A DNA stretch of 64,000 nucleotides from contig NZ_CP032549.1 in NCBI RefSeq assembly GCF_012221945.1, positions 3,100,001 through 3,164,000 of the forward strand, given 5' to 3'. The translations under genes were made by a program, and so were the position numbers. A model generated the notes under the pieces. That model ran no database searches. It saw only the letters and a program-made list of their open reading frames with translations, and was not told where the DNA came from. Within the stretch, counting starts at the first letter, position 1. Each line of letters starts with the position of its first letter. The DNA comes from Glutamicibacter mishrai (lineage in GTDB: Bacteria; Actinomycetota; Actinomycetes; Actinomycetales; Micrococcaceae). Of this stretch, positions 1 to 64,000 are shown in pieces.

Positions 1-552
1 AACATCGGCCCGTTCACCATCACTCCCTATCCGGTGCGGCATCCGATCGACGAAGCGTATGCCTTGCGCGTGGAAGCCAGCGAACCTGGCCCAGACGGCG
101 AGTTGCTGACCAGTGTGCTGACCTACTCGGGGGACACCGATTCCTGCGATGGTTTGGTGGAAGCCGCCAAAGATGCAGATATGTTCCTCTGCGAAGCCGC
201 TTTTGAAGAAGGCCGCGACGACCATATCGATGGCGTGCACCTGACCGGAAAGCGCGCTGGCGAAATGGCCACGGCGGCCGGCGTCGAACGCATGCTGCTC
301 ACGCACATCCCGGTGTGGACCGACATCAACAAGGTTGTCGAGGAAGCCAAGGAAACCTATACGGGCGGCATCGCTGTCGCTGTTTCCGGCGTGACCTATG
401 GCGTGTACTCGGGAAGCTTGAAAGAGGACAAGGATCCGGATCGCTTCAAGGGCGAGAAGGGTACCGATTATCTCAAGACCCGCACCGGAACCCTGCCGAC
501 GATTTCCTATGAGAAGACCCGCAAGTTCCCGCTGCTCAAGCGCAAGAAGTAG
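1..552 (+). CDS. MBL-fold metallo-hydrolase, C-terminal part (Rv1339-like phosphodiesterase)
   Basis: The reading frame is open from the first base, so the 5' end lies outside the window; 183 codons remain. Visible metallo-beta-lactamase features are the metal-bridging aspartate in TYSGDTDSC, the strand DADMFLCEAAF, and the late motifs HLTGKRAGEMA and MLLTHIPVW with the final metal-binding histidine. The N-terminal HxHxDH motif is off-window. Order with rph and rdgB matches the mycobacterial Rv1339-rphA-Rv1341 locus, where Rv1339 has been reported as an atypical cyclic-nucleotide phosphodiesterase, so a phosphodiesterase role is inferred from family and synteny. Here a hairpin and about 230 bases separate it from rph, so co-transcription is not obvious. 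Confidence 0.85.
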   Translation, partial: NIGPFTITPYPVRHPIDEAYALRVEASEPGPDGELLTSVLTYSGDTDSCDGLVEAAKDADMFLCEAAFEEGRDDHIDGVHLTGKRAGEMATAAGVERMLLTHIPVWTDINKVVEEAKETYTGGIAVAVSGVTYGVYSGSLKEDKDPDRFKGEKGTDYLKTRTGTLPTISYEKTRKFPLLKRKK

Positions 553-569
553 CCGAGTTTCCGCTGAAA

Positions 570-606
570 AGCACCGCCGCAACGCCATGAAGCGTTCGGC
601 GGTGCT
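570..606 (+). terminator. Hairpin terminator after MBL gene
   Basis: AGCACCGCCG plus AACGC (one bulged C) pairs with GCGTT plus CGGCGGTGCT around a 6-base loop. It starts 18 bases after the stop codon. No long T-run follows. Confidence 0.6.
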
Positions 607-784
607 TCGCTGTTTTCCGGGCTTACCAGAGCCGCGAGCAGCAAGCCGGCATCGCGCGGCCGGGCCGTTGCTGCGTGCAGATTGTCCCGCGCATCTGAAC
701 GCTGCCGGTCGGGGAGGTGCATTTCACCGTAACGCTATGGCGATCTCGCGAGAATCAGGGCCCCGGCGTGGTTAGGATGGAAGC

Positions 785-1515
<731 letters not shown>

Positions 1516-1519
<4 letters not shown>

Positions 1520-2151
1520 GCCAGCCAGTTCTCGTTCTCGCTTCGCATAACCAGGGCAAATTGCGTGAACTGCGCGAACTATTGCGCGGGCAGGTGCCAG
1601 GACTGGACGTTGACACCCAGGTGATCGACGCAGCGACTGCTGGAGCAACCGACCCGGTTGAAGACCAGGTGACTTTCCAGGGCAATGCGCTGAAAAAAGC
1701 CCGCGAGATCGCAGCATCGACGGGCTTGATCGCGCTCGCCGACGACTCCGGCCTGAGCGTTGACGTGCTTGGCGGCGCACCGGGGATCTTCTCGGCGCGC
1801 TGGTCCGGTGTCCACGGCAACGATGAGGCGAATATGGACCTGCTGCTGGCGCAGCTGGGCGATATCGCCGCTGAGCACCGTGGCGCGCAGTTCGTTTGCG
1901 CAGCAGCGTTGGCAACACCAGAAGGCGACGAATTCGTTGAGCTGGGGAAGGTCGAAGGGCAACTGCGCACCGAACGCGCTGGCGAGCATGGCTTCGGCTA
2001 TGATCCGATCTTTGAACCAGCCGGCGCCGGCAAGTCGATGGCGCAGCACACTCCCGAGGAGAAGAACGCGATCTCGCATCGTGCTCGGGCCTTTGCCGCG
2101 CTGCTTCCCACGATTGTGGAAACCGTCAGCAAGGCCTTGAACAGCAACTGA
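1516..2151 (+). CDS. rdgB: XTP/dITP diphosphatase (Ham1/RdgB family)
   Basis: Hydrolyses non-canonical purine triphosphates (XTP, ITP, dITP) to monophosphates and so cleans the nucleotide pool. All hallmark motifs are present in 211 residues: SHNQGK near residue 10 (triphosphate binding), [17 protein letters not shown] (catalytic acidic pair), FGYDPIF, and [10 protein letters not shown] near the C terminus. The start overlaps the rph stop by four bases. A strong bidirectional hairpin follows within 15 bases and ends the operon. Confidence 0.96.
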
Positions 2152-2162
2152 TTATCGCAGCA

Positions 2163-2211
2163 ACAAACGCCAGCCAGCATTGCCCATACGGCAATGTTGG
2201 CTGGCGTTTGT
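2163..2211. terminator. Bidirectional terminator, rdgB / cotH
   Basis: Arms 2163-2184 and 2190-2211 form a 22-bp stem with a single G-T wobble and a 5-base loop (ACAAACGCCAGCC pairs with GGCTGGCGTTTGT at the base). It lies between two converging genes and can serve both strands. Confidence 0.85.
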
Positions 2212-2244
2212 CATGTCCGGATCAGGGTCCCGAATTCTCGATGA

Positions 2245-3972
2245 TCACGAGCTGGACGTTGGGGATGCGCTCGGGCTAGCGTCATCTTCCTCGGTCTTCG
2301 GAGCCGTTGATGGCTGCTGCGTGTTTGGCGTGGAAGACTGCACGGAATCCGAGGTGAAGTGCGAGCGGATCGTATCCGCTTCGCTACTGACAGTCTCGGC
2401 ATCAATCAGGTCGCTGGCTTCGTTATTCAACAACGTGGTCCACTTGTTGAGGATTTCTTCGGCCGTGCCAGACTCGTAAAGCTTGTCAGCCAATTCAGTC
2501 TTGGCAGCTTCATATTGGGCCTTGAAATCTTCGTCAGCCAGGAATCGAGTCACCAGCGGATTGGACTTTCCACCCATGGACTTTCCGCCGTTCTGGCCAC
2601 CTGCAGGCTTGTCCTTGCTTTCTGTTGTGTTGGTGTCATTGGAGGAATTCTGGTCCGGGGGAGTCATGTTCCCGCCGGGCGCGCCGCCCTGGCCATCCAT
2701 GGCTGGCGGTTGGCCGCCTCCGCGACCTGTGAAGGACAGGCCATCTGGCATCTGGCCGTTGGCCAAATCCTTGAGGACATCAATGAGTTTGGTGCCGTCC
2801 TGCAGGGTCATCTGTTCTGGAAGCTCCATGCCATCAGGAACGGTTCCAGCCTCGATCTGCTTCTTGGCATCGGCCAGCTTGAGGCCGTCGGGCAGCATGC
2901 TGGTGAGCAGCGAGTCGGAGTCCATCTTGCCGGGGCCTTCGCCATTGCCGCCTCCCATTGCTCCGCCGCCGCCCATTCCGCCAGGACCAGAACCGAAGGA
3001 GAGGTTCTGATCCCAAGCCACAACGGTCATCTTCTTGGTTTCGCTGTCGTACCGCAGGAAGGAATTGTTGCCTGGTCCATCGATGTCATCGGTATTCGAC
3101 ACGAGATCCTGCATGGCCAAGTAGGTAGCAAATTGGTCGGTGTCGAGATAATCGGAGAGCTTGCTCGAGAAATCTTCATCGGAAGAGTTGTTCACGAAAT
3201 CCAGGAATGTGGCAATGGGAGTCAGATCATCGGCTCCGGACTCGACCTCGAAAGCGGATTCGTAGTCGCTCGCAGCATCTCCACGATATGAATAGTCGCC
3301 ATCGGCATCGGCCTTGTAGGTAATGCCATCGCCCTCAAAGGTCTCATCGCTGTAGAGCTCGTCGGAGGGGTTATCAATGACCAGACGCAGTTCGGCATCC
3401 GAGCCGTTGAGCGAGAAACGGGTTGCAGCAGCATGCTCGGTGGCGAGTCCTGCTTCTCCCAGCAGATCAAGGGCAACCGCCTCATTGAGCGAGGATTCGC
3501 TGGAGTTGGTCCTAATGACGAATTCGGAGCGGCCGGAGTACGACTGGTTCGCTTCGAACTTGTCCAGTCGCAGGACCCATGGCAACGTCGCGGCATCCGA
3601 TGATTCATCGGCTCCGCGCAGGGTGGAGTTGCCCTTCAGCTTCATTCCCACGTTCTTGAAGGTGGTTCCGTCAATGGTGACGTCAGCCGAGATCCAGTCT
3701 TTCGTGCCATCGGCTGCATAGGCCTTCAGCGCTGCAGTGATGTCATCTGGCTCGGCCGTCACACTGATTTCATGGACGGAATCAGCATTGAAGAACGTTG
3801 CTGTTTCGGTGCTGATCTCGGTGTTGACGACGCTCTGTGCCGAGGCGACATTGGTGCAACCGGCCAGAGCGAGGGCGGCAACGGAAAGTGAAGCCACGGC
3901 AGTCATAACCCGTGGGGATCTGAATCCGAATTGGCGCGGGGACTGCGCCCGGTGGCGGGGTGAGTCGATCAT
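2245..3972 (-). CDS. CotH-kinase-family lipoprotein
   Basis: 575-residue exported protein. The N terminus is basic, then hydrophobic, ending in the lipobox LALAGC near residue 39, so it should be lipid-anchored outside the membrane. CotH family features: GMKLKGNSTLRG, KFEANQSYSGRSEFVIRTN, an EAVALDLLGEAGL helix, and MTVVAWDQNLSFG with a likely metal-binding Asp. CotH proteins are atypical secreted kinases, known from Bacillus spore coats. Distinctive here are two Gly/Met/Asn-rich low-complexity stretches (GGMGGGGAMGGGNGEGPG and a longer one near residue 430) and an acidic Ser/Thr/Pro-rich tail. A good AGGAG sits 5 bases before the ATG. It is last in the operon with the VTC and DUF4956 genes, 7 bases after the VTC stop. 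Substrate unknown. Confidence 0.85.
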   Translation of the reverse strand: MIDSPRHRAQSPRQFGFRSPRVMTAVASLSVAALALAGCTNVASAQSVVNTEISTETATFFNADSVHEISVTAEPDDITAALKAYAADGTKDWISADVTIDGTTFKNVGMKLKGNSTLRGADESSDAATLPWVLRLDKFEANQSYSGRSEFVIRTNSSESSLNEAVALDLLGEAGLATEHAAATRFSLNGSDAELRLVIDNPSDELYSDETFEGDGITYKADADGDYSYRGDAASDYESAFEVESGADDLTPIATFLDFVNNSSDEDFSSKLSDYLDTDQFATYLAMQDLVSNTDDIDGPGNNSFLRYDSETKKMTVVAWDQNLSFGSGPGGMGGGGAMGGGNGEGPGKMDSDSLLTSMLPDGLKLADAKKQIEAGTVPDGMELPEQMTLQDGTKLIDVLKDLANGQMPDGLSFTGRGGGQPPAMDGQGGAPGGNMTPPDQNSSNDTNTTESKDKPAGGQNGGKSMGGKSNPLVTRFLADEDFKAQYEAAKTELADKLYESGTAEEILNKWTTLLNNEASDLIDAETVSSEADTIRSHFTSDSVQSSTPNTQQPSTAPKTEEDDASPSASPTSSS

Positions 3973-3979
3973 GATGCTC

Positions 3980-4753
3980 CTAAGGATGCAGGGATACTGA
4001 AGTGGATATCTTGTGTTTGGTCGTCTTGTGCCAGCGGTTTGCCGGCAGATGCTGGTCGAGCAGGCTCATGCCGGTAGCGAATTTCGAGATGCGTGAGGGC
4101 CGCACATGGTGGCTCCACAGCAACTTGTCTGCCGGGCCGGCGTTCATGGCGGACTTCGTTTCCACGATGATCTCGTTGCATTCGAGGCGCGTCCCGGACT
4201 TCGGATCTGTCCACACCAGGTTGGTGTCCACGGTGACGCGGCTGTTCGTCTGGGGCAGATACAAGGTCGTGCGGGTATACGAGGAATCAATGACCGGGGT
4301 AAGCAGCTGCGGATCAATCGGACAGGATCCCAGCTCGTGGTCCAAGGTCTCTTGAATGTAGTCCAGCGATTCGCCGCTCAGCGCGTCACGGGACATGAAC
4401 GGATGCTCGATGCGTTCCTTGACCGTCTGCTCACGGGCACCTTCAGTTTTCACTTCCAGATAGCACTGTTCGGTATCCATGTAGCTTCGGGTGCGTACCT
4501 TGAATCGGCGGCGGCGCGGATGGGCTGCCAGATGGAAACTGGCGAGATCAGGCGTATCGAAGTACACCGAGGTGTAATCAGATGCTCGGCGTTCATCGAT
4601 GGATAGGACCAGCGCCTGTTGGCCCAGTATCGGGAGGACTTCGGCGGCTTGCTCTTGGGTGAGGATGTATTTGCGGTCCGTTCGAGTCTGCAAGGCGGCG
4701 GCCGCGTTGAGTTCCTCGAGGCTAATGGTTTCTAGGTGGTCGGTGAAATTCAT
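3980..4753 (-). CDS. VTC-domain polyphosphate polymerase-like protein
   Basis: 257 residues, soluble, spanning one VTC catalytic domain (the yeast Vtc4 family makes polyphosphate from ATP). The tunnel-fold residues are visible: RTDRKYILT near residue 26, TSVYFDTPDL, the basic strand RRRRFKVRTRSY, CYLEVKTEG, TVKERIEHPF, and late IIVETKSAM and SRISKFATGM with Glu and Lys expected in metal and phosphate binding. Its ATG overlaps the stop of the DUF4956 gene (ATGA). The VTC / DUF4956 / CotH trio recurs in bacteria. Polyphosphate synthesis coupled to the cell surface is an inference; the product has not been shown here. Confidence 0.85.
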   Translation of the reverse strand: MNFTDHLETISLEELNAAAALQTRTDRKYILTQEQAAEVLPILGQQALVLSIDERRASDYTSVYFDTPDLASFHLAAHPRRRRFKVRTRSYMDTEQCYLEVKTEGAREQTVKERIEHPFMSRDALSGESLDYIQETLDHELGSCPIDPQLLTPVIDSSYTRTTLYLPQTNSRVTVDTNLVWTDPKSGTRLECNEIIVETKSAMNAGPADKLLWSHHVRPSRISKFATGMSLLDQHLPANRWHKTTKHKISTSVSLHP

Positions 4754-5367
4754 CGTGTCTGTCCGGTAATCACTTCGTGGTTTTCTACGGTTCGCGACGC
4801 TGAGGACTCGATCATGGTGGCCGTCGGCTGTGAAAAGCGAACCTTGACGATGGTCTTGTCGTTGATCAGGTCCAGCTGCTGAACCACTGCCTGGTGGATG
4901 GTTGCTCCTCCGAAGAGCAAGCTCAGATGTGCATTGAGTTCATCGTCGTTGGCTATGGCCCGATCCAGAATGACCTCCTGATGGCGGTAGGTCGGCAGGA
5001 CTTTCGAATGATCGGCAACCAGCATGGCGACCAGGATCAAGCCCACCAGAGCCAATGGCAGCCAAATCGGCGTTGGGCCCATGCCGGTGATCAGGCCAAT
5101 GGCCAGGGCCGAGAAGTAATAGGCGATTTCGTGCTGCTCCAGCTCGGTCGAGCGCAAGCGGATGATGGAAAGAACCCCGAACAGTCCCATGCCCAGTCCG
5201 GCGCTGACTGTGCTTCCGGCCAAAGCGGTGGCGACCGCAAAAACTCCGATGTTGATGCCGATATAGGACACGGCCAAATCGCGGCGCCGATGGCGGCGAA
5301 GGTACAGGCCAAAAGTGAGGATCAAAATGGCAGCAATATCGGCGGCCGCAAAAAGCAAGATGTTCAT
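4750..5367 (-). CDS. DUF4956 membrane protein
   Basis: 205 residues with about five hydrophobic segments in the first 120 (LLFAAADIAAILILTFG; GINIGVFAVATALAG; LGMGLFGVLSII; YYFSALAIGLITGMG; WLPLALVGLILVAMLV), a conserved IIRLRSTELEQHEIAYYF loop, and a soluble C-terminal domain of about 80 residues. The start has AAGGA five bases upstream. First gene of the three-gene operon with the VTC polymerase and CotH protein; the family has no defined biochemical role but travels with VTC proteins, so a membrane partner of the polymerase is the best guess. Confidence 0.8.
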   Translation of the reverse strand: MNILLFAAADIAAILILTFGLYLRRHRRRDLAVSYIGINIGVFAVATALAGSTVSAGLGMGLFGVLSIIRLRSTELEQHEIAYYFSALAIGLITGMGPTPIWLPLALVGLILVAMLVADHSKVLPTYRHQEVILDRAIANDDELNAHLSLLFGGATIHQAVVQQLDLINDKTIVKVRFSQPTATMIESSASRTVENHEVITGQTR

Positions 5368-5696
5368 GGAAGTCCTTGTAGTTCTTCGGAAAGGGGGCTG
5401 GGTTAAGCATTGAATCCTTTACTGTGCGATTCGTAGGATGACCACTTGAGGAAGCTAAGGCGCAGGTCAAAAGGAACTCTCGGACAAGAAAATGGATTGT
5501 TTTCCAGCAGATAAAAACGCGGAATTCTGGGGAATTTCGACGAATTTTTGGCTTCCGTATGCATTGATTATGAAAATGCCCAGAAGGGCAAAACGGGTCA
5601 TGGGTTGCGCTCTGCCGCAATGGGTTCTATGGTTAGTTGCATGAGTAACTAACCCACTAACCAAGCTGGTGGGTTTGAGCACGGAGAGGAGCCAGC
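5368..5696. other. Divergent intergenic region, DUF4956 operon / GntR-ABC operon
   Basis: 329 bases without a convincing gene, AT-richer than its flanks. It must carry the minus-strand promoter of the DUF4956-VTC-CotH operon, not pinpointed, and the plus-strand promoter and operator listed separately at its right end. Confidence 0.6.
5605..5654 (+). promoter_or_regulatory. Putative promoter and YtrA-type operator
   Basis: Perfect inverted repeat GGTTAGTT (5631-5638) / AACTAACC (5647-5654) with an 8-base spacer, 42 bases before the regulator's ATG. It overlaps a plausible -10 TATGGT (5628-5633), which lies 17 bases after a weak -35 TTGCGC (5605-5610). A further ACTAACC half site follows directly. 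Position suggests autoregulation by the adjacent GntR protein; the promoter assignment is tentative. Confidence 0.5.
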
Positions 5697-6056
5697 ATGA
5701 TCGATGATTCGAAACCGATTTTCATGCAGATCGCTGAGCTGATCGAGAACGACATCATCTCTGGTGTTCTAGCTGAAGAAGCGCAGGTTCCATCAACCAA
5801 TGAGTTCGCAGCCTTCTACCGGATCAACCCGGCGACCGCCGCCAAAGGGATCAATCGTTTGGTGGAAGACGGACTGCTCTATAAGAAGCGGGGGATCGGC
5901 ATGTTTGTCACACGGGGAGCACCACAGCGGTTACGCGAAAAGCGCCGCGAGAAATTCCAGCAGCAATTCATCGCACCACTGACCGCCGAAGCATCCAAAC
6001 TCGGCATCGGCATCGAAGAACTGGTCTCCATGATCAAGACCGGTTCAGCAGGCTAA
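5697..6056 (+). CDS. GntR-family regulator, YtrA subfamily
   Basis: 119 residues: a winged-helix DNA-binding domain (about residues 8-78, with VPSTNEFAAFYRINPATAAK and GLLYKKRGIGMFVT) and a short C-terminal helical tail instead of a ligand domain. That architecture and size define the YtrA subgroup, which usually represses an adjacent ABC transporter operon. GAGAGGAG lies just before the ATG. The next gene, an ABC ATPase, begins 28 bases downstream. The palindrome upstream is its probable operator. Confidence 0.9.
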   Translation: MIDDSKPIFMQIAELIENDIISGVLAEEAQVPSTNEFAAFYRINPATAAKGINRLVEDGLLYKKRGIGMFVTRGAPQRLREKRREKFQQQFIAPLTAEASKLGIGIEELVSMIKTGSAG

Positions 6057-6084
6057 CCATCATCACGAGGTAAGGAGGAACAGC

Positions 6085-6996
6085 ATGACTCGATCAACAG
6101 CAATCGCCACCCGCGAGCTGAGCAAGACTTATAAAGACGTACGCGCCCTGGATAATGTGACTCTGGATTTGGAACCTAACCGAATCTACGGGCTGCTCGG
6201 CCGTAACGGTGCAGGCAAGACCACACTGATGTCTATCCTGACTGGACAGAACTACCCTGATCAGGGAACGGCACACATCTTCGGACGCGCGCCCTTCGAG
6301 AATGACTTGACCCTTTCGCGCATCTGCTTCATTCGCGAATCGCAAAAGTACCCCGAAGACTTCAAAGTCCATCAAGCTTTCAAAGCCGCCGCAATGTTCT
6401 TCGAGAACTGGGATGAGCAGCTGGCGCTAGATCTTGTTGAGGCCTTCGCCCTGCCGGCCAAGCGTCGGATCAAGAAGCTATCCCGCGGTCAGCTCTCTGC
6501 TGTCGGCGTCATCATTGGTATGGCTTCTCGCGCCGAGATCACTTTCTTTGATGAACCGTATTTAGGGCTGGATGCGGTGGCCCGGCAGATCTTCTACGAC
6601 CGTTTGGTTGAAGACTTTGCCGAATACCCACGCACCATCGTGCTATCCAGCCACTTGATCGATGAGGTGGCGAACCTGCTTGAACACGTCATCGTGATCG
6701 ATAAGGGCCGCATCGTAGTGGACAGTGACGCCGAAGAACTACGTGGAGCCGCGGTCACCGTAACCGGCGATGCGAAAAAGGTCCAAGAATTCATTGGGGC
6801 GGCCGAGGTACTGCACCGCGATTCACTGGGTGCGCTGGCCAGCGTGACTATCAAGGCCAAGCTCAGCGGGGACCAACGCGAACAAGCAAAGCTCATGGGA
6901 CTGGATTTGAGCCCAGTCTCACTGCAGCAGCTGGTTGTTCGCAGTGCATTGAGCACCAACGAAGGAACTGACAAAAGAACGGAGGCACGAGCATGA
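6085..6996 (+). CDS. ABC transporter ATP-binding protein (YtrB-like)
   Basis: 303 residues. Walker A GRNGAGKTTL near residue 39, signature LSRGQLSAVG (an unusual R in place of the first G of LSGGQ), Walker B EITFFDEPYLGLD, and the switch region SSHLIDEVANLLEHV. A regulatory-type C-terminal extension of about 80 residues follows. AAGGAGG gives a strong ribosome site. Operon with the YtrA-type regulator and the permease, which overlaps by ATGA. Such systems respond to cell-envelope-active antibiotics in Bacillus; the substrate here is not known. Confidence 0.9.
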   Translation: MTRSTAIATRELSKTYKDVRALDNVTLDLEPNRIYGLLGRNGAGKTTLMSILTGQNYPDQGTAHIFGRAPFENDLTLSRICFIRESQKYPEDFKVHQAFKAAAMFFENWDEQLALDLVEAFALPAKRRIKKLSRGQLSAVGVIIGMASRAEITFFDEPYLGLDAVARQIFYDRLVEDFAEYPRTIVLSSHLIDEVANLLEHVIVIDKGRIVVDSDAEELRGAAVTVTGDAKKVQEFIGAAEVLHRDSLGALASVTIKAKLSGDQREQAKLMGLDLSPVSLQQLVVRSALSTNEGTDKRTEARA

Positions 6997-7688
6997 ACCG
7001 CATAATGAAAGTTGCGCGCATGCAGCTGATCAACAAAGCCACCTTTATCGGCATTCCGCTGATGATCCTGGTCAGCGCGTTCCTCTTTACCATGACTATT
7101 TGGTGGTTGGTCCGCCGAAGCGGAGGGGAAGGCGTGCTGTATGGCGGCGGAGCCCAGGCACCCATGTGGTACTTCCTGGCGCTGGGTATTCAAGCGCTGA
7201 CGATGACGTTCCCATTCTCAATGGCGATGAGCATCTCGCGACGTACCTTCTACTTGGGTACCCTAGCGCTGTTTTCGGTCTGTGCCCTGGTGCTCTCGGT
7301 CTTCTACTACCTCATGGGTCTGGTGGAAACGGCTACCGGCGGGTGGGGACTTGACGGACGATTCTTCGCGTTGCAATGGATTGCCGACAATAGCGGGTTC
7401 ATTCAGATCATGTTCTACTTTGTGCTGATGGTCTTGTTATTCATGATCGGATTCTTCGTCGCAACCATTTATATGCGCTGGCGCCAAACTGGCATGGTAG
7501 TTTTCTTTACCGTGCTGGGACTGCTGGTTCTGGGCATCATCGCTTTGTTCACGTTCACGAGCTTCTGGGGTCAGTTCTGGAGCTGGGCGCTGACTTGGAC
7601 TGCCGGGTCAGTGACCCTGTGGGGTGGGCTCGTAGCCGTACTCGTAGCCGCTGGTTCCTATCTCACCTTGCGCAAAGCCACCGCCTGA
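6993..7688 (+). CDS. ABC transporter permease
   Basis: 231 residues, almost wholly hydrophobic with six probable membrane helices (for example FIGIPLMILVSAFLFTM, LALFSVCALVLSVFYYL, IMFYFVLMVLLFMIGFFV, FFTVLGLLVLGIIALF, LWGGLVAVLVAAG). The start overlaps the ATPase stop (ATGA), so it is the membrane half of the same transporter. A hairpin about 30 bases after the stop closes the operon. Confidence 0.85.
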   Translation: MNRIMKVARMQLINKATFIGIPLMILVSAFLFTMTIWWLVRRSGGEGVLYGGGAQAPMWYFLALGIQALTMTFPFSMAMSISRRTFYLGTLALFSVCALVLSVFYYLMGLVETATGGWGLDGRFFALQWIADNSGFIQIMFYFVLMVLLFMIGFFVATIYMRWRQTGMVVFFTVLGLLVLGIIALFTFTSFWGQFWSWALTWTAGSVTLWGGLVAVLVAAGSYLTLRKATA

Positions 7689-7718
7689 TCGCAGGAATGG
7701 AACGGGAACATCAGTTGC

Positions 7719-7745
7719 AATGCCCTCGCCACTGGCGGGGGCATT
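7719..7745 (+). terminator. Hairpin terminator of the GntR-ABC operon
   Basis: AATGCCCTCGCC / GGCGGGGGCATT, 12 bp with one wobble and a 3-base loop; no T-tail. Confidence 0.6.
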
Positions 7746-7823
7746 GACCTGCCTTCTCAATGATGCACTTGTTATTCTTTGAAGACTTCAACAATGCCGC
7801 CACGATCGCCCAGGAGAACCGCC

Positions 7824-8321
7824 ATGAGCATCCAAGGAACAGGGACGCGAGATCATTCGAATGCTCTGGAATTACGGCGCTCATTCAGGATCAGTGCGAC
7901 TAAATTATGGCGGTACCTCGTTGACTCGGATTATCTAGATCAGTGGTTTGGAGCCTGGCAGGGTGACCCAGAGAGCCGACGGGTACAGGTCACGCTCAGC
8001 GCCGAAGAAGGCTCACCTACAGAGTCGGTGGAGATTCTTGATTGCGACCAGCGAGCCTTGCTACTGGAAGTTCGCACGGGCCAGGGCAGCGAAAGCTGGC
8101 AGCTGGAACTGCACATCGAAACTCGGGACGAGGGGAGCGAATTGGTCTTCCGGATGCCCGGACTGGACCCGCAGATGGCCTCTTCGGTGGGGCCAGGGTG
8201 GGAATTCTATCTGGATAGACTGGTCGCTGCGGTGAATGGGAAAGACGCTGGCCTTGTGGTGTTTGAACCGGACTACTACCCGGGACTGAGCGAATACTAT
8301 AAGGCGCTGTTCAACTCATAA
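7824..8321 (+). CDS. SRPBCC-domain protein (AHSA1-like)
   Basis: 165 residues from the ATG at 7824, chosen because AGGAG lies 7 bases upstream; in-frame ATGs at 7779 and 7794 would add a basic, unconserved extension without such a site. START/SRPBCC pattern: LRRSFRISATKLWRYLVDSDYLDQWFG at the N-terminal helix, a beta-rich core, and WEFYLDRLVAAVNG as the long C-terminal helix. The family forms a hydrophobic pocket and includes Hsp90-activator-like proteins; the ligand is unknown. Single gene between two transcription units. Confidence 0.7.
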   Translation: MSIQGTGTRDHSNALELRRSFRISATKLWRYLVDSDYLDQWFGAWQGDPESRRVQVTLSAEEGSPTESVEILDCDQRALLLEVRTGQGSESWQLELHIETRDEGSELVFRMPGLDPQMASSVGPGWEFYLDRLVAAVNGKDAGLVVFEPDYYPGLSEYYKALFNS

Positions 8322-8389
8322 ACCGCGAGCCACTCCAATGTGAGATGCCCTGCCTTGGCAGAGCCTCCCAGTTTCCGGGCAGGAGTAAT

Positions 8390-8497
8390 ATGCGCACGTC
8401 AGTAGCGGCATACAAGGAAAATGCCGACCGACTCGATGTAGGCCAGCAGATTCCGTTCGAACCCCGCCGAGGTCTTGAATGCCGTGTCTTGAGCTAA
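8390..8497 (+). CDS. Possible small ORF upstream of exonuclease gene
   Basis: ATG preceded by AGGAG four to five bases upstream opens a 35-codon frame (begins MRTSVAAYKEN, ends ECRVLS) whose TAA lies 13 bases before the exonuclease start. No known domain. It could be a leader peptide, a small protein or chance. Confidence 0.25.
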   Translation: MRTSVAAYKENADRLDVGQQIPFEPRRGLECRVLS

Positions 8498-8510
8498 GAA
8501 GAGTAAGCTA

Positions 8511-9518
8511 TTGGGCGTGGCATTGGACTTCACAGCAGTAGATTTTGAGACAGCAAACGGCTTTATCGGCTCCGCCTGTTCGGTGGGCCTGGTAAAGGTT
8601 CGTTCCGGAAAAATCGTTGAAACCGAACAGTGGCTTTTGAAGCCTCCTGTTGGATTCGACCACTTTGACCCGCGCAACGTGTCGATCCACCAAATCACCC
8701 CGGACATGGTTATCGACGCGCCGCGCGTTACCGAGAAATTACCAGAATTGCTGGACTTCATTGGCCCCGACGTCCTGGTAGCGCATAACTCAGCCTTTGA
8801 TTCAGGCGTTATCCGCGCTGCATCGGAAGCCAGCGAAATCCCGGTTCCGGAAATCGCGCATCTGTGCACCGTGAAACTCTCCCGCAAGGCCTACGACCTG
8901 CCCAGCTATTCGCTGCCCTTCGTTGCAGAAGAAGCGGGACATCCCATTGAAAACCACCACGAAGCGCTCGCCGACTCCACGGCCTGCGCTTGGGCCATGA
9001 TCGATATGGCCCAACGCAGCGGCTTTGACTCCTTGCTGGAGACCGCTGACCACTACGGCGTGCGTTTGGGGCTGACCCAGGCATGGCAGCCGGGCGATGA
9101 ATATTCTCGTGCTACTCGTGACGCCCAAGGTTGGCTCGCATCCGGCCACCCCTTGCCGCCACAGGACGCGTTTAATAACTGGCCCCAGGAAGGGCCCAAT
9201 CCCTCTCCTAATCCCGAAGCTGATCCGGGGCATCCGCTCTATGGGCAGATCATGGTCTTCACCGGGAACTTGGCACTGCCACGCCCGCAGGCCAAAGAGC
9301 TCGCAGCAGAACATGGAGCGCAAACGGCATCCCGGGTTACCCGAGCAACCACCGCTCTGGTTGTCGGTGATGGATTCGTCCCGCAGGACCTGGCCAATGG
9401 CCGATTGACCAACAAGGCGAAGCACGTCTTGCGCCTGCGGGAAAAGGGGCAAAAGGTCAGCATCATTTCCGAAGGCGAGTTCATGCAGATGGTCGGTGGC
9501 TTCGGGCTCACCGCCTGA
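8511..9518 (+). CDS. DEDDh 3'-5' exonuclease with C-terminal BRCT domain
   Basis: 335 residues from a TTG start with AGAAGAG 7 bases upstream (GTG at 8517 is an alternative). N-terminal DnaQ-like fold: VDFETAN (Exo I, Asp/Glu), HNSAFDSGVIR (Exo II), and HHEALADSTACAW (Exo III, His and Asp, hence DEDDh). After a Pro-rich linker near residue 230, a BRCT domain begins at GQIMVFTGNLALPR and runs through VTRATTALVVGDG to the end. Similar to DNA polymerase III epsilon-like stand-alone exonucleases of actinobacteria; probably repair or proofreading, partner unknown. Close to sbcDC but separated from it by a gene on the other strand. Confidence 0.85.
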   Translation: MGVALDFTAVDFETANGFIGSACSVGLVKVRSGKIVETEQWLLKPPVGFDHFDPRNVSIHQITPDMVIDAPRVTEKLPELLDFIGPDVLVAHNSAFDSGVIRAASEASEIPVPEIAHLCTVKLSRKAYDLPSYSLPFVAEEAGHPIENHHEALADSTACAWAMIDMAQRSGFDSLLETADHYGVRLGLTQAWQPGDEYSRATRDAQGWLASGHPLPPQDAFNNWPQEGPNPSPNPEADPGHPLYGQIMVFTGNLALPRPQAKELAAEHGAQTASRVTRATTALVVGDGFVPQDLANGRLTNKAKHVLRLREKGQKVSIISEGEFMQMVGGFGLTA

Positions 9519-9534
9519 TCGACGCCAGATATGA

Positions 9535-9572
9535 CAATCGGTGGCCGGCTCATTTGAGCCGGCCACCGATTG
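9535..9572. terminator. Bidirectional terminator
   Basis: Perfect 18-bp stem (CAATCGGTGGCCGGCTCA / TGAGCCGGCCACCGATTG) with two unpaired bases at the tip, between converging genes. Confidence 0.85.
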
Positions 9573-9590
9573 CCTATTTCAAGGTCATAA

Positions 9591-10529
9591 TTAGACCAGC
9601 AGAGCCATCCAACGATCATGCAATTCAGAAATGATGTCATCCAGCGCGCTGGCAGGACGCTCGCCAACAGCTTCGGTGCCATAGACCGCCGCCAGCAAGG
9701 CAACGGCGTAGGCATCAACCTCAGGATCGCGGTCTTCCGGAACGGACACCACCGATTCAGGAGCTGCCGCCACATCTGACTCGGCCGACTCGTCCTCGGA
9801 AGCATCGCCGAAGTAGGCGTTGTAGGCATCTTCAGGGGACAGCGCAATATTCTCGCGGATCCTTGCCACCACGCTGCGAAGTGCCTCGGCCGATGGACCC
9901 TCAAGGCCAACGAGCAGGTCCTCCCACTCGCCAGCCGACTCCTCGGAACGCTCCATGGCCGATCGGATGATCTTTGCCGCGGCTACCGAAGTCTTTGCAG
10001 CCTGGGCATCGTGCGTCAAGAAGGCTGCCGAACGGGCCAGGGTTTCGGTCGTGCCCAACGGAACGCGGGCCAACAATGCGGTGATCGCCGCGCGAGGCAA
10101 TACACCGGTTGAGTCAGCTCCGGCGCCGGTGGGACGCCCAGCCTGGCCCATGTCGGCACTATTCAGTCCGGAGATATTCTGTGGATCGCCGTCAGCGATT
10201 TTCTCGAAAATCTCAACCTTGGGGAATTCGTTATCAATCCAGCGGCCCAAAGGTTCAGGCGCGCCGGTTGGGAAGGACCCGGTTAGCTTCTTGTAGCTGC
10301 GAAGCGCGGCAAGCCACATGCAGGCTGCCTCGTCGCTAGCGACACCATCACGAGCCCACTCCAACGCTTCTAGCAGGCCATCGGCCAGGTAGAGGGGGAG
10401 GATTTCGGTGGCACCGGGGTCGATGTCGTCACGGGCGTGGGTTGCGCCGTCGGCTAGGCCGAGGAGGATCGCAAACACCTTGTCTGAGTAGTTCTCTGGC
10501 AGGAGTGCAGATTCACCGGTTTCATTCAC
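9591..10529 (-). CDS. ADP-ribosylglycohydrolase-family protein, degenerate
   Basis: 312 residues from a GTG start with ATGGAG just upstream. The all-helical DraG/ADPRH pattern is recognisable: AILLGLADGATHA (family GxxxGDALG), ACMWLAALRSYKK, VLPRAAITALLARVPLG, LARSAAFLTHDAQAAKTSVAAAKII, and DPEVDAYAVALLAAVYG where active members have a GDTDT-I-A metal motif. The first Asp pair motif (T-D-D-T) also seems absent, so catalysis is doubtful. An acidic insertion (DASEDESAESD) sits before the last helices. Divergent from sbcD with about 50 bases between. Function unknown; a pseudo-enzyme is likely. Confidence 0.55.
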   Translation of the reverse strand: MNETGESALLPENYSDKVFAILLGLADGATHARDDIDPGATEILPLYLADGLLEALEWARDGVASDEAACMWLAALRSYKKLTGSFPTGAPEPLGRWIDNEFPKVEIFEKIADGDPQNISGLNSADMGQAGRPTGAGADSTGVLPRAAITALLARVPLGTTETLARSAAFLTHDAQAAKTSVAAAKIIRSAMERSEESAGEWEDLLVGLEGPSAEALRSVVARIRENIALSPEDAYNAYFGDASEDESAESDVAAAPESVVSVPEDRDPEVDAYAVALLAAVYGTEAVGERPASALDDIISELHDRWMALLV

Positions 10530-10580
10530 AGCTCCATTCTAATGTCCAAGTTGTCCCCAACATTGCATATGGTTGGAAAT

Positions 10581-11747
10581 ATGCGATTGCTACATACCTC
10601 TGATTGGCATCTGGGCCGCACCTTCCACGGCGCATCCCTGATCGACGCCCAGCGCAGCGTGCTTCAGGAAATCATCAATGTCACGGCCAACCAGCAGGTT
10701 CAAGCGGTGCTGATCTCCGGTGATATCTATGATCGGGCGCTGCCCCATGTGGATGCAGTCCAGCTGTGCAACTGGGCGCTGCGGGAATTGCGGGCCACCG
10801 GGGCCACCGTCATCATTACCAGCGGCAATCATGATTCGGCCTCGCGCCTCGGATTTGGCGCCGAGCTCTTGGATAGCGCTGGGGTGCACATCATTGCTGA
10901 TATCGATCGTATGGTCCATCCCGTGCTCTGCGACGCGGGAGATCATCAGGTCGCCATTTTTGGCATCCCCTATCTGGAGCCCCGCATGGTGATGGAGCGG
11001 CTGGGAGCTGCCAAGGCCAGCCATGAATCGGTGGTGCGGGCAGCCATCGGAGAAATCGATAAGCACCTAGCGGCAGCAGATCATGGCGGGAAGCCAGTGG
11101 TTTCCATCGCGATGGCTCACCTCTTCGCAGCGGGCGGCATCGGCAGCGATTCCGAGCGCGAGCTGAGCACAGGAAACCTTGATGTGGTTCCCATGGAGCT
11201 TTTTGAGCACTTTGATTATGCCGCCTTGGGACACCTGCATGGACGCCAAAAGGTGCGCGACCATGTGCGCTATTCGGGGTCACCCTTGGCTTATTCCTTC
11301 TCAGAGGTCAACCAGACCAAGGGCATGTGGCTGATCGACACCAACGCTGGCGGCATCGAATCGGTGCAAGAGATCTTGCTGTCTGTACCCAAGAAATTAG
11401 CTGTCCTGAAGGGAAAGCTGCCCGATCTTCTCAGCGATCCGGAACTTGAATACGCCACCGAAGCGTGGTGCCAGATCACGCTCACCGACGCGCAACGCCC
11501 CGCCGATGCGATGACGGCACTGCGAGCTCGATTCCCCGATACCGTCGTTCTGAATTTCGCCCCTGAAGGCGGGCCGGAAAACAGTGCTCCATCCACGTAT
11601 GCGCAGCGGATGGCCAAGGCGACAAGCACCGAAGACGTGGTCGGCGACTTCATGGAGCATGTCCGCGAACGCGCGGCTGATGAAGCAGAACGCGAAGTCA
11701 TCAGCACCGTTATCCGAGCTACTCGAGAATCACAGGTGAGCCAGTGA
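10581..11747 (+). CDS. sbcD: Exonuclease subunit SbcD (Mre11-like)
   Basis: 388 residues starting MRLLHTSDWHLGR, the family's usual N terminus; an in-frame ATG at 10542 would add 13 unconserved residues. Calcineurin-like phosphoesterase motifs in order: DWH, SGDIYDRA, SGNHDS, AMAHLF and GHLHGRQ, which bind two metals. With SbcC it forms the ATP-dependent nuclease that opens hairpins and processes blocked DNA ends. Stop overlaps the sbcC GTG start. Confidence 0.95.
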   Translation: MRLLHTSDWHLGRTFHGASLIDAQRSVLQEIINVTANQQVQAVLISGDIYDRALPHVDAVQLCNWALRELRATGATVIITSGNHDSASRLGFGAELLDSAGVHIIADIDRMVHPVLCDAGDHQVAIFGIPYLEPRMVMERLGAAKASHESVVRAAIGEIDKHLAAADHGGKPVVSIAMAHLFAAGGIGSDSERELSTGNLDVVPMELFEHFDYAALGHLHGRQKVRDHVRYSGSPLAYSFSEVNQTKGMWLIDTNAGGIESVQEILLSVPKKLAVLKGKLPDLLSDPELEYATEAWCQITLTDAQRPADAMTALRARFPDTVVLNFAPEGGPENSAPSTYAQRMAKATSTEDVVGDFMEHVRERAADEAEREVISTVIRATRESQVSQ

Positions 11748-14700
11748 GAATTCATAAGCTCCAGATCCAGGCCTTCGGCCCATTCGCCGGCAGCGAGCAG
11801 ATCGACTTCGATGAGCTTGCCGAAGGCGGGCTGTTCCTACTTGACGGCCCCACCGGTGCAGGCAAATCCAGCATCCTCGATGCAATTTGTTATGCCCTCT
11901 ATGGTTCGCTGCCCGGCAGCCGAACCGGCAGCCGCCAGATTCGTTCCGACCATGCTCCCGCCGAGTTGGCGCCGGAGGTGACCTGCGAGCTGACCATTGG
12001 CGACCGCCGCTTCGAAGTGACCCGGTCACCAGCGTGGGTGCGCCCGTCAAAGCGCGGCAAGAACAAGACCACGGAACAAAAAGCTTCGAGCCTGCTCAGG
12101 GAATTCACTTCACAGGGGTGGAAAGAACTCTCGACCCGCAATGACGAGGTGGGCCATGTGCTCGGCAGCCTCCTGGGGCTTGACCGTGAACAATTCACCA
12201 AGGTGGTTATGCTGCCCCAGGGCGGGTTTGCCGATTTCCTCCGAGCCAAGGCAAAGGATCGCGAGGATCTCTTGGCCAATCTCTTTGATACGAGCGACTA
12301 CGCACGTATCGAGGAGGAGTTCTCGGCGCGCTTGGCAGAGGAACGCAAGAAAACCGAGAGCGTCGAAGCACGATTGAGTGCCGCCGAAGACGCCATTCAT
12401 TCTGAAGCACGGGCTTTCCTCGCCGGCCGCGAACAGCACGATAACGCTGAAGAGCAAAACGAATCCAAGTCGCTGACGACGGAAGAGTCCTTTGCCGGCT
12501 ACCGCACCCGGATTGAACAGATTCTTCGCTTGGCCGAGGCTGAAGCCACGAAGTTGAAGGCCAACAGGTCGCGCACCGGCGATGTAGTGCGGGCTCTGGA
12601 TGAGCGTCGCCGCCTCTTTGCACGGCACGGCGAACTGAAAACCATGCAACAGCGCTATGCCGAGAATCATGAGGCAGCGGTCATCGCCAGCGGCAGACTG
12701 GAAAAGGATGCCCAAGCCAGTTCCGTGCGGGCTTATCTTGCGCAGGCGAAAAGCGCTCGGTCCACCGTAGATGAAGCTTCGCTGGCCTGGCAACGGCAGC
12801 AACGTTGGCTCAGCGAAGAACTGGAGCTAACCGGTGAAGCAACATCCACGGGCCTGGAGACCTTGCGCCAGCACAGCCAACAGGTTGCTGCAGAATTAGC
12901 CGTCGCCAAATCAGCGCTGGATGAAGAACAACGGCGAGTTCCTTTGGCTAACGAGGTAGCCCAGGCCAAGCAACGCGCTGCCGAGCATGAACAGGCCCGG
13001 GTGAAAGCCGAAACCGAAGTCGCGCAGCTTTCAACTGAACGCGAAGAATTGGCCAGCGGTGACTTGGATCAGGTGGCCGCGGGGGACAAGCTGCACCAGG
13101 CCAAAGAACGCCAACAGTTGCTGGAAACGCAGATTGCCCACGCGATCGCTCGCGATGACCTGGAGGAAAAGGTCCTCACGGCCCGCGAAGCGGCCAGCGC
13201 ACAAGAGCTGAAGATTGTCGAAGCGGAGAAAAGCTTGTTGGCTCTTCGCACGGAGCAATTGAGCCAAAGCGCGTTGTGCCTTGCCGCTGCATTGGAAGAC
13301 GGGAAACCCTGCTTGGTCTGCGGCTCGGCAGAGCACCCGGCCCCGGCAATGGCAGATGCGGATGCAACCCTGATCGATGACGAGCAGATCCAACGATCCG
13401 AGGCACTGGTGGCCGAGGCACGCGCAGCGGGGCAAAAGGCCGCCCAGACACGCGACACTTTGCTGGCTAAATTGGAAACGTCGCAGCTCTCTGCCGGTGA
13501 GAAAAGCGTTGCTGAATTGCGGGTCGAACTTGGCCAGACGCAAGAAGAGCTGGAGCTCGTACGCAAGCACCAGACTGAAGTGACTGTACGCATCACAAAA
13601 CTTGAACAACTTCGCGGACGCATCGAACAGCTGACTGCTCGTGCTGCCCAATCTGGCATTGAATATGCCACAGCGCACCAGAGCGCCCAGTCGCTGACCG
13701 CCCAGTTGCAGGAGCTTGATGCCAGGCTCCAAGAGCTGCGCAGCGGAAAGAAGAACCTTGCGGACCAGGTGGCGGAGCTTCAGGGCAGATCCGCAGGCCT
13801 GGCGAAGTCGGTCCAGGCTTTGCAGACCCTGATGGGCGCTCGCGAAGCGCTGGCCAAGGCGGAATCTTCGTGGGAGATCGAGCGTCAAGCCGCGGGCTTT
13901 GACACGGTTGAAGACTTCACTTCGGCGATCCTTGACGACGCGGAACGAGAGCGTTTACGCCAGCTGCACCGCGCGGATGCGGATCTTTTCAGCGCCATTG
14001 CCGTCTTGGAAAATTCAGAAGACTACCGAGCCGCCCAGGAGCTTCATGCCAAGGGCCTTGGGGCGCCAAGCGAAGAAGAACTCCAGAACGCCCGGGCGCA
14101 AGCTGTCGCTGCTGAAGAAGAGTATGAATCAGCGCGCGAGCAAGTGGTTCTGGCAGTCACGCGTTTGGAACGCCATGATCAGGCAGTCGATGAGTTGCAG
14201 CTGCTTCGAGCAGATGCCGGACCGGTCATCGAAGCCTACCGCCGACTGCGCGGTCTGGCCGAAGTCATCAGGGGCGGGGGAGAGAACCTCTACAAGATGA
14301 CCCTGAGCACCTACGTCCTGGCGGCGCGGCTTGAGGAAGTGGCAATCGCCGCGACCGAGCGTTTGGATGCGATGTCCGGCGGTCGTTATTCACTGCACCA
14401 CGACGATTCAAAGCAGGGAAATGCCAAGTCCGGGCTGGGTCTTCGTGTTCTGGACTCGTGGACCGGAAAGTACCGGGAAACCCAGACTCTCTCCGGCGGC
14501 GAGACGTTCATGGCTTCGCTGGCGTTGGCCCTGGGGCTAGCGGATGTGATTTCCCATCACTCGGGTGCCGTGGACATGCAGACGCTCTTTGTAGACGAGG
14601 GCTTCGGCTCCTTGGACGCTGAGACGCTCGAAGAGGTGATGCAGGCGCTGGAGAATCTGCGCGCTGGCGGACGAACCATCGGCCTGGTCTCGCACGTTGC

Positions 14701-14797
14701 CGAGATGAAACAACGCATCACCAATCGGGTCTCGGTGCTCAAAACCCAGCACGGTTCAACGATTCAGCGTGACGGCCTGCTGTTAGCTTCCCCATAA
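11744..14797 (+). CDS. sbcC: Exonuclease subunit SbcC (Rad50-like SMC ATPase)
   Basis: 1,017 residues. N-terminal Walker A DGPTGAGKSSILDA near residue 34, two long Glu/Ala/Gln/Arg coiled coils (about residues 190-520 and 560-850), the zinc hook CLVC at about residue 523 between them, then signature TLSGGETFMASLAL and Walker B MQTLFVDEGFGSLD near residue 945. GTG start overlaps the sbcD stop, so the subunits are translationally coupled. Length fits the family (about 1,000-1,050). Confidence 0.95.
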   Translation: MRIHKLQIQAFGPFAGSEQIDFDELAEGGLFLLDGPTGAGKSSILDAICYALYGSLPGSRTGSRQIRSDHAPAELAPEVTCELTIGDRRFEVTRSPAWVRPSKRGKNKTTEQKASSLLREFTSQGWKELSTRNDEVGHVLGSLLGLDREQFTKVVMLPQGGFADFLRAKAKDREDLLANLFDTSDYARIEEEFSARLAEERKKTESVEARLSAAEDAIHSEARAFLAGREQHDNAEEQNESKSLTTEESFAGYRTRIEQILRLAEAEATKLKANRSRTGDVVRALDERRRLFARHGELKTMQQRYAENHEAAVIASGRLEKDAQASSVRAYLAQAKSARSTVDEASLAWQRQQRWLSEELELTGEATSTGLETLRQHSQQVAAELAVAKSALDEEQRRVPLANEVAQAKQRAAEHEQARVKAETEVAQLSTEREELASGDLDQVAAGDKLHQAKERQQLLETQIAHAIARDDLEEKVLTAREAASAQELKIVEAEKSLLALRTEQLSQSALCLAAALEDGKPCLVCGSAEHPAPAMADADATLIDDEQIQRSEALVAEARAAGQKAAQTRDTLLAKLETSQLSAGEKSVAELRVELGQTQEELELVRKHQTEVTVRITKLEQLRGRIEQLTARAAQSGIEYATAHQSAQSLTAQLQELDARLQELRSGKKNLADQVAELQGRSAGLAKSVQALQTLMGAREALAKAESSWEIERQAAGFDTVEDFTSAILDDAERERLRQLHRADADLFSAIAVLENSEDYRAAQELHAKGLGAPSEEELQNARAQAVAAEEEYESAREQVVLAVTRLERHDQAVDELQLLRADAGPVIEAYRRLRGLAEVIRGGGENLYKMTLSTYVLAARLEEVAIAATERLDAMSGGRYSLHHDDSKQGNAKSGLGLRVLDSWTGKYRETQTLSGGETFMASLALALGLADVISHHSGAVDMQTLFVDEGFGSLDAETLEEVMQALENLRAGGRTIGLVSHVAEMKQRITNRVSVLKTQHGSTIQRDGLLLASP

Positions 14798-14912
14798 GAT
14801 TGGACTTGCCCGGTGGCGGTGGCTATCTTGAAGGTAGTGCCATCAGGCATGTCTGGGAAAAATTGTGCGTCGGGGGGTGTGGGACGACGCACGCTTCGTT
14901 ATGGAGTTTTTG

Positions 14913-16187
14913 ATGACTCAGTATGCGTTGTCGAATGAAAACCGCGAAGATCCGGCGATGAAATCCGGTTACTCCGCGCTTGTTCCCTTGGTAGGAGCCC
15001 CCTTCCTGCCACTTACTTTTCTAGCCCGCTTGCCTCTGGCGATGCTGACCATCGGGTCCATGACCCTGGTGACCGCCACGACGGGATCCTATGCCTTGGG
15101 CGGTCTTGCCGCGGCAATGGTTGGCCTTGGCTCAGCAGTGGGCGGCCCGAGCATCGGCTATCTGGCTGACCGTTTCGGGCAGCGCCCGATCTTGATTACG
15201 GTCGCGCTGATCCACAGCGTCCTGCTGGTCCTGCTGACCCTTTTGGGAAACAGCGGCCCAGATCTATCAGCAGGCCTATTGGTTCTCATGTGCCTGGTTA
15301 CCGGTGCCACCGGACCGCAGGTCGGGCCGATGTCCCGAGTCCGGTGGATCGCCATGACCCGCCAGCAGAAGAAAAATCCCAAGGTCCTCTCAGCAGCATT
15401 GAGCCTGGAATCGATGTTTGATGAATTGGGATTCGTCTTCGGCCCGGTAGCCGTGGGGCTGCTTGCTTCACTGGTCAACCCGGTGCTCCCGTTGTATCTC
15501 GCGGCCATCATGACCCTGGTCCTGGTTCCCATTTTTGCCACGCATTCCACCGGATCGTCGGTGAAGCCGGTCAAGGGTTCAAAGTCGGCCGAAAAGGTGC
15601 GAATCTCAGGCGCTCAGGTGGCTGCGATCAGCGCCCTGGTACTGGGCATGATCGCATTGGGAACTGTCTTCGGCTCATCGGCTGCTGGCACGTTGGCCTT
15701 CGCCGGAGACCAGGGCAACTCGAATGAGGGTGGCTTGCTCTATGGTGCCATGGGACTGTCCAGTGCGATTGCTGCCATCTCCGTCGCGGCATGGCCGCAG
15801 TACTTCCGCCAGATCAACCGGTGGATTCTCTGCGGTGCGCTGCTGACCGTTCTGAGCTTCGGTTTGCACCTGGCCGATAGCACTCCATGGATGATCGTGG
15901 CGCTATTTGTCGCTGGATTTGCCGTAGGTCCAGTCATTGTCACTGTCATGACCTTGGGTGGCGAAGTGGCTCCAGCTTCGCGGCTCTCCACGGTGATGAC
16001 CATGCTCTCGGCCGGAATCGTTGTCGGCACGGCAATCGGCAATGGCCTGGCAGGAGTCTTCGCGGACTCGTTGGGTTACCTCGGGGCGTTCTGGGTCTCA
16101 ACCGGAGGCGCGCTGGTCATCCTGCTCGCTGCCTTGGCGATGAAGGTCATCGTCGCGAAGTCGCCGTCGCTCTCGCGTGTCCGCTAG
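14913..16187 (+). CDS. MFS transporter
   Basis: 424 residues from the ATG at 14913, with ATGGAG 6 bases upstream; an upstream in-frame start lacks a ribosome site. Twelve probable membrane helices; the helix 2-3 loop GYLADRFGQRPIL is the MFS G-x-L-a-D-R-x-G-R-R motif. Near-symmetric halves joined by a basic loop (VKPVKGSKSAEKVR). Substrate not deducible; the fold type is common among actinobacterial exporters. Followed by a very strong hairpin. Confidence 0.8.
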   Translation: MTQYALSNENREDPAMKSGYSALVPLVGAPFLPLTFLARLPLAMLTIGSMTLVTATTGSYALGGLAAAMVGLGSAVGGPSIGYLADRFGQRPILITVALIHSVLLVLLTLLGNSGPDLSAGLLVLMCLVTGATGPQVGPMSRVRWIAMTRQQKKNPKVLSAALSLESMFDELGFVFGPVAVGLLASLVNPVLPLYLAAIMTLVLVPIFATHSTGSSVKPVKGSKSAEKVRISGAQVAAISALVLGMIALGTVFGSSAAGTLAFAGDQGNSNEGGLLYGAMGLSSAIAAISVAAWPQYFRQINRWILCGALLTVLSFGLHLADSTPWMIVALFVAGFAVGPVIVTVMTLGGEVAPASRLSTVMTMLSAGIVVGTAIGNGLAGVFADSLGYLGAFWVSTGGALVILLAALAMKVIVAKSPSLSRVR

Positions 16188-16203
16188 TTAGCTCGCGCGC
16201 CGC

Positions 16204-16257
16204 AAAACAGCTGACCCGTCGTGGATCGTCTAAGATCCACGACGGGTCAGCTGTTTT
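16204..16257. terminator. Bidirectional terminator
   Basis: Perfect 24-bp stem (arms 16204-16227 and 16234-16257, AAAACAGCTGACC at the base) with a 6-base loop GTCTAA; the A/T ends of the stem give a T-tract on either strand. Confidence 0.9.
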
Positions 16258-16274
16258 AAGGAATCGGCAGGTGC

Positions 16275-16970
16275 TCAGCCAGCCAGTTTCCGGCTGATCC
16301 GGCGGGCGGCGAGCTTCAGTGCTTCAATGACCGGTTCGCGGGAGTCCACGGTGCTCGTGGCGAAGACCACCGCAAGGGCGGCGGGAGTCTGTCCTGGCTG
16401 TTCGATGGGCACGGCCAGCGAAGTCACGCCCTTGATCACTTTATTCTCGCTGGTGGCGTAGCCATTGCTGCGAGCCTGGACCGCGGCGTCGCGGTAAGCG
16501 ACGGTGGTATCCATCGCTTCCCACTGCTCTTTGCTGTAGTGCGATTGGATGGCGATGCCTGCCGCTCCGACATCCATGCCGTGCACCGAACCAGGGCGGT
16601 GGACGATGGCTCGTTGCGAATTGAGCGGTGAAACGGACTGCAAGGTGGTGCACAGGTCGTATTCCCACACTGCGACAAATGCGGTCATCGACAATTCGTT
16701 GGCCAGCGTAGTCAGCTCTACGGTGGCGGCGGCCTGCAAATCGTGCTCAACGGAGCGGGCCAGCACGGCCAACCCTGACGCGGAGCGGATGTGGCCTGCT
16801 TCGTCGCGATTGAGCAGGTGGTGCTGCTCCAAGGTGCGAATGATGCGATAGGCAATGGAGCGGTGGACCTCGAGCTTTTCGGCAATTTCGGCAATCGAAA
16901 GGTGCACCGGGGAATTGGCGACGATTTCTAGGACGCGAATGCCGCGGGAAAGCGTCTGGGAAGTAGGCAT
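16275..16970 (-). CDS. IclR-family transcriptional regulator
   Basis: 231 residues. N-terminal winged helix (about 1-65: SRGIRVLEIVANSP, SIAEIAEKLEVHRSIAYRII, LNRDEAGHIR) and an IclR effector-binding domain with GSVHGMDVGAAGIAI and the late SLAVPIEQPG. The family senses small aromatic or carboxylic compounds and often controls a divergent operon. The MHS-family transporter starts 267 bases away on the other strand, its probable target. ATG start has only a weak GAAG upstream. Confidence 0.9.
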   Translation of the reverse strand: MPTSQTLSRGIRVLEIVANSPVHLSIAEIAEKLEVHRSIAYRIIRTLEQHHLLNRDEAGHIRSASGLAVLARSVEHDLQAAATVELTTLANELSMTAFVAVWEYDLCTTLQSVSPLNSQRAIVHRPGSVHGMDVGAAGIAIQSHYSKEQWEAMDTTVAYRDAAVQARSNGYATSENKVIKGVTSLAVPIEQPGQTPAALAVVFATSTVDSREPVIEALKLAARRISRKLAG

Positions 16971-17069
16971 GGAACTTCAATCTGGCGCGTGGCATTGGTC
17001 AATGCTTGGTAGCGCCCTCGCTGTGAGCCTTGCGACTGCTGAATGGTTGCTCTAACTGCGACTTTAGTC

Positions 17070-17209
17070 GTTCTCTATTAGAACACCGAATTCTTTTCAG
17101 TCATGGGGCGCGGGTCATGGTTCGGATGTTCGCCCGGGCAAGCACTAGTGTTGTGATCTGGTTCACTGTCGGATTATGATTGTGAGCATAAATAAACCGT
17201 CCGAACGGT
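17070..17209. promoter_or_regulatory. Two palindromes in the IclR / transporter divergent region
   Basis: GTTCT-CTATT-AGAAC (17070-17084) is a perfect 15-base inverted repeat of a size suited to an IclR dimer. ACCGT-CCGA-ACGGT (17196-17209) lies 28 bases before the transporter ATG. A CATAAA hexamer near 17187 could be the transporter's -10. Function of either palindrome is inferred from position. Confidence 0.4.
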
Positions 17210-17237
17210 CGGTAAAGTAACGTGCAAAGGGCAACTC

Positions 17238-18578
17238 ATGTCATCTACAGTCACTCGCACTCAGGAAGAGCGCCGCGTTCTCGCCGGCACTCTCGTGGGA
17301 ACCACCATTGAGTGGTATGACTTCTTCATCTTCGCGCAGCTCACCGCAACCTTGCTGGCACCGCTTTTCCTGGCGCCTTTGGGAGCCGCGAATCCAGGTC
17401 TCGCTCAGATTCTTTCCTTTGCGATGATCGGCATTTCCTTCTTCTTCCGTCCTCTCGGCGCCATCGTCGCCGGCCACCTCGGTGACCGCTATGGACGCAA
17501 GAGGATCCTGGTTCTGACACTGATCCTGATGGGCGCCGCTACGGCTCTTATCGGTGTGCTTCCCACCTACGCCTCAATCGGCATAGCAGCACCGATCCTT
17601 CTGGTTCTGCTTCGAATCATCCAGGGCTTCTCTGCCGGCGGCGAATGGGGCGGCGCGGCATTGATGGCAGTGGAGCACGCGCCAAAGAATCGTCGCGGCT
17701 ACTTCGGCGCATACCCGCAGATTGGCGTTCCGATCGGCATGATCCTGGCAACCGGTCTGCTGTACATCCTGCGCGTTGCGATCTCGCCGGAAGCTTTCGA
17801 GACCTGGGGCTGGCGCATCCCGTTCCTGCTCTCGGTGGTGCTCATCCTCGTGGGCTACATGATCCGCCGCGCAGTGGAAGAGTCGCCGGTTTTCAAGCAG
17901 CTGGCCCTTCGCAAAGCCGCGGAGCACACGCCACTGCGTGAACTGATGGCGAAAAACTCCAAGCAGGTTGTGCAGGCCGCGCTGATCTTCATTTCCAACA
18001 ACGCCGCCGGCTACCTGGTGATCGCCTTTTTCATCTCCTACACCACCGCGGTATTGAAGATGCCCGTGGCACCAGTGCTGCTGGCTACCACCATCGGTTC
18101 GGCGGGCTGGCTGATCTTCACCCTCGTGGGCGGATGGCTTTCGGATCTGATTGGCCGCCGCAATACCTTTGTCATCGGCTACGCGCTGGTCTTCGTGTGG
18201 ATGATCCCGATGTTCATGCTGGTAGATACCGGCAACATTGTTCTCTACACGGTAGCGATCTTCGTGCTGACCGTGGGCCTGGGACTGTCCTACGGTCCGC
18301 AGTCGGCCATGTACGCAGAAATGTTCCCGGCACACGTGCGCTACTCGGGCATCTCCATCGGCTACGCCCTGGGCGCGATTCTCGGTGGCGCCTTCGCCGC
18401 GACCGTGGCGCAGATCTTGCTCGAATCCACCGGTTCATCGATTTCCATCGCCATCTACATCATGGTGTTGACAGTGATTTCGGTGGCCGCGGTGCTATGG
18501 GTTGGCGAAACCCGCGGGCGCAATCTTCATGTGGAAGAAGTGGAAGGCAGCTCCGAGGCCCTGAAAACCTCGCACTAG
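17238..18578 (+). CDS. MHS-family MFS transporter (carboxylate/shikimate-type symporter)
   Basis: 446 residues, twelve membrane helices. Opens with GTTIEWYDFFIFAQLTA, the typical MHS N terminus (first helix W-Y-D), then GAIVAGHLGDRYGRKRIL and the helix-5 block GFSAGGEWGGAAL with E and G residues conserved in ProP/ShiA-type proton symporters; VGGWLSDLIGRRN is the repeat motif of the second half. It likely imports an organic acid or compatible solute with protons. AAAGGG lies just before the ATG. The divergent IclR gene suggests an aromatic or carboxylic substrate; not specified by sequence. Confidence 0.88.
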   Translation: MSSTVTRTQEERRVLAGTLVGTTIEWYDFFIFAQLTATLLAPLFLAPLGAANPGLAQILSFAMIGISFFFRPLGAIVAGHLGDRYGRKRILVLTLILMGAATALIGVLPTYASIGIAAPILLVLLRIIQGFSAGGEWGGAALMAVEHAPKNRRGYFGAYPQIGVPIGMILATGLLYILRVAISPEAFETWGWRIPFLLSVVLILVGYMIRRAVEESPVFKQLALRKAAEHTPLRELMAKNSKQVVQAALIFISNNAAGYLVIAFFISYTTAVLKMPVAPVLLATTIGSAGWLIFTLVGGWLSDLIGRRNTFVIGYALVFVWMIPMFMLVDTGNIVLYTVAIFVLTVGLGLSYGPQSAMYAEMFPAHVRYSGISIGYALGAILGGAFAATVAQILLESTGSSISIAIYIMVLTVISVAAVLWVGETRGRNLHVEEVEGSSEALKTSH

Positions 18579-18593
18579 GGTTCCTTAGCGCAA

Positions 18594-18652
18594 CAAACGG
18601 CCCGTGCCGTTGGCCAGATCATGTGGATCCGGTCGGCGGCACGGGCCGTTTG
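18594..18652. terminator. Bidirectional terminator
   Basis: CAAACGGCCCGTGCCG / CGGCACGGGCCGTTTG, 16-bp perfect stem with a 27-base loop, between converging genes. Confidence 0.8.
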
Positions 18653-18678
18653 ACATGCGCGGGTTTGAGCCGCTGGAT

Positions 18679-19692
18679 CTAGGCGGCGTCGAGCGGGCGG
18701 GTGGTGGAGGATCGAACCACCAGGCGATGGTCGACCTTGTGCGCATGGGCCGGCTCTTCGCCGCGGATGGCTCGAAGCAGCATCGCTACCGCGAGCTCGC
18801 CTTGCTCATGCGGCCGCTGCTCGATCGTAGTCAAGCCGAACATTTCCGAGAGGTCATGATTGTCCACGCCAATCACCGAAAGGTCGCGGGGGACTTGCAT
18901 GCCCAAGTCGCGGGCGGCAAGAATCGCCCCGATGGCCATTTCGTCGCTGGCTGCCATGAGCGCGGTGGGGCGTCCTGCGGGGTTGCCCAGCAGCTGCTTC
19001 GCCGCGGCGTAGGCCTGGGGCATGGTGAAGTCGGCCCCCACGCAGAGGTTGTCGTCAATCTGGATTCCAGCTTTGTGCAGCGCTTGCTCATAGCCGGTGC
19101 GGCGATGGGTCGGAACCCGGAAGTCCACGTCAGTTTCCTCATTGCCGCCGATGAAGCCGATGCGCCGATGACCAAGGGAAATTAGATGCTGGGTCGCGAG
19201 TGCCGAGATTCCTTCATCATCAACATGCAAGGTAGGCACCCCGGGCAGCGGCCCGCCGACGCCGACCAGCGGCTTATCCAGGGCATGCAAGGACTGGACT
19301 TCCTCGGCGTCCAGCTCGACGTTCACAGCGATGACCGCGTCCACGCGCTGGCGCAGCAGGAAGTCGGAAAAGATTTTTTCCCGCTGGATGCGATCCTTGG
19401 TCAGCTGATAGAGGGTGGTGTCGTAGCCTTCGTCCATGAGCCTGCTGGAAATGCCTTCGAGCACGCTGGCATAGAACCAGTGGTTGATCACCGGGACGAG
19501 TACGCCGATGTTCCTGGTGCGGCCCGAAGCCAGTCCGGAGGCCGAGGAAGAAACGACATATCCCAGCTCCGTGGCGGCGCGCTGCACTGCTTCCTGGGCT
19601 GCCGTGGACACCGATCCTCGACCGGAGAGCGCGCGGGAGACCGTTGCTACCGAGACTCCGGCAGCTTGAGCGACATCTTTGATCCCGGCCAC
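18679..19692 (-). CDS. LacI-family repressor of the alpha-glucoside locus
   Basis: 337 residues from GTG at 19692, preceded by AAGGA; a GTG six codons upstream is also possible. HTH IKDVAQAAGVSVATVSRAL at the very N terminus, hinge helix SSSASGLASGR, then a periplasmic-binding-protein-like sensor (NIGVLVPVINHWFYASVLEG; DFTMPQAYAAAKQLL; AASDEMAIGAILAARDLG). It lies next to an alpha-glucosidase and a maltose-type importer, and two perfect LacI-type operators lie in the divergent promoter region, so it is the likely maltose/alpha-glucoside repressor. Confidence 0.92.
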   Translation of the reverse strand: MAGIKDVAQAAGVSVATVSRALSGRGSVSTAAQEAVQRAATELGYVVSSSASGLASGRTRNIGVLVPVINHWFYASVLEGISSRLMDEGYDTTLYQLTKDRIQREKIFSDFLLRQRVDAVIAVNVELDAEEVQSLHALDKPLVGVGGPLPGVPTLHVDDEGISALATQHLISLGHRRIGFIGGNEETDVDFRVPTHRRTGYEQALHKAGIQIDDNLCVGADFTMPQAYAAAKQLLGNPAGRPTALMAASDEMAIGAILAARDLGMQVPRDLSVIGVDNHDLSEMFGLTTIEQRPHEQGELAVAMLLRAIRGEEPAHAHKVDHRLVVRSSTTRPLDAA

Positions 19693-19806
19693 AATAAGTC
19701 CTTCCTTCACGTGTGTGGCCGCGGTGTGGGTGAAGATGTACTCCGCACACTGCGGCCACTGTTCAACAATACCCGGTGAGTTGCACGCCGGGACTGATTG
19801 CTTTGC

Positions 19807-21495
19807 TTATGGCAGCAAGTACCAGATGGTCGATTCAGCCGGAATCGTTTCCGGAGCCGAACCCTCTGCTGGCTGGCTGCGCACCAGTTCCTGTGCGCCT
19901 CGGGCAAGCTCGGGAAGATCCAGCGCGTTGGCGCCGAAGTTGGCGACGACCAGCACCTTGCCATTGCTGAAGACCAGCACCTCGGAGTCCTCTTCAGAGG
20001 TCCAAACCAGCTCGCCGGTGCCCAGATCGTGCTCCTTGCGCAGTTCAAGCAGGCGGCGGTAGAGGCTCAACGTGGAATCCGGATCTTCACGCTGCACGTC
20101 ACGGGCATAGGGCGCCCAGGAGCTTGGCTGCGGCAACCAGCTTTCGCCGTCCTGGCTGAAGCCGAAGGCTGGAGCCTGACTCTTCCATGGCAGCGGAACG
20201 CGGCAGCCATCGCGGCCGTAGCGTTCGCCATTGGTGCGGAACCACGTTGGATCCTGGCGAGCCTCATCTGGCAGGTCAATGGCCTCGGGCAGTCCGAGCT
20301 CCTCGCCTTGGTAGAGGTAGGCGCCACCTGGCAGGGCCAGCATGAGCGCGGTTGAAGAACGTGCCCGGCGCAGGCCGACGGCTGGATCCGGAAGGTTTGG
20401 CGTCTTCGGGCCGATGCCTTCACCCTGAGGATTATCTTCGGTGAGGGCCAATCGGGTGGCGTGGCGCACCACGTCGTGGTTGGACAAGACCCACGTGCTC
20501 GGCGCCCCGACGGCACCGAATTCTTCCAGGGACTCATCGATGGTGGCCCGGATCTGCTTCGCATCGTAATCGCAGGAGAGATACGGGAAGTTGAAGGCCT
20601 GGTGCATCTCGTCATCACGGACCCACTTGGCCATGAGGGACAGCGGGTTGACCCAGGCTTCTGCGCACAGCACGCGGTCGCCCTCGTACTCGTCCATCAC
20701 CTGGCGCCATTCGCGGTAGATTTCGTGCACGCCATCTTGGCCCCACCATGGGGCGAGTTCTTCGGTGCCGCCCATCGAAGCGGCCGTGGGATCCGGAGTG
20801 AAGTCCGGCAGGCCTTCGGCCTTGATTAGCCCGTGAGCCACATCAACGCGGAAGCCATCTGTGCCGCGATCCAGCCAGAAGCGCAGCACGTCGCGGAACA
20901 TCGCTCGCACTTCGGGATTCTTCCAGTTGAAGTCAGGTTGCGAGGAATCGAAGATGTGCAGGTAGGACTGGCCCGCGCTGCCATCAGCGTTGGTAGTTGG
21001 CGTCCACATTGGACCGCCGAACACCGATTCCCAGTTATTAGGGTGGCCCTGCGCCGGTGGATCCATGAAGATAAATCGGTCGCGTTCCGGGGAGCCGGGG
21101 GCTGCGGCCAGAGCCTGCTGGAACCACGGGTGCTGGTCAGAGCAGTGGTTTGGCACCAGGTCGATAATGACTTTCAGTCCTAATTCGTGGGCCCTGGCAA
21201 CCATCGCGTCGAAGTCTTCGAGGGTGCCAAAAAGCGGGTCCACGTCGCAGTAGTCGGCGACGTCATAGCCGGCATCCTTCTGCGGAGATGTGAAGAACGG
21301 CGAAAGCCAAATAGCATCAACCGACAGCTCGGCGATGCTCTCCAAATTCTGGGTAATGCCGCGCAGATCGCCCATGCCATCGGCATTGGAATCAGCGAAG
21401 GAACGCGGGTAGATCTGGTAGATCACCGAGGAACGCCACCATTGAGAGTCCTCGGATTGCAAAGGGTTATCAGCTTCAGTGCGTGTTTGAGTCAT
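19807..21495 (-). CDS. GH13 alpha-glucosidase
   Basis: 562 residues, cytoplasmic (no signal peptide). GH13 regions: I DLVPNHCSDQHPWF; II DGFRVDVAHG with the nucleophile Asp; III VLCAEAW with the acid/base Glu; IV LSNHDVVRH with the third acidic residue. N-terminal WWRSSVIYQIYPRSFADSNADGM-type start is typical of oligosaccharide alpha-1,4/1,6-glucosidases. It would hydrolyse maltose and related sugars after uptake by the neighbouring ABC importer. It is transcribed towards the repressor gene from the divergent operator region. Confidence 0.93.
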   Translation of the reverse strand: MTQTRTEADNPLQSEDSQWWRSSVIYQIYPRSFADSNADGMGDLRGITQNLESIAELSVDAIWLSPFFTSPQKDAGYDVADYCDVDPLFGTLEDFDAMVARAHELGLKVIIDLVPNHCSDQHPWFQQALAAAPGSPERDRFIFMDPPAQGHPNNWESVFGGPMWTPTTNADGSAGQSYLHIFDSSQPDFNWKNPEVRAMFRDVLRFWLDRGTDGFRVDVAHGLIKAEGLPDFTPDPTAASMGGTEELAPWWGQDGVHEIYREWRQVMDEYEGDRVLCAEAWVNPLSLMAKWVRDDEMHQAFNFPYLSCDYDAKQIRATIDESLEEFGAVGAPSTWVLSNHDVVRHATRLALTEDNPQGEGIGPKTPNLPDPAVGLRRARSSTALMLALPGGAYLYQGEELGLPEAIDLPDEARQDPTWFRTNGERYGRDGCRVPLPWKSQAPAFGFSQDGESWLPQPSSWAPYARDVQREDPDSTLSLYRRLLELRKEHDLGTGELVWTSEEDSEVLVFSNGKVLVVANFGANALDLPELARGAQELVRSQPAEGSAPETIPAESTIWYLLP

Positions 21496-21525
21496 GACGG
21501 TAACGATAATCGAAGTAAATCAGAA

Positions 21526-21539
21526 TGTAAACGCTTGCA
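21526..21539. promoter_or_regulatory. LacI-type operator 1
   Basis: TGTAAACGCTTGCA fits the TGnAAnCGnTTnCA consensus at every fixed position; it lies 30 bases upstream of the alpha-glucosidase start. Confidence 0.75.
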
Positions 21540-21647
21540 AATATCCCCTCAATCCGTGGAATCTTCCATGGGGCCCGAAAGCCAGAATGACGGAACCCAA
21601 GCGGATTTCATCTGCCATCTTGCCAACTCTGGTGATATGTGCCACTC

Positions 21648-21661
21648 TGGAAACGCTTACA
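21648..21661. promoter_or_regulatory. LacI-type operator 2
   Basis: TGGAAACGCTTACA, again a full consensus match, lies about 100 bases upstream of the binding-protein start. The two sites are centred 122 bases apart, so looping or separate control of each direction is possible. Confidence 0.75.
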
Positions 21662-21763
21662 AAACGAAGCGCAACTCGCACTTCCTAGACCTACACCGGC
21701 GATCCCGCGCAAAACCGCGCCAGAGCCGGCCCCTCGGACAAAGTTGTCACGAAAGGACATCAC

Positions 21764-23026
21764 ATGAAGGTGAATACACGCCCCTGGCTTCTTGGCGGAG
21801 CACTGACGGCTATCGCAGCACTGTCACTGACCGCTTGCGGTGGGTCCGGTTCAGCTGAAACCTCCTCCAGCCCAGCCACCGAACAGTCATCGCCAGCCGC
21901 CGCGTCCGGCGGCTCGCTGACCGTTTGGGTCGACGCCAACCGCGAGCCGGTTTTGAAGGAAGCAGCAGCAGACTTCGAGAAGCAGTCCGGAGTCAAGGTC
22001 AACCTGGTCATCAAGGATTTCTCCAAGATCCAGGAAGATTTCCTGCGCCAGGTCCCAACCGGCAAGGGCCCGGACATCACCATCGGTGCCCATGACTGGC
22101 TGGGAAATCTTGTTAACAACGGCGTAGTCCAGCCCGTTGAATTGGGCGACAAGGCTTCGGAATTCCAGGATGTCTCCATCGACGCAATGAGCTACGAAGG
22201 CAGCACCTACGGCGTTCCTTACGCCACCGAAAACCTGGCCCTTCTGCGCAATGCGGACCTGGTGGACGAAGCGCCAAAGACCTTTGACGACATGATCGAA
22301 GCCGGCAAGGAAGCGGATACTGAATTCCCATTCCTCGTGCAGGTCACCGATGTGGGCGATCCATTCCACGCTTACCCGTTCCAGACCTCCTTCGGCGCAC
22401 CGGTCTTCGGCACCGATGACACCGGAGCATACGACCCGGCTGATCTGCAGATCGGCAACGAAGGCGGCGTCGAGTTCGCCAAATGGCTGGCCGAGCAAGG
22501 CGACGCTGGCACCCTGAAGACCAGCATCGATGCTGATATCGCCAAGGAGAAGTTCGTTTCCGGCGACTCGCCGTTCTTCCTGACTGGTCCATGGAATGTG
22601 GAAGCCGCTGAAAAGGCCAAGATGAACCTGGCCATCGACCCGATCCCGACCGCCGGCGGCGAAGAGGCCCAGCCATTCGTAGCAGTCCAGGGCTTCTTCG
22701 TTTCGGCCAAGACCGAAAACCTGTTGGCAGCCACCGAATTCCTGACCAACTACATCGGCACCAAGGAAGTGCAGACCGAACTCTACGAAGTGGGCAACCG
22801 TCCGCCAGCCAACAAGGCGGCTTTCGAGGCAGCCAAGTCTGACGAAACCATCGCCGCCTTCGGCGAGGTAGGCGCCAGCGGCGTGCCAATGCCGAACATT
22901 CCAGAAATGGCCGCCGTCTGGGAATTCTGGGGCGTAGCCGAAGCCGAGATCATCACCGGCAAGGCAGATCCGGCCAAGCGCTGGAAGCAGATGACCAGCG
23001 ATATCGAGAAGGCCATCAGCAAGTAG
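21764..23026 (+). CDS. Maltose/alpha-glucoside-binding lipoprotein
   Basis: 420 residues. Signal peptide with lipobox LTACGG near residue 24, a Ser-rich linker, then a mature solute-binding domain starting GGSLTVWVDANREPVLKEAA; FEKQSGVKVNLVIKDFSKIQ and GPDITIGAHDWLGNL resemble MalE of family 1. It delivers oligosaccharide to the MalF/MalG permease. AAAGGA precedes the ATG. First gene of the importer operon, followed by an intercistronic hairpin. Confidence 0.92.
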   Translation: MKVNTRPWLLGGALTAIAALSLTACGGSGSAETSSSPATEQSSPAAASGGSLTVWVDANREPVLKEAAADFEKQSGVKVNLVIKDFSKIQEDFLRQVPTGKGPDITIGAHDWLGNLVNNGVVQPVELGDKASEFQDVSIDAMSYEGSTYGVPYATENLALLRNADLVDEAPKTFDDMIEAGKEADTEFPFLVQVTDVGDPFHAYPFQTSFGAPVFGTDDTGAYDPADLQIGNEGGVEFAKWLAEQGDAGTLKTSIDADIAKEKFVSGDSPFFLTGPWNVEAAEKAKMNLAIDPIPTAGGEEAQPFVAVQGFFVSAKTENLLAATEFLTNYIGTKEVQTELYEVGNRPPANKAAFEAAKSDETIAAFGEVGASGVPMPNIPEMAAVWEFWGVAEAEIITGKADPAKRWKQMTSDIEKAISK

Positions 23027-23047
23027 GCTCGCCTGCGCGCACCTCAT

Positions 23048-23081
23048 GCTGGAGCCGGCCGTGATCCACGCCGGCTCCAGC
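23048..23081 (+). promoter_or_regulatory. Intercistronic hairpin between binding-protein and permease genes
   Basis: GCTGGAGCCGGC / GCCGGCTCCAGC, 12-bp perfect stem with a 10-base loop and no T-tail, in the 107-base gap after the binding-protein stop. Placement mirrors the stabilising or attenuating hairpins that let binding proteins be made in excess over permeases. Confidence 0.6.
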
Positions 23082-23133
23082 GCCTTTACCAGGCCAGCAC
23101 CAATTGAACTTTACTGACAGGGACATCTGGAAG

Positions 23134-24729
23134 ATGACTAAGACTGCCCCAGAGGCACCGCCACGTCACAGCGACGAACCGAAACGCAAGCTGTCGCCAG
23201 CGGCACAGCGTTTTGCCAACGCATCGAGCACGAGTATCGGCTCCATCCTAATCAAGATCATCGTCATCGCGATCGTGGATGCCACCGCCGTCTTCGCTCT
23301 CTTCACGGCCATCGGACGCGAAGCCTGGGCCATCGCCACCGTCATCGCCGTGATCACCGTGCTGATCAACGTCGTCTACTTCAAGAAGGGATGGCTCCCG
23401 GCCAAGTACCTGCTGCCCGGCACCATCTTCTTGCTGATCTTCCAGGTCTTTGTCATCGGGTACACCGGATACATCGCCTTCACCAACTACGGTTCGGGCC
23501 ACAACTCCGACAAGGCAGACGCCGTCTCGGCCTTGTTGCAGTCCAACCAGGAACGTGTTGAAGGCTCGCCAGGCTATCCGGTCAAGGTCTACAGCGGCGA
23601 TGATGGGCTGGCCATGCTCATCGAGCGTGAAGGCCAGCAGCTCATCGGCGATGAAATCGATGCGCTGGCGCCAGTGGATCCAGCATCGCTGGGGGAGTAC
23701 AAAGAACTCACGTTCGCGGACCTGCTCGGCCGCCAGCAGGAAGTCACCTCCCTGAAGGTTCCGGTCAGCGATAATCCTGCCGACGGAACGCTGCGCACCA
23801 GCGACGGACGCACCGCCTACCAGTACACCTCGTCGCTGAAGTACGACGAAGCCGCGGACACCATGACGGATCAGAAGACCGGATTGGTCTACAAGGACAC
23901 CGGAGTTGGCGCATTCACCGCAGATGACGGAACACAGCTGATGCCGGGCTGGTCCATCAACGTCGGCTTCGACAACTTCTCCCGCGCCTTCACCGACTCG
24001 TCCATCCGCGGCGCATTGTTCTCGGTATCGGTATGGACCTTCGCCTTCGCCTTGCTCTCGGTGGCCTCCACCTTCTTCCTTGGATTGTTCCTGGCCATCG
24101 TCTTTAATGACATGCGCATGAAGGGTCGGAAGATCTACCGCGTCATCTCCATCCTTCCCTATGCCTTCCCGGCATTCCTCGGCGGACTGGTCTGGGCAGG
24201 CATGCTCAACAAGGACTTCGGCTTCGTGAACCAGGTGCTGTTTGGCGGCGCCGGTATTCCGTGGCTGACTGACCCGTGGCTGGCGAAATTCTCGGTGCTC
24301 TGGGTCAACCTCTGGCTCGGTTTCCCGTACATGTTCCTGGTGTGCACCGGTGCCCTGCAGTCGATCCCGCAGGAACTGTCCGAAGCCGCGACCATCGACG
24401 GGGCGAAGCCATTCCAGATTTTCCGTCTGATCAAGCTTCCTTTGCTCCTGGTCTCCGTGGCACCGCTGCTGATCAGCTCCTTCGCCTTCAACTTCAACAA
24501 CTTCAACGTGATCTACATGCTCACCGAAGGCGGGCCACGTCTGGAAGACGCCGGACTCAACGTCGGCGCCACCGACATCCTGATCTCCATGGTCTACAAG
24601 GTCGCCTTCGTTGGCTCCCAGCGTGACTACGGCTTGGCCAGCGCGTTCTCCATCATCATCTTCGTGATCGTCGCGATCATTTCGATTATCAGTTTCAAGC
24701 AGACCAAGGCCCTGGAGGAGTTGAACTAA
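23134..24729 (+). CDS. malF: Maltose-type ABC permease MalF
   Basis: 531 residues from ATG at 23134 (TTG at 23104 is an upstream alternative). Much longer than usual sugar permeases (about 300): after three N-terminal helices it has a periplasmic insertion of roughly 170 residues (about 130-300), as in enterobacterial MalF with its P2 loop. The ABC coupling motif is EAATIDGAKPFQIFRLIKLP. Helices around VSVWTFAFALLSVASTFFLG and the C terminus complete the core. Pairs with the next gene, which starts inside its stop codon (TAATG). Confidence 0.92.
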   Translation: MTKTAPEAPPRHSDEPKRKLSPAAQRFANASSTSIGSILIKIIVIAIVDATAVFALFTAIGREAWAIATVIAVITVLINVVYFKKGWLPAKYLLPGTIFLLIFQVFVIGYTGYIAFTNYGSGHNSDKADAVSALLQSNQERVEGSPGYPVKVYSGDDGLAMLIEREGQQLIGDEIDALAPVDPASLGEYKELTFADLLGRQQEVTSLKVPVSDNPADGTLRTSDGRTAYQYTSSLKYDEAADTMTDQKTGLVYKDTGVGAFTADDGTQLMPGWSINVGFDNFSRAFTDSSIRGALFSVSVWTFAFALLSVASTFFLGLFLAIVFNDMRMKGRKIYRVISILPYAFPAFLGGLVWAGMLNKDFGFVNQVLFGGAGIPWLTDPWLAKFSVLWVNLWLGFPYMFLVCTGALQSIPQELSEAATIDGAKPFQIFRLIKLPLLLVSVAPLLISSFAFNFNNFNVIYMLTEGGPRLEDAGLNVGATDILISMVYKVAFVGSQRDYGLASAFSIIIFVIVAIISIISFKQTKALEELN

Positions 24730-25649
24730 TGAGCACCGAAACCTCAAACCCCGAAACGACTCCGACCTTCCGTCCGATCCCATATCCTGCCCGGCGAAGC
24801 TTCGGAAAGTGGTTCGCCACCACCGGATGGCGGCACCTGATCGGTGTGGCGTTGTGCGTCTACTCGGCGTTCCCACTGCTCTACGTGCTCTCGGCCTCGC
24901 TGAATCCCAATGGCACCCTGCTCTCCTCCAACGGGTTCTTCTCCACCATTGGATTCCAGAGCTTCATTGATCTTTTCCAGAACGAGCAGCGCCCTTATGG
25001 CGCCTGGTTTGCCAATACCCTGATCATCGGGCTCACCACAGCTGCGGCTTCGGTCTTCCTCGGTGCCTTGGCGGCGTACAGCTTTTCGCGCATGCGATTC
25101 ACCGGACGCCGAGTCGGCTTGGTCAGCTTGCTAGTTGTGCAGATCTTCCCGCAGCTGCTTGCCGTGGTGGCCATCTTCATCCTGCTCACCTCGTTGGGCG
25201 ATGTCTTTCCGGCCTTGGGAACCGACAACCAGATCGCATTGATCATGGTCTACCTTGGCGGAGCGCTGGGCGTGAATACATACCTGATGTATGGCTTCTT
25301 CAACACCATTCCGGTGGAAATCGATGAAGCGGCCAAGATCGACGGCGCCGGGCACGCCCGCATCTTCTTCACCATGATCCTGCGCTTGGTCTCGCCGATT
25401 CTGGCTGTCGTCGGCTTGCTGACCTTCATTTCCAGCACCAGCGACTTCGTGCTGGCATCGGTGGTCTTGGTGTCACCGGAAAACCAGACGCTTGCTGTGG
25501 GACTGTATTCCTACGTCTCCGAAGAATTCACCTCCAACTGGTCTGTCTTTGCCGCCGGCGCAGTGCTGGCCGCAATACCTGTGATGGCGTTGTTCCTGTT
25601 CTTGCAGAAGTACATTGTCGGCGGGCTGACCGCCGGTGCTGGCAAGTAG
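24729..25649 (+). CDS. malG: Maltose-type ABC permease MalG
   Basis: 306 residues, six membrane helices, coupling motif EAAKIDGAGHARIFFTMILR. TAATG overlap with malF couples translation. The operon ends here with a hairpin; no ATPase gene is present, so the transporter must use one encoded elsewhere, as is common in actinobacteria with a shared MsiK/MsmK ATPase. Confidence 0.92.
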   Translation: MSTETSNPETTPTFRPIPYPARRSFGKWFATTGWRHLIGVALCVYSAFPLLYVLSASLNPNGTLLSSNGFFSTIGFQSFIDLFQNEQRPYGAWFANTLIIGLTTAAASVFLGALAAYSFSRMRFTGRRVGLVSLLVVQIFPQLLAVVAIFILLTSLGDVFPALGTDNQIALIMVYLGGALGVNTYLMYGFFNTIPVEIDEAAKIDGAGHARIFFTMILRLVSPILAVVGLLTFISSTSDFVLASVVLVSPENQTLAVGLYSYVSEEFTSNWSVFAAGAVLAAIPVMALFLFLQKYIVGGLTAGAGK

Positions 25650-25667
25650 CAGTCAGGCCCACAACTC

Positions 25668-25714
25668 AGCGCAGCATGGCCGATGCCTAACGCAGGCACC
25701 GGCCATGCTGCGCT
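25668..25714 (+). terminator. Hairpin terminator of the sugar-import operon
   Basis: AGCGCAGCATGGCCG / CGGCCATGCTGCGCT, 15-bp perfect stem; the loop holds a second small stem (TGCC/GGCA). Confidence 0.75.
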
Positions 25715-25747
25715 CGTCGGCTTTAAAGAACACGTAAAGTGAAAAGC

Positions 25748-26734
25748 ATGAAGTCTTATCTGCCGCGCGCTGCCCGCAATTATTTGGAGCAGCTCCGTCG
25801 CGCCCTGGATTTCCTCTCCGAACAGGAACGAAAGCAGGTCCTGGAACAAACGCGTGAAGAGATCCTCCGGCTGCCAGATGGCGGACGCCGCAAGCGCGAA
25901 CTGATCAACTTGCTGGGGGAGCCAGCGACCCGCGCACGCAAATTTGAACGAACAGAACCCGAAGACCTGGAAGTCCGCAGCGGAAAGCATTTCCTGACGA
26001 GGATTCTTGCCTGGCCGATTTTTGCGCTGGCCCTGATGACGGTCATCGTTGTTCTTTTCGCGCCGCCGCAGCAGGCGCTCATCGGCACAGGAGGCATCGA
26101 TCAGTACCTGTCATCGGGTAACGGCTGGTTGTCAGGACTTGAAGAAGCCATTGGCAGCCAGCTGATCTGGCTTGCCTTCATCCCGGTCGTCTTCAGCTTG
26201 CTGCCGCTGTGGCTCAACGGCGCTTTCGGAATGGTCCTTCAGGTCCTCGGGGCGGTAGCGATGACCGCAGTGTGCCTCGGCGGAGGAATCCTATCGCTGT
26301 ACTTCATCCCGGTAACACTCTTGTTATGGGCCCAAGTCTTCACGCCGTTGCTGATGATGCGCGGTTCGATGGCCCGGCCGGGCCCTGCTTGGCTGGCTAC
26401 TGCCGCGGTCTTGCTTATTGCGGCCATCGCCCTGGCCACCTACCAGGGGCTGGCCCACTTTGCCGGCGCAGCATGGCTGGTGCTGGCACCTGCAGTGCTG
26501 CTGGCAGTTCTTGCAGCATTGCTCCCGACCCGGTGGAAGGCTGCCCATATCGCATTGGTGGTCGCGGGGTTGCTGGTCATGGTGGCCGGGGCCATCGCCG
26601 CGCTGCCATCGACCTTTAATGCGGTCCTGCTATGGCCATGGCTGGCCGGAGGCGTGTCCTTCGCCGTCGGCCACTTGGCGGTGGCTGCTGGCATGTGGCA
26701 CGAGCGGGCAAGGAAGCTGCTCGCGCTGTTTTAG
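25748..26734 (+). CDS. HAAS-like multi-pass membrane protein
   Basis: 328 residues from ATG at 25748 (GTG three codons upstream is possible; neither has a clear ribosome site). Residues 8-75 are a charged helical bundle (YLEQLRRALDFLSEQE, EQTREEILRLPDG, INLLGEPATRARKFE) like the HAAS/DUF1700 domain that links sensors to membrane proteins. About eight hydrophobic segments follow, rich in Ala/Leu/Val. No catalytic motif recognised. Follows the sugar operon's terminator, so probably independent. Function unknown. Confidence 0.6.
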   Translation: MKSYLPRAARNYLEQLRRALDFLSEQERKQVLEQTREEILRLPDGGRRKRELINLLGEPATRARKFERTEPEDLEVRSGKHFLTRILAWPIFALALMTVIVVLFAPPQQALIGTGGIDQYLSSGNGWLSGLEEAIGSQLIWLAFIPVVFSLLPLWLNGAFGMVLQVLGAVAMTAVCLGGGILSLYFIPVTLLLWAQVFTPLLMMRGSMARPGPAWLATAAVLLIAAIALATYQGLAHFAGAAWLVLAPAVLLAVLAALLPTRWKAAHIALVVAGLLVMVAGAIAALPSTFNAVLLWPWLAGGVSFAVGHLAVAAGMWHERARKLLALF

Positions 26735-26788
26735 CGGGTCGATGCTAACAAAGCAGATTTACTCGGAACTTCCGTATATTCTCGTGAC

Positions 26789-27529
26789 ATGGCCGATAAT
26801 AAGGAAACTTCCACCGCGCCACCCGCCAAGCGCGGCCGCGGGCGCCCCCGCAAGGATTCAGAGTTTGCAAGTCTGAGCAAAGAACTGCTGGGACAAAAAG
26901 CATTGGAGATCGCAGGTTCCGAGGGCTATGGCGCCCTGACCATGCACCGCTTGGCCTCAGAATTCGGGGTGACTCCGCGGGCGCTGTACAACTACGTGGC
27001 AGACCGCGAAGAAGTTATCAATCTTGCCATGCAACAGTTCTTGGCCATTAGCCCGAATGTCGAATTCGACTGCGCCCACTGGAAAGACAGCGTGCGCGAC
27101 GCCTACAGCGCTACACGATCTGCCTACAGGGCTTTCCCTCGCGCCTCGCAGCTGAGCATGGACGAGAAAATCCACGTCATGCCAGGTCCACGCCGCACCG
27201 AGCTGATGGAACGGGTGCTGAAGTTCTACGTCGAGATTGGGCTGACCCTGAAGCAGGCAGTGGGCATGGTTCGCGCGCTGGAACGCGACGTTCTGGGATT
27301 TGTGCTGCATGTCGACTACTTCTATGACCGGCGGGTCCCAGGAGCCCCGGACTTCTTCAGCCATCCGGTGCCCAAAGAGTGGCTGGATTTTTATCCCGAG
27401 GTTCCTGCACCATACGCGCAACAGGCTCTTGGGCTGCCAGAACAAACCAGTGATGAGCTATTCGACGAGGTCATCGAGCTGCGAATACTCGCCGTCGAAC
27501 GACTGCTGCAGATCAACGGCGAAAATTAG
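26789..27529 (+). CDS. TetR-family regulator with AT-hook-like N terminus
   Basis: 246 residues. N-terminal KRGRGRPRK is an AT-hook-like basic arm; HTH follows (ALEIAGSEGYGALTMHRLA, FGVTPRALYNYVADREEV). The C-terminal half is an all-helical ligand domain of the TetR_C type. No ribosome site is visible; TATATT ends 9 bases before the ATG, so a leaderless transcript is possible. The drug exporter starts 112 bases downstream on the same strand, its likely target. Confidence 0.85.
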   Translation: MADNKETSTAPPAKRGRGRPRKDSEFASLSKELLGQKALEIAGSEGYGALTMHRLASEFGVTPRALYNYVADREEVINLAMQQFLAISPNVEFDCAHWKDSVRDAYSATRSAYRAFPRASQLSMDEKIHVMPGPRRTELMERVLKFYVEIGLTLKQAVGMVRALERDVLGFVLHVDYFYDRRVPGAPDFFSHPVPKEWLDFYPEVPAPYAQQALGLPEQTSDELFDEVIELRILAVERLLQINGEN

Positions 27530-27641
27530 CTCAACCCAGGCTGAAAGTTCCTCGTCAGGGAATATTTTGTGATCAGGCGGCGCTGAACGATGCAGAACCG
27601 TCGCGCTCCTGCGGCCGAATACCGTGTGGAAAGTTGCCCCG

Positions 27642-29198
27642 ATGTCACCAAGCAAGCCAGAAGCATCCCAAGAACCCGGCGAGTTATCAGCTGGGGCGCG
27701 GTGGCGGCTTCTCGGTGTCTTGCTCGCAGCGATGTTCATGTCGCTTGTTTCGGTCAGCATCGTCAATGTGGTGCTGCCATCCATCGGGTCGACGCTTCAG
27801 GCCAGTGAAGCCGATATGCAATGGGTGCTGGCCGGCTACGCTTTGACCTTCGGCGTTGTGCTGGTTGCTGCCGGGCGTGCGGGCGACCTGCTAGGCCGCG
27901 GTGTCATGTTCGTTGCCGGTGTTGCGATCTTCACCGCCGCCAGCGTCTTGGCCGGGCTGGCAGCGGATCCGATGCTGCTGAATATCGCGCGTTTCATCAT
28001 GGGCATTGGCTCCGGCCTGCTCAACCCCCAGGTGATGGGCATGATCCAACAACACTTCCGCGGTGCGGCACGAGGCAGGGCCTACGGATTGCTCGGCACC
28101 GTGGTCGGATTCTCGGTCGCTGTCGGACCGGTCCTGGGCGGATTGCTGATCAACTGGCTTGGCGCCGATGCCGGCTGGCGGTCGACCTTCCTGATCAACG
28201 TGCCCGTGGGGATCCTGGCCATCGTCTTGGCGGTGCTGTGGCTTCCAAAACCGCTGTTCACCAAACCCGCTGGAAAGCTTGACCTGGACCCGGTGGGCGG
28301 AATCGTCCTGGCCCTGAGTATTTTCGCCTTGCTGCTGCCCTTCGTCCAAGGCCGGGAAAACCCGGTGCTCTGGTGGCTTCTGGCCGCGGCGGTCGTCCTG
28401 CTGGCCGTGTGGGTCCTGTGGGAGAAGAAGTACAAGGAACGCGGCCGCGAGCCCATGGTCGAGCTGGCGCTGTTCAAGATCCGCAGCTTCACCAACGGAA
28501 CTTTGATCGCGGGACTGTACTTCATGGGCGTATCCAGCGTCTGGGTGCTGGTAGCCATCTATGTCCAGGCATCCCAAGGGTTCACGGCCCTCGAAGCAGG
28601 ACTGATCTGCCTGCCGGCCGCATTGCTGTCGGCCTTCAGCTCGCATATCGCTGGGCGCTATGCCACGACCTTGGGTCGCAAGCTCGTCATCGGCGGCACG
28701 CTCAGTGCGCTGTTCGGCTTGCTGGCCACCATTGCCGTGGTGTTCTTCGAAGATCGCCTTGGCCTGAACGTGTGGTGGATGCTTCTGTCCCTGGCCTTCA
28801 TCGGCATCGCCCAGGGGTTCATCATTTCCCCGAATCAGGCGCTGACCCTCATGGAAGTGCCGGTGGCTAACTCGGGCAGCGCCGGGGGACTGATGCAGAC
28901 CTCGCAGCGTGTTGGCACGGCGGTGGGCATCGCGGTGATTACCGCCGTGTTCTACGGGCTGAATCACGTTGCCGGGTACTCTGTGGCGATGGAGCTTTCC
29001 TTCGTGGCGATCTCGGTGCTTGTCATCGCCACCTTGCTGGTGGCGGTCGCCGACATGCGCCACGGCCACGGGAAGCCAGCGGTATCCACTCGCGAAGAGT
29101 ATGTCCCCGTGACCACGGGCGTACAGCGCACGGTGACCGGCGCTATCGACGTCGTTGGTCCCAAGGAACCAAGCCAGCCGGTGGACTCCCAGCCCTGA
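27642..29198 (+). CDS. DHA2-type MFS multidrug exporter (14 TM)
   Basis: 518 residues from ATG at 27642 with GGAAAG upstream. Fourteen probable helices; motif A GRAGDLLGRGVMFVAG, motif C GLLGTVVGFSVAVGPVLGG (antiporter signature G-x-x-x-G-P), motif D1 region SVSIVNVVLPSIG. These place it in the DHA2 proton:drug antiporters. Preceded by a TetR regulator. The long C-terminal tail (about 45 residues) is soluble. Confidence 0.88.
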   Translation: MSPSKPEASQEPGELSAGARWRLLGVLLAAMFMSLVSVSIVNVVLPSIGSTLQASEADMQWVLAGYALTFGVVLVAAGRAGDLLGRGVMFVAGVAIFTAASVLAGLAADPMLLNIARFIMGIGSGLLNPQVMGMIQQHFRGAARGRAYGLLGTVVGFSVAVGPVLGGLLINWLGADAGWRSTFLINVPVGILAIVLAVLWLPKPLFTKPAGKLDLDPVGGIVLALSIFALLLPFVQGRENPVLWWLLAAAVVLLAVWVLWEKKYKERGREPMVELALFKIRSFTNGTLIAGLYFMGVSSVWVLVAIYVQASQGFTALEAGLICLPAALLSAFSSHIAGRYATTLGRKLVIGGTLSALFGLLATIAVVFFEDRLGLNVWWMLLSLAFIGIAQGFIISPNQALTLMEVPVANSGSAGGLMQTSQRVGTAVGIAVITAVFYGLNHVAGYSVAMELSFVAISVLVIATLLVAVADMRHGHGKPAVSTREEYVPVTTGVQRTVTGAIDVVGPKEPSQPVDSQP

Positions 29199-29231
29199 TA
29201 CCCTGCGGTATAACCCTCGGAAAGGGGAGCA

Positions 29232-29537
29232 ACGGTCAAAGCTGGACAACTGCTTGGCCTCTGGGGCAGCAAGGACCACAGGCAACCATGGCTTGAGCTT
29301 CTCCATGACGGACGCGTTGTCGGACTTGATGGCTGCAATCGGCTGTTCGGGCAATGGGCCGAAGCCGCGGACGTGGACTTCATAGCGCTCGGCGGCACAC
29401 GCATGTTCTGCGAGGGCGTAGACGACTGGCTATCGCGAGCCGCGACCGGCAAGCTGCAAGATGACGGCTCGATGGCCATCTTCGATCTGAAAGAGAAAGA
29501 GCTAGGAATCCTCGCCAAAGAAGGCAAGAATTCCTAG
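29232..29537 (+). CDS. META/HslJ-like small protein with apparent ACG start
   Basis: An open frame of about 100 codons runs to TAG at 29537 but has no ATG, GTG or TTG before its conserved part. The protein reads like a short META/HslJ domain: LLGLWGS, then GRVVGLDGCNRLFGQW (the family's GtDGCNrl-GsW), RMFCEGVDDWLSRA, and a closing strand ELGILAKEG. The best start is ACG at 29232, four bases after AAAGGGG; an ATG there would need one T. Either a rare ACG start, a start-codon mutation or a sequence error. The two cysteines match those typical of the actinobacterial group. Function unknown. Confidence 0.6.
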   Translation, partial: TVKAGQLLGLWGSKDHRQPWLELLHDGRVVGLDGCNRLFGQWAEAADVDFIALGGTRMFCEGVDDWLSRAATGKLQDDGSMAIFDLKEKELGILAKEGKNS

Positions 29538-29562
29538 CTGATCATGGATCTCGGGGTGGCTG

Positions 29563-30663
29563 TTAGGAGCTGACGCGGTACCCGGAAACCATTGGGCAGT
29601 CGAATGGATCCCGTGCCGAGAGTCCCACCTTGTTCAGATAGGTAATCACCTGGGCGTAGGATTCCCGGATGCTCGCTACGGTATAGGGGATCTGGTGCTC
29701 ATCGCAGTACTGGCGCACGATGCTCGACACAGCGGCCAGGTTTGCCCGGGGCATCGATGGGAACAAGTGGTGTTCGACCTGGTAGTTCAGTCCGCCGAAG
29801 AGGTGGGAGAGCACCCGGTTTCCCCATGATGAGCGAGCCATGATGTTGCGGCTAGTGAGCACCTGCCGGGAGAAGAAGTCGATGCGTGCATCCCCGGGAA
29901 CCATGGGCATGCCCTTGTGGTTCGGGGCGAATGAAGCGCCCATGTAGATGCCGAAGACTGCAAGCTGCACTCCGATGAAGGCAAAGGCCATGCCCACTGG
30001 CAAAAAGGTGAAGATCAAAGCGAAATACAGGCCGACGCGCAACGCAATGGCCGCGATTTCGCGCTTGCGGCGCTTGGTGCGTTCCGCGGTGAACAGGTAG
30101 CGGATCGACTGGATATGGAGGTTCACGCCTTCCAAGGTCAGCAACGGGAAGAAGAGGTAGCCCTGGCGTTGCGTGATCCATTTGAGGAAGCCGCGCTGGC
30201 GCTGGGCATCAACCGGCTGGAACGAGATCGTGTCCCACTCGATGTCCGGGTCCTTGCCGATGGTGTTCGGGGTGGCGTGGTGCTTGTTGTGCTTGTTCAT
30301 CCACCACTGGTAGCTGATGCCCACTACCACGTTGGCCAGGAACCGGCCCAGCTTGTCGTTGGTTTTGCCCGAAGACAGGATCTGGCGGTGCGCGGCCTCA
30401 TGGGCCAAGAATGCGAACTGGGTGAGCAGGATGCCCACGGCAGCTGCGATCAGCAGCTGGAACCAGCTGTGGCCGAGCAGGATGGAGCCGGCAACGGCCG
30501 AACCCATGAGGACCGTCAGAACCGTTCCAAGACCCAGGTAATGGCCGCGCCGGCGACCGGATAAACCTGCATCCTGAACGAGTTTCTTGACGTGGAAGAA
30601 GCTTTTGGGATCTCCCGGCCTGATCGAGGGTGCGGTGGATGGAAGTACGGAACTGCTACTCAA
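29563..30663 (-). CDS. Membrane fatty-acid desaturase
   Basis: 366 residues from a TTG start with AAGGA six bases upstream. Three histidine boxes for a di-iron centre: HEAAH near residue 89, HNKHH near 123, and QVEHH near 298. The Gln in the third box is seen in front-end and some acyl-CoA/acyl-lipid desaturases. Four hydrophobic spans lie between boxes. Likely introduces a double bond in membrane lipids or CoA-bound chains; the position is not predictable. Confidence 0.88.
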   Translation of the reverse strand: MSSSSVLPSTAPSIRPGDPKSFFHVKKLVQDAGLSGRRRGHYLGLGTVLTVLMGSAVAGSILLGHSWFQLLIAAAVGILLTQFAFLAHEAAHRQILSSGKTNDKLGRFLANVVVGISYQWWMNKHNKHHATPNTIGKDPDIEWDTISFQPVDAQRQRGFLKWITQRQGYLFFPLLTLEGVNLHIQSIRYLFTAERTKRRKREIAAIALRVGLYFALIFTFLPVGMAFAFIGVQLAVFGIYMGASFAPNHKGMPMVPGDARIDFFSRQVLTSRNIMARSSWGNRVLSHLFGGLNYQVEHHLFPSMPRANLAAVSSIVRQYCDEHQIPYTVASIRESYAQVITYLNKVGLSARDPFDCPMVSGYRVSS

Positions 30664-30791
30664 GTCGAATCCTTGGCTGTTGTAGCGGGCGACATTTCAG
30701 TCGAAAGAACTGAAAGTCTCGGCTCCTCTGCTACCAAGCTTACGGCGGGCTACTGTGAACCAGCCCTAAAAGACCTTAGGTTCAGTAATTG

Positions 30792-32432
30792 TTAATACTG
30801 GACGGTGAGCTTTCCATCCGAAATTTCCCAGCGGGTCGTCAGCCGGACGTTCTCAAGCAATCTCCGGTCGTGGGTCACCAGCAGAAGGGCGCCTTCGTAG
30901 GCTTCGAGCGCTTCCTCCAGCTGCTCGATGGCAGGGACATCCAAATGGTTGGTCGGCTCATCGAGGATCAGCAGGTTCACCCCACGGGCCTGGAGCAATG
31001 CCATCGACGCACGAGTGCGCTCGCCGGGCGACAAAGAAGCAACCAGAGAACTGGACTGGTCCGCCTTGAGCCCGAACTTCGCCAGGAGGGTCCGTACCTC
31101 AGCCGAAGAATATTCAGGGACGGCCAGCTCAAAGGCCTGGCCCAGAGGCAGGTCGCCCGGAAGCTGGCTGCGGGCCTGATCGATTTCACCAATGCTGACC
31201 GAACTTCCCAGCGACGCGGTGCCTTGGTCGGGGTATTGCTTGCCGAGCAGCAGATTGAGCAGCGTGGACTTGCCGGCGCCGTTCGGACCGGTGATGCCGA
31301 TGCGATCTGCGGCGTTCACCTGGACCGAGACCGGGCCGAAGGTGAAATCGCCTTGGGTGAGCTGAGCTTCGTTCAGGGTGCACATGACCGATGAGCCCCG
31401 TGGCGCAGCCGCGATGGAAAACTGCAGGACCCATTCCTTGCGCGGTTCGGCGACTTCTTCCAAGCGGGCGATGCGCGATTCCATCTGGCGGACCTTGGCG
31501 GCCTGCTTTTCCGAGGATTCGCTGTTGGCGCGGCGCCGGATCTTGTCATTATCCGGTGTTTTGCGCATGGCGTTGCGCACGCCTTGGGATGACCACTCGC
31601 GCTGGGTTCGCGCGCGGGCTACGAGGTCCGCTTTCTGGTTTTCAAACTGTTCATAGGCTTCCCGGGCATGGCTGCGGTTGATGGCGCGCTCGGCCAGGTA
31701 GGAGTCGTACCCGCCCTCGTAGACGGCAACCTTGTTCTGCGCCAGATCCAATTCGATGATCCCGGTGGTGCAGCGTGCCAAGAATTCGCGGTCGTGCGAC
31801 ACCAGGATGACCGGTGCACGCAGGGAGTTGATGAACTCTTCGAGCAGCTCAAGTCCGGCCAAGTCGAGATCGTTGGTTGGCTCATCGAGCAGGACGATGT
31901 CGAAGCGCGAGAGCAATAGGGCGGCTAATGCGACCCGCGCGACCTGCCCGCCGGAGAGGGCAGACATTTCCGTGTCAACAGGCAGGGTGAAGCCCAGCTT
32001 CGCGAGAACCTCGGGGATCCGATCCTCCAGGTCCATCGCTCCGGAAGCCATCCAGTGGTCAAATGCCGTCGCGTAGGCGTCATCGGCACCTGGCTTTTCA
32101 CTGCCCAGATCCTGGGCGGTTTCTTCCATGCGTGCGGTGGCCTGCGCGCACCCGGTGCGACGGGCCAGGTAGGCTTCAATCGTTTCGCCGGGGACGCGTT
32201 CATGTTCCTGCGGCAGCCAACCGATGAACGCTGAATCAGGGGCTGTGCTCACGGTGCCCGACTGGGCGGTGGCCGCCTTGGCCAGCAAAGAGAGCAACGT
32301 GGATTTTCCTGCGCCGTTGGCTCCCACCACGCCATAAACATCGGAAGTGGTTGCGGTGAAGTTCAAATTGGAGAACAGGGTTCGGTGGGCGTGGCCACCT
32401 GCGAGGTCTTTGGCCACGAGCGTTGCAGTCAT
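30792..32432 (-). CDS. ABC-F family ATPase
   Basis: 546 residues, two ATPase domains without membrane helices. Domain 1: GANGAGKSTL, LSGGQVARVALAALLL, IVLLDEPTNDLD. Domain 2: GPNGAGKSTL, LSPGERTRASMALLQ, LLILDEPTNHLD. A charged linker of about 80 residues with EWSSQGVRNAMRKTPDNDK joins them. ABC-F proteins act on the ribosome as translation factors or antibiotic-protection proteins; which applies here is open. Stand-alone gene. Confidence 0.92.
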   Translation of the reverse strand: MTATLVAKDLAGGHAHRTLFSNLNFTATTSDVYGVVGANGAGKSTLLSLLAKAATAQSGTVSTAPDSAFIGWLPQEHERVPGETIEAYLARRTGCAQATARMEETAQDLGSEKPGADDAYATAFDHWMASGAMDLEDRIPEVLAKLGFTLPVDTEMSALSGGQVARVALAALLLSRFDIVLLDEPTNDLDLAGLELLEEFINSLRAPVILVSHDREFLARCTTGIIELDLAQNKVAVYEGGYDSYLAERAINRSHAREAYEQFENQKADLVARARTQREWSSQGVRNAMRKTPDNDKIRRRANSESSEKQAAKVRQMESRIARLEEVAEPRKEWVLQFSIAAAPRGSSVMCTLNEAQLTQGDFTFGPVSVQVNAADRIGITGPNGAGKSTLLNLLLGKQYPDQGTASLGSSVSIGEIDQARSQLPGDLPLGQAFELAVPEYSSAEVRTLLAKFGLKADQSSSLVASLSPGERTRASMALLQARGVNLLILDEPTNHLDVPAIEQLEEALEAYEGALLLVTHDRRLLENVRLTTRWEISDGKLTVQY

Positions 32433-32470
32433 GGTGTTAAGTCTAGTGCGCGTTAGGCAGCATAAACGGT

Positions 32471-32506
32471 GATGAGGTTCGAACCACGAAGGGTTCGAAC
32501 CTCATC
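32471..32506 (-). terminator. Terminator of the carboxyltransferase operon
   Basis: GATGAGGTTCGAACC / GGTTCGAACCTCATC, 15-bp perfect stem, 6-base loop, just past the last gene of the minus-strand operon. Confidence 0.8.
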
Positions 32507-32520
32507 AACTTTGCGGGACC

Positions 32521-34029
32521 TTAATCGGCAGCCTCGCCCAGGCTTTGGAACTTGAGCTGCCGCCGTGCAAGGCGGTGCGCATCAGGAATAGCGCGAGCCA
32601 AGGAGATCTCCGCTGCGATGGCGGCCCCGAGTTCCTGGCAGAACTCGCGAGGACGGCTGGCCGCGTCAATCTGTTCTTCCACCACATGGTCAACAAGGCC
32701 AAAACTGCAAAGATCTGGTACCCCGATCTTTTGCTGCCGGGCCATCTGCGCTGCATGCTCCGTGGTGCGGTGGATGATCGCACTGGCTCCTTCGGGTGGC
32801 AGTGGCGAGAGCCAGGAGTTTTCCGCCGCGAGCGTTCGATCCGCCGGCAGCAAGGCGAGCGCCGCGCCGCCGGTGCCTTGGCCCAGCAGGACTGAAACCG
32901 AGGGGGAGCGCAGCCCGATCAATTCACTGAGAGAGCGCGCGATTTCCCCGGCCAAGCCGCCTTCCTCGGACTGCACCGAAAGCTCGGCGCCGGTGGTATC
33001 GATGATGGTGACCAGCGGAAGTTTGAGCTCCTGGGCCAGCTGCATTCCGCGACGTGCTTCGCGCAAGGACGCAGGACCCAGGCTGGCGGTCTCCGGATGT
33101 CGTGGACGCTGCTGGCCAAGCACGACGCATGGCTGATCGCCGAAGCGGGCCAAGGCCAGCATCAGCCCGGGGTCCTTTTCACCCTGGCCGGTGCCGTTCA
33201 AGGGCAACGCCTCGTCGGCTGAGGCCAGCAGCATGCGGGTATCCGGGCGGCGAGGATTGCGGCTGAGTTGCACCGATTCCCAGACATTCTTGGCCTCGCG
33301 CACAAAGGGACGTCCTGCCGGGGCCGGGAATCCGCCGCCGGCGGAGACGGGCTGCAAGATCGACAGAGCGCGATTGACCAGGCTCGGCAATTCTTGCGGC
33401 GGGACCACGGCATCGATCAAGCCCTTGCGGAAGAGATTCTCCGAAATCTGCACCCCATCCGGGAACTTCTGGTCATAGAGCGCTTCATAGACCCTCGGTC
33501 CCAGGAAGCCGAGCAAGGCGCCTGGCTCGGCCACCGTGATATGACCCAGCGATCCCCAGGAAGCCATGACCCCGCCCGTGGTTGGGTGGCGCAGATACAC
33601 CAGGTAGGGAAGGCCTGCTTCCTTGTGGCGGCGGACCGCATCGGTAATGGAAACCATGCCCAGGAATGCGAGGGTTCCTTCTTGCATTCGGGTGCCCCCG
33701 GAGGCCGGGCCTGCCAGCAGCGGCAGCTTTTCGGCGGTAGCCCGCTGGATGGCCGCCACAATGCGATGTGCCGCGGCCTGGCCGATGGAACCTGCCAGGA
33801 AATTGAACTCGGAGACGATGACCGCGACCTCGCGCCCGTGGATCCTGCCCTTGCCGGTGATGACCGCTTCATCGGTGCCGCTCTTGGCGGCAGCGGCTTC
33901 CAGGTCCGCAGCGTACTGCGCGCTGAGCCTTGGCTGGCGTGGCGGCTGATCCCAGGATTCAAAGGAGTCTTCGTCCAGGACGATGTCCAGCAGCGTCGCG
34001 GCATCCATGCGCAGGGTTTTGGTGCTCAT
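32521..34029 (-). CDS. Fused carboxyltransferase (AccD-AccA-like), no biotin partner
   Basis: 502 residues from the ATG that overlaps the CoA-transferase stop (ATGA). N-terminal half is AccD-like: VAVIVSEFNFLAGSIGQAAA, LLAGPASGGTRMQEG, LRHPTTGGVMASWGSLG, EPGALLGFLGPRVYE; the zinc ribbon of AccD is absent. C-terminal half is AccA-like: LPLVTIIDTTGAELSVQSEEGG, LGQGTGGAALALLPADRTL, PEGASAIIHRT. No biotin carboxylase or carrier gene is near. With a MatC carrier and CoA-transferase in the operon, it may decarboxylate or transcarboxylate malonyl-type CoA thioesters; this is inference. A housekeeping acetyl-CoA carboxylase role seems less likely. Confidence 0.75.
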   Translation of the reverse strand: MSTKTLRMDAATLLDIVLDEDSFESWDQPPRQPRLSAQYAADLEAAAAKSGTDEAVITGKGRIHGREVAVIVSEFNFLAGSIGQAAAHRIVAAIQRATAEKLPLLAGPASGGTRMQEGTLAFLGMVSITDAVRRHKEAGLPYLVYLRHPTTGGVMASWGSLGHITVAEPGALLGFLGPRVYEALYDQKFPDGVQISENLFRKGLIDAVVPPQELPSLVNRALSILQPVSAGGGFPAPAGRPFVREAKNVWESVQLSRNPRRPDTRMLLASADEALPLNGTGQGEKDPGLMLALARFGDQPCVVLGQQRPRHPETASLGPASLREARRGMQLAQELKLPLVTIIDTTGAELSVQSEEGGLAGEIARSLSELIGLRSPSVSVLLGQGTGGAALALLPADRTLAAENSWLSPLPPEGASAIIHRTTEHAAQMARQQKIGVPDLCSFGLVDHVVEEQIDAASRPREFCQELGAAIAAEISLARAIPDAHRLARRQLKFQSLGEAAD

Positions 34030-35255
34030 CAGGCATTGTCCTTCCGGGAAGCCAGCCACTGCTCAATTTCCTGGGCGTTGGCGTTGAGCACCGGAGGGGC
34101 GCTATGAACCGTCCGGGTGGTCTCGTTATTGGTCTGTGCATCAAAGAATCGCAGCGGCGGGCCGGGAAGATTGATCTTGCCCAAGACCTCATGATCCACC
34201 TCGACGATGAGGCCTTGAGATTTCACCTGATCCCATTCGTACACCTCTTCAATCGTGCGCACCTTGCCAGAAGGGATGCCGGCCCCATCAAGGGCGGCCA
34301 GCAGTTCTTCGGCATCATAGCCGGAGAACGCCCGCTCGATCAGTTCGTTCAATGCCGGACGGTTCTGGACGCGAAGGGCGTTGCTGATGAAGCGCGGGTC
34401 ATCGGCGGGTAGGTTGAAGCTGCTGGCGAAATTCTGCCAGAGCTTTTCGCTGCCGATGCTGATCTGCACCTTTGAATCCTTGCAGCCGTACAGTCCGTAG
34501 GGAGCAATGGAGGGGTGGTGGTTGCCGATGGCTTGGGGGTTTTGCCCCGCCACCATGGCACGTGTTCCCTGGAAGGCATGCACCCCGATGATCGATGCGA
34601 GCAAAGAGGTGCGCACCACCTGGCCGCGACCGGTTTTCTCGCGCTCCAACAAGGCGGCCAGGGCACCGTAGGCGCCGTACATTCCGGAGAGCAGGTCAGC
34701 GATGGGCACGCCGACCTTCTGCGGATCGTCCGGGCCCGAGCCGGTGATGGACATCAGTCCTGCTTCGCCCTGCAGGATCTGGTCGTAGCCGCTGCGGTGG
34801 GCTTCGGGGCCATCGTGGCCGAACCCGGTGATGGACAGGATCACCAGGCGGGGATTGAGTTCGTGCAGAACCTGGGTGCTGAAGCCCAGGCGGTCCAGCA
34901 CGCCGGTGCGGAAATTCTCCATCAGGACGTCGCTGTTCTTGACCAGCTCCGCCAGCTTCTCCTTGTGTTCCTCATCTTTGAGATTCAGCGACAGCGAGAG
35001 CTTGTTGCGGTTGCAGGAGAGGAAATAGGTGGCCTGGCGGTTGTCTTCCGGACCGACAAAGGGCGGGCCCCAGCCGCGGGTGTCATCGCCGGTGCCGACG
35101 GTCTCGATTTTGATGACCTTGGCACCGAGGTCTCCCATCATCATTCCGGCGTGCGGGCCAGCCAATGCGCGGGTGAGATCTAGTACTACGTATCCGCTCA
35201 GCGGTCCGGTGGCGGTGCCTTGAAGTGTGTCGTTTTCGGCGGTTAGGGAACTCAA
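34029..35255 (-). CDS. CaiB/BaiF family III CoA-transferase
   Basis: 408 residues from a TTG start with a very strong GAGGAGG 5 bases upstream. Family III features: GYVVLDLTRALAGPHAGMMMGDLGAKVIKIE with the catalytic-Asp region that follows, NKLSLSLNLKDEEHKEKL, LMENFRTGVLDRLG, ITGFGHDGPEAHRSGYD, GMYGAYGALAALLEREKTG. It would move CoA onto the carboxylate imported by the neighbouring carrier. Stop overlaps the carboxyltransferase start; the carrier is 45 bases upstream. Confidence 0.9.
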   Translation of the reverse strand: MSSLTAENDTLQGTATGPLSGYVVLDLTRALAGPHAGMMMGDLGAKVIKIETVGTGDDTRGWGPPFVGPEDNRQATYFLSCNRNKLSLSLNLKDEEHKEKLAELVKNSDVLMENFRTGVLDRLGFSTQVLHELNPRLVILSITGFGHDGPEAHRSGYDQILQGEAGLMSITGSGPDDPQKVGVPIADLLSGMYGAYGALAALLEREKTGRGQVVRTSLLASIIGVHAFQGTRAMVAGQNPQAIGNHHPSIAPYGLYGCKDSKVQISIGSEKLWQNFASSFNLPADDPRFISNALRVQNRPALNELIERAFSGYDAEELLAALDGAGIPSGKVRTIEEVYEWDQVKSQGLIVEVDHEVLGKINLPGPPLRFFDAQTNNETTRTVHSAPPVLNANAQEIEQWLASRKDNA

Positions 35256-35300
35256 CAGATCCTCCTCGAATTATTGCGTTTAGATTGTGGGGATGATCGT

Positions 35301-36662
35301 CTAGAGCCAGCCCGGCAGGACCAGCAGTGCCCAGGCCAGCACCGGTCCGGCGAGCACGACGATGCCGCCATAGCTCAGGACCTGCTTGTAGAAGCGGTCC
35401 TTGTCCGTGCCTTCGGGGGCGTTGGCCAGGACCAGTGCGCCGTTGGTGGAGAAGGGCGAAACGTCCACGACGGTGGAGGCGATGGCCAAGGCGCAAATCA
35501 GGCCGGTGGCGCTGATCGATCCGGTGTTCAGGAACGGGATGGCCAGCGGGATCAGCGCGGCCAGGATGGCGGTGGAGGATGCGAAGGCGGAGACTACAGC
35601 GCCGATGTAGCAGATGAGCAGTCCAGCCAGCAGCGGTGCGCCGAGGTTGGCCACGCCGTTGGAGACGTACTCGATGGTTCCGGCTTCTTCCAGCACGCCC
35701 ACGAAGGTGAGCATTCCGCAGATCAGCAGGACGGTGGACCAGCTGATCTTGTTCACTGCTCCCTTTTGCCCGGCAGGATTGACCAGTGCCAGAAATACGG
35801 CGATGGTGATGGAAACGAAGCCGACGTCGACCTTGAAGCCCAGGGCGATGACTGCCAGTGCGATCAGGCCGATGATGGTCATGGTCTGGCCGAAACGCTG
35901 TCCCGGTGCCTTCGGGGCTGCGCCGTCTCCGGCGGGATCGCGGGGGCCGTAGGTGCCTGAGCCGCTGCCCTTGAAGTCGACGTCTGCGGCGTGGGCGCCG
36001 GCGGAAACCTTCAGGCGTGCTTCGGCGACACGTTCGGCGATGGCTCCCGCACGCTGGCCGGCCAGCTGGCGTCCGCCAAGAACCAGGAACAAGACGATGG
36101 CGATCACCAGGTTGAAGATGAAGCTGGTGAGGAAGAGTGCGGTAGGGCTGAAATCGAATCCGGCTTCTTCGATCAGTCCGTTGACGATGACGCCGTAGAC
36201 GGCGATCGGGGAGAAGCCGCCGGCCTGGGCGCCGTGGACGATGAGCATGCCCATCATCAGCGGGTTGATCTTGTAGCGCTGGGCGAAGTTCAGGCCGATG
36301 GGAGCGATGATCGCGACCGCTGCCGGGCCCAGTGCGCCGATGGCGGTGATGGCCGCGGTGATGGCGAACATGACCCAGGGGATCAGCGAGATCCGGCTGT
36401 CAACGAGTTTGACGGCTTTGTCGACGAGGATGTCGATGGTGCCGTTGTTTTGCGCGATGGCAAAAAGATAGGTGACACCCACAAGGGTGAGGAATAGGCC
36501 GCCAGGGAAACTGGCGAGAATGTCCTTGGTATCCATCCCAAGGAAGACGGCGCCGAGCAGGAATGCTCCGACAAAGGCCAATGCCCCCATATTGATGGGG
36601 AACATCGTGGCGATGATGAACATCACCGCTAGGATGATGATGGAGACTAACGCGACAGACAT
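35301..36662 (-). CDS. MatC-like dicarboxylate carrier
   Basis: 453 residues from ATG at 36662, chosen for its AAAAGGA site and because MatC proteins begin this way; a GTG 20 codons upstream is open but has no site. About twelve hydrophobic segments; the N-terminal MatC domain is recognisable (VSIIILAVMFIIATMFPINM, ILASFPGGLFLTLVGVTYLF, MMGMLIVHGAQAGGFSPIAV). Its relatives take up malonate in rhizobia, and related SLC13/DASS carriers take other dicarboxylates. First gene of the operon with the CoA-transferase and carboxyltransferase, divergent from a GntR regulator. Confidence 0.85.
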   Translation of the reverse strand: MSVALVSIIILAVMFIIATMFPINMGALAFVGAFLLGAVFLGMDTKDILASFPGGLFLTLVGVTYLFAIAQNNGTIDILVDKAVKLVDSRISLIPWVMFAITAAITAIGALGPAAVAIIAPIGLNFAQRYKINPLMMGMLIVHGAQAGGFSPIAVYGVIVNGLIEEAGFDFSPTALFLTSFIFNLVIAIVLFLVLGGRQLAGQRAGAIAERVAEARLKVSAGAHAADVDFKGSGSGTYGPRDPAGDGAAPKAPGQRFGQTMTIIGLIALAVIALGFKVDVGFVSITIAVFLALVNPAGQKGAVNKISWSTVLLICGMLTFVGVLEEAGTIEYVSNGVANLGAPLLAGLLICYIGAVVSAFASSTAILAALIPLAIPFLNTGSISATGLICALAIASTVVDVSPFSTNGALVLANAPEGTDKDRFYKQVLSYGGIVVLAGPVLAWALLVLPGWL

Positions 36663-36814
36663 GGGGAAAATCCTTTTCGTGAAGGCCGCAAAGCGAGTGG
36701 TAGTTGGTGTGACTGAAGTCACTGGCTCACTGGCCTAGCCTCCTAGACTCCGGGTGTCTTGTCAAGCAAAATTTCGGTGTAAGTTTGAGCTAGGACACAT
36801 CAGAAGGAGTGAAC

Positions 36815-37525
36815 GTGGCTGAAGTCAAAAAGCCCAAAGGCTTTGCCAAAGTGCAGCGTCCGCGGCTCTATGAACAGCTCATGCAGCAGATCCTGGCTTT
36901 CGTCGAGGAAGAGCAGCTGGGGCCAGGCGATCACCTGCCGGCTGAACGCGAACTGGCAGATCAGCTAGGTGTTTCCCGGGCGACTTTGGCGCAAGCGCTG
37001 GTGGCCTTGGAAGTCTTGGGTGTCATCGACGTCAAGCATGGAACGGGCGCCGTCCTGGTGTACCGGCCCAGTGTTGCGACGGTTTTGCGAGAGCTGCATG
37101 AACACAAGAACCGGCTCCCGGATATCGTTGAAGCGCGCAGCACCCTCGAGGTGAAATTGGCATCGCTTGCCGCGGAACGACGCACCGACGATGACCTGAA
37201 ACGCATCAACCACGCGTTGGAGGTCATGGCCCAAGAAATTGCCGATGGGGACCGTGGCGAAAAGGGCGACGAGCTTTTCCATGAGGCTATTACCGGGGCT
37301 GCGAAATCGTCGGTCTTGCAGAAGCTGATGACGTTCATTTCTGAAATGGTGCTTGAAACGCGGCTCGAATCCCTAGGGCAGCCCGGGCGTCCGGAACGGT
37401 CCTTGGAATCGCACCGGAAAATCACCGAAGCGATTGCTGCCGGTGATCCGAAGGGTGCGGCTGCAGCGATGCAGGAACATATCGAGCTGGTTTCCGATGT
37501 GGCCCTGTTGAAAGAGATTCAGTAA
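36815..37525 (+). CDS. GntR-family regulator, FadR/FCD type
   Basis: 236 residues from the GTG that lies 5 bases after AAGGAG; a GTG two codons earlier overlaps that site. Winged helix PRLYEQLMQQILAFVEEEQL, PAERELADQLGVSRATLAQAL, GTGAVLV; then an FCD helical domain with likely metal ligands (DELFHEAI, ESHRKITEA, MQEHIEL). FCD regulators bind carboxylic acids. Divergent from the MatC operon, its probable target, as matR is for rhizobial mat genes. A CTTGTCAAG palindrome lies between them. Confidence 0.9.
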   Translation: MAEVKKPKGFAKVQRPRLYEQLMQQILAFVEEEQLGPGDHLPAERELADQLGVSRATLAQALVALEVLGVIDVKHGTGAVLVYRPSVATVLRELHEHKNRLPDIVEARSTLEVKLASLAAERRTDDDLKRINHALEVMAQEIADGDRGEKGDELFHEAITGAAKSSVLQKLMTFISEMVLETRLESLGQPGRPERSLESHRKITEAIAAGDPKGAAAAMQEHIELVSDVALLKEIQ

Positions 37526-37537
37526 AATCTCAAGCTA

Positions 37538-38209
37538 CTACTTACCCGAAGGGCTCGTATTCAACAGTTTGAGCACGTCGTCCTGCTCTACCTGGCTGAA
37601 GTCCTTGTAATACGCGCCAACCGCACCGACTTGCCGAGGCTTCAAGAGTTCAACGAGGCCATCGGCCAATGGCGCGAGTTCGGCGAAGGATTCCGGTGCT
37701 ATCACCGGGGACGCGACGGTGACCGAGCGCGGGTGCAGCTTCGCTATGAGATCAAGAGATGCCTTCATGGTCGCACCGGTGGCAATACCGTCATCGCAGA
37801 GAACCACTGATTGCCCGGCAAGATCCGGCGTGTAGGCCTTGAACGCGTGGGCCAAAGCCAAGAGATCCGCGTGGGTCCCGTTTTCCACGGATGACAGTTC
37901 ATCGTGGCCGAAATACTGCAGCGCGCGTCGATGCACTTCGGGATTGAGGTAGCGGCCACTGGTGCTGGCATACTGCGCAATGGCGCCGAAAGCCAGTTCT
38001 GGACTGCTGGGCACACCCAGTTTGCGCACCGCCAAGGCGCCTAGTCGAGCTCCCAGGGACTGGGCTACTTCATAAGCAATGGGAACACCTCCGCGCAGCA
38101 GCCCGAGCACCGTGTACTCACCGGCAGGCAAGGTCGTGGCCAGCTTCATGCCCAACGCGGCGCCTGCGTGGCTACGATCATCAAACCTGGAACTGTTGTC
38201 ACTGACCAT
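37538..38209 (-). CDS. Phosphoribosyltransferase-domain protein
   Basis: 223 residues from ATG at 38209 with TGGAA just upstream. PRPP-binding loop VVLCDDGIATGATMKA near residue 135 and the N-terminal GLLRGGVPIAYEVAQ loop of type I PRTases; ALAVRKLGVP also matches. A 40-residue insertion with YLNPEVHRRALQYFG precedes the loop, as in the group called predicted phosphoribosyltransferases, whose substrate is unknown. Its stop lies only 12 bases from the converging GntR stop. Confidence 0.85.
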   Translation of the reverse strand: MVSDNSSRFDDRSHAGAALGMKLATTLPAGEYTVLGLLRGGVPIAYEVAQSLGARLGALAVRKLGVPSSPELAFGAIAQYASTSGRYLNPEVHRRALQYFGHDELSSVENGTHADLLALAHAFKAYTPDLAGQSVVLCDDGIATGATMKASLDLIAKLHPRSVTVASPVIAPESFAELAPLADGLVELLKPRQVGAVGAYYKDFSQVEQDDVLKLLNTSPSGK

Positions 38210-38304
38210 GGTTCCAGTCTTGCCCAATCCCAGTGAAATGAATAGCGTCTAGCACGGAACTCTCGCTGTGTTGAGCCCGCGATAGTTACTGGTAGCATTT
38301 TCCG

Positions 38305-39321
38305 GTGCGTCAAATTCCAGAAAGAACACGAGATCTCCGACTTGATGCGGCTAAAGGCATCCTGATTATCTTGGTAGTTCTTGGGCACTTGCTCGAAGCG
38401 ACAGCTGGATGGAATGCGCGTTCAACCCGGCTGCCACTGACCGCGATTTATATGTTTCACATGCCAGCATTTGTTTTTCTCGCTGGCGTCACCGCTAAGC
38501 CGACGCAATTGCCCAAACGAATTGGCACTTTTCTTGTCATGCTGGCTTTGTTCCAAAGCCTCTACTTCATCGAAGTGCATTTGATTGGACTGAACAAGAC
38601 TTTTTCGTTACTAATCCCATTTTGGATTTTGTGGTTCTTGCTGGCTATGTGCTGGTGGCAACTGATAATGCCGCTTATCCGAAAATTCCCGAGGACCTCT
38701 ATAGCGGTTTCACTTTTGACTGCGATTTTTTCAGGAACATTCGAGTCCATCGGCTACGACCTTACGCTGTCGAGGACTTTGGTATTCCTGCCATTCTTTG
38801 TAATCGGGGCTACATATGGGCAGGTAATACTTCGTATGGCTTACCAATTGCCAAGAGTGGCTAAGCTTGTTGGTGTCATCGTGGCAGGCGTTGCTTGGAC
38901 GTATCTTTACGCGCAGAATATTCGTCCAGGTTGGCTTTACGGAAGTTTCTCGTTCGAGCGTTTGAAGGTCGAAGACGGAGCCGGAATCCTGATTCGTATC
39001 GGATTGATGATCATTGCAATGCTTGTCGTGCTCACATTCTTGTCTTTGACGCCAAAGTCCAGCACCGTGTTAGTGGCACTCGGGAGGCGCAGCTTGGCTA
39101 TCTTTGCATTGCATGGATTCATAGTTTTGGCGGTCACGCCACTCATGCCGATCGTTCTGCAAAAGAGTGGAAATGTTATCGCAGTCGGAATTTGTCTGCT
39201 TTTGACCGTGTTTACTGTAGCTAGTTTCTCTTTGCCTGTTTTTGACAGGACTATCCGCAGAATTAGTCAGGCAACAATTAGTTTAATATCGAAACCATTT
39301 GTCTCTCGGAACGCCTCATAG
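38305..39321 (+). CDS. Acyltransferase-3 family membrane protein, AT-richer gene
   Basis: 338 residues from a GTG start. N-terminal RDLRLDAAKGILIILVVLGHLLE carries the family His; about ten membrane helices follow (IYMFHMPAFVFLAGVTA; LIPFWILWFLLAMCWWQ). Such proteins O-acylate surface sugars or peptidoglycan. Codon use is clearly AT-richer than neighbours (many TTT, ATT, TTG, ATA-type codons), which suggests acquisition by transfer. No linked polysaccharide genes. Ends before a large hairpin. Confidence 0.8.
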   Translation: MRQIPERTRDLRLDAAKGILIILVVLGHLLEATAGWNARSTRLPLTAIYMFHMPAFVFLAGVTAKPTQLPKRIGTFLVMLALFQSLYFIEVHLIGLNKTFSLLIPFWILWFLLAMCWWQLIMPLIRKFPRTSIAVSLLTAIFSGTFESIGYDLTLSRTLVFLPFFVIGATYGQVILRMAYQLPRVAKLVGVIVAGVAWTYLYAQNIRPGWLYGSFSFERLKVEDGAGILIRIGLMIIAMLVVLTFLSLTPKSSTVLVALGRRSLAIFALHGFIVLAVTPLMPIVLQKSGNVIAVGICLLLTVFTVASFSLPVFDRTIRRISQATISLISKPFVSRNAS

Positions 39322-39373
39322 ATTGCTAGCCTTTTGGCTCGCCTGAGGTAAGAAGTTGAACGCATATCCAACA

Positions 39374-39415
39374 TAAGCGACCGTTCAAGATCACTTGATC
39401 TTGCACGGCCGCTTA
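39374..39415. terminator. Bidirectional terminator
   Basis: Arms 39374-39393 and 39396-39415 (TAAGCGACCGTTCAAGATCA against TGATCTTGCACGGCCGCTTA), 20 bp with two imperfect pairs, between converging genes. Confidence 0.7.
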
Positions 39416-39443
39416 CGTATAGATTTTTCTCAGCTATGGGTTC

Positions 39444-40553
39444 TTAGACCTGGTTGCCCAGCTTGAAGCCCTTGGAAGCCTGGCCGTGGTACGAGCCATC
39501 TTCGTCGCCTGCGCGGGTGAAGGAGAAACCGTCGGCACCAATGGTGACTTCGAGCTCGGAGTCATCGGTACGCTCGATGACTTCTTGCACGTTGCCGTCC
39601 AGGTCCAGGACCTTGGAAGCTTCGGTGTACCACGATGGCACAACCGGGTTGCCCCACCAGTCGCGGCGCTGGTTGTCGTGCACGTTCCAGGTGATGGTCG
39701 GATTGTCCGGATCACCGGTGTAGTAATCCTGGGTGTAGATCTCGATGCGGTGGTCATCTGGATCCAGGATGTACAGGTAGAACGCGTTGGAGACACCGTG
39801 GCGGCCTGGACCGCGCTCGATGCGATCCGAGATGCGCAGGGCGCCCATCTTGTCGCAGATCTGGATGATGTTGTGCTTCTCATGGGTGGAGAAGGCTACG
39901 TGGTGCAGGCGCGGGCCGTTGCCACCGGTCAGTGCGGTGTCGTGAACGGTGCCCTTGCGGTGCATCCATGCTGCGTAGGTGGTGCCTTCATCATCCTGGA
40001 TGTCTTCGGTGACGCGGAAGCCAAGATCTTCAAGGTACGCGCGGCCACGAGGTACGTCCGGGGTGACCTGGTTGAAGTGGTCCAAGCGGACCAGTTCGCC
40101 AGCTGAGTACAGGTCGTAGCGCATGTGCAGACGCTCGACGTGGGTGGTCTCGAAGAAGAATTCGTAGGGGAAGCCCAGCGGATCCTCGACGCGCACGGCG
40201 TCGCCGATGCCCTTGACGAAACCTTCCTTGCGGCGCTCGGTGCGGCAGCCCAATTCCCTGTAGTAGGCCTCGGCCTTGTCTACTTCTTCGGTGGAGCGGA
40301 CACGGAAAGCCATGGCCTTCAGCGCAGCCACTGGGCCCTTGGTCAGCACCAGGTTGTGGTGGATGAATTCCTCGAAGGAACGCAGGTAGATCTGGTTCTC
40401 GTCCTCGTAGGAAACGTGAAGGCCCAGGACGTCAACGTAGAAGTTGCGCGAGCGCTCCAGGTCGGTGACTACCAGTTCGGCGTAGGCGCAGCGCAGGATA
40501 TCCGGTGCTGGAACCGAAGGGGTGGGAATCGGGTTTGCGATCTCTTTGCTCAT
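39444..40553 (-). CDS. hpaD: Homoprotocatechuate 2,3-dioxygenase (extradiol)
   Basis: 369 residues, type I extradiol enzyme that opens 3,4-dihydroxyphenylacetate next to its hydroxyls, using Fe(II) or Mn(II). Offset by +4 from the Brevibacterium fuscum enzyme, all ligands are present: His159 (LDHFN), His218 (LHHVAF), Glu271 (RIEIY); also the second-sphere His204, Arg247 and Tyr261. The Arthrobacter MndD enzyme is the closest known type. AAAGGAG lies before the ATG. Last gene of the operon, 50 bases after hpaE. Confidence 0.95.
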   Translation of the reverse strand: MSKEIANPIPTPSVPAPDILRCAYAELVVTDLERSRNFYVDVLGLHVSYEDENQIYLRSFEEFIHHNLVLTKGPVAALKAMAFRVRSTEEVDKAEAYYRELGCRTERRKEGFVKGIGDAVRVEDPLGFPYEFFFETTHVERLHMRYDLYSAGELVRLDHFNQVTPDVPRGRAYLEDLGFRVTEDIQDDEGTTYAAWMHRKGTVHDTALTGGNGPRLHHVAFSTHEKHNIIQICDKMGALRISDRIERGPGRHGVSNAFYLYILDPDDHRIEIYTQDYYTGDPDNPTITWNVHDNQRRDWWGNPVVPSWYTEASKVLDLDGNVQEVIERTDDSELEVTIGADGFSFTRAGDEDGSYHGQASKGFKLGNQV

Positions 40554-40603
40554 GATTTGCTCCTTTGCAAACAGGAAAGATTGGTGGGGGAAGCCGAAGC
40601 TTC

Positions 40604-42097
40604 CTAGACGCCGAACTTAGGGGAGTGGGCTTCGTTCAGGGTGATCTGGATGGACTGCTGGGTGGTGTAGAAGTCCACCGAACGGTAGCCTCCCTCGCGT
40701 CCCAGGCCCGAAGCCTTCACGCCGCCGAATGGGGTGCGCAGGTCGCGGACGTTGTTCGAGTTCAGCCAAACCATGCCGGATTCAATCTGGTGCGCGAAGT
40801 TGTGCGCGCGCTTCAAGTTGGAAGTCCATACGTAGGCGGCCAGGCCGTACTTGGTGTTGTTGGCCAGCTCCAGCGCTTCCTCGTCGGTATCGAACGGGGT
40901 AATAGCAACCACTGGGCCGAAGATTTCGTCCTGGAAGATCTGTGCATCAGGGGCGACATCGGCGAAAACGGTCGGAGCAACGTAGTTGCCCTCTTCGAAT
41001 CCTTCTGCACGGCCGCCGCCGGCCAGCAGACGGCCTTCCTTCTTGCCGATTTCGATGTAGCTCATGACCTTCTCGAAATGCTTAGGATGCACCAGCGAGC
41101 CGACCTCGGTCTTCGGATCGCTTGGCAGGCCAACACGGATGTTCTTGGCGCGTTGCGCGAACTTGGCGACGAAGTCATCGTAGATGTCGCGCTGGACCAG
41201 CACACGGGAGCCGGCCGTGCAGCGCTCGCCGTTCAGCGAGAACACGCCGAAGACGGTGGCATCCAATGCAGCATCCAGATCGGCATCGGCGAAGACCACT
41301 GCCGGGGACTTGCCGCCTAGCTCCAGGGACAGGCCCTTGAAGAACGGGGCAGCCGCGGTGGAGATGGTGGCGCCGGTGGAGGAGTCGCCGGTGAAGGACA
41401 CCAATGGCACATCCGGGTGCTTGACCAGGTAGTCGCCGGCCACGGAACCGGAGCCGAAGATCAGGTTGAAGACGCCTTCTGGCAGGCCGGCTTCGCGGAA
41501 GATATCCGGCCACAGGCCAGCGGAGAGCGGGGTGTAGCTGGCAGGCTTCATGACCACGGAGTTGCCGGTGGCGATGGCCGGGGCCAGCTTCCAGGACTCC
41601 TGCATGAATGGCACGTTCCATGGGGTGATCAGCGCGGCCACGCCAATCGGCTTGCGGTTCACGTAGTTCATCTGGCGGCCTGGCACGCGGAAGGAGTTAT
41701 CCACCTGGGCGACGATCAGATCGGCGAAGAAACGGAAGTTCTCGGCCGCTCGGCGTGCCTGGCCCTTGGCCTGGGTGATCGGCAGGCCCGAGTCGTAGGA
41801 CTCCAGCAAGGCCAGCTCGTCATCGCGGGATTCGACGATGTCAGCGATCTTGTGCAGCACGCGGGAGCGCTCGCGTGGCAGCATCTTGGACCAAGGGCCT
41901 TCCTTGAAGGCCTTGCCGGCGGCTGCCACGGCCAGGTCAACGTCGGCCGGCTGCGCCGATGCAGCGGTGGCGTAGTTGGTGTTGGCCACTGGCTCCTGGA
42001 CATCGAAGGTTTCCCCGCCGATGGAGTCCACGAATTCGCCGTTGATGTAGTGCTGCAGGTGGGTTGGCAGATTTTCTGGTACGAAGTGCTTGCTCAA
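40604..42097 (-). CDS. hpaE: 5-carboxymethyl-2-hydroxymuconate semialdehyde dehydrogenase
   Basis: 497 residues from a TTG start with AAAGGAA 6 bases upstream. Aldehyde dehydrogenase superfamily: LITPWNVPFMQESWK, FTGDSSTGATI (NAD-binding loop), LELGGKSPAVVFADAD with catalytic Glu, and NGERCTAGSRVLVQ with the nucleophile Cys. It oxidises the ring-cleavage aldehyde made by HpaD with NAD+. The pathway assignment rests on adjacency to hpaD. Confidence 0.93.
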   Translation of the reverse strand: MSKHFVPENLPTHLQHYINGEFVDSIGGETFDVQEPVANTNYATAASAQPADVDLAVAAAGKAFKEGPWSKMLPRERSRVLHKIADIVESRDDELALLESYDSGLPITQAKGQARRAAENFRFFADLIVAQVDNSFRVPGRQMNYVNRKPIGVAALITPWNVPFMQESWKLAPAIATGNSVVMKPASYTPLSAGLWPDIFREAGLPEGVFNLIFGSGSVAGDYLVKHPDVPLVSFTGDSSTGATISTAAAPFFKGLSLELGGKSPAVVFADADLDAALDATVFGVFSLNGERCTAGSRVLVQRDIYDDFVAKFAQRAKNIRVGLPSDPKTEVGSLVHPKHFEKVMSYIEIGKKEGRLLAGGGRAEGFEEGNYVAPTVFADVAPDAQIFQDEIFGPVVAITPFDTDEEALELANNTKYGLAAYVWTSNLKRAHNFAHQIESGMVWLNSNNVRDLRTPFGGVKASGLGREGGYRSVDFYTTQQSIQITLNEAHSPKFGV

Positions 42098-42148
42098 GGC
42101 AATTCCTTTCGTGCTGGTGAGTGTTGGTGGGTCGTGAAAATTCAGGTT

Positions 42149-42808
42149 CTAGATCGCGCTGGGTTCCATGCCCGCAGCCTTCAAATAGCTGTTCAGGGTA
42201 TGGGCGCGGTGTTCGCGGCAGGCCGCTTCGATCTGCGCCGGGGTGGCGTGATCGGCGATTAAGTCCAGGAGCGCATCGTGTTCCTTGACGGATTCACGGG
42301 CGCGGTAGGGGATATGGGTGAAGCTGCTGGCCCGCATGGCCGCCAGCCGGCGCCAGCCGCGCTGCACCAGATCCAGGATGTGCGGGTTGGGGCACTGTCC
42401 GTAGAGCAGTTGGTGGAACTCGGTGTTCATCCGGGTGAAGGCCACCGGGTCGAAATCCTCCAGGCACTGGCGCATCTTTTCGTTCAGCTCCCGGGCCTTG
42501 GCCAGCCAGGCGGCATCCATGGAGCCGGCGGCCAGGGCGGTGGCGGCCGGTTCGATGACCATCAGCGTCTGCATGGTGTGCAGGTACAGGGTCGAATCCA
42601 CGTGGGCCACGGTGGCGCCGACATTGCGGGTGAAGTGCACCAGGCCTTCGGCTTCGAGCCGGCGGATCGCTTCGCGCACCGGGACCACCGAGCAGCCCAG
42701 TTCTTCGGCGATGGTGCCCAGCACCAGGCGGTAGCCTGGCGAGTAGGCGCCATTGTTGATGCGCTCGGAGACCAGCTGGTAGGCGGCTTCGGACTTCGAG
42801 GCGGTCAT
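42149..42808 (-). CDS. GntR-family regulator (FCD) of the homoprotocatechuate operon
   Basis: 219 residues from the ATG inside the TAATG overlap with the upstream FAH-RraA gene. Winged helix AYQLVSERINNGAYSPG, TIAEELGCSVVPVREAIRRLE, FTRNVGATVA; FCD domain with metal-site candidates NTEFHQLL, KEHDALLD and CREHRAHT. Lying inside the operon it should act on the operator region upstream of the first gene. Ligand probably a pathway acid. Confidence 0.88.
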   Translation of the reverse strand: MTASKSEAAYQLVSERINNGAYSPGYRLVLGTIAEELGCSVVPVREAIRRLEAEGLVHFTRNVGATVAHVDSTLYLHTMQTLMVIEPAATALAAGSMDAAWLAKARELNEKMRQCLEDFDPVAFTRMNTEFHQLLYGQCPNPHILDLVQRGWRRLAAMRASSFTHIPYRARESVKEHDALLDLIADHATPAQIEAACREHRAHTLNSYLKAAGMEPSAI

Positions 42809-44310
42809 TACAGCACCCATGAGTCCAGCTCCGGGCTGCCGGCGTCTTTCCACGCGTTGTACTTGGCTTTCCATTCCGCGTTCATCGGGAACAGGCCTTC
42901 GATGGCGTAGCCGCGCTTGACCATGGCGAAGATGAACTCGTCATTGGATTCAGTGACCACAGCCTCGGCGGCGACTTCCTCCACCAGCGCCGGCGGGATG
43001 ACCACGATGCCATCGGAGTCCGCGACAATCACGTCGCCTGGCTGGACCGAGACGCCGCCGCAAGCCACGGTAATGTCCTTGTCCCAAGCCACGTGCTTGC
43101 GGCCGAGCACTGCCGGGTGGGCGCCGTTGTAGAAGACCGGGATCTCCAAGTTGGAGACCGCGTCGAGGTCGCGCACACCGCCATCGGAGATGATGCCGGC
43201 TGCGCCCAGCTGCTGGGAGCGCAGTGCCAGGATGTCGCCCAGAGTGGCCGAGCCGGTTTCGCCGCGGGCTTCCATGACCAGGATTTCGCCGCTGTTCAGC
43301 GAGTCGATGGACTGCTTCTGGGTGTTGTAACCGCCGCCGTGGGCCTTGAAGAGGTCTTCGCGGTTGGGGATGTAGCGCAGAGTTCGGGCGGTGCCGATCA
43401 CGCGCTGCATGCCCTTGGTGGCGCCGGGGACTTCGATGTTCACATTGTTCAGGCCGCGCTTGCGCAGGGTCGCGGACAGGGTGGCGGTGGCCACCGAGGC
43501 GAGCTGTTCGCGCACGGCATCGGTCAGGGCGTCCTTGCCGGTGATCACCGGAGGCAGGCCGGCCGAAGTGCGATCGCCGTAGGCATCTTCCTTGTCCTTC
43601 TCGTTGACCTTCGGCTGGTTGCCGAACGAGCCGAAGGCGGCGGTGCCCTCGGTGGCGGTGGTCTTCAGCTTGCCGGTGGAGGTGCCGGTGATCAGGTCGG
43701 TGACTTCGACTTCCACCACGTCGCCCGGGAAGAAGACGGTGGAGCCCGCGGGGGTGCCGGTCAGGATGATGTCGCCTGGCTGCAGGGTCATCTGCTGGGA
43801 GAGGTCGGCGACGATTTGCGCGAAGGAGAAGAGCAGTTCCGAGGTGGTGGCGTCCTGGGCGAGGTTTCCGTTGACCCAGGTCTGGACGCGCAGCTTGGCT
43901 GGGTCCAAGGAAGCGGCATCGAGCAGGTTGGGGCCTAGCGGGGTGTAGCCGTCGCCGGACTTGGAGCGGATGTTGGATCCCTTGTCCGCGTACTTCATAT
44001 CGTGTACGCCCAGATCGTTGGATGCGGTGATCGAGCCGACGTAGGTCCAGGCTTCTTCCACCGAGACCCGGCGGGCTGCGGTGCCGATGATCAGAGCGAT
44101 TTCGCCTTCGAAGGCCAGAAGCTCGGTGCCGGCTGGGCGCTCAACGGTGCCGTTGGTGGCAGACAGGGAGCTGGATGCCTTCAAGAAGTAGCTGGGGAAT
44201 TTAGGGGTACGCCCGCGCTGTGCTGCGCGGGAGGAGTAGCTCAGGTGCACAGCCAGAACTTTGCCTGCCTGGGCGAAGGTCTCTTCGGTTACTGGGACAG
44301 TAGTGGTCAC
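42808..44310 (-). CDS. FAH - RraA-like fusion (HpaG-like decarboxylase/isomerase plus aldolase-type domain)
   Basis: 500 residues from GTG at 44310, which has AGTAGGA nine bases upstream; ATG at 44334 is an alternative with no site. Residues about 1-240 are a fumarylacetoacetate-hydrolase fold: AFEGEIALIIG (two metal Glu), ASNDLGVHD (metal Asp), GYTPLGP, PGDIILTGTPAG. Residues about 270-480 are an RraA/HMG-aldolase-like domain: GETGSATLGDILALR, GAAGIISDGGVRDLDA (the DGxxRD motif), ADSDGIVVIP. In this pathway FAH proteins act as HpaG decarboxylase or HpaF-type isomerase, and class II aldolases do the final cleavage; the fused domain may supply that step. First gene of the operon. Confidence 0.8.
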   Translation of the reverse strand: MTTTVPVTEETFAQAGKVLAVHLSYSSRAAQRGRTPKFPSYFLKASSSLSATNGTVERPAGTELLAFEGEIALIIGTAARRVSVEEAWTYVGSITASNDLGVHDMKYADKGSNIRSKSGDGYTPLGPNLLDAASLDPAKLRVQTWVNGNLAQDATTSELLFSFAQIVADLSQQMTLQPGDIILTGTPAGSTVFFPGDVVEVEVTDLITGTSTGKLKTTATEGTAAFGSFGNQPKVNEKDKEDAYGDRTSAGLPPVITGKDALTDAVREQLASVATATLSATLRKRGLNNVNIEVPGATKGMQRVIGTARTLRYIPNREDLFKAHGGGYNTQKQSIDSLNSGEILVMEARGETGSATLGDILALRSQQLGAAGIISDGGVRDLDAVSNLEIPVFYNGAHPAVLGRKHVAWDKDITVACGGVSVQPGDVIVADSDGIVVIPPALVEEVAAEAVVTESNDEFIFAMVKRGYAIEGLFPMNAEWKAKYNAWKDAGSPELDSWVL

Positions 44311-44330
44311 CGTTGATCGTCCTACTTTCG

Positions 44331-44366
44331 TCATACATCATGTCGTACATCAAATCGTATACGATT
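44331..44366. promoter_or_regulatory. Operator region of the homoprotocatechuate operon
   Basis: Perfect palindrome AATCGTATACGATT (44353-44366), typical of GntR/FCD operators. On the plus strand three related 10-mers follow each other at a 12-base step: TCATACATCA (44331), TCGTACATCA (44343), TCGTATACGA (44355). They lie 21-56 bases upstream of the chosen GTG. Confidence 0.6.
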
Positions 44367-44463
44367 AGTGTGCTCCGAATCTCATCCGCTGTCAAGCGGA
44401 CTGCGGAAAGTTGCCGGGCCGACGACGCATTGAGGCCAATAATCCACGGAATTCGGCGGATAA

Positions 44464-44507
44464 CAAAGGCGCCGTTCAACGAAAGAATTCGTTGAACGGC
44501 GCCTTTG
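44464..44507 (-). terminator. Terminator of the MacAB-like operon
   Basis: CAAAGGCGCCGTTCAACGAA / TTCGTTGAACGGCGCCTTTG, 20-bp perfect stem, 4-base loop AGAA, 37 bases past the permease stop. Confidence 0.85.
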
Positions 44508-44543
44508 CAAGGCGGTGCCGGCTAGCGGCAAGCCACGTGGAGA

Positions 44544-45779
44544 TCAGACCCGAATCGCATCAACAATCCGGACCCTGGCCGCCACGAGAGCGGGGAGCGC
44601 ACCCGTGAGCGCGCCCACCGCAATCGAAACGCCGATGCCCGCCAGTGCTGCGCCAACCGGGAATCCAGGCATCTGGTCAATGCCGGATCCAAGAAGCAGG
44701 TTGGTCACCTTCGGATTGGTCACGACTGCGATTGACAGCAGCACGCCAAGGCCGCCGGCGACGGCGGTGGCGACCACGCTCTCCATCATGACCGAGAAGA
44801 ACACCCGGCCGGTAGTCGCGCCGAAGCTGCGCCGGATGCCGACTTCCCGGATGCGCTGCTTCATCGTCACCATGGCCACATTCAACAGGCTCAGGGATCC
44901 GAGCAGAAGGATGACGCCAGCGATTCCGCCGGCAACCAATGCCAGCTGCTTCAGGCTTTGGTCATCGCCCCACGACAAATAGTCGGAGCGCAAGGATTCC
45001 ACCGAATAGCCTGGGAGCTCTGCGCTCATTTGCGAGGCGAAGTTCATGGCCAATTCCTCGGAGCCGTCAATTGGCACCCACATTTCATAGCTGGCGTCAG
45101 TCAGCGGCGCCGAGGCGGCGAACCAATGCCCGTAGGTTTCGGGAAGCATCCACAACTGGCCACCGAGCCCGCCATCGCGCGTTGACGTTGCGCCAACCAC
45201 CGTCACCGAGACGATCTGGCTTCCGGAACGCATTTGGATAGAGGCCGGGAGCGAACCCTGGTCTAATCCCAGCCCCTGGTACACGGTCCGGTCGACGACA
45301 ACGGCCGGAGCCAAATTCTGCGCGTCCTCGGATTCGAGCCAACGGCCATGCTGAGCGAAGATCCGGTGAATTGGTGCATAGTCGGGATCCACGACGAGCA
45401 CATCTGCATCGAGTGAGGTGCCCTGCGAGGAGACCTGGAAGCCGAAGCTGCGGGAGGCCATGGAGGCGTATTCGACGTTGAACCGCTCAGCGGTCTTGGC
45501 GAAGGCCTCGGTGACCTGCGTGCTCGACGAAGGGATCTGTTCGTTCCGCTGACTGTAGGCATAGGTGCTGATCAGCGCCGGTCGGCCATTGCGCTCGAGC
45601 TGTTCGGTCATCAGCTGCTGCGCCATGGCCGAACCGGCCACCGCGGTCGTCAGGGAGGCAACCGCCACGGTGACACCAATGAGCGAGAGCAGGACACGCA
45701 GCCTGTGGATGCGCAGTTCCTGCCAGGCCTCCAGCAACGCCGCCGCAAATCCAGTGAAGAATCTTCCCACAAGATTCAT
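44544..45779 (-). CDS. MacB/FtsX-type ABC permease
   Basis: 411 residues. One N-terminal helix (LRVLLSLIGVTVAVASLTTAVAG), an extracytoplasmic MacB-like domain of about 220 residues (about 50-270), then three C-terminal helices with the FtsX signature (VAGGIAGVILLLGSLSLLNVAMVTM, REVGIRRSFGATTGRVFFSVMMES, AGIGVSIAVGALTGALPALVAA). Overlaps the ATPase stop by ATGA. Probably exports or extracts an envelope substrate with the adaptor encoded two genes upstream. Confidence 0.88.
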   Translation of the reverse strand: MNLVGRFFTGFAAALLEAWQELRIHRLRVLLSLIGVTVAVASLTTAVAGSAMAQQLMTEQLERNGRPALISTYAYSQRNEQIPSSSTQVTEAFAKTAERFNVEYASMASRSFGFQVSSQGTSLDADVLVVDPDYAPIHRIFAQHGRWLESEDAQNLAPAVVVDRTVYQGLGLDQGSLPASIQMRSGSQIVSVTVVGATSTRDGGLGGQLWMLPETYGHWFAASAPLTDASYEMWVPIDGSEELAMNFASQMSAELPGYSVESLRSDYLSWGDDQSLKQLALVAGGIAGVILLLGSLSLLNVAMVTMKQRIREVGIRRSFGATTGRVFFSVMMESVVATAVAGGLGVLLSIAVVTNPKVTNLLLGSGIDQMPGFPVGAALAGIGVSIAVGALTGALPALVAARVRIVDAIRV

Positions 45780-46483
45780 TGGGCCACCTCCTGGTCCAGC
45801 GCCTTGAGCACTCCGTCTTCGAGCCGGAATTGCCGGCGCGCCAAGGCGGCTACGTTGATGTCGTGGGTGATGGTGATCAAGGCGGCGCCCGATTCCACCG
45901 TGGCCGAATCGAGCAGCTGCATCACAGCCCGCCCGGTGTCGACATCCAGCGCCCCGGTGGGCTCATCAGCCAGGACCACCCGGGGACGGCGCACCAGTGC
46001 GCGGGCAATGGCCACGCGCTGCTGCTCGCCGCCGGAAAGCATTTGGGGCATCGAGTCCAGGCGGGCACCGAGGCCCACCTTCTCCAGGGCTTCGGCGGCC
46101 AGAGTTCGCCGGCGCCAAAAATCCTGGCCGGTGGCGTACATCAAGGGAGCCATGACATTTTCCAGTGCAGTGCGACCGGGCAACAAATTGAACTGCTGGA
46201 AGACGAAACCGAGGTCGCGGCCGCGGGCGTGGGCTGCCCGCCGGGCACTAAGCTTGCTGGCATCGTGGCCACGCCAAGCCAGGCTGCCTGAGGTTGGCCG
46301 GTCCAATAGCCCGAGGATATTGAGCAAGGTGGACTTGCCAGTGCCTGAGCGGCCGACAATAGCGATGTGGTCGCCTTCGGATACCGATAGGTTGATGCCG
46401 TTCAAGATGTGCAGCTCGCTGTCATCGGGCAATAGGACACTGCGGGTGACGTTTTCAAGCTTCAGCAGCTGGGCATCACTCAT
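45776..46483 (-). CDS. ABC ATPase (LolD/MacB type)
   Basis: 235 residues. Walker A GRSGTGKSTLLN, Q-loop FVFQQFNLLPGRTALENV, signature LSGGEQQRVAIARALV, Walker B VVLADEPTGALD, all typical of the MacB/LolD group. Overlaps the adaptor gene upstream and the permease downstream by ATGA on both sides. Confidence 0.92.
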   Translation of the reverse strand: MSDAQLLKLENVTRSVLLPDDSELHILNGINLSVSEGDHIAIVGRSGTGKSTLLNILGLLDRPTSGSLAWRGHDASKLSARRAAHARGRDLGFVFQQFNLLPGRTALENVMAPLMYATGQDFWRRRTLAAEALEKVGLGARLDSMPQMLSGGEQQRVAIARALVRRPRVVLADEPTGALDVDTGRAVMQLLDSATVESGAALITITHDINVAALARRQFRLEDGVLKALDQEVAQ

Positions 46484-47562
46484 CAGGGGTAGATCTCCAT
46501 GCCTGGTTCCATCGAAGGAGCCGGGGCGGAGCCGGGAACGTAGCGAAGGACTTCGGCATCCGATGTGAGCCCGGATCGGATTTCCACGACCTTGCCATCG
46601 GTCACGCCCAGTTCAACCTCGGTGCGGATTTCTTTGCCTTCATCATTCAGGATCCACACTGCGCCCTTGCCCACTAGTCCGCGCACGGCGGTCACGGGTA
46701 CGGTCAGAACATCTTCGGCTGAGCCGGCGTCGATGTCCATGGTCATATCGAGGCCGTCGAAAACAACAACATCTTTCGGAACATCGCAAGAGACCTCGCT
46801 GCCTGAGCTGGACTCGTCCTGGGGCTGCGCTGCAGAATCGTCCATTGCTGCTTCTTCCTCGGACGCTGCATTTGCAGGTGTTTCGGATGCTTGGTCGCCA
46901 ACGTTGAGATTGACGCAGGTGAATGGTTCTGGACCGCCTTCAATGCTGATGGTGGCATCGAGGTTTTCGTCCATGATCCGGTAGCGATCCAAGGCCTTGA
47001 TGATTCCCACCGCGTGGAATGACTGGGGCTGCACCGAAGCCAAGGTTGCGCCCTTCTCGATCTCATCGCCGATGCTGAAGTCGAACTTTCCGACTTTTCC
47101 GGCCGCCGGAGCAAGAACATCATGATAGGAAACTGTGGTTGCTGGCGCGTCGTCGGCCGGCTGGGCTTCGGCTTCGTCCGCTTCGTGTTCCCCGGGGCCG
47201 GACTGGTTGGTTGGGGCTGGTTCGACCGTGCTTTCAACGCGGAGCTGGAAGATCTTGTCACCTTGGCTGACGTTGTCGCCAGCTTTCACGAAGGCCCAAT
47301 TGAGGACGCCTGCCGAGGGCGCGGAGAGCGGTTGGGATTCAACGAGCTCGATGGTACCGGGGATCGACAGCGAGTTCTTGATCGTGTCCTTTTCGGCGAG
47401 AACGGTCTCCGCTGGAATTTCACCGGAAGGATAAAGCTGGTCGTCTGCCGCGGGGGAACCCCCGACGAACGCTAGCTTTACCAGGCTGACGGCAATCAGC
47501 GCGCCGATGATTAGCCATGCGCTGGGTAGAATAAAGCGCCTGAAGACGCGTCGGTGGCTCAT
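46483..47562 (-). CDS. MacA/HlyD-like membrane-fusion adaptor
   Basis: 359 residues from ATG at 47562; an upstream TTG in frame is less likely. One N-terminal helix (LIIGALIAVSLVKLAFVG), then split lipoyl-type halves (SAPSAGVLNWAFVKAGDNVSQGDKIF and LAPAAGKVGKFDFSIGDEIEKGATL) and a C-terminal beta-barrel region ending AEVLRYVPGS. Two acidic Ala/Glu/Ser-rich insertions and two cysteines (FTCVNL, VSCDVP) are unlike MacA. No outer-membrane partner is expected in this Gram-positive. First gene of the operon. Confidence 0.75.
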   Translation of the reverse strand: MSHRRVFRRFILPSAWLIIGALIAVSLVKLAFVGGSPAADDQLYPSGEIPAETVLAEKDTIKNSLSIPGTIELVESQPLSAPSAGVLNWAFVKAGDNVSQGDKIFQLRVESTVEPAPTNQSGPGEHEADEAEAQPADDAPATTVSYHDVLAPAAGKVGKFDFSIGDEIEKGATLASVQPQSFHAVGIIKALDRYRIMDENLDATISIEGGPEPFTCVNLNVGDQASETPANAASEEEAAMDDSAAQPQDESSSGSEVSCDVPKDVVVFDGLDMTMDIDAGSAEDVLTVPVTAVRGLVGKGAVWILNDEGKEIRTEVELGVTDGKVVEIRSGLTSDAEVLRYVPGSAPAPSMEPGMEIYP

Positions 47563-47787
47563 GCTGGAACTCTGTTCATCCCATATTTTTATCAAACCAT
47601 GCAGGTAACACCAAGGTTATTTGCAGGTTTCGCTCATATTTTTTATCGTAATCGACGTCATTTCCAGCGCAGGTCACCCACGATATTTTCGGAAATATCT
47701 GTGGCATCGGGTCATTTCGGACGCTGGCCGCTCGGTGGCCAGGCTGGATGTCACCCGTATTCATTGCATGTTCTTGAATAAAAGGGT

Positions 47788-47822
47788 CCGTTGCCGGAAA
47801 CTTGCTCAGTTTCCGGCAACGG
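47788..47822 (-). terminator. Rho-independent terminator of the secreted-protein gene
   Basis: CCGTTGCCGGAAACT / AGTTTCCGGCAACGG, 15-bp perfect stem, 5-base loop; on the minus strand it is followed by a T-rich CCCTTTTATTC. Confidence 0.85.
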
Positions 47823-47844
47823 GCCGATTTGCTGAAGCAGGCGG

Positions 47845-48579
47845 CTACTTCGAAACCGACTTGCTGTTGGTGGCAGTTGCCCACGAAGCGGTAGGAATAG
47901 ATAGCCTGTAGGACTTCTTCTTGGACTGCTTGACCGTCAATTTAGCGGTGCCCTTCTTGAGATTCACCGTTTTCAAGGTCTTCCACGAGTTTCCGGATTT
48001 GACCTGGAACTTGGCCTTCTTGGCGTTGTACTGGCCATATCGGTATTTTTCGGGCGAGTAGACCTGGGCCTTGGCGGTCAGTGCGACCTTGCTGCCCGAG
48101 CGCTTGGCGGTCAATGAGCTCTTGGTCTTGCCTCGCACATAGAACGTCTTGCTGGTCCGGTCGGTGTAATCGACGTATTCGGTCCAAGTGCTCTGGTAGT
48201 ACGAATCCCAGTAGCTGTAGGAAGCGGATACGTCCGCCGGACCTACTTTGTAGGCGCCTAGCCCATCCCACGAGGGGCAGATGGTGGCGCGGTCGGAAAC
48301 CTTACGATTTTCAAACCAGAGGGAATGAACGACTCCGCCGTTGCGGGTCACATCGATGATTGCATAGGCGTCGTCATAATCTGACTTGACCTTAGAAGAC
48401 GCCTTGACTGTTACATTGCGGCAGTTCGAATCAGCCACGGTGAGCGATGAAACGGAATAACCGGTGATGTCTATTGGCCGTTCGCTGGCCTGGGCAGGGG
48501 TGGTCCCAGCGATCAGCGTGACCGCGAGAATCAGGCCGGCGGCCGCGTTGCGTACCCTTCGTGCGGTGGGAACTTCCAT
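47845..48579 (-). CDS. Secreted basic protein of unknown function
   Basis: 244 residues, AGGAG six bases before the ATG. Signal peptide NAAAGLILAVTLIAGTTPAQA with cleavage expected after AQA (about residue 32). The mature protein has an aromatic centre (ASYSYWDSYYQSTWTEYVDYTD) and a Lys-rich, beta-strand-like C-terminal third (VKSGNSWKTLKTVNLKKGTA) that resembles wall-binding Ig-like tails of actinobacterial exoproteins. Two cysteines (NCRN, ICPS). No known enzyme motif. Single gene ended by its own terminator. Confidence 0.7.
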   Translation of the reverse strand: MEVPTARRVRNAAAGLILAVTLIAGTTPAQASERPIDITGYSVSSLTVADSNCRNVTVKASSKVKSDYDDAYAIIDVTRNGGVVHSLWFENRKVSDRATICPSWDGLGAYKVGPADVSASYSYWDSYYQSTWTEYVDYTDRTSKTFYVRGKTKSSLTAKRSGSKVALTAKAQVYSPEKYRYGQYNAKKAKFQVKSGNSWKTLKTVNLKKGTAKLTVKQSKKKSYRLSIPTASWATATNSKSVSK

Positions 48580-48748
48580 GAAGTGCTCCTATTGATTTGC
48601 GAGTGACTATTCAAGATGACTCACTTGAATGTTCAAACTCTAAGCCATGGGAAAGACATTTTGGACAGGCAATTTGCACCAGCGGCAAAATGTTGCGGTT
48701 ATTGTTGCGCGGTGCCAGATAATCGCCGGTCGCTGGCAGAATGTTGCC

Positions 48749-49414
48749 ATGCGACTTATCCTCATCCGCCATGGCCAGACGGCATCTAACCTCGGGCGCC
48801 ACTTGGATACGGCGGTGCCCGGAGCGCCTCTGACTGAGCTTGGCATCGAACAGGCCCAGGCCCTTGCGCAAACGCTGCGCGGGGAGAGGATCGATGCCAT
48901 CTATTGCTCGACGCTCCTTCGCACGCAGCAAACCGCACTACCGTTGGCTGATGAGCGTGGCTTGGAAATGCGCATTCGCTCCGGAATCAGGGAAATATCC
49001 GCTGGAATCCTGGAAATGGCCAATGATGAGGAATCCATCCGAACTTATCTGGACGTGGTCATGGGGTGGGCCGACGGCGAGGAGCAAGGCAAGATTCCTG
49101 GCACAGATCGAACTGGGGCCGCCATCCTGGGGGATTTTGACGAAGTGGTCAACGAGATTCTTGATTCAGGCGTGGAGAGCGCTGCTGTATTTTCCCACGG
49201 AGCAATCATGCGTGCGTGGGCAGGATCCCGCGCGGTGAACCTTGCGCCGGGATTCGCGGGTCGGACCACCTTGTCCAATACGGGCGTGGTGCTGCTGGAC
49301 TTTGTCGGGGGCCAGTGGATTGTCACCCAATGGCAAGAACAGGCTCTGGACACTTACGCCGGTGAAAGCCGGGATACAGGTGGCGCGAGCGAGCAAATCC
49401 GGATGGTCGAATAG
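48749..49414 (+). CDS. Histidine phosphatase (phosphoglycerate-mutase-like)
   Basis: 221 residues from the ATG giving MRLILIRHGQT; the open frame extends 34 codons upstream but those are unconserved. RHG motif (phospho-histidine) at residues 7-9, the Arg/Glu core in YCSTLLRTQQTA and GIREISAG, and the second catalytic His in VFSHGAIMRAWAG. Substrate unknown; the family covers sugar and nucleotide phosphatases. No clear ribosome site; a 13-base direct repeat (GGCAAAATGTTGC / GGCAGAATGTTGC, 51 bases apart) ends just before the start. Confidence 0.85.
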   Translation: MRLILIRHGQTASNLGRHLDTAVPGAPLTELGIEQAQALAQTLRGERIDAIYCSTLLRTQQTALPLADERGLEMRIRSGIREISAGILEMANDEESIRTYLDVVMGWADGEEQGKIPGTDRTGAAILGDFDEVVNEILDSGVESAAVFSHGAIMRAWAGSRAVNLAPGFAGRTTLSNTGVVLLDFVGGQWIVTQWQEQALDTYAGESRDTGGASEQIRMVE

Positions 49415-49873
49415 CGCTCGATGAGGAAGCGGCTAGAGGGCATTCCGCAGTCACCTGATCCGGTGCGGCCATGTAATTTTCTGTTTCCTGGCAATGGGAA
49501 CCACAGGTAGATTTACCTGCAACCAGCGTGCGACTTGGGGCTTTAATCGTGTTGCATGGAAATTCACCTAACCCTTCATTTCTGAGCTGATATTCTTCCC
49601 TCAAATTGCTGGCAATATCGTCAGGGTCGGCGTAGTCTAACGCCATATCGTTGTCTCGAATTGGGGGATTTGAAGACGCATTGAAGCACTCGCATTCATT
49701 AAGCATCTTTAGATGTATTGGGGATTATTCCTGAGCCGTTGAGTCACATGGGGTGACTGAATTGGGGTTTGACCACTAAAAGTGCAGGTCATAGCCTCTA
49801 CTTCGCATGCTCATATTGGTAAATCAGCCCTGCGCCGGATGATTTGCCGCGGACATTTTTTGTTGGGGGAAAG
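49415..49873 (+). promoter_or_regulatory. Long 5' region of the giant surface-protein gene
   Basis: 459 bases, AT-richer than average, with no supported gene. Contents seen: CAGGTA-GATT-TACCTG, a small hairpin near 49505 that may end the phosphatase transcript; inverted repeat AGTCAC-ATGGG-GTGACT (49742-49758), a candidate operator; a TTGACC hexamer at 49769 that could be a -35; and the ribosome site GGGGGAA directly before the ATG at 49874. The promoter is not certain. Confidence 0.45.
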
Positions 49874-52800
49874 ATGTCTAAGCACCAAAGGCGTGGCACT
49901 TTTATGCCATTTTCGCGCCTTAATCTAATTTCAAGAAAATACAAGTCGCTTATAGCTATCATCTCTTCGTTTGCACTATGCATTGCGATAACCATTCCGG
50001 GAATGGCAGTTGCTGCAGAACCATCCACTGGAGCCGACACCCAGGAAACACAGTCCGCTGACACCAATGAACCTGCGGATGACCAGGGAAAGCCAGCCGA
50101 AGGCTCCGGAGCGACATCTGAAAAGTCCGTGGCGCTCAATTCTGAGCCTGCGCCGGAAACGTCACAAGAGGATGCTCAGCCAACGGTTGCAGCCGCAACA
50201 CCGGCTCCCGTGAAGAAGCCCTCGTCTTCTGAAAAGGACGAGGCAAAGGCAAGCCAAGCGCCAACAGAAACGACTGCTCCTCCTGCCACGGCCGACAGGC
50301 CCACGGTATCCAAGGCACCTGCAGCACCAAGCGAAGAGGCAGCGACCTCGTCAGCTGCCGCAAAATCTGAAAAACCCGATACGCAGGAAATCTCTGCAGC
50401 TGCGCTGGAAACGGGCGAACCGAGGACGTGCGAATACAACTCAGGTACAGGGTCCGTCAACACATTCATGCAGAAGAACGACGCAATGGCCGACTACGCC
50501 AACGGCAATATCAATACCGGATTATATGAAGGCGGCGTTGTTCACCAGCGTATCCAGATGACCCTGCCGGCAGGTGAAAATGAGCTGGTTCTCGTATACC
50601 AAGTCAAGCAGTCCGGTTTGTGGGCCTATGACTATCTGCTGAACCAGTCGGCCACAGGCGCATCGATCAGTACATGGGACGTCGTGGCCGGAACAGGCGA
50701 TGACCGTGAGGACACCGTGTATGTCACGCTCTGGGTTGAAGGCAACGAAGGAGAATCGTCTGCCGTCACCCTATTCTTTGACGCGCATATTGCTTCGGAG
50801 CTGGACCACGGACCTGGAACAGGCGCTTCTTCCATCAACGGTTCTCCGTACCACGTCGAAATTAGCTCTCTGAATTGCGGAGCTATCGGACAGCGCGACA
50901 ACCAAATTCAGGCCAACGGAGTCCAGACCGGCGACGTGACCATTGTCAAAGATGCGCTGCCTGCCGATGGAACCGATTTCGACTTCACGATACATGAAAG
51001 CCATTTCGGAGATTCAACTGGATTCAGCTTGGATGACAGCGCGGATTCCGACACCGGAGCTGAACTACCGTCATCGGTAACCTACTCCGTCGCCCCATCC
51101 ACGATCACGCTCACAGAGACCGATCTTCCCGCTGGATGGAATCTGTCCGATATCACCTGCACGGATAACGGCGCCATTCGAACCGATCTCGCCATCAGCT
51201 TTGAATTGAGCGACAACGAGAAAGTCACTTGTACGTTCGTGAACAACAAGACAACCTACAAGGATCTGACACTTCAAAAGGACGTCAAGGCAACCTTCGA
51301 CCGGGACTACGACTGGCAGCTGGAAAAGTCGCTCGCCGACGGCCAGCAAGCCACGGTCAAATCTTCAGACACTGGAGTTGAGGTCGACTACAACGTCACC
51401 GCGACCGCCAGCGACGCCCAAGACAGCAACTTCGACCTCACCGGGACCATCACGGTGAACAACCCCAATGATGCCTCGATGAGCGGAGTCACGCTTGCCG
51501 ACCAGCTCAACGGGGCCAATTGTGTCATCTCTCTAGGCGGATCACCGATTAGCAATCCTGTCACTGTGGCTCCGGGAGAGACTGTTTACACGTACAGCTG
51601 CGATTTGCCTGACACGACCAGCGCTTCGAGCTCTGGCACGAACATGGTCAGCGCCACCTGGGATGCCGATCTTTACTACGGTACCGACGGTGAAGCTACC
51701 GCATCCGCCGATTACGATTTCGCCACAGTCACCCCGACCGTGACCGATGATGAAGTCACTGTCACAGACAGCGAATTCGATCTGTCGTCAGTTGAAGGCG
51801 GAAACATCGTCACAGTTGAGGACAGCCCGAAAACCTTCGCCTACAGCATCACGTGGGAGGGAGTGCTCGGACAATGTTCCGATTACGTGAACACGGCAAG
51901 CCTGGCAGAGGACGACGGCCAAGTCTTGACGGACGATGCCTCAGTGGAAGTGTGCTTGGGCCAAGACCTGAACATCACCAAAAATGTTGTCTCCAGTTTC
52001 AACCGCAGTTACGACTGGAGCATCACCAAGGACGCCATCGGCGAGCAGCCGTATACTGCCGATCCTGAAACCGGAGAATTCACCGCTGAATATTCCGTCA
52101 CCGTCACCCCAGAAAGCTACTCAGATAGCGACTGGGCCATGAGCGGCCGAATCACCGTGGAGAATCCCAACGATTGGCAATCTGTCTCGGCCACCGTCAC
52201 TGACCAAGTAGATGTTGGTGGAGGCGCAGTTTGCACGATTGGCGGTGTGACGGATCATCCGGAGATCACCGATGCTGATCCAAGCGCTTCAGGATTCCAA
52301 GTAGAGCTGGCCGCCGGGCAAACCTTGTCCTTCGACTACAGCTGCACCTTCGAATCAAAGCCGAACTACGAAGGCAGCAACACTGCCGAAGTCGCTTGGT
52401 CTGCAGATGAAGCATTCACCGCCTCGGGCGATGCCCAAGAAGTAGTGCCCGTGGATGCCGATGATTGGACTCAAACACCGCTGAACGACACCGTCGAAGT
52501 CACGGATACAGTTCACGAGTTTGATCCAGCCTGGATCATCCGCTATTCAGATGGACCGCAAACCAAGACCTATTCGTACACCTGGACGGTCGATGAAGCA
52601 GGCACCTGCCAGACCTTCATGAACACTGCAACCATCACCGGAAGCCACCAGCTGATCAAGAGTGATGATGCAGAAGTCCAGGGCTGCTACGAAGCAGGTC
52701 TGACCGTGACCAAGGATGTCAATGCATCCTATGACCGAACCTACACATGGCAAATCGACAAGCAATTGGCCGAAGGCCAGTCGCCTGATGTCGTGGTGGA

Positions 52801-55800
52801 AGAAGACGGCACAGCCACAGTGAAGTACACGGTGAACGTGGACAACACAGGCTACACCGATTCTGGCCAACAGATCTCGGGCAAGATCACGGTCAACAAC
52901 CCTAACGACTACGAAGATGTTGAAGTCACGGTCAGTGATGAGAACACGCTGCTCGCCCAATGCATCATCAACGCCGAGGACAGCAATCCAGATCTGGCGG
53001 GGGTCCAGCAAATTGTGCCGCGAAATGGTTCGGTTGTTGTTGATTACTCCTGTGATGCTTCGGAAGTAACGGAAGCGGACTACAGTGGCCACAGCAATAC
53101 CGCGACCATTACATGGGGCGACGGGCAAGAAGCCCAAAGCCAGCCAGTGCCCATCGAGTTCACGCTTGATGAAGTAACTGACGATACTGTCGAAGTCTTT
53201 GAAGACAACGCAGATCCCGAAGGTGAAGCCACGCTGTTGGGAACTGTGCATTATGAAGAGGCGCCGAAGTCATTCAACTACGAGATCACTTATGTAGTTC
53301 CTCGCGATGAATGCCTGATCTTCACGAATACCGCTTGGGTGGTTATCACAGGAGATGACATCAGTGATTCACAAGATGTCAGCATCTGTGATCAGAAGAA
53401 TCTGACCATCGCCAAAGACGTGAAGGCCACCTATGAACGGGACTATGACTGGTCTGTCGAGAAACAGGTCGATCAAAGCCGATTCACCGTCGCCGGTGAT
53501 GGAACGGTCACCGCGCATTACACAGTGAAGGCCACCGCGGGTGCGGCTCAGGATTCTGCCAAGCAGGTATCGGGAAGCATCACCATTGCCAACCCGAACA
53601 CGCAAGTTGGCGAGTTGACCGGAACCGTGACGGATCTCGTGTCCATCCCTTCGGCCACCTGCACCATCCTGGGCACAGACGCTGATGAAGCTACGGATGG
53701 CTTCCAGGTAGTACTCGCAGACGGGCAAAGCATCACGCTCGATTACGAATGCACCGTACCGGCTGGCACTGACATCGGTTCGGGCTACGACAACACGGCT
53801 ACCGTGAGCTGGGGTCAAGATCGCCAGGCCCAGGACGTCGTGCCATTCGAATTCGAGCCGGCCAAGCTCACTGATGACAGCGTCAGCGTCATCGATGACA
53901 AGACGATTCCCGGCGAAGAAATATCACTTGGCACCGCAACCGTCCAAGATTCGCCAGCGACCTTCGAATACGATGTTCAGCTTCAGGGCGTAGCCGGAAC
54001 CTGTACCGACTACACGAACACCGCCGTGGTCAACGAAACCACGGATCAGGGAGAAGAAAATACCGCTACCGCGACCACGACAGTGTGCGCCGGAGCCGAT
54101 ATGGACATCTCCAAGAACGTCGTGACATCCTTCGACCGCTCCTACCTCTGGGGTCTAGAGAAGGAACTGCTTTCGGGTGAACCGCTGGCGGCTAATCCGC
54201 AGACCGGCGAAGTCACCGCGGAATACCGCCTCACCGTTACTCCTGAAGGCCATGAGGATGGCAATTGGGCAATGAGCGGCGAGATCACGGTAAGCAACCC
54301 GAACGACTGGCAAGATGCGCCTATCACGGTGCAAGACCTTGCTGATGTCGGTGGGGAAGTCACCTGCACCATTACTTCTGTCCAAGGCGAAGCGGTTGCC
54401 GATATGTCCGAAGAAGAGCCAGGATTCCAGACCGTCATTCCAGCCGGAGCGCAGTGGGTCATGACTTATTCATGCACCTTCGAGTCCCAGCCGGCCTATG
54501 AGGGCCACAACACGGCGACAGTGGATTGGGATGCCCAAGCCCTGAACACAGTCAACGGCGAAGACTCGGCCACGGTCGACATCGCCGAAGGCGATTGGTC
54601 CCAGACTCCGCTGAATGACACCGTCACCATCACAGACAGCCGCTTTGACTTCGATCCAGAGTGGACTGTTGATGTTGAGGATGGCGTACAGAGCCGGGAT
54701 TACTCCGTGACCTGGACGGTAGACGAAGCAGGCACCTGCCAAGTCTTTGAAAATGTCGCTACCCTCACCGGAGACGACGGATTCACCGCCACGGACAATG
54801 AACTTGCCCAGGCCTGCCGTGAGGCAGCGCTGGAAATCAGCAAGAGTGTTGAGGCAAGTTATGACCGAACCCATCAGTGGGAGATCGAAAAGTCTCTTGC
54901 CGAGGGCCAGGACGACAAGGTCACCGTCGACGGCGGAAGCTCAGCGCCAATCAACTACGTGATCACTGTCGAGAACACGGGATACGAAGATTCGGGATGG
55001 ATGCTCGACGGTGTCATCACCATCACCAACCCGAATCAGTACACCAGCATCGATGCCACAGTCCAAGACACCGTGGATCTGGATGGAATCACCTGCACGA
55101 CCAGCCAGTCTGCAGTATCAATTCCAGCCAATGGCAGTGTCGAGGTTGGCTACAGCTGCGATGTCTCAGCTGGAGTGGATCCTTCCTCCTACAGCGGCGG
55201 CACCAACACGGCAACGGTTAGTTGGGGAGATGAACGCGAATCGAGCACCCAGGTGCCAATCGACTTCGCTCTTGACGTCGAAACCGACCGCGAAGTGAGT
55301 GTGTGGGACGACAAATCAAACCCTGACGAACCGGTGCTTCTGCGGAACGTCAGCGTCGATGAGTCGCCAGTGTCCATCGAATACACCGTGGAGCACGAGG
55401 CACCAGCCGGACAGTGCGCCAGCTACACCAACACGGCATGGGTTGATATCCAGGCAGGAGAGGATCCACGAGACGAAGTCACCGTCGAAGTCTGTGGCCT
55501 GCTCGACCTGCTGGTCACCAAGGACGCGGAAGCCAGCTTCGATAGGACCTACCTCTGGGACCTGGAGAAGAAGGCAGATCGCACCGAAGTGACGGTGGCT
55601 GAGGACGGCACGGCTGACTTCTCTTACACCGTCTCGGCGCTGCCGCAAGGTGTGGAAGATTCGGCACATGAAGTTCACGGTACGATCACGCTGATCAACC
55701 CGAACCGATTCGAATCTGCCTCCACCGTTGCGACCGTTGCTGATGAAATCAGCATCGAAGGCGTCACTTGTACAATCCAAGCCGAAGACAGCGACCCGCA

Positions 55801-57775
55801 AACTGAAGGATTGCAGGTTCCGCTGCCAGTTGGGGACGACGGCACTGATGCCACGGTACAGCTGCCATATAGCTGCACGGGAGAACCCGAAGAGCTCTCC
55901 GGCAGCAATACGGTGACTGCAACCTGGGGCGAAGATTCAACAGCCAGCGCAACAGTTCCAGTTGACTACCTGTTGGACGGGGAAACCAACAAACAGGTGA
56001 CCGTCGTGGATGACAAGACCAATCCTGATGAGCCAGTGATCCTGGGTGAAGCAATCTGGAATGCCGAGGGCACCCCGATTGACTTCGACTACACCCTGCG
56101 TCACCAGGCACAGGCCGGTACTTGCACCGAATACACGAACACCGCAGTGATTGAGCAGACTGGCGCGGACGATTCCACGACAGTCACCCTGTGCGGACAG
56201 ATGGCTCTGGGACTGGAAAAGACCGCTGAAGGATTGGTGGATCTGGACTACGAATGGGCAATCGAGAAGCAACTGGATCAAAGCCGGCTCGAATACAACG
56301 AGGACGGCACACTCAATGCCCACTACAGTGTGGAAGCTCGTAACACTGGGGTAGCCGAGAAGAACTTGCGGCTATCTGGAACAGTGACGGTATCGAATCC
56401 AAATGATTTTGATTCCATCACTGCTACGTTGGCTGACCAAGTCAACACCGCCGGCGTCACCTGCCGCATTGATGCGCAAGATGCCGATGAAGCTGCAGCT
56501 GGCCTGCAAGTTGTTATCAATGCCGGAGGGAACTTGGGGGCCCGGTATGAATGCGACCTTGTCAGCTGGCTGACCACCGATGCCTTTGAAGGAGCCGTCA
56601 ACACCGTGACGGCAAGCTTCGAAGGACGGGAAGTCAGCGCTGAAGCATCGATTGATTTCGAGACTGATGAAATCACCGATGAGACAGTAACCGTCACCGA
56701 CGACATGACGAATGCCGAAGGAGAGCCGAAGGTTCTCGGAGAAGTAAATGTCATGCAGTCGCCGCAACTATTCGAGTATGACCTCACCCTCGAACCTGAG
56801 GAAGGAACTTGCACGGTTTACACCAATACCGCAGCCGTCCATGAAGACACGGATGGCAACGGCATGGACGAATCGAGTGTTGATTTCCAGGTGTGCATCG
56901 AGCAGGGGCTGATGGTGGCCAAGAGCGCTGACGCCCAGTATCTGCGGGACTACGATTGGTCGCTTCTCAAGGATGCCAAGCAGACACAGTTCAAGGTTGA
57001 AGCTGATGGGCAAGCCACAGCCGAATACACCGTTGAGGCCAAGCTGGAGGGCTATGAAGATCGGGAATTCACCGTAAACGGCGAGATTACCGTAGCGAAT
57101 CCGAACGACTTCAAGGACACCGAAGTCCTTGTCGAAGACAAGATCTCGCTGGAATCAGCCACTTGCACCATAGAAGGACTGAGCGATGGCAAGATCACCA
57201 TCCCAGCTGGGGAAACCAGCACTCTGAACTACAGCTGTTCGTTCGACGAGCCAGTAGCTGAAGCCGACTACAGCGGTCAGGAGAACCTGGTGAATGTCAG
57301 CTGGAGTGATGAGAATGGGGAAGCTCAGACAGTCAGTGCCACCGCCCCGCTGGACTTCGAAGCCACTGAAGTCCATGACGAGAAGGTGACCGTCCTCGAC
57401 GATTACGCCAACCCAGGCCAGCAACGGGAGCTGGGCACCGTAACCGCCGACGAGAAGAGCAAGAAGTTCACGTACACAATGGACCTGGCTGGCGTGGCCG
57501 GCAAGTGCCAGACGTGGACCAACATCGCTACCGTTGAAGAGTCCTCCTCGCAAGATGAGAACAATTCGGATTCGGCAGACGTGGAGGTTTGCTCCGAGGC
57601 ACCGCAGGCTGCACCACCGGCTGAGCCGGAACCACCTGCAGCACCGCCGGCCCGGCCAACACCATTGGCCGCAACGGGCATGGATGAAGGAATGTTGTGG
57701 CTGGTGGGTTCAGCCTCGATGATCATCATCGCAGGAGCGTTGATGTTGCTCCGCTACCGCCGCCGGACCCAGTAG
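49874..57775 (+). CDS. Giant cell-wall-anchored repeat protein with LAATG sorting signal
   Basis: About 2,633 residues. Start ATG at 49874 has GGGGGAA upstream. Order: signal peptide (about 1-48, SLIAIISSFALCIAITIPGM then AVAA); disordered Ala/Pro/Ser/Thr/Glu region (about 49-180); a beta-rich domain (about 185-355); a prealbumin/SpaA-like domain (about 355-460: GDVTIVKDALPADGTDFDF, ITLTETDLPAGWNL); nine tandem repeats of about 234 residues (about 462-2576); a Pro/Ala linker; LAATG at 2598-2602, a membrane helix and RYRRR. LAATG fits the LAXTG signal of class E sortases, so it should be linked to peptidoglycan. Each repeat reads like a pair of Ig-like sandwiches with four cysteines. Likely an adhesin or stalk; no ligand-binding domain recognised, no sortase nearby. 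Confidence 0.9.
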   Translation: MSKHQRRGTFMPFSRLNLISRKYKSLIAIISSFALCIAITIPGMAVAAEPSTGADTQETQSADTNEPADDQGKPAEGSGATSEKSVALNSEPAPETSQEDAQPTVAAATPAPVKKPSSSEKDEAKASQAPTETTAPPATADRPTVSKAPAAPSEEAATSSAAAKSEKPDTQEISAAALETGEPRTCEYNSGTGSVNTFMQKNDAMADYANGNINTGLYEGGVVHQRIQMTLPAGENELVLVYQVKQSGLWAYDYLLNQSATGASISTWDVVAGTGDDREDTVYVTLWVEGNEGESSAVTLFFDAHIASELDHGPGTGASSINGSPYHVEISSLNCGAIGQRDNQIQANGVQTGDVTIVKDALPADGTDFDFTIHESHFGDSTGFSLDDSADSDTGAELPSSVTYSVAPSTITLTETDLPAGWNLSDITCTDNGAIRTDLAISFELSDNEKVTCTFVNNKTTYKDLTLQKDVKATFDRDYDWQLEKSLADGQQATVKSSDTGVEVDYNVTATASDAQDSNFDLTGTITVNNPNDASMSGVTLADQLNGANCVISLGGSPISNPVTVAPGETVYTYSCDLPDTTSASSSGTNMVSATWDADLYYGTDGEATASADYDFATVTPTVTDDEVTVTDSEFDLSSVEGGNIVTVEDSPKTFAYSITWEGVLGQCSDYVNTASLAEDDGQVLTDDASVEVCLGQDLNITKNVVSSFNRSYDWSITKDAIGEQPYTADPETGEFTAEYSVTVTPESYSDSDWAMSGRITVENPNDWQSVSATVTDQVDVGGGAVCTIGGVTDHPEITDADPSASGFQVELAAGQTLSFDYSCTFESKPNYEGSNTAEVAWSADEAFTASGDAQEVVPVDADDWTQTPLNDTVEVTDTVHEFDPAWIIRYSDGPQTKTYSYTWTVDEAGTCQTFMNTATITGSHQLIKSDDAEVQGCYEAGLTVTKDVNASYDRTYTWQIDKQLAEGQSPDVVVEEDGTATVKYTVNVDNTGYTDSGQQISGKITVNNPNDYEDVEVTVSDENTLLAQCIINAEDSNPDLAGVQQIVPRNGSVVVDYSCDASEVTEADYSGHSNTATITWGDGQEAQSQPVPIEFTLDEVTDDTVEVFEDNADPEGEATLLGTVHYEEAPKSFNYEITYVVPRDECLIFTNTAWVVITGDDISDSQDVSICDQKNLTIAKDVKATYERDYDWSVEKQVDQSRFTVAGDGTVTAHYTVKATAGAAQDSAKQVSGSITIANPNTQVGELTGTVTDLVSIPSATCTILGTDADEATDGFQVVLADGQSITLDYECTVPAGTDIGSGYDNTATVSWGQDRQAQDVVPFEFEPAKLTDDSVSVIDDKTIPGEEISLGTATVQDSPATFEYDVQLQGVAGTCTDYTNTAVVNETTDQGEENTATATTTVCAGADMDISKNVVTSFDRSYLWGLEKELLSGEPLAANPQTGEVTAEYRLTVTPEGHEDGNWAMSGEITVSNPNDWQDAPITVQDLADVGGEVTCTITSVQGEAVADMSEEEPGFQTVIPAGAQWVMTYSCTFESQPAYEGHNTATVDWDAQALNTVNGEDSATVDIAEGDWSQTPLNDTVTITDSRFDFDPEWTVDVEDGVQSRDYSVTWTVDEAGTCQVFENVATLTGDDGFTATDNELAQACREAALEISKSVEASYDRTHQWEIEKSLAEGQDDKVTVDGGSSAPINYVITVENTGYEDSGWMLDGVITITNPNQYTSIDATVQDTVDLDGITCTTSQSAVSIPANGSVEVGYSCDVSAGVDPSSYSGGTNTATVSWGDERESSTQVPIDFALDVETDREVSVWDDKSNPDEPVLLRNVSVDESPVSIEYTVEHEAPAGQCASYTNTAWVDIQAGEDPRDEVTVEVCGLLDLLVTKDAEASFDRTYLWDLEKKADRTEVTVAEDGTADFSYTVSALPQGVEDSAHEVHGTITLINPNRFESASTVATVADEISIEGVTCTIQAEDSDPQTEGLQVPLPVGDDGTDATVQLPYSCTGEPEELSGSNTVTATWGEDSTASATVPVDYLLDGETNKQVTVVDDKTNPDEPVILGEAIWNAEGTPIDFDYTLRHQAQAGTCTEYTNTAVIEQTGADDSTTVTLCGQMALGLEKTAEGLVDLDYEWAIEKQLDQSRLEYNEDGTLNAHYSVEARNTGVAEKNLRLSGTVTVSNPNDFDSITATLADQVNTAGVTCRIDAQDADEAAAGLQVVINAGGNLGARYECDLVSWLTTDAFEGAVNTVTASFEGREVSAEASIDFETDEITDETVTVTDDMTNAEGEPKVLGEVNVMQSPQLFEYDLTLEPEEGTCTVYTNTAAVHEDTDGNGMDESSVDFQVCIEQGLMVAKSADAQYLRDYDWSLLKDAKQTQFKVEADGQATAEYTVEAKLEGYEDREFTVNGEITVANPNDFKDTEVLVEDKISLESATCTIEGLSDGKITIPAGETSTLNYSCSFDEPVAEADYSGQENLVNVSWSDENGEAQTVSATAPLDFEATEVHDEKVTVLDDYANPGQQRELGTVTADEKSKKFTYTMDLAGVAGKCQTWTNIATVEESSSQDENNSDSADVEVCSEAPQAAPPAEPEPPAAPPARPTPLAATGMDEGMLWLVGSASMIIIAGALMLLRYRRRTQ
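51257..57603 (+). repeat. Nine tandem protein-coding repeats (about 700 bp each)
   Basis: Approximate starts: 51257, 51958, 52687, 53392, 54091, 54820, 55498, 56199, 56896. Each opens with a variant of L-x-[IVL]-x-K-[DNS]-V-x-A-[ST]-[FY]-D-R-x-Y-x-W-x-[IL]-E-K, has GxITVxNPN about 75 residues later, a C-x-I ... YSC pair, and GxCxxYxNTA ... VC at the end. Copies are well diverged in DNA. Spacing of 729 bp for both repeats 2 and 5, plus shared sequence, indicates that 2-3-4 and 5-6-7 are copies of one block. Confidence 0.85.
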
Positions 57776-57790
57776 TCCCTCGGCAACATA

Positions 57791-57829
57791 GCGAATGCCG
57801 GATCAGCCATAGGCTGATCCGGCATTCGC
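57791..57829. terminator. Bidirectional terminator
   Basis: GCGAATGCCGGATCAGCC / GGCTGATCCGGCATTCGC, 18-bp perfect stem with a 3-base loop, between the surface-protein gene and ilvD. Confidence 0.9.
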
Positions 57830-57865
57830 CTTGTGCTGAAAATTTCAGCAGTAATTCAACTAGGC

Positions 57866-59782
57866 CTAGGCACCTGCGCGTGCAGCAGCGGCTTCACGCT
57901 CGTCAGCTTCACGCAGTGCGCGTTCCACACGATCTACGTCGCGGACTGCGCCCTTGTCCGCAGACAATGCCATGGCTGCATAAGCGCGCAGAGCAGGGGA
58001 GACCACGCGTTCGCGATTTGCCGGGCGGTAACCGGTCGTTGAGATCAAACGCTCACGACGCTCAGCCAGGACTTCATCGGAGACGTTCAAGGTCAGTTCA
58101 CGCGTCGGAATATCGATGGAGATGGTATCGCCGTCTTCTACCAATGCGATCATGCCGCCCGAAGCTGCTTCAGGGGAGACGTGGCCAATGGACAGACCCG
58201 AAGTGCCGCCGGAGAAACGGCCGTCGGTGATCAGTGCGCAGGACTTGCCCAAGCCGCGTCCCTTGAGGAACGAGGTTGGGTACAGCATTTCCTGCATGCC
58301 CGGGCCGCCCTTAGGACCCTCGTAGCGGATGACAACTACGTCGCCTTCCTTGACCTGCTTGTTCAGGATCTTCTCAACAGCTTCATCCTGGGATTCGCAG
58401 ACTACGGCAGGGCCGGTGAAGGTCCAGATCGATGGATCCACGCCAGCGGTCTTCACCACGGCACCGTCCACGGCAATATTGCCGCGCAGAACAGCCAAGC
58501 CGCCGTCCTTGGAGTAAGCGTGCTCTACCGAACGGATGCAGCCGGCCTCGGAGTCGGTGTCCAGCGTTTCCCACTGGGCCGACTGCGAGAATGCGGTCGA
58601 GGAACGCACGCCGCCTGGGGCTGCATGCCACAGGGCGAGGGATTCTTCGCTCGCGCTTCCGCCACGGATATCCCAGTTATCGAGCCATTCGCCCAGGGTT
58701 GCCGAGTGGACGGTATGCACGGTTTCATCCAGCAGGCCGCCACGGCGCAATTCGCCGAGGATGGCCGGGATGCCGCCGGCGCGGTGGACATCTTCCATGT
58801 AGTAGATGGTGCCGTTGCCGGCAGCGTTCGGTGCCACCTTGGCCAGGCATGGCACGCGGCGGGAGACTTCATCAATCTCGTCCAAGCCGAAGTCCACGCC
58901 GGCCTCGCGGGCGGCGGCCAGCAGGTGCAGGATGGTGTTGGTGGAACCGCCCATGGCGATGTCCAGGGCCATGGCGTTGCCGAAGGCTTCCACGGTGGCG
59001 ATGCTGCGAGGCAGAACCGACTCGTCGCTCTCGCCGTAGTAGCGGTTGGCGATATCCACTACCAGCTTGCCTGCGTTCTGGTACAGATCCTTGCGGGCGG
59101 TGTGGGTCGCCAGAGTGGAGCCGTTGCCAGGCAGGGACAGGCCCATCGCCTCGGTCAGGCAGTTCATCGAGTTGGCGGTGAACATGCCGGAGCAGGAGCC
59201 ACAGGTTGGGCAAGCCGACTCTTCGATGCGAAGCAGGTCTGCGTCGGAGACGTTCTCGTTCACTGCCTCGGAGATGGCATCCACCAGGTCCAGGGTGCGG
59301 ACGGTGCCATCCACCAGGGTGGCGCGGCCTGATTCCATTGGCCCTCCGGAGACGAAGACGGTCGGGATGTTCAGGCGCAGTGCCGCCATGAGCATGCCGG
59401 GGGTGATCTTGTCGCAGTTGGAGATGCAGATCAGTGCGTCAGCGCAGTGGGCATTAACCATGTACTCCACGGAGTCCGCGATGAGGTCGCGGGAAGGCAG
59501 GGAGTAGAGCATGCCGCCGTGGCCCATGGCGATTCCATCATCTACGGCGATGGTGTTGAATTCGCGGGGGATGCCGCCGGCAGCTTCGATGGCCTCGGAG
59601 ACAATGCGGCCTACCGGCTGCAGGTGGGTGTGTCCGGGGACGAACTCGGTGAAGCTGTTGGCCACGGCGATGATTGGCTTGCGGCCAAGATCTGCGCCAT
59701 TAACGCCGGCTGCGCGGAACAGTGCGCGAGCGCCGGCCATATTGCGGCCATGGGTAACGGTGTGTGAACGAAGTGTGGTCAT
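57866..59782 (-). CDS. ilvD: Dihydroxy-acid dehydratase
   Basis: 638 residues. Dehydrates 2,3-dihydroxy-3-methylvalerate and -isovalerate in isoleucine, valine and leucine synthesis. Cluster ligands: Cys123 ([10 protein letters not shown]) and Cys197 within [12 protein letters not shown]; the extra early cysteine of the [2Fe-2S] type is replaced (AVANSFTEF), so it belongs to the E. coli-like [4Fe-4S] group. Other blocks: [70 protein letters not shown] precedes the ATG. Stands alone, not with other ilv genes. Confidence 0.96.
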
Positions 59783-59831
59783 TTTAAAATCTCACCATAA
59801 ATTTGTTCCCAAACCCAGACGGTGATGATAC

Positions 59832-59845
59832 TAGTAGTACTACTA
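59832..59845. promoter_or_regulatory. Palindrome between ilvD and the MmyB-like regulator
   Basis: TAGTAGTACTACTA, a perfect 14-base palindrome in the 84-base divergent gap, 21 bases before the regulator's ATG. Probable operator for the HTH protein; it could affect both directions. Confidence 0.5.
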
Positions 59846-59866
59846 CCATGATGAGAAAGCCGGGTT

Positions 59867-60646
59867 ATGAACGCAGGTCAGAGGCGTCGGGAAGAACTGG
59901 CGGCATTTCTCAAAGACCGTCGCGCTCGTGCTGATCGAGCCTCCCACGGTTTGCCCGAGGTTGGACGCAGCCGGGTCAGGGGATTGCGCCGCGAGGAAGT
60001 GGCCACGCTCGCTGGGGTGTCCGCCACCTGGTACACGTGGTTGGAACAAGCCCGTGACATCAATCCGTCGCGTCAGGTCATGCAAGCCCTTGCACGACTG
60101 TTCCGGCTGAGCGCTGTCGAATCCAGCTACCTTTTATCCCTGGCTGGACATGGTGAAGTGGCGCCCGAAGAATCCAGCGCCATGACCCCGGCCCTGCAGC
60201 GGCTCTTGGATGTCATGGATTTCCCGGCCTTCTTGCTTTCCTCGGATTGGGCCATCATCGGTTGGAACGCCGAGTACGCGCAGCTATATCCGCGGATCAG
60301 CACCGTGGAAACCGAGGACCGAAACTTGCTGTGGCTGGTCTTCACCGATGCCCAACTGCGCGAAATGCTGCCCGACTGGGAAAAGCAAAGCTGCGGATTT
60401 GTAGGCAGCTTCCGTGCAGAAACCCGAGGATGGCTTAGTCCATCGGGTGAAAGCGGCATTGTCGCGAGGGTTTCCGCGGCATCAGAGGAATTTGCGGCGA
60501 TCTGGAATGAACGGGATGTCGCCGGGTTCCAGACGGGAGAGCGGCTTTTCCGCCATCCAGCCAAGGGACTGACTCGTTATGAGCAGCACAATCTGACGCC
60601 GGCTGAAGCACCGGACCTCACGTTGCTGATGTACACGCCGCTATAG
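59867..60646 (+). CDS. HTH regulator with MmyB-like ligand-binding domain
   Basis: 259 residues. N-terminal XRE-type helix-turn-helix (ELAAFLKDRRARAD, RVRGLRREEVATLAGVSATW, TWLEQARDINPS) typical of the MmyB group with its G-L-R-R-E-E-V-A motif; the C-terminal PAS-like domain (LDVMDFPAFLLSSDWAIIGWN, LLWLVFTD, GERLFRHPAKG) binds fatty acids in relatives. Such regulators are usually divergent from their target; here the neighbour is ilvD. Confidence 0.9.
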   Translation: MNAGQRRREELAAFLKDRRARADRASHGLPEVGRSRVRGLRREEVATLAGVSATWYTWLEQARDINPSRQVMQALARLFRLSAVESSYLLSLAGHGEVAPEESSAMTPALQRLLDVMDFPAFLLSSDWAIIGWNAEYAQLYPRISTVETEDRNLLWLVFTDAQLREMLPDWEKQSCGFVGSFRAETRGWLSPSGESGIVARVSAASEEFAAIWNERDVAGFQTGERLFRHPAKGLTRYEQHNLTPAEAPDLTLLMYTPL

Positions 60647-60851
60647 GTCTCACTTCTTAGCAAGATCTGACCTTTGCGACTCCCTCCTGTGAAACTCATT
60701 GTCAAAGACAAGAGCTTGAAATACCGCTGTAATCTCGCCCTGCAAGACTTGAAGGACCACAGGTTTTAGGGGCCTTCAAGTACTCGCGAGAGGTCGATGA
60801 CTCCCAATTTGATCCGGGCAGCGGCGCCCCTTAGGCGTAAAGGATTCAATA

Positions 60852-62437
60852 ATGTTCGGACTCGGACTGGTCGTGATCTTGGGAGTGACGATCGTTCTGT
60901 GCACAGGGCTGGCTAGCAGGCTGCGAGTTGCTCCTCCGGTCCTGCTCCTGCTGAGCGGTTTATTGCTTGGATTCCTACCATCGCTTCGAGAAGTCTCGTT
61001 GCCTCCCGAAGTGGTTCTGTTCTTGTTCTTGCCGGCATTGCTGTTCTGGGAAAGCCTGACAACATCACTGCGTGAAATTCGAACGAACCTCCGGGGCATC
61101 ATCTTGGCCAGCACCTTGCTGGTTGTAGCCACTGCTGGAGCCGTTGCCGTGATTGGGTATCTCTTCGGCATGGCCTGGGGACCGGCCTGGGTCCTCGGCG
61201 CGGCCCTCGCACCGACGGATGCCACCGCGGTCGGCGCGCTGACCCGCAATTTGTCACGTCGAGACGTAACTCTGTTGAAAACCGAAAGCCTGATCAATGA
61301 CGGCACGGCGCTGGTCATTTATGGCATTGCCGTGGGCGCCACAGTGGGAACCGAAAAATTACCGCGCTGCATGTTTCGTGGCTGGTGATCGTGGCTTACG
61401 CAGGTGGAATTCTTGTTGGAGCTGTTCTGGCCCTGGTGGTGATTCGACTGCGCGCGCAGATGAACAGTCCCGCCCAAGAAACAGTCTTGACCACACTCAC
61501 GCCATTTCTTGCGTACTTCCTTGCCGAGATCATCGAAGCGTCCGGCGTTCTGGCAGTTGTCACGGCTGGTCTGTTCATGAGCCAGGCAAGGCCTCGGCGA
61601 TCCCGGGCGGGATCTCGTCGTCAGTCCGACGGTTTCTGGAGCCTGTTCACGTTCATACTCAACGCGTCGTTGTTCGTGCTCGTGGGACTCGAACTGCATG
61701 CCGCGGCCCGGCTCTTGAACGGCGATTTGGTGGTTCGGGGGCTGATGCTCGTCGCCATCATTTCGCTCAGCCTGATCATTGTGAGGATCGGCCATCTCTT
61801 TACGGTGACCTACATTATCCGGCTACTGGATCGCAGACCTGCACAGCGGCTTCGCCGAGTTAGCCATAGGGCTCGAATTGTCAGCGGAGTCGCAGGCTTT
61901 CGCGGAGCAGTGTCTCTGGCTGCCGCGCTCGGAGTGCCCTTGCTGGTTGCCTCGGGTGAGCCATTCCCCGAACGGGATTTAATAGTTTTTGTCACGTCAG
62001 GGGTTATCGGGGTCACCATTCTTGTCCAGGGGCTGATCTTGCCGGCGGTCGTGCGATGGGCAGCGCTCGCACAGGATACGGCCATGCACGAGGAGCGTTA
62101 TCTAGCTGAACGAACGGCCACGCAAGAAGCCTTGGCGGCCCTTGACGAGGCCGCCATGGCACTGGGCACCGACAGCACTGTGAGCCAGAGGCTCCGCAAA
62201 GACTACGAAACCCATCTGCGCATCATCAACGCTGGCGCTCGAAACATCGACGGTGATGACGAAGTGCGCCAAGAACAGCAATACAAGGCTCTGCGTCTGC
62301 ACATGCTGGAGCAAAAGCGTGCCACAGTGGTGCGACTGCGCAACGAAGGACATATAGATGACACCGTCCTTCGCATGATCCAGAACAAGCTGGATTCTGA
62401 AGAACTGCGCTTGGCGCCCGAGCAGCTTTCGGAGTAA
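60852..62437 (+). pseudogene. CPA1/NhaP-type Na+/H+ antiporter, split by a frameshift
   Basis: Two consecutive frames make one antiporter of about 528 residues. The first (60852-61388) begins with AAAGGA upstream of ATG and contains the transport core LGAALAPTDATAVGAL and ESLINDGTALVIYGIAVG; it goes out of frame after VGTEK. The second frame continues seamlessly as ITALHVSWLVIVAYAGG. Inserting one A in the five-A run at 61354-61358 restores a single protein. The second part has the remaining helices, the GFRGAVSLAAALGVPLL block and a charged cytoplasmic tail. The first stop overlaps a GTG (GTGA at 61385), so reinitiation is conceivable. Loss-of-function, sequence error or programmed slippage cannot be told apart here. 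Confidence 0.85.
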
Positions 62438-62482
62438 GCATTGACCGCCGGCTAACGTGATGCCACGTTGGAATCGCGAAAA

Positions 62483-62530
62483 GAATCGCGGCTGGAACTC
62501 AATTCGTTGATTGATTTCCAGCCGCGATTC
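62483..62530. terminator. Bidirectional terminator
   Basis: GAATCGCGGCTGGAA / TTCCAGCCGCGATTC, 15-bp perfect stem with an 18-base loop, between converging genes. Confidence 0.75.
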
Positions 62531-62542
62531 GACCTTGCAATG

Positions 62543-63253
62543 CTAGTCCAGATCCAAGGTGAACTTCGTTCCGTCTTTGCGAGGGAAGGTGATAGATCCG
62601 AGCTCCTCGGCAGTTGCTGGCTCCATGGCAATGGAAACAACGCCAAAGTCCGTGGCCTTGAATTCAACGGGCGGGCGGAGATCTTCGTGGTTGCCCGGTA
62701 TCTTCAGCAACTCGGTTCGGGCCGCGTCTTCGGTGATATCAGGTGGAAGCATAGCAAGCACCACGCCTGGCTTGTCCTTTGTGCTGTCGATGCTCAGTTT
62801 CAGTCCCTCATCCTTCACTTCCGATGGGTCCTCGCACTCAACTTCAGGCCCGTTCAAAGTCGCGGTTCCATCGCCGTCACCGCTATTTGCCCAGGCGATC
62901 AAGCACAGCTCATCTTCATCATTGACCGCTGCGAATTCCTGGGCGTAGGACAACGGAGCCAAGGCGCGCAGGCTTGATGCCTTGATCGACGGTTCGTTGA
63001 ATTCTGCAGGTGCCTTGTCCTCGTCGCTCTGAGCCTGCGCGAGGGTGGGGATGATGTCCTGTGCGGTGACACTGCCGGCACTGGAAGTCGGAGACGGCGA
63101 GGATGAGGAGCTTGCGCTGGGAGCTGACTGGCTTGATTCGGAAGCAGGTTCAGCCGATGTGCCGGACTTATCGGTTGTTTCGGTGGCCGTTGAGCAAGCG
63201 GTGGCTAAGAGAACAGCGCTTAGGCCTAGGAGGACTGGGAGCTTGGATTTCAT
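62543..63253 (-). CDS. Secreted lipoprotein of unknown function
   Basis: 236 residues. Signal peptide LPVLLGLSAVLLATAC with lipobox Cys at residue 20, a Ser/Pro/Thr-rich linker to about residue 60, then a small acidic globular domain (TAQDIIPTLAQAQSDEDKAP, ELCLIAWANSGDGDGTA, TFPRKDGTKFTLDLD) with two cysteines. No known domain. Single gene. Confidence 0.75.
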   Translation of the reverse strand: MKSKLPVLLGLSAVLLATACSTATETTDKSGTSAEPASESSQSAPSASSSSSPSPTSSAGSVTAQDIIPTLAQAQSDEDKAPAEFNEPSIKASSLRALAPLSYAQEFAAVNDEDELCLIAWANSGDGDGTATLNGPEVECEDPSEVKDEGLKLSIDSTKDKPGVVLAMLPPDITEDAARTELLKIPGNHEDLRPPVEFKATDFGVVSIAMEPATAEELGSITFPRKDGTKFTLDLD

Positions 63254-63629
63254 CGGGATCCCTCGGATTCAGTGGTAGATGTAGCAGCAACGTTCATGTT
63301 CGCGTGCTCGACAAGGTGCACAGTAAGCTGTCCTTCTGCCCAAGCGCCTGAGTGAAACAGGCATGTAGCTAGGGGTTTAAGCCCACCTTAAGTTCAAACG
63401 CTAACACCCGTTTCATCTGGCAAGCAAGCATTTTATTCCAGAGATTTGCTCAAATCGACAAAGTCATGAATGTCCATGCTTTCAAGGTGAACCTTTGATA
63501 AAGATTGCCTCGTTGGACGTCGCTACGCATCTTGGGTTGACTCTGTTTTCGGGGGCTCCGAAGGGCCGCACAGTCCAGGGGCCTAGAGAGGCTGCTGCGC
63601 GACTAATTCACGAAATCAGAATGGAGGTC
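63254..63629. other. Intergenic region with a possible gene fragment
   Basis: 376 bases. The left part should hold the lipoprotein's minus-strand promoter. At 63495 a plus-strand TTG, with AAGGTG six bases upstream, opens a frame starting MIKIASLDVATHLGLTLFSG that resembles the first strand of RuvC/RNase-H-fold proteins; it runs into the hydrolase gene on the other strand after about 45 codons. It may be a truncated remnant or chance. Confidence 0.3.
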
Positions 63630-64000
63630 CTAGCTCGCCAGGAATGCGAGTGCTTTTTCCTTGAACTCACGGCTAGTGACCGCATTGGCATGATTTCTTC
63701 CAGCCAGCCAGAGTACCTCGTTGCGGGTTCCAGCATCCTTGAGCAATCGACGAAGCCGCGGCAGGGTAGTGGCCAAATCATCTTGGTCCCCAGCTACCAG
63801 TAGCGTCGGCACGGACGGAATCTTCGCGGCCGGATCGTAAGGCTCGGATTTGATGGCTTCAATGAGCTCAAATAAAGCAGAGATGTCATTGCTTGGCTCT
63901 GCTTGGGCAATCTTCATGATGGTTGCGGTGTAGTCGTCATTGATCGGCTCACCCGCTGCCACATTTGCTCGTCCTTGAACAAGGTCAAAGGCCGCCAATG
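63630..64000 (-). CDS. Alpha/beta hydrolase, C-terminal part
   Basis: The frame is open to the window edge, so the N terminus with the nucleophile elbow is missing. What remains is the C-terminal half: IPSVPTLLVAGDQDDLATTLP with the catalytic Asp and LAGRNHANAV with the catalytic His, typical of alpha/beta hydrolases. Substrate unknown. Confidence 0.75.
   Translation of the reverse strand, partial: LAAFDLVQGRANVAAGEPINDDYTATIMKIAQAEPSNDISALFELIEAIKSEPYDPAAKIPSVPTLLVAGDQDDLATTLPRLRRLLKDAGTRNEVLWLAGRNHANAVTSREFKEKALAFLAS

Follow-up and report, generated by a model that had tools for sequence, protein, structure and literature searches.

A wall-anchored Glutamicibacter protein with nine proposed interwoven double Ig-like repeats and candidate isopeptide bonds

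The gene at 49874..57775 of the window (the whole 64,000-nucleotide stretch of Glutamicibacter mishrai DNA analysed here) probably encodes a fibrillar adhesin or tether that is anchored by a class E sortase and has a stalk of interwoven double Ig-like modules, each with two candidate isopeptide bonds. We hold this overall reading with good confidence. Chances seem about even that the module represents a new isopeptide architectural class, found in at least two phyla, in which a single beta-strand carries two cross-links in pseudoknot order (7-135 across 23-210) and two interwoven sandwiches are welded into a nearly inextensible unit, a 'cable' rather than reinforced beads. We infer bond formation, mechanics and adhesive role from sequence.

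The reading frame runs uninterrupted between the ATG at 49874 and the stop at 57775, giving a product of 2,633 aa, and the source genome is a single 3.57-Mb contig. Six further genomes in the genus carry relatives with open frames. Because a protein-database cluster that is 100% identical over the searched region (P0001, 2,623 aa) begins ten codons downstream, the assignment of the start codon is uncertain. The initial annotation described a 2,633-residue wall-anchored protein with nine large repeats of about 234 residues, and the intact frame, the repeat anatomy and the sorting signal bear this out. The parts it named are all present: signal peptide and disordered stretch (as judged by eye), SpaA-like domain (PF24514) and sorting signal (LAATG). 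A further predicted folded domain, the distal head, lies between the disordered stretch and SpaA_4 and was absent from that description. The features are as follows; triads are given as Lys-Asp/Glu-Asn sets, storey 1 before storey 2.

49874..57775, + strand: gene for the wall-anchored repeat protein (open reading frame; relatives in the genus)
49874..50017, + strand: signal peptide, about aa 1-48, ending ...CIAITIPGMAVAAEP (read by eye from the sequence)
50018..50404, + strand: A/E/P/S/T-rich stretch, presumably disordered, aa 49-177 (read by eye from the sequence)
50447..50920, + strand: distal 'head' domain, about aa 192-349, predicted all-beta
50936..51250, + strand: SpaA_4 (CnaB-like) domain, aa 355-459, candidate triad K359-E415-N457 (PF24514, E 2.4e-10)
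51260..51961, + strand: repeat R1, aa 463-696, triads K469-D543-N590 and K485-D632-N673; first storey-1 Cys absent (I552)
51962..52693, + strand: repeat R2, aa 697-940, triads K703-D777-N836 and K719-D878-N917
52694..53395, + strand: repeat R3, aa 941-1174, triads K947-D1022-N1075 and K963-E1110-N1152; Glu for the second Asp (at E1110 the alignment may slip by one, Asp being the next residue)
53396..54094, + strand: repeat R4 (modelled), aa 1175-1407, triads K1181-D1254-N1307 and K1197-D1341-N1382; Cys pairs C1263/C1293 and C1377/C1405
54095..54823, + strand: repeat R5, aa 1408-1650, triads K1414-D1488-N1546 and K1430-D1588-N1627; 50% identity to R2
54824..55501, + strand: repeat R6, aa 1651-1876, triads K1657-D1732-N1778 and K1673-D1812-N1853; 44% identity to R3
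55502..56200, + strand: repeat R7, aa 1877-2109, triads K1883-D1957-N2012 and K1899-D2046-N2089
56201..56902, + strand: repeat R8, aa 2110-2343, triads K2116-D2188-N2243 and K2132-D2276-N2318; without the Arg15-Asp55 pair (L2124, E2162)
56903..57601, + strand: repeat R9, about aa 2344-2576, triads K2350-D2422-N2471 and K2366-D2509-N2550
57602..57664, + strand: Pro/Ala-rich linker, aa 2577-2597, ahead of the sorting signal (read from the sequence)
57665..57772, + strand: LAATG sorting signal, hydrophobic stretch and RYRRRTQ tail, aa 2598-2633 (sequence)

The SpaA_4 domain scores 41.6 bits against a cut-off of 27.3 and is a member of that family; its triad residues K359, E415 and N457 are invariant in all 12 aligned sequences. 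At the other end, the protein has the parts of a sortase-anchored surface protein (LxxTG motif, hydrophobic stretch, basic tail), and a matching class E sortase is encoded in the same genome (245.6 bits, cut-off 160). The LPXTG_anchor profile passes when the short tail is scanned alone (19.0 bits, cut-off 15.9) and fails in the whole-protein scan (13.4 bits). The sorting signal of the initial annotation is therefore present, and its type is corrected here to LAxTG. This motif points to class E sortase and not to the enzyme usual for LPxTG (PMC5148588).

The nine repeats span aa 463-2584, measure 226-244 aa each and share 28-50% pairwise identity. A profile built from them recovers every repeat in the genome at E <= 1.5e-79, which, as the profile comes from those same nine, shows only their mutual likeness. 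Both triads are carried by all nine repeats, with the single Glu-for-Asp exception in R3; together with the SpaA_4 triad this gives 19 candidate isopeptides per chain, as counted from sequence. Tandem Repeats Finder (TRF) detected no tandem array in the DNA (longest TRF period 500, below one repeat), and a DNA repeat search found nothing beyond short diverged families, which suggests that the array is old. The identities between R2 and R5 and between R3 and R6 retain a period of three repeats. Elsewhere array length shifts by blocks of three: in L068 the protein sequence of repeats 3-5 is 100% identical to that of repeats 6-8, and P0008, with 13 repeats, has three more than P0010, with 10.

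Homologues were surveyed with the nine-repeat profile. Within the genus, 7 of 18 genomes are positive (the source genome included), with 7 to 11 repeats each. Positives number 18 of 245 genomes (3 of 32 genera) in the family sample, 15 of 347 genomes (8 of 104 genera) in the order sample and 13 of 396 genomes (12 of 237 genera) in the phylum sample, where the weakest matches are partial (E down to 6e-4). Named relatives include Glutamicibacter nicotianae NBRC 14234 and Arthrobacter sp. MYb214, whose best segments match at 73% and 70%, respectively. Three protein searches, which scored about 8,000 candidates each and so give lower bounds, returned at least 315 distinct proteins (one of the searches contributing 120 of its 129 matches) and at least 1,297 repeat rows; the 1,230 rows covering at least 170 columns were used and 67 were dropped. 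When repeats longer than 150 aa are counted, 310 proteins are listed, 43 of them with one repeat, and the maximum is 16. Most proteins carry no source name. Among the matches listed, named bearers are mainly Actinomycetota (Nocardioides, Georgenia, Tessaracoccus, Paeniglutamicibacter, Zhihengliuella, Microbacterium, Corynebacterium vitaeruminis), with some Chloroflexota (Chloroflexi, Anaerolineaceae, Herpetosiphonaceae). The C-terminal motif of the 315 proteins listed, fragments included, is LPxTG in 61, LAxTG in 29, another LxxTG in 9 and none in 216.

The end of the gene adjoins ilvD in five of the seven gene-bearing genomes of the genus (G000, G006, G007, G011, G015). Gene and ilvD lie on different contigs in G017, and in G005 the query with ilvD gives no more than a 42% match, located elsewhere. 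In four relatives that lack the gene (L080, L082, L083, L084; IlvD 96-97% identical), the blocks that correspond to the window at about 48-49.7 kb and at 57.8 kb are separated by 0.2-0.5 kb. In other gene-less relatives, such as L087, L088 and L089, nothing within 1.5 kb matches the 48-50 kb side.

The N-terminal head differs from genus to genus, while the repeat array is retained. This bears on whether the repeats are themselves adhesive, through ligand binding or cell-to-cell zippering, rather than a passive spacer. Such a role would be compatible with the module build proposed here, but we consider it unlikely given the variable head and retained array, and given that the most conserved repeat positions (K, W, Y, G, N, D, Cys) are of the core-filling kind.

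AlphaFold2, run on R4 alone with an alignment of 83 repeats, gave a confident model (mean pLDDT 97.2, pTM 0.83). DSSP assigns strands at 4-25 and 37-65, which far exceed an Ig strand in length. In the model, strands A (about 4-25) and B (about 37-65) would pair as one long antiparallel hairpin extending through two beta-sandwiches. Storey 1 would consist of the hairpin base plus residues about 72-152, and storey 2 of the hairpin tip plus residues about 153-233. This two-storey build is new relative to the initial annotation. The signature reported there, K-V-x-A-x-[FY]-D-R-x-Y-x-W-x-x-E-K, holds and corresponds to strand A; the lysines that open and close it are the proposed isopeptide lysines K7 and K23.

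As a line of evidence separate from the model, although drawn from the same family, we ran a mean-field coupling analysis (1,230 repeats, Meff 949, 25,878 pairs). The top 466 couplings include 40 pairs between strands A and B, and 36 of these form an antiparallel ladder with i+j of 67-74 that spans 4-67 to 25-42 (for example 9-60, 14-57, 18-52 and 22-49); the remaining four involve near-invariant columns. The strongest coupling of all joins the signature Arg (R15) to the Asp at column 55. Beyond residue 70, 27 of 28 top couplings of strand-A residues 12-26 go to 153-233 (3 of the 27 pair near-invariant columns), as do 56 of 59 from strand-B residues 27-50. Strand-B residues 57-68 send 37 of 49 long-range couplings to 72-152 and 12 to the other storey, and strand-A residues 3-11 divide theirs between storey 1 (15 of 23) and the other storey (8). 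We therefore propose, from the agreement of AlphaFold2 and covariation, that the repeat is one interwoven double Ig-like module and not two beads.

Residues 226-233 couple with the hairpin tip (27-44), and residue 3 couples with 75, 77 and 141, which places the termini at opposite ends. We infer that modules stack end to end as a straight rod. Couplings 3-233 and 6-233 may reflect contacts between adjacent repeats. If 21 strand steps of about 0.33 nm are taken per module, its length is estimated at roughly 7 nm, or about 65 nm for nine.

Profile searches support the earlier description of the repeat as an unassignable type on a wall-anchored stalk. The repeats of the window protein stay below the cut-off of every Pfam family (SpaA_4, outside the repeats, is the sole Pfam pass in the protein), no NCBIfam family passes in a scan of the whole protein, and no Pfam family exceeds its cut-off in ten divergent repeats checked in detail. 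The absence of a named family holds, but the repeat is not wholly isolated, as storey 1 is remotely related to DUF7507 (CLIPPER_2). This is the only near-threshold Pfam match among the repeats (a divergent relative scores 26.5 bits, where the cut-off is 27; the second detailed match reaches 18.3 bits). The whole protein is unmatched by CLIPPER (PF01345) or CLIPPER_2 (PF24346) at E <= 1 and falls outside both profiles. When 83 repeats were scanned, 32 Pfam families matched at least one member at E <= 0.1; the most matched, among the matches listed, were DUF7507, fn3_5 and DUF11, with three each. DUF7507 alone stands out by E-value (best E 6.7e-6, against 0.0035 for DUF11), and 80 of the 83 repeats have no match to it at E <= 0.1. 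Single weak matches were to DUF7617, DUF7601, AgI_II_C2 and SpaA_4. These four, with DUF7507 and DUF11, are isopeptide families in Table 1 of PMC12617251, but we do not take the weak matches as pointing to isopeptide families alone, since fn3_5, BACON_2, aRib, Big_9 and others appear too. An hhalign comparison with DUF11 (87% probability over 44 columns, using a 53-column profile from the same proteins) is taken as a hint only.

Several other candidates were rejected. Pfam matches of the whole protein to CUB_CDCP1, CRLF2_D1, DUF3145 and Cadherin_pro fall below cut-off, and the PDB sequence matches, to glutathione transferase Xi (E 0.039 and 0.05), are not significant. LEA_2/WHy homology, suggested by an NPN motif and by labels on P0034 and P0042, was set aside as LEA_2 does not match the window protein at E <= 1. 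Our searches of an open-access library turned up no description of this repeat family or of its topology. Isopeptide domains were surveyed in 2025 across AlphaFold DB models, with 26 Pfam families listed (PMC12617251); because these models stop at 1,280 residues, the 2,633-aa protein was beyond the reach of that survey. Shorter relatives need not have lain outside the survey. In kind, the repeat would be an isopeptide-braced stalk domain, as a new family and with a new topology.

Conserved Lys-Asp/Glu-Asn triads are found in both storeys, in interleaved order: K7-D81-N135 in storey 1 (triad 1) and K23-D169-N210 in storey 2 (triad 2). After removal of rows 70% identical, 789 repeats remained, of which 27 (triad 1) and 8 (triad 2) were excluded for gaps. 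Triad 1 is complete in 660 of 762 repeats (frequencies: K7 0.875, D81 0.895, N135 0.879), and its loss is concerted: 22 repeats keep two residues, 21 keep one and 59 keep none, compared to 1.2 with none expected by independence. The 59 are spread over 41 proteins, and triad 2 is complete in 57 of them. In total, triad 1 is down to one residue or none in 80 of 762 repeats, about one in ten. Its pairs rank 2 (K7-N135), 3 (D81-N135) and 5 (K7-D81) among the 25,878 couplings, and fall to 10345, 7442 and 1901 after one column shuffle; the crossed pairs K7-N210 and K23-N135 rank 5041 and 2753. In the 147 rows of the second search alone, the three pairs rank 16, 12 and 13. In a 429-row set, phi for K7-N135 is 0.84 within the same repeat and 0.13-0.25 with repeats one or two places off.

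Triad 2 is complete in 772 of 781 repeats; five repeats keep two residues, one keeps one and three keep none. Joint loss of all its residues is confined to three repeats of one protein, P0054. We rejected the coupling analysis as proof of triad 2, because its ranks (43, 35, 51) are near those of shuffled columns (119, 77, 46); without P0052 and P0054 the ranks are 158, 241 and 162. The neighbour control is likewise non-discriminating (phi 0.81 within a repeat, 0.77 with the preceding repeat; 429-row set). As triad 2 is near-invariant, the argument for it is made from its invariance, from the placement of strand-A residues 12-26 in storey 2 and from the joint loss in P0054.

It is conceivable, though quite unlikely, that the fold is right and the Lys-Asp-Asn sets are non-covalent hydrogen-bond or salt-bridge networks in one or both storeys. 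The charged pair R15-D55 covaries just as strongly, and a pilin triad, that of the FimP N-domain, can remain unbonded in the crystal (PMC3485203). However, triad 1 agrees with known isopeptide triads in its residues, its spacing and its concerted, all-or-none loss. In addition, the near-invariant W19 could be an aromatic cap, although capping of K23 is a guess; such a cap is reported for 84% of CnaA-like domains (PMC12617251).

Two Cys pairs also covary (90-120, rank 6; 205-231, rank 12). C90 and C120 are both present in 608 of 786 repeats, both absent in 168 and mixed in 10. For C205/C231, both are present in 582 repeats and C231 only in 7, with 200 of 789 rows gapped at C231; this pair is weakly tested because many alignments end before C231, which is never absent in 589 rows. 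In all gap-free rows, redundant ones included, triad 1 is reduced to at most one residue in 29 of 251 repeats at the first position, 31 of 653 at middle positions, 47 of 246 at the last position and 1 of 43 that occur singly, a pattern consistent with a local, position-dependent role for the putative bond.

CLIPPER and CLIPPER_2 are, like the repeat, stalk domains of long surface proteins with the order Lys-Asp-Asn, and the match to them is weak. The spacing in CLIPPER is K-D 33 and D-N 58 (K715/D748/N806; Table 1 of PMC12617251). If the hairpin tip (columns 13-55, 43 residues) is left out of storey 1, its K-D and D-N spacings become 31 and 54, near these values. A CLIPPER domain has one bond in one sandwich of about 100-120 aa (PMC12617251). 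The repeat departs from this plan: model and covariation indicate a 233-aa module with two sandwiches on one shared hairpin and two candidate bonds in interleaved order. It is very unlikely that the repeat is no more than a tandem pair of self-contained CnaA-like Ig domains, each with its own isopeptide as in CLIPPER arrays, for although storey 1 resembles CLIPPER_2, and CLIPPER and CLIPPER_2 often alternate in tandem (PMC12617251), K23, the lysine of the second domain, precedes the entire first domain, and strand A is predicted as one 22-residue strand whose distal half couples with the second storey (27 of 28).

The interwoven module also differs from other braced stalks. Among the FimP/SpaA-type pilins of Actinomyces and Corynebacterium, FimP has consecutive domains with one strand running on and each lysine within its own domain, whereas in the window protein the two storeys would share the entire A-B hairpin and both lysines are on strand A, before either storey is complete. 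FimP is polymerised by a pilus sortase, whereas the window protein is a single polypeptide. The giant adhesin of Mobiluncus mulieris is likewise one chain with a covalently braced stalk; its 51 Ig-like domains contain isopeptide, ester, disulfide and thioester bonds (PMC10619420). They follow Spy0128/Cpe0147 patterns, in which every domain is one sandwich and has an isopeptide or ester bond to itself. Two Ig domains are interwoven in one chain in the CD19 double Ig fold and the MXRA8 AB-swap as well, but these are vertebrate receptors with other strand exchanges, and an inverter domain in CD19; the available text of PMC8470474 does not mention isopeptides. SpaA_4 (PF24514) occurs once in the window protein and in many repeat-bearing relatives, as a separate CnaB-like domain that is not the repeat.

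In the proposed arrangement, class E sortase would link the C-terminus to peptidoglycan, and a rod of nine like-planned modules would hold the head domain and SpaA_4 off the cell. Within each module K7 would bond N135 spontaneously, with D81 assisting, inside storey 1, and K23 would bond N210 in the same way, with D169 assisting, inside storey 2; disulfides C90-C120 and C205-C231 would further clamp the storeys. A pull would enter via the already extended strand A, cross K23-N210 at the far end and exit through C205-C231, which would keep residues 24-204 and 211-230 off the load path. K7-N135 would fasten storey 1 to strand A, also off the load path. The repeat would add to the isopeptide families a stalk module with two bonds on one strand, and could be a template for very stiff protein rods.

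We counted the shortest covalent route through a module. It takes 232 steps in the bare chain, 178 with disulfides only, 46 with isopeptides only and 31 with both. K7-N135 alone gives 105 steps and K23-N210 alone 46, and the K23 route is no shorter when K7-N135 is added. With both bonds formed, force would thus pass through about 31 of 232 residue steps, and the stalk would be an almost unstretchable tether. By these counts the candidate load-path bond, K23-N210, is the one almost never lost, and the dispensable bond, K7-N135, is off the path. This poses a testable mechanical question, namely why triad 2, load-bearing by the path count, is nearly always kept (772/781) when roughly a tenth of repeats have lost the off-path triad 1.

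Across the arrays of all relatives, loss of triad 1 (K7-D81-N135, with at most one residue left, all gap-free rows being counted and redundant ones included) was roughly four times commoner in last repeats (47/246) than in middle repeats (31/653). Residues of triad 2 (K23-D169-N210) were gone from some repeats of two Arthrobacter proteins, P0052 and P0054, and repeats of P0054 had lost both triads while retaining all four cysteines (C90/C120 and C205/C231). These two proteins therefore provide natural test cases for the candidate Lys-Asp-Asn isopeptide cross-link.

The array of one relative bears on how repeats are gained.

G087, contig C1, 2353000-2367500: repeat array of a relative (L068)

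Because its repeats 3–5 and 6–8 share 100% protein identity, the sequences point to a very recent three-repeat duplication.

In G017 and G005, the giant gene lies away from ilvD, in contrast to the other five carriers; its chromosomal place is therefore not fixed within the genus. Two features flank it in the window.

47845-48579 (-): small ORF beside the giant gene, its start resembling a signal peptide
57786-57829: short segment lying between ilvD and the giant gene

The DNA surrounding the small ORF is conserved in relatives without the giant gene. Two relatives (loci L079 and L081) carry a match to the short segment in the opposite orientation, as would be expected of a bidirectional terminator.

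Two further loci lie in carrier genomes.

Window's own genome (G000), contig C1, ~3.2155 Mb (beyond the window): pilin-like ORF and, beside it, a class C sortase (L057)
G015, contig C1, 1446000-1454500: second repeat-carrying gene of a relative (L072)

The pilin-like ORF, read by eye, has a C-terminal LPLTG and lies beside the class C sortase; the genome that carries the giant gene thus seems to have a conventional sortase-assembled pilus locus as well. The second gene of G015 encodes two divergent repeats, a different head and an LPLTG signal.
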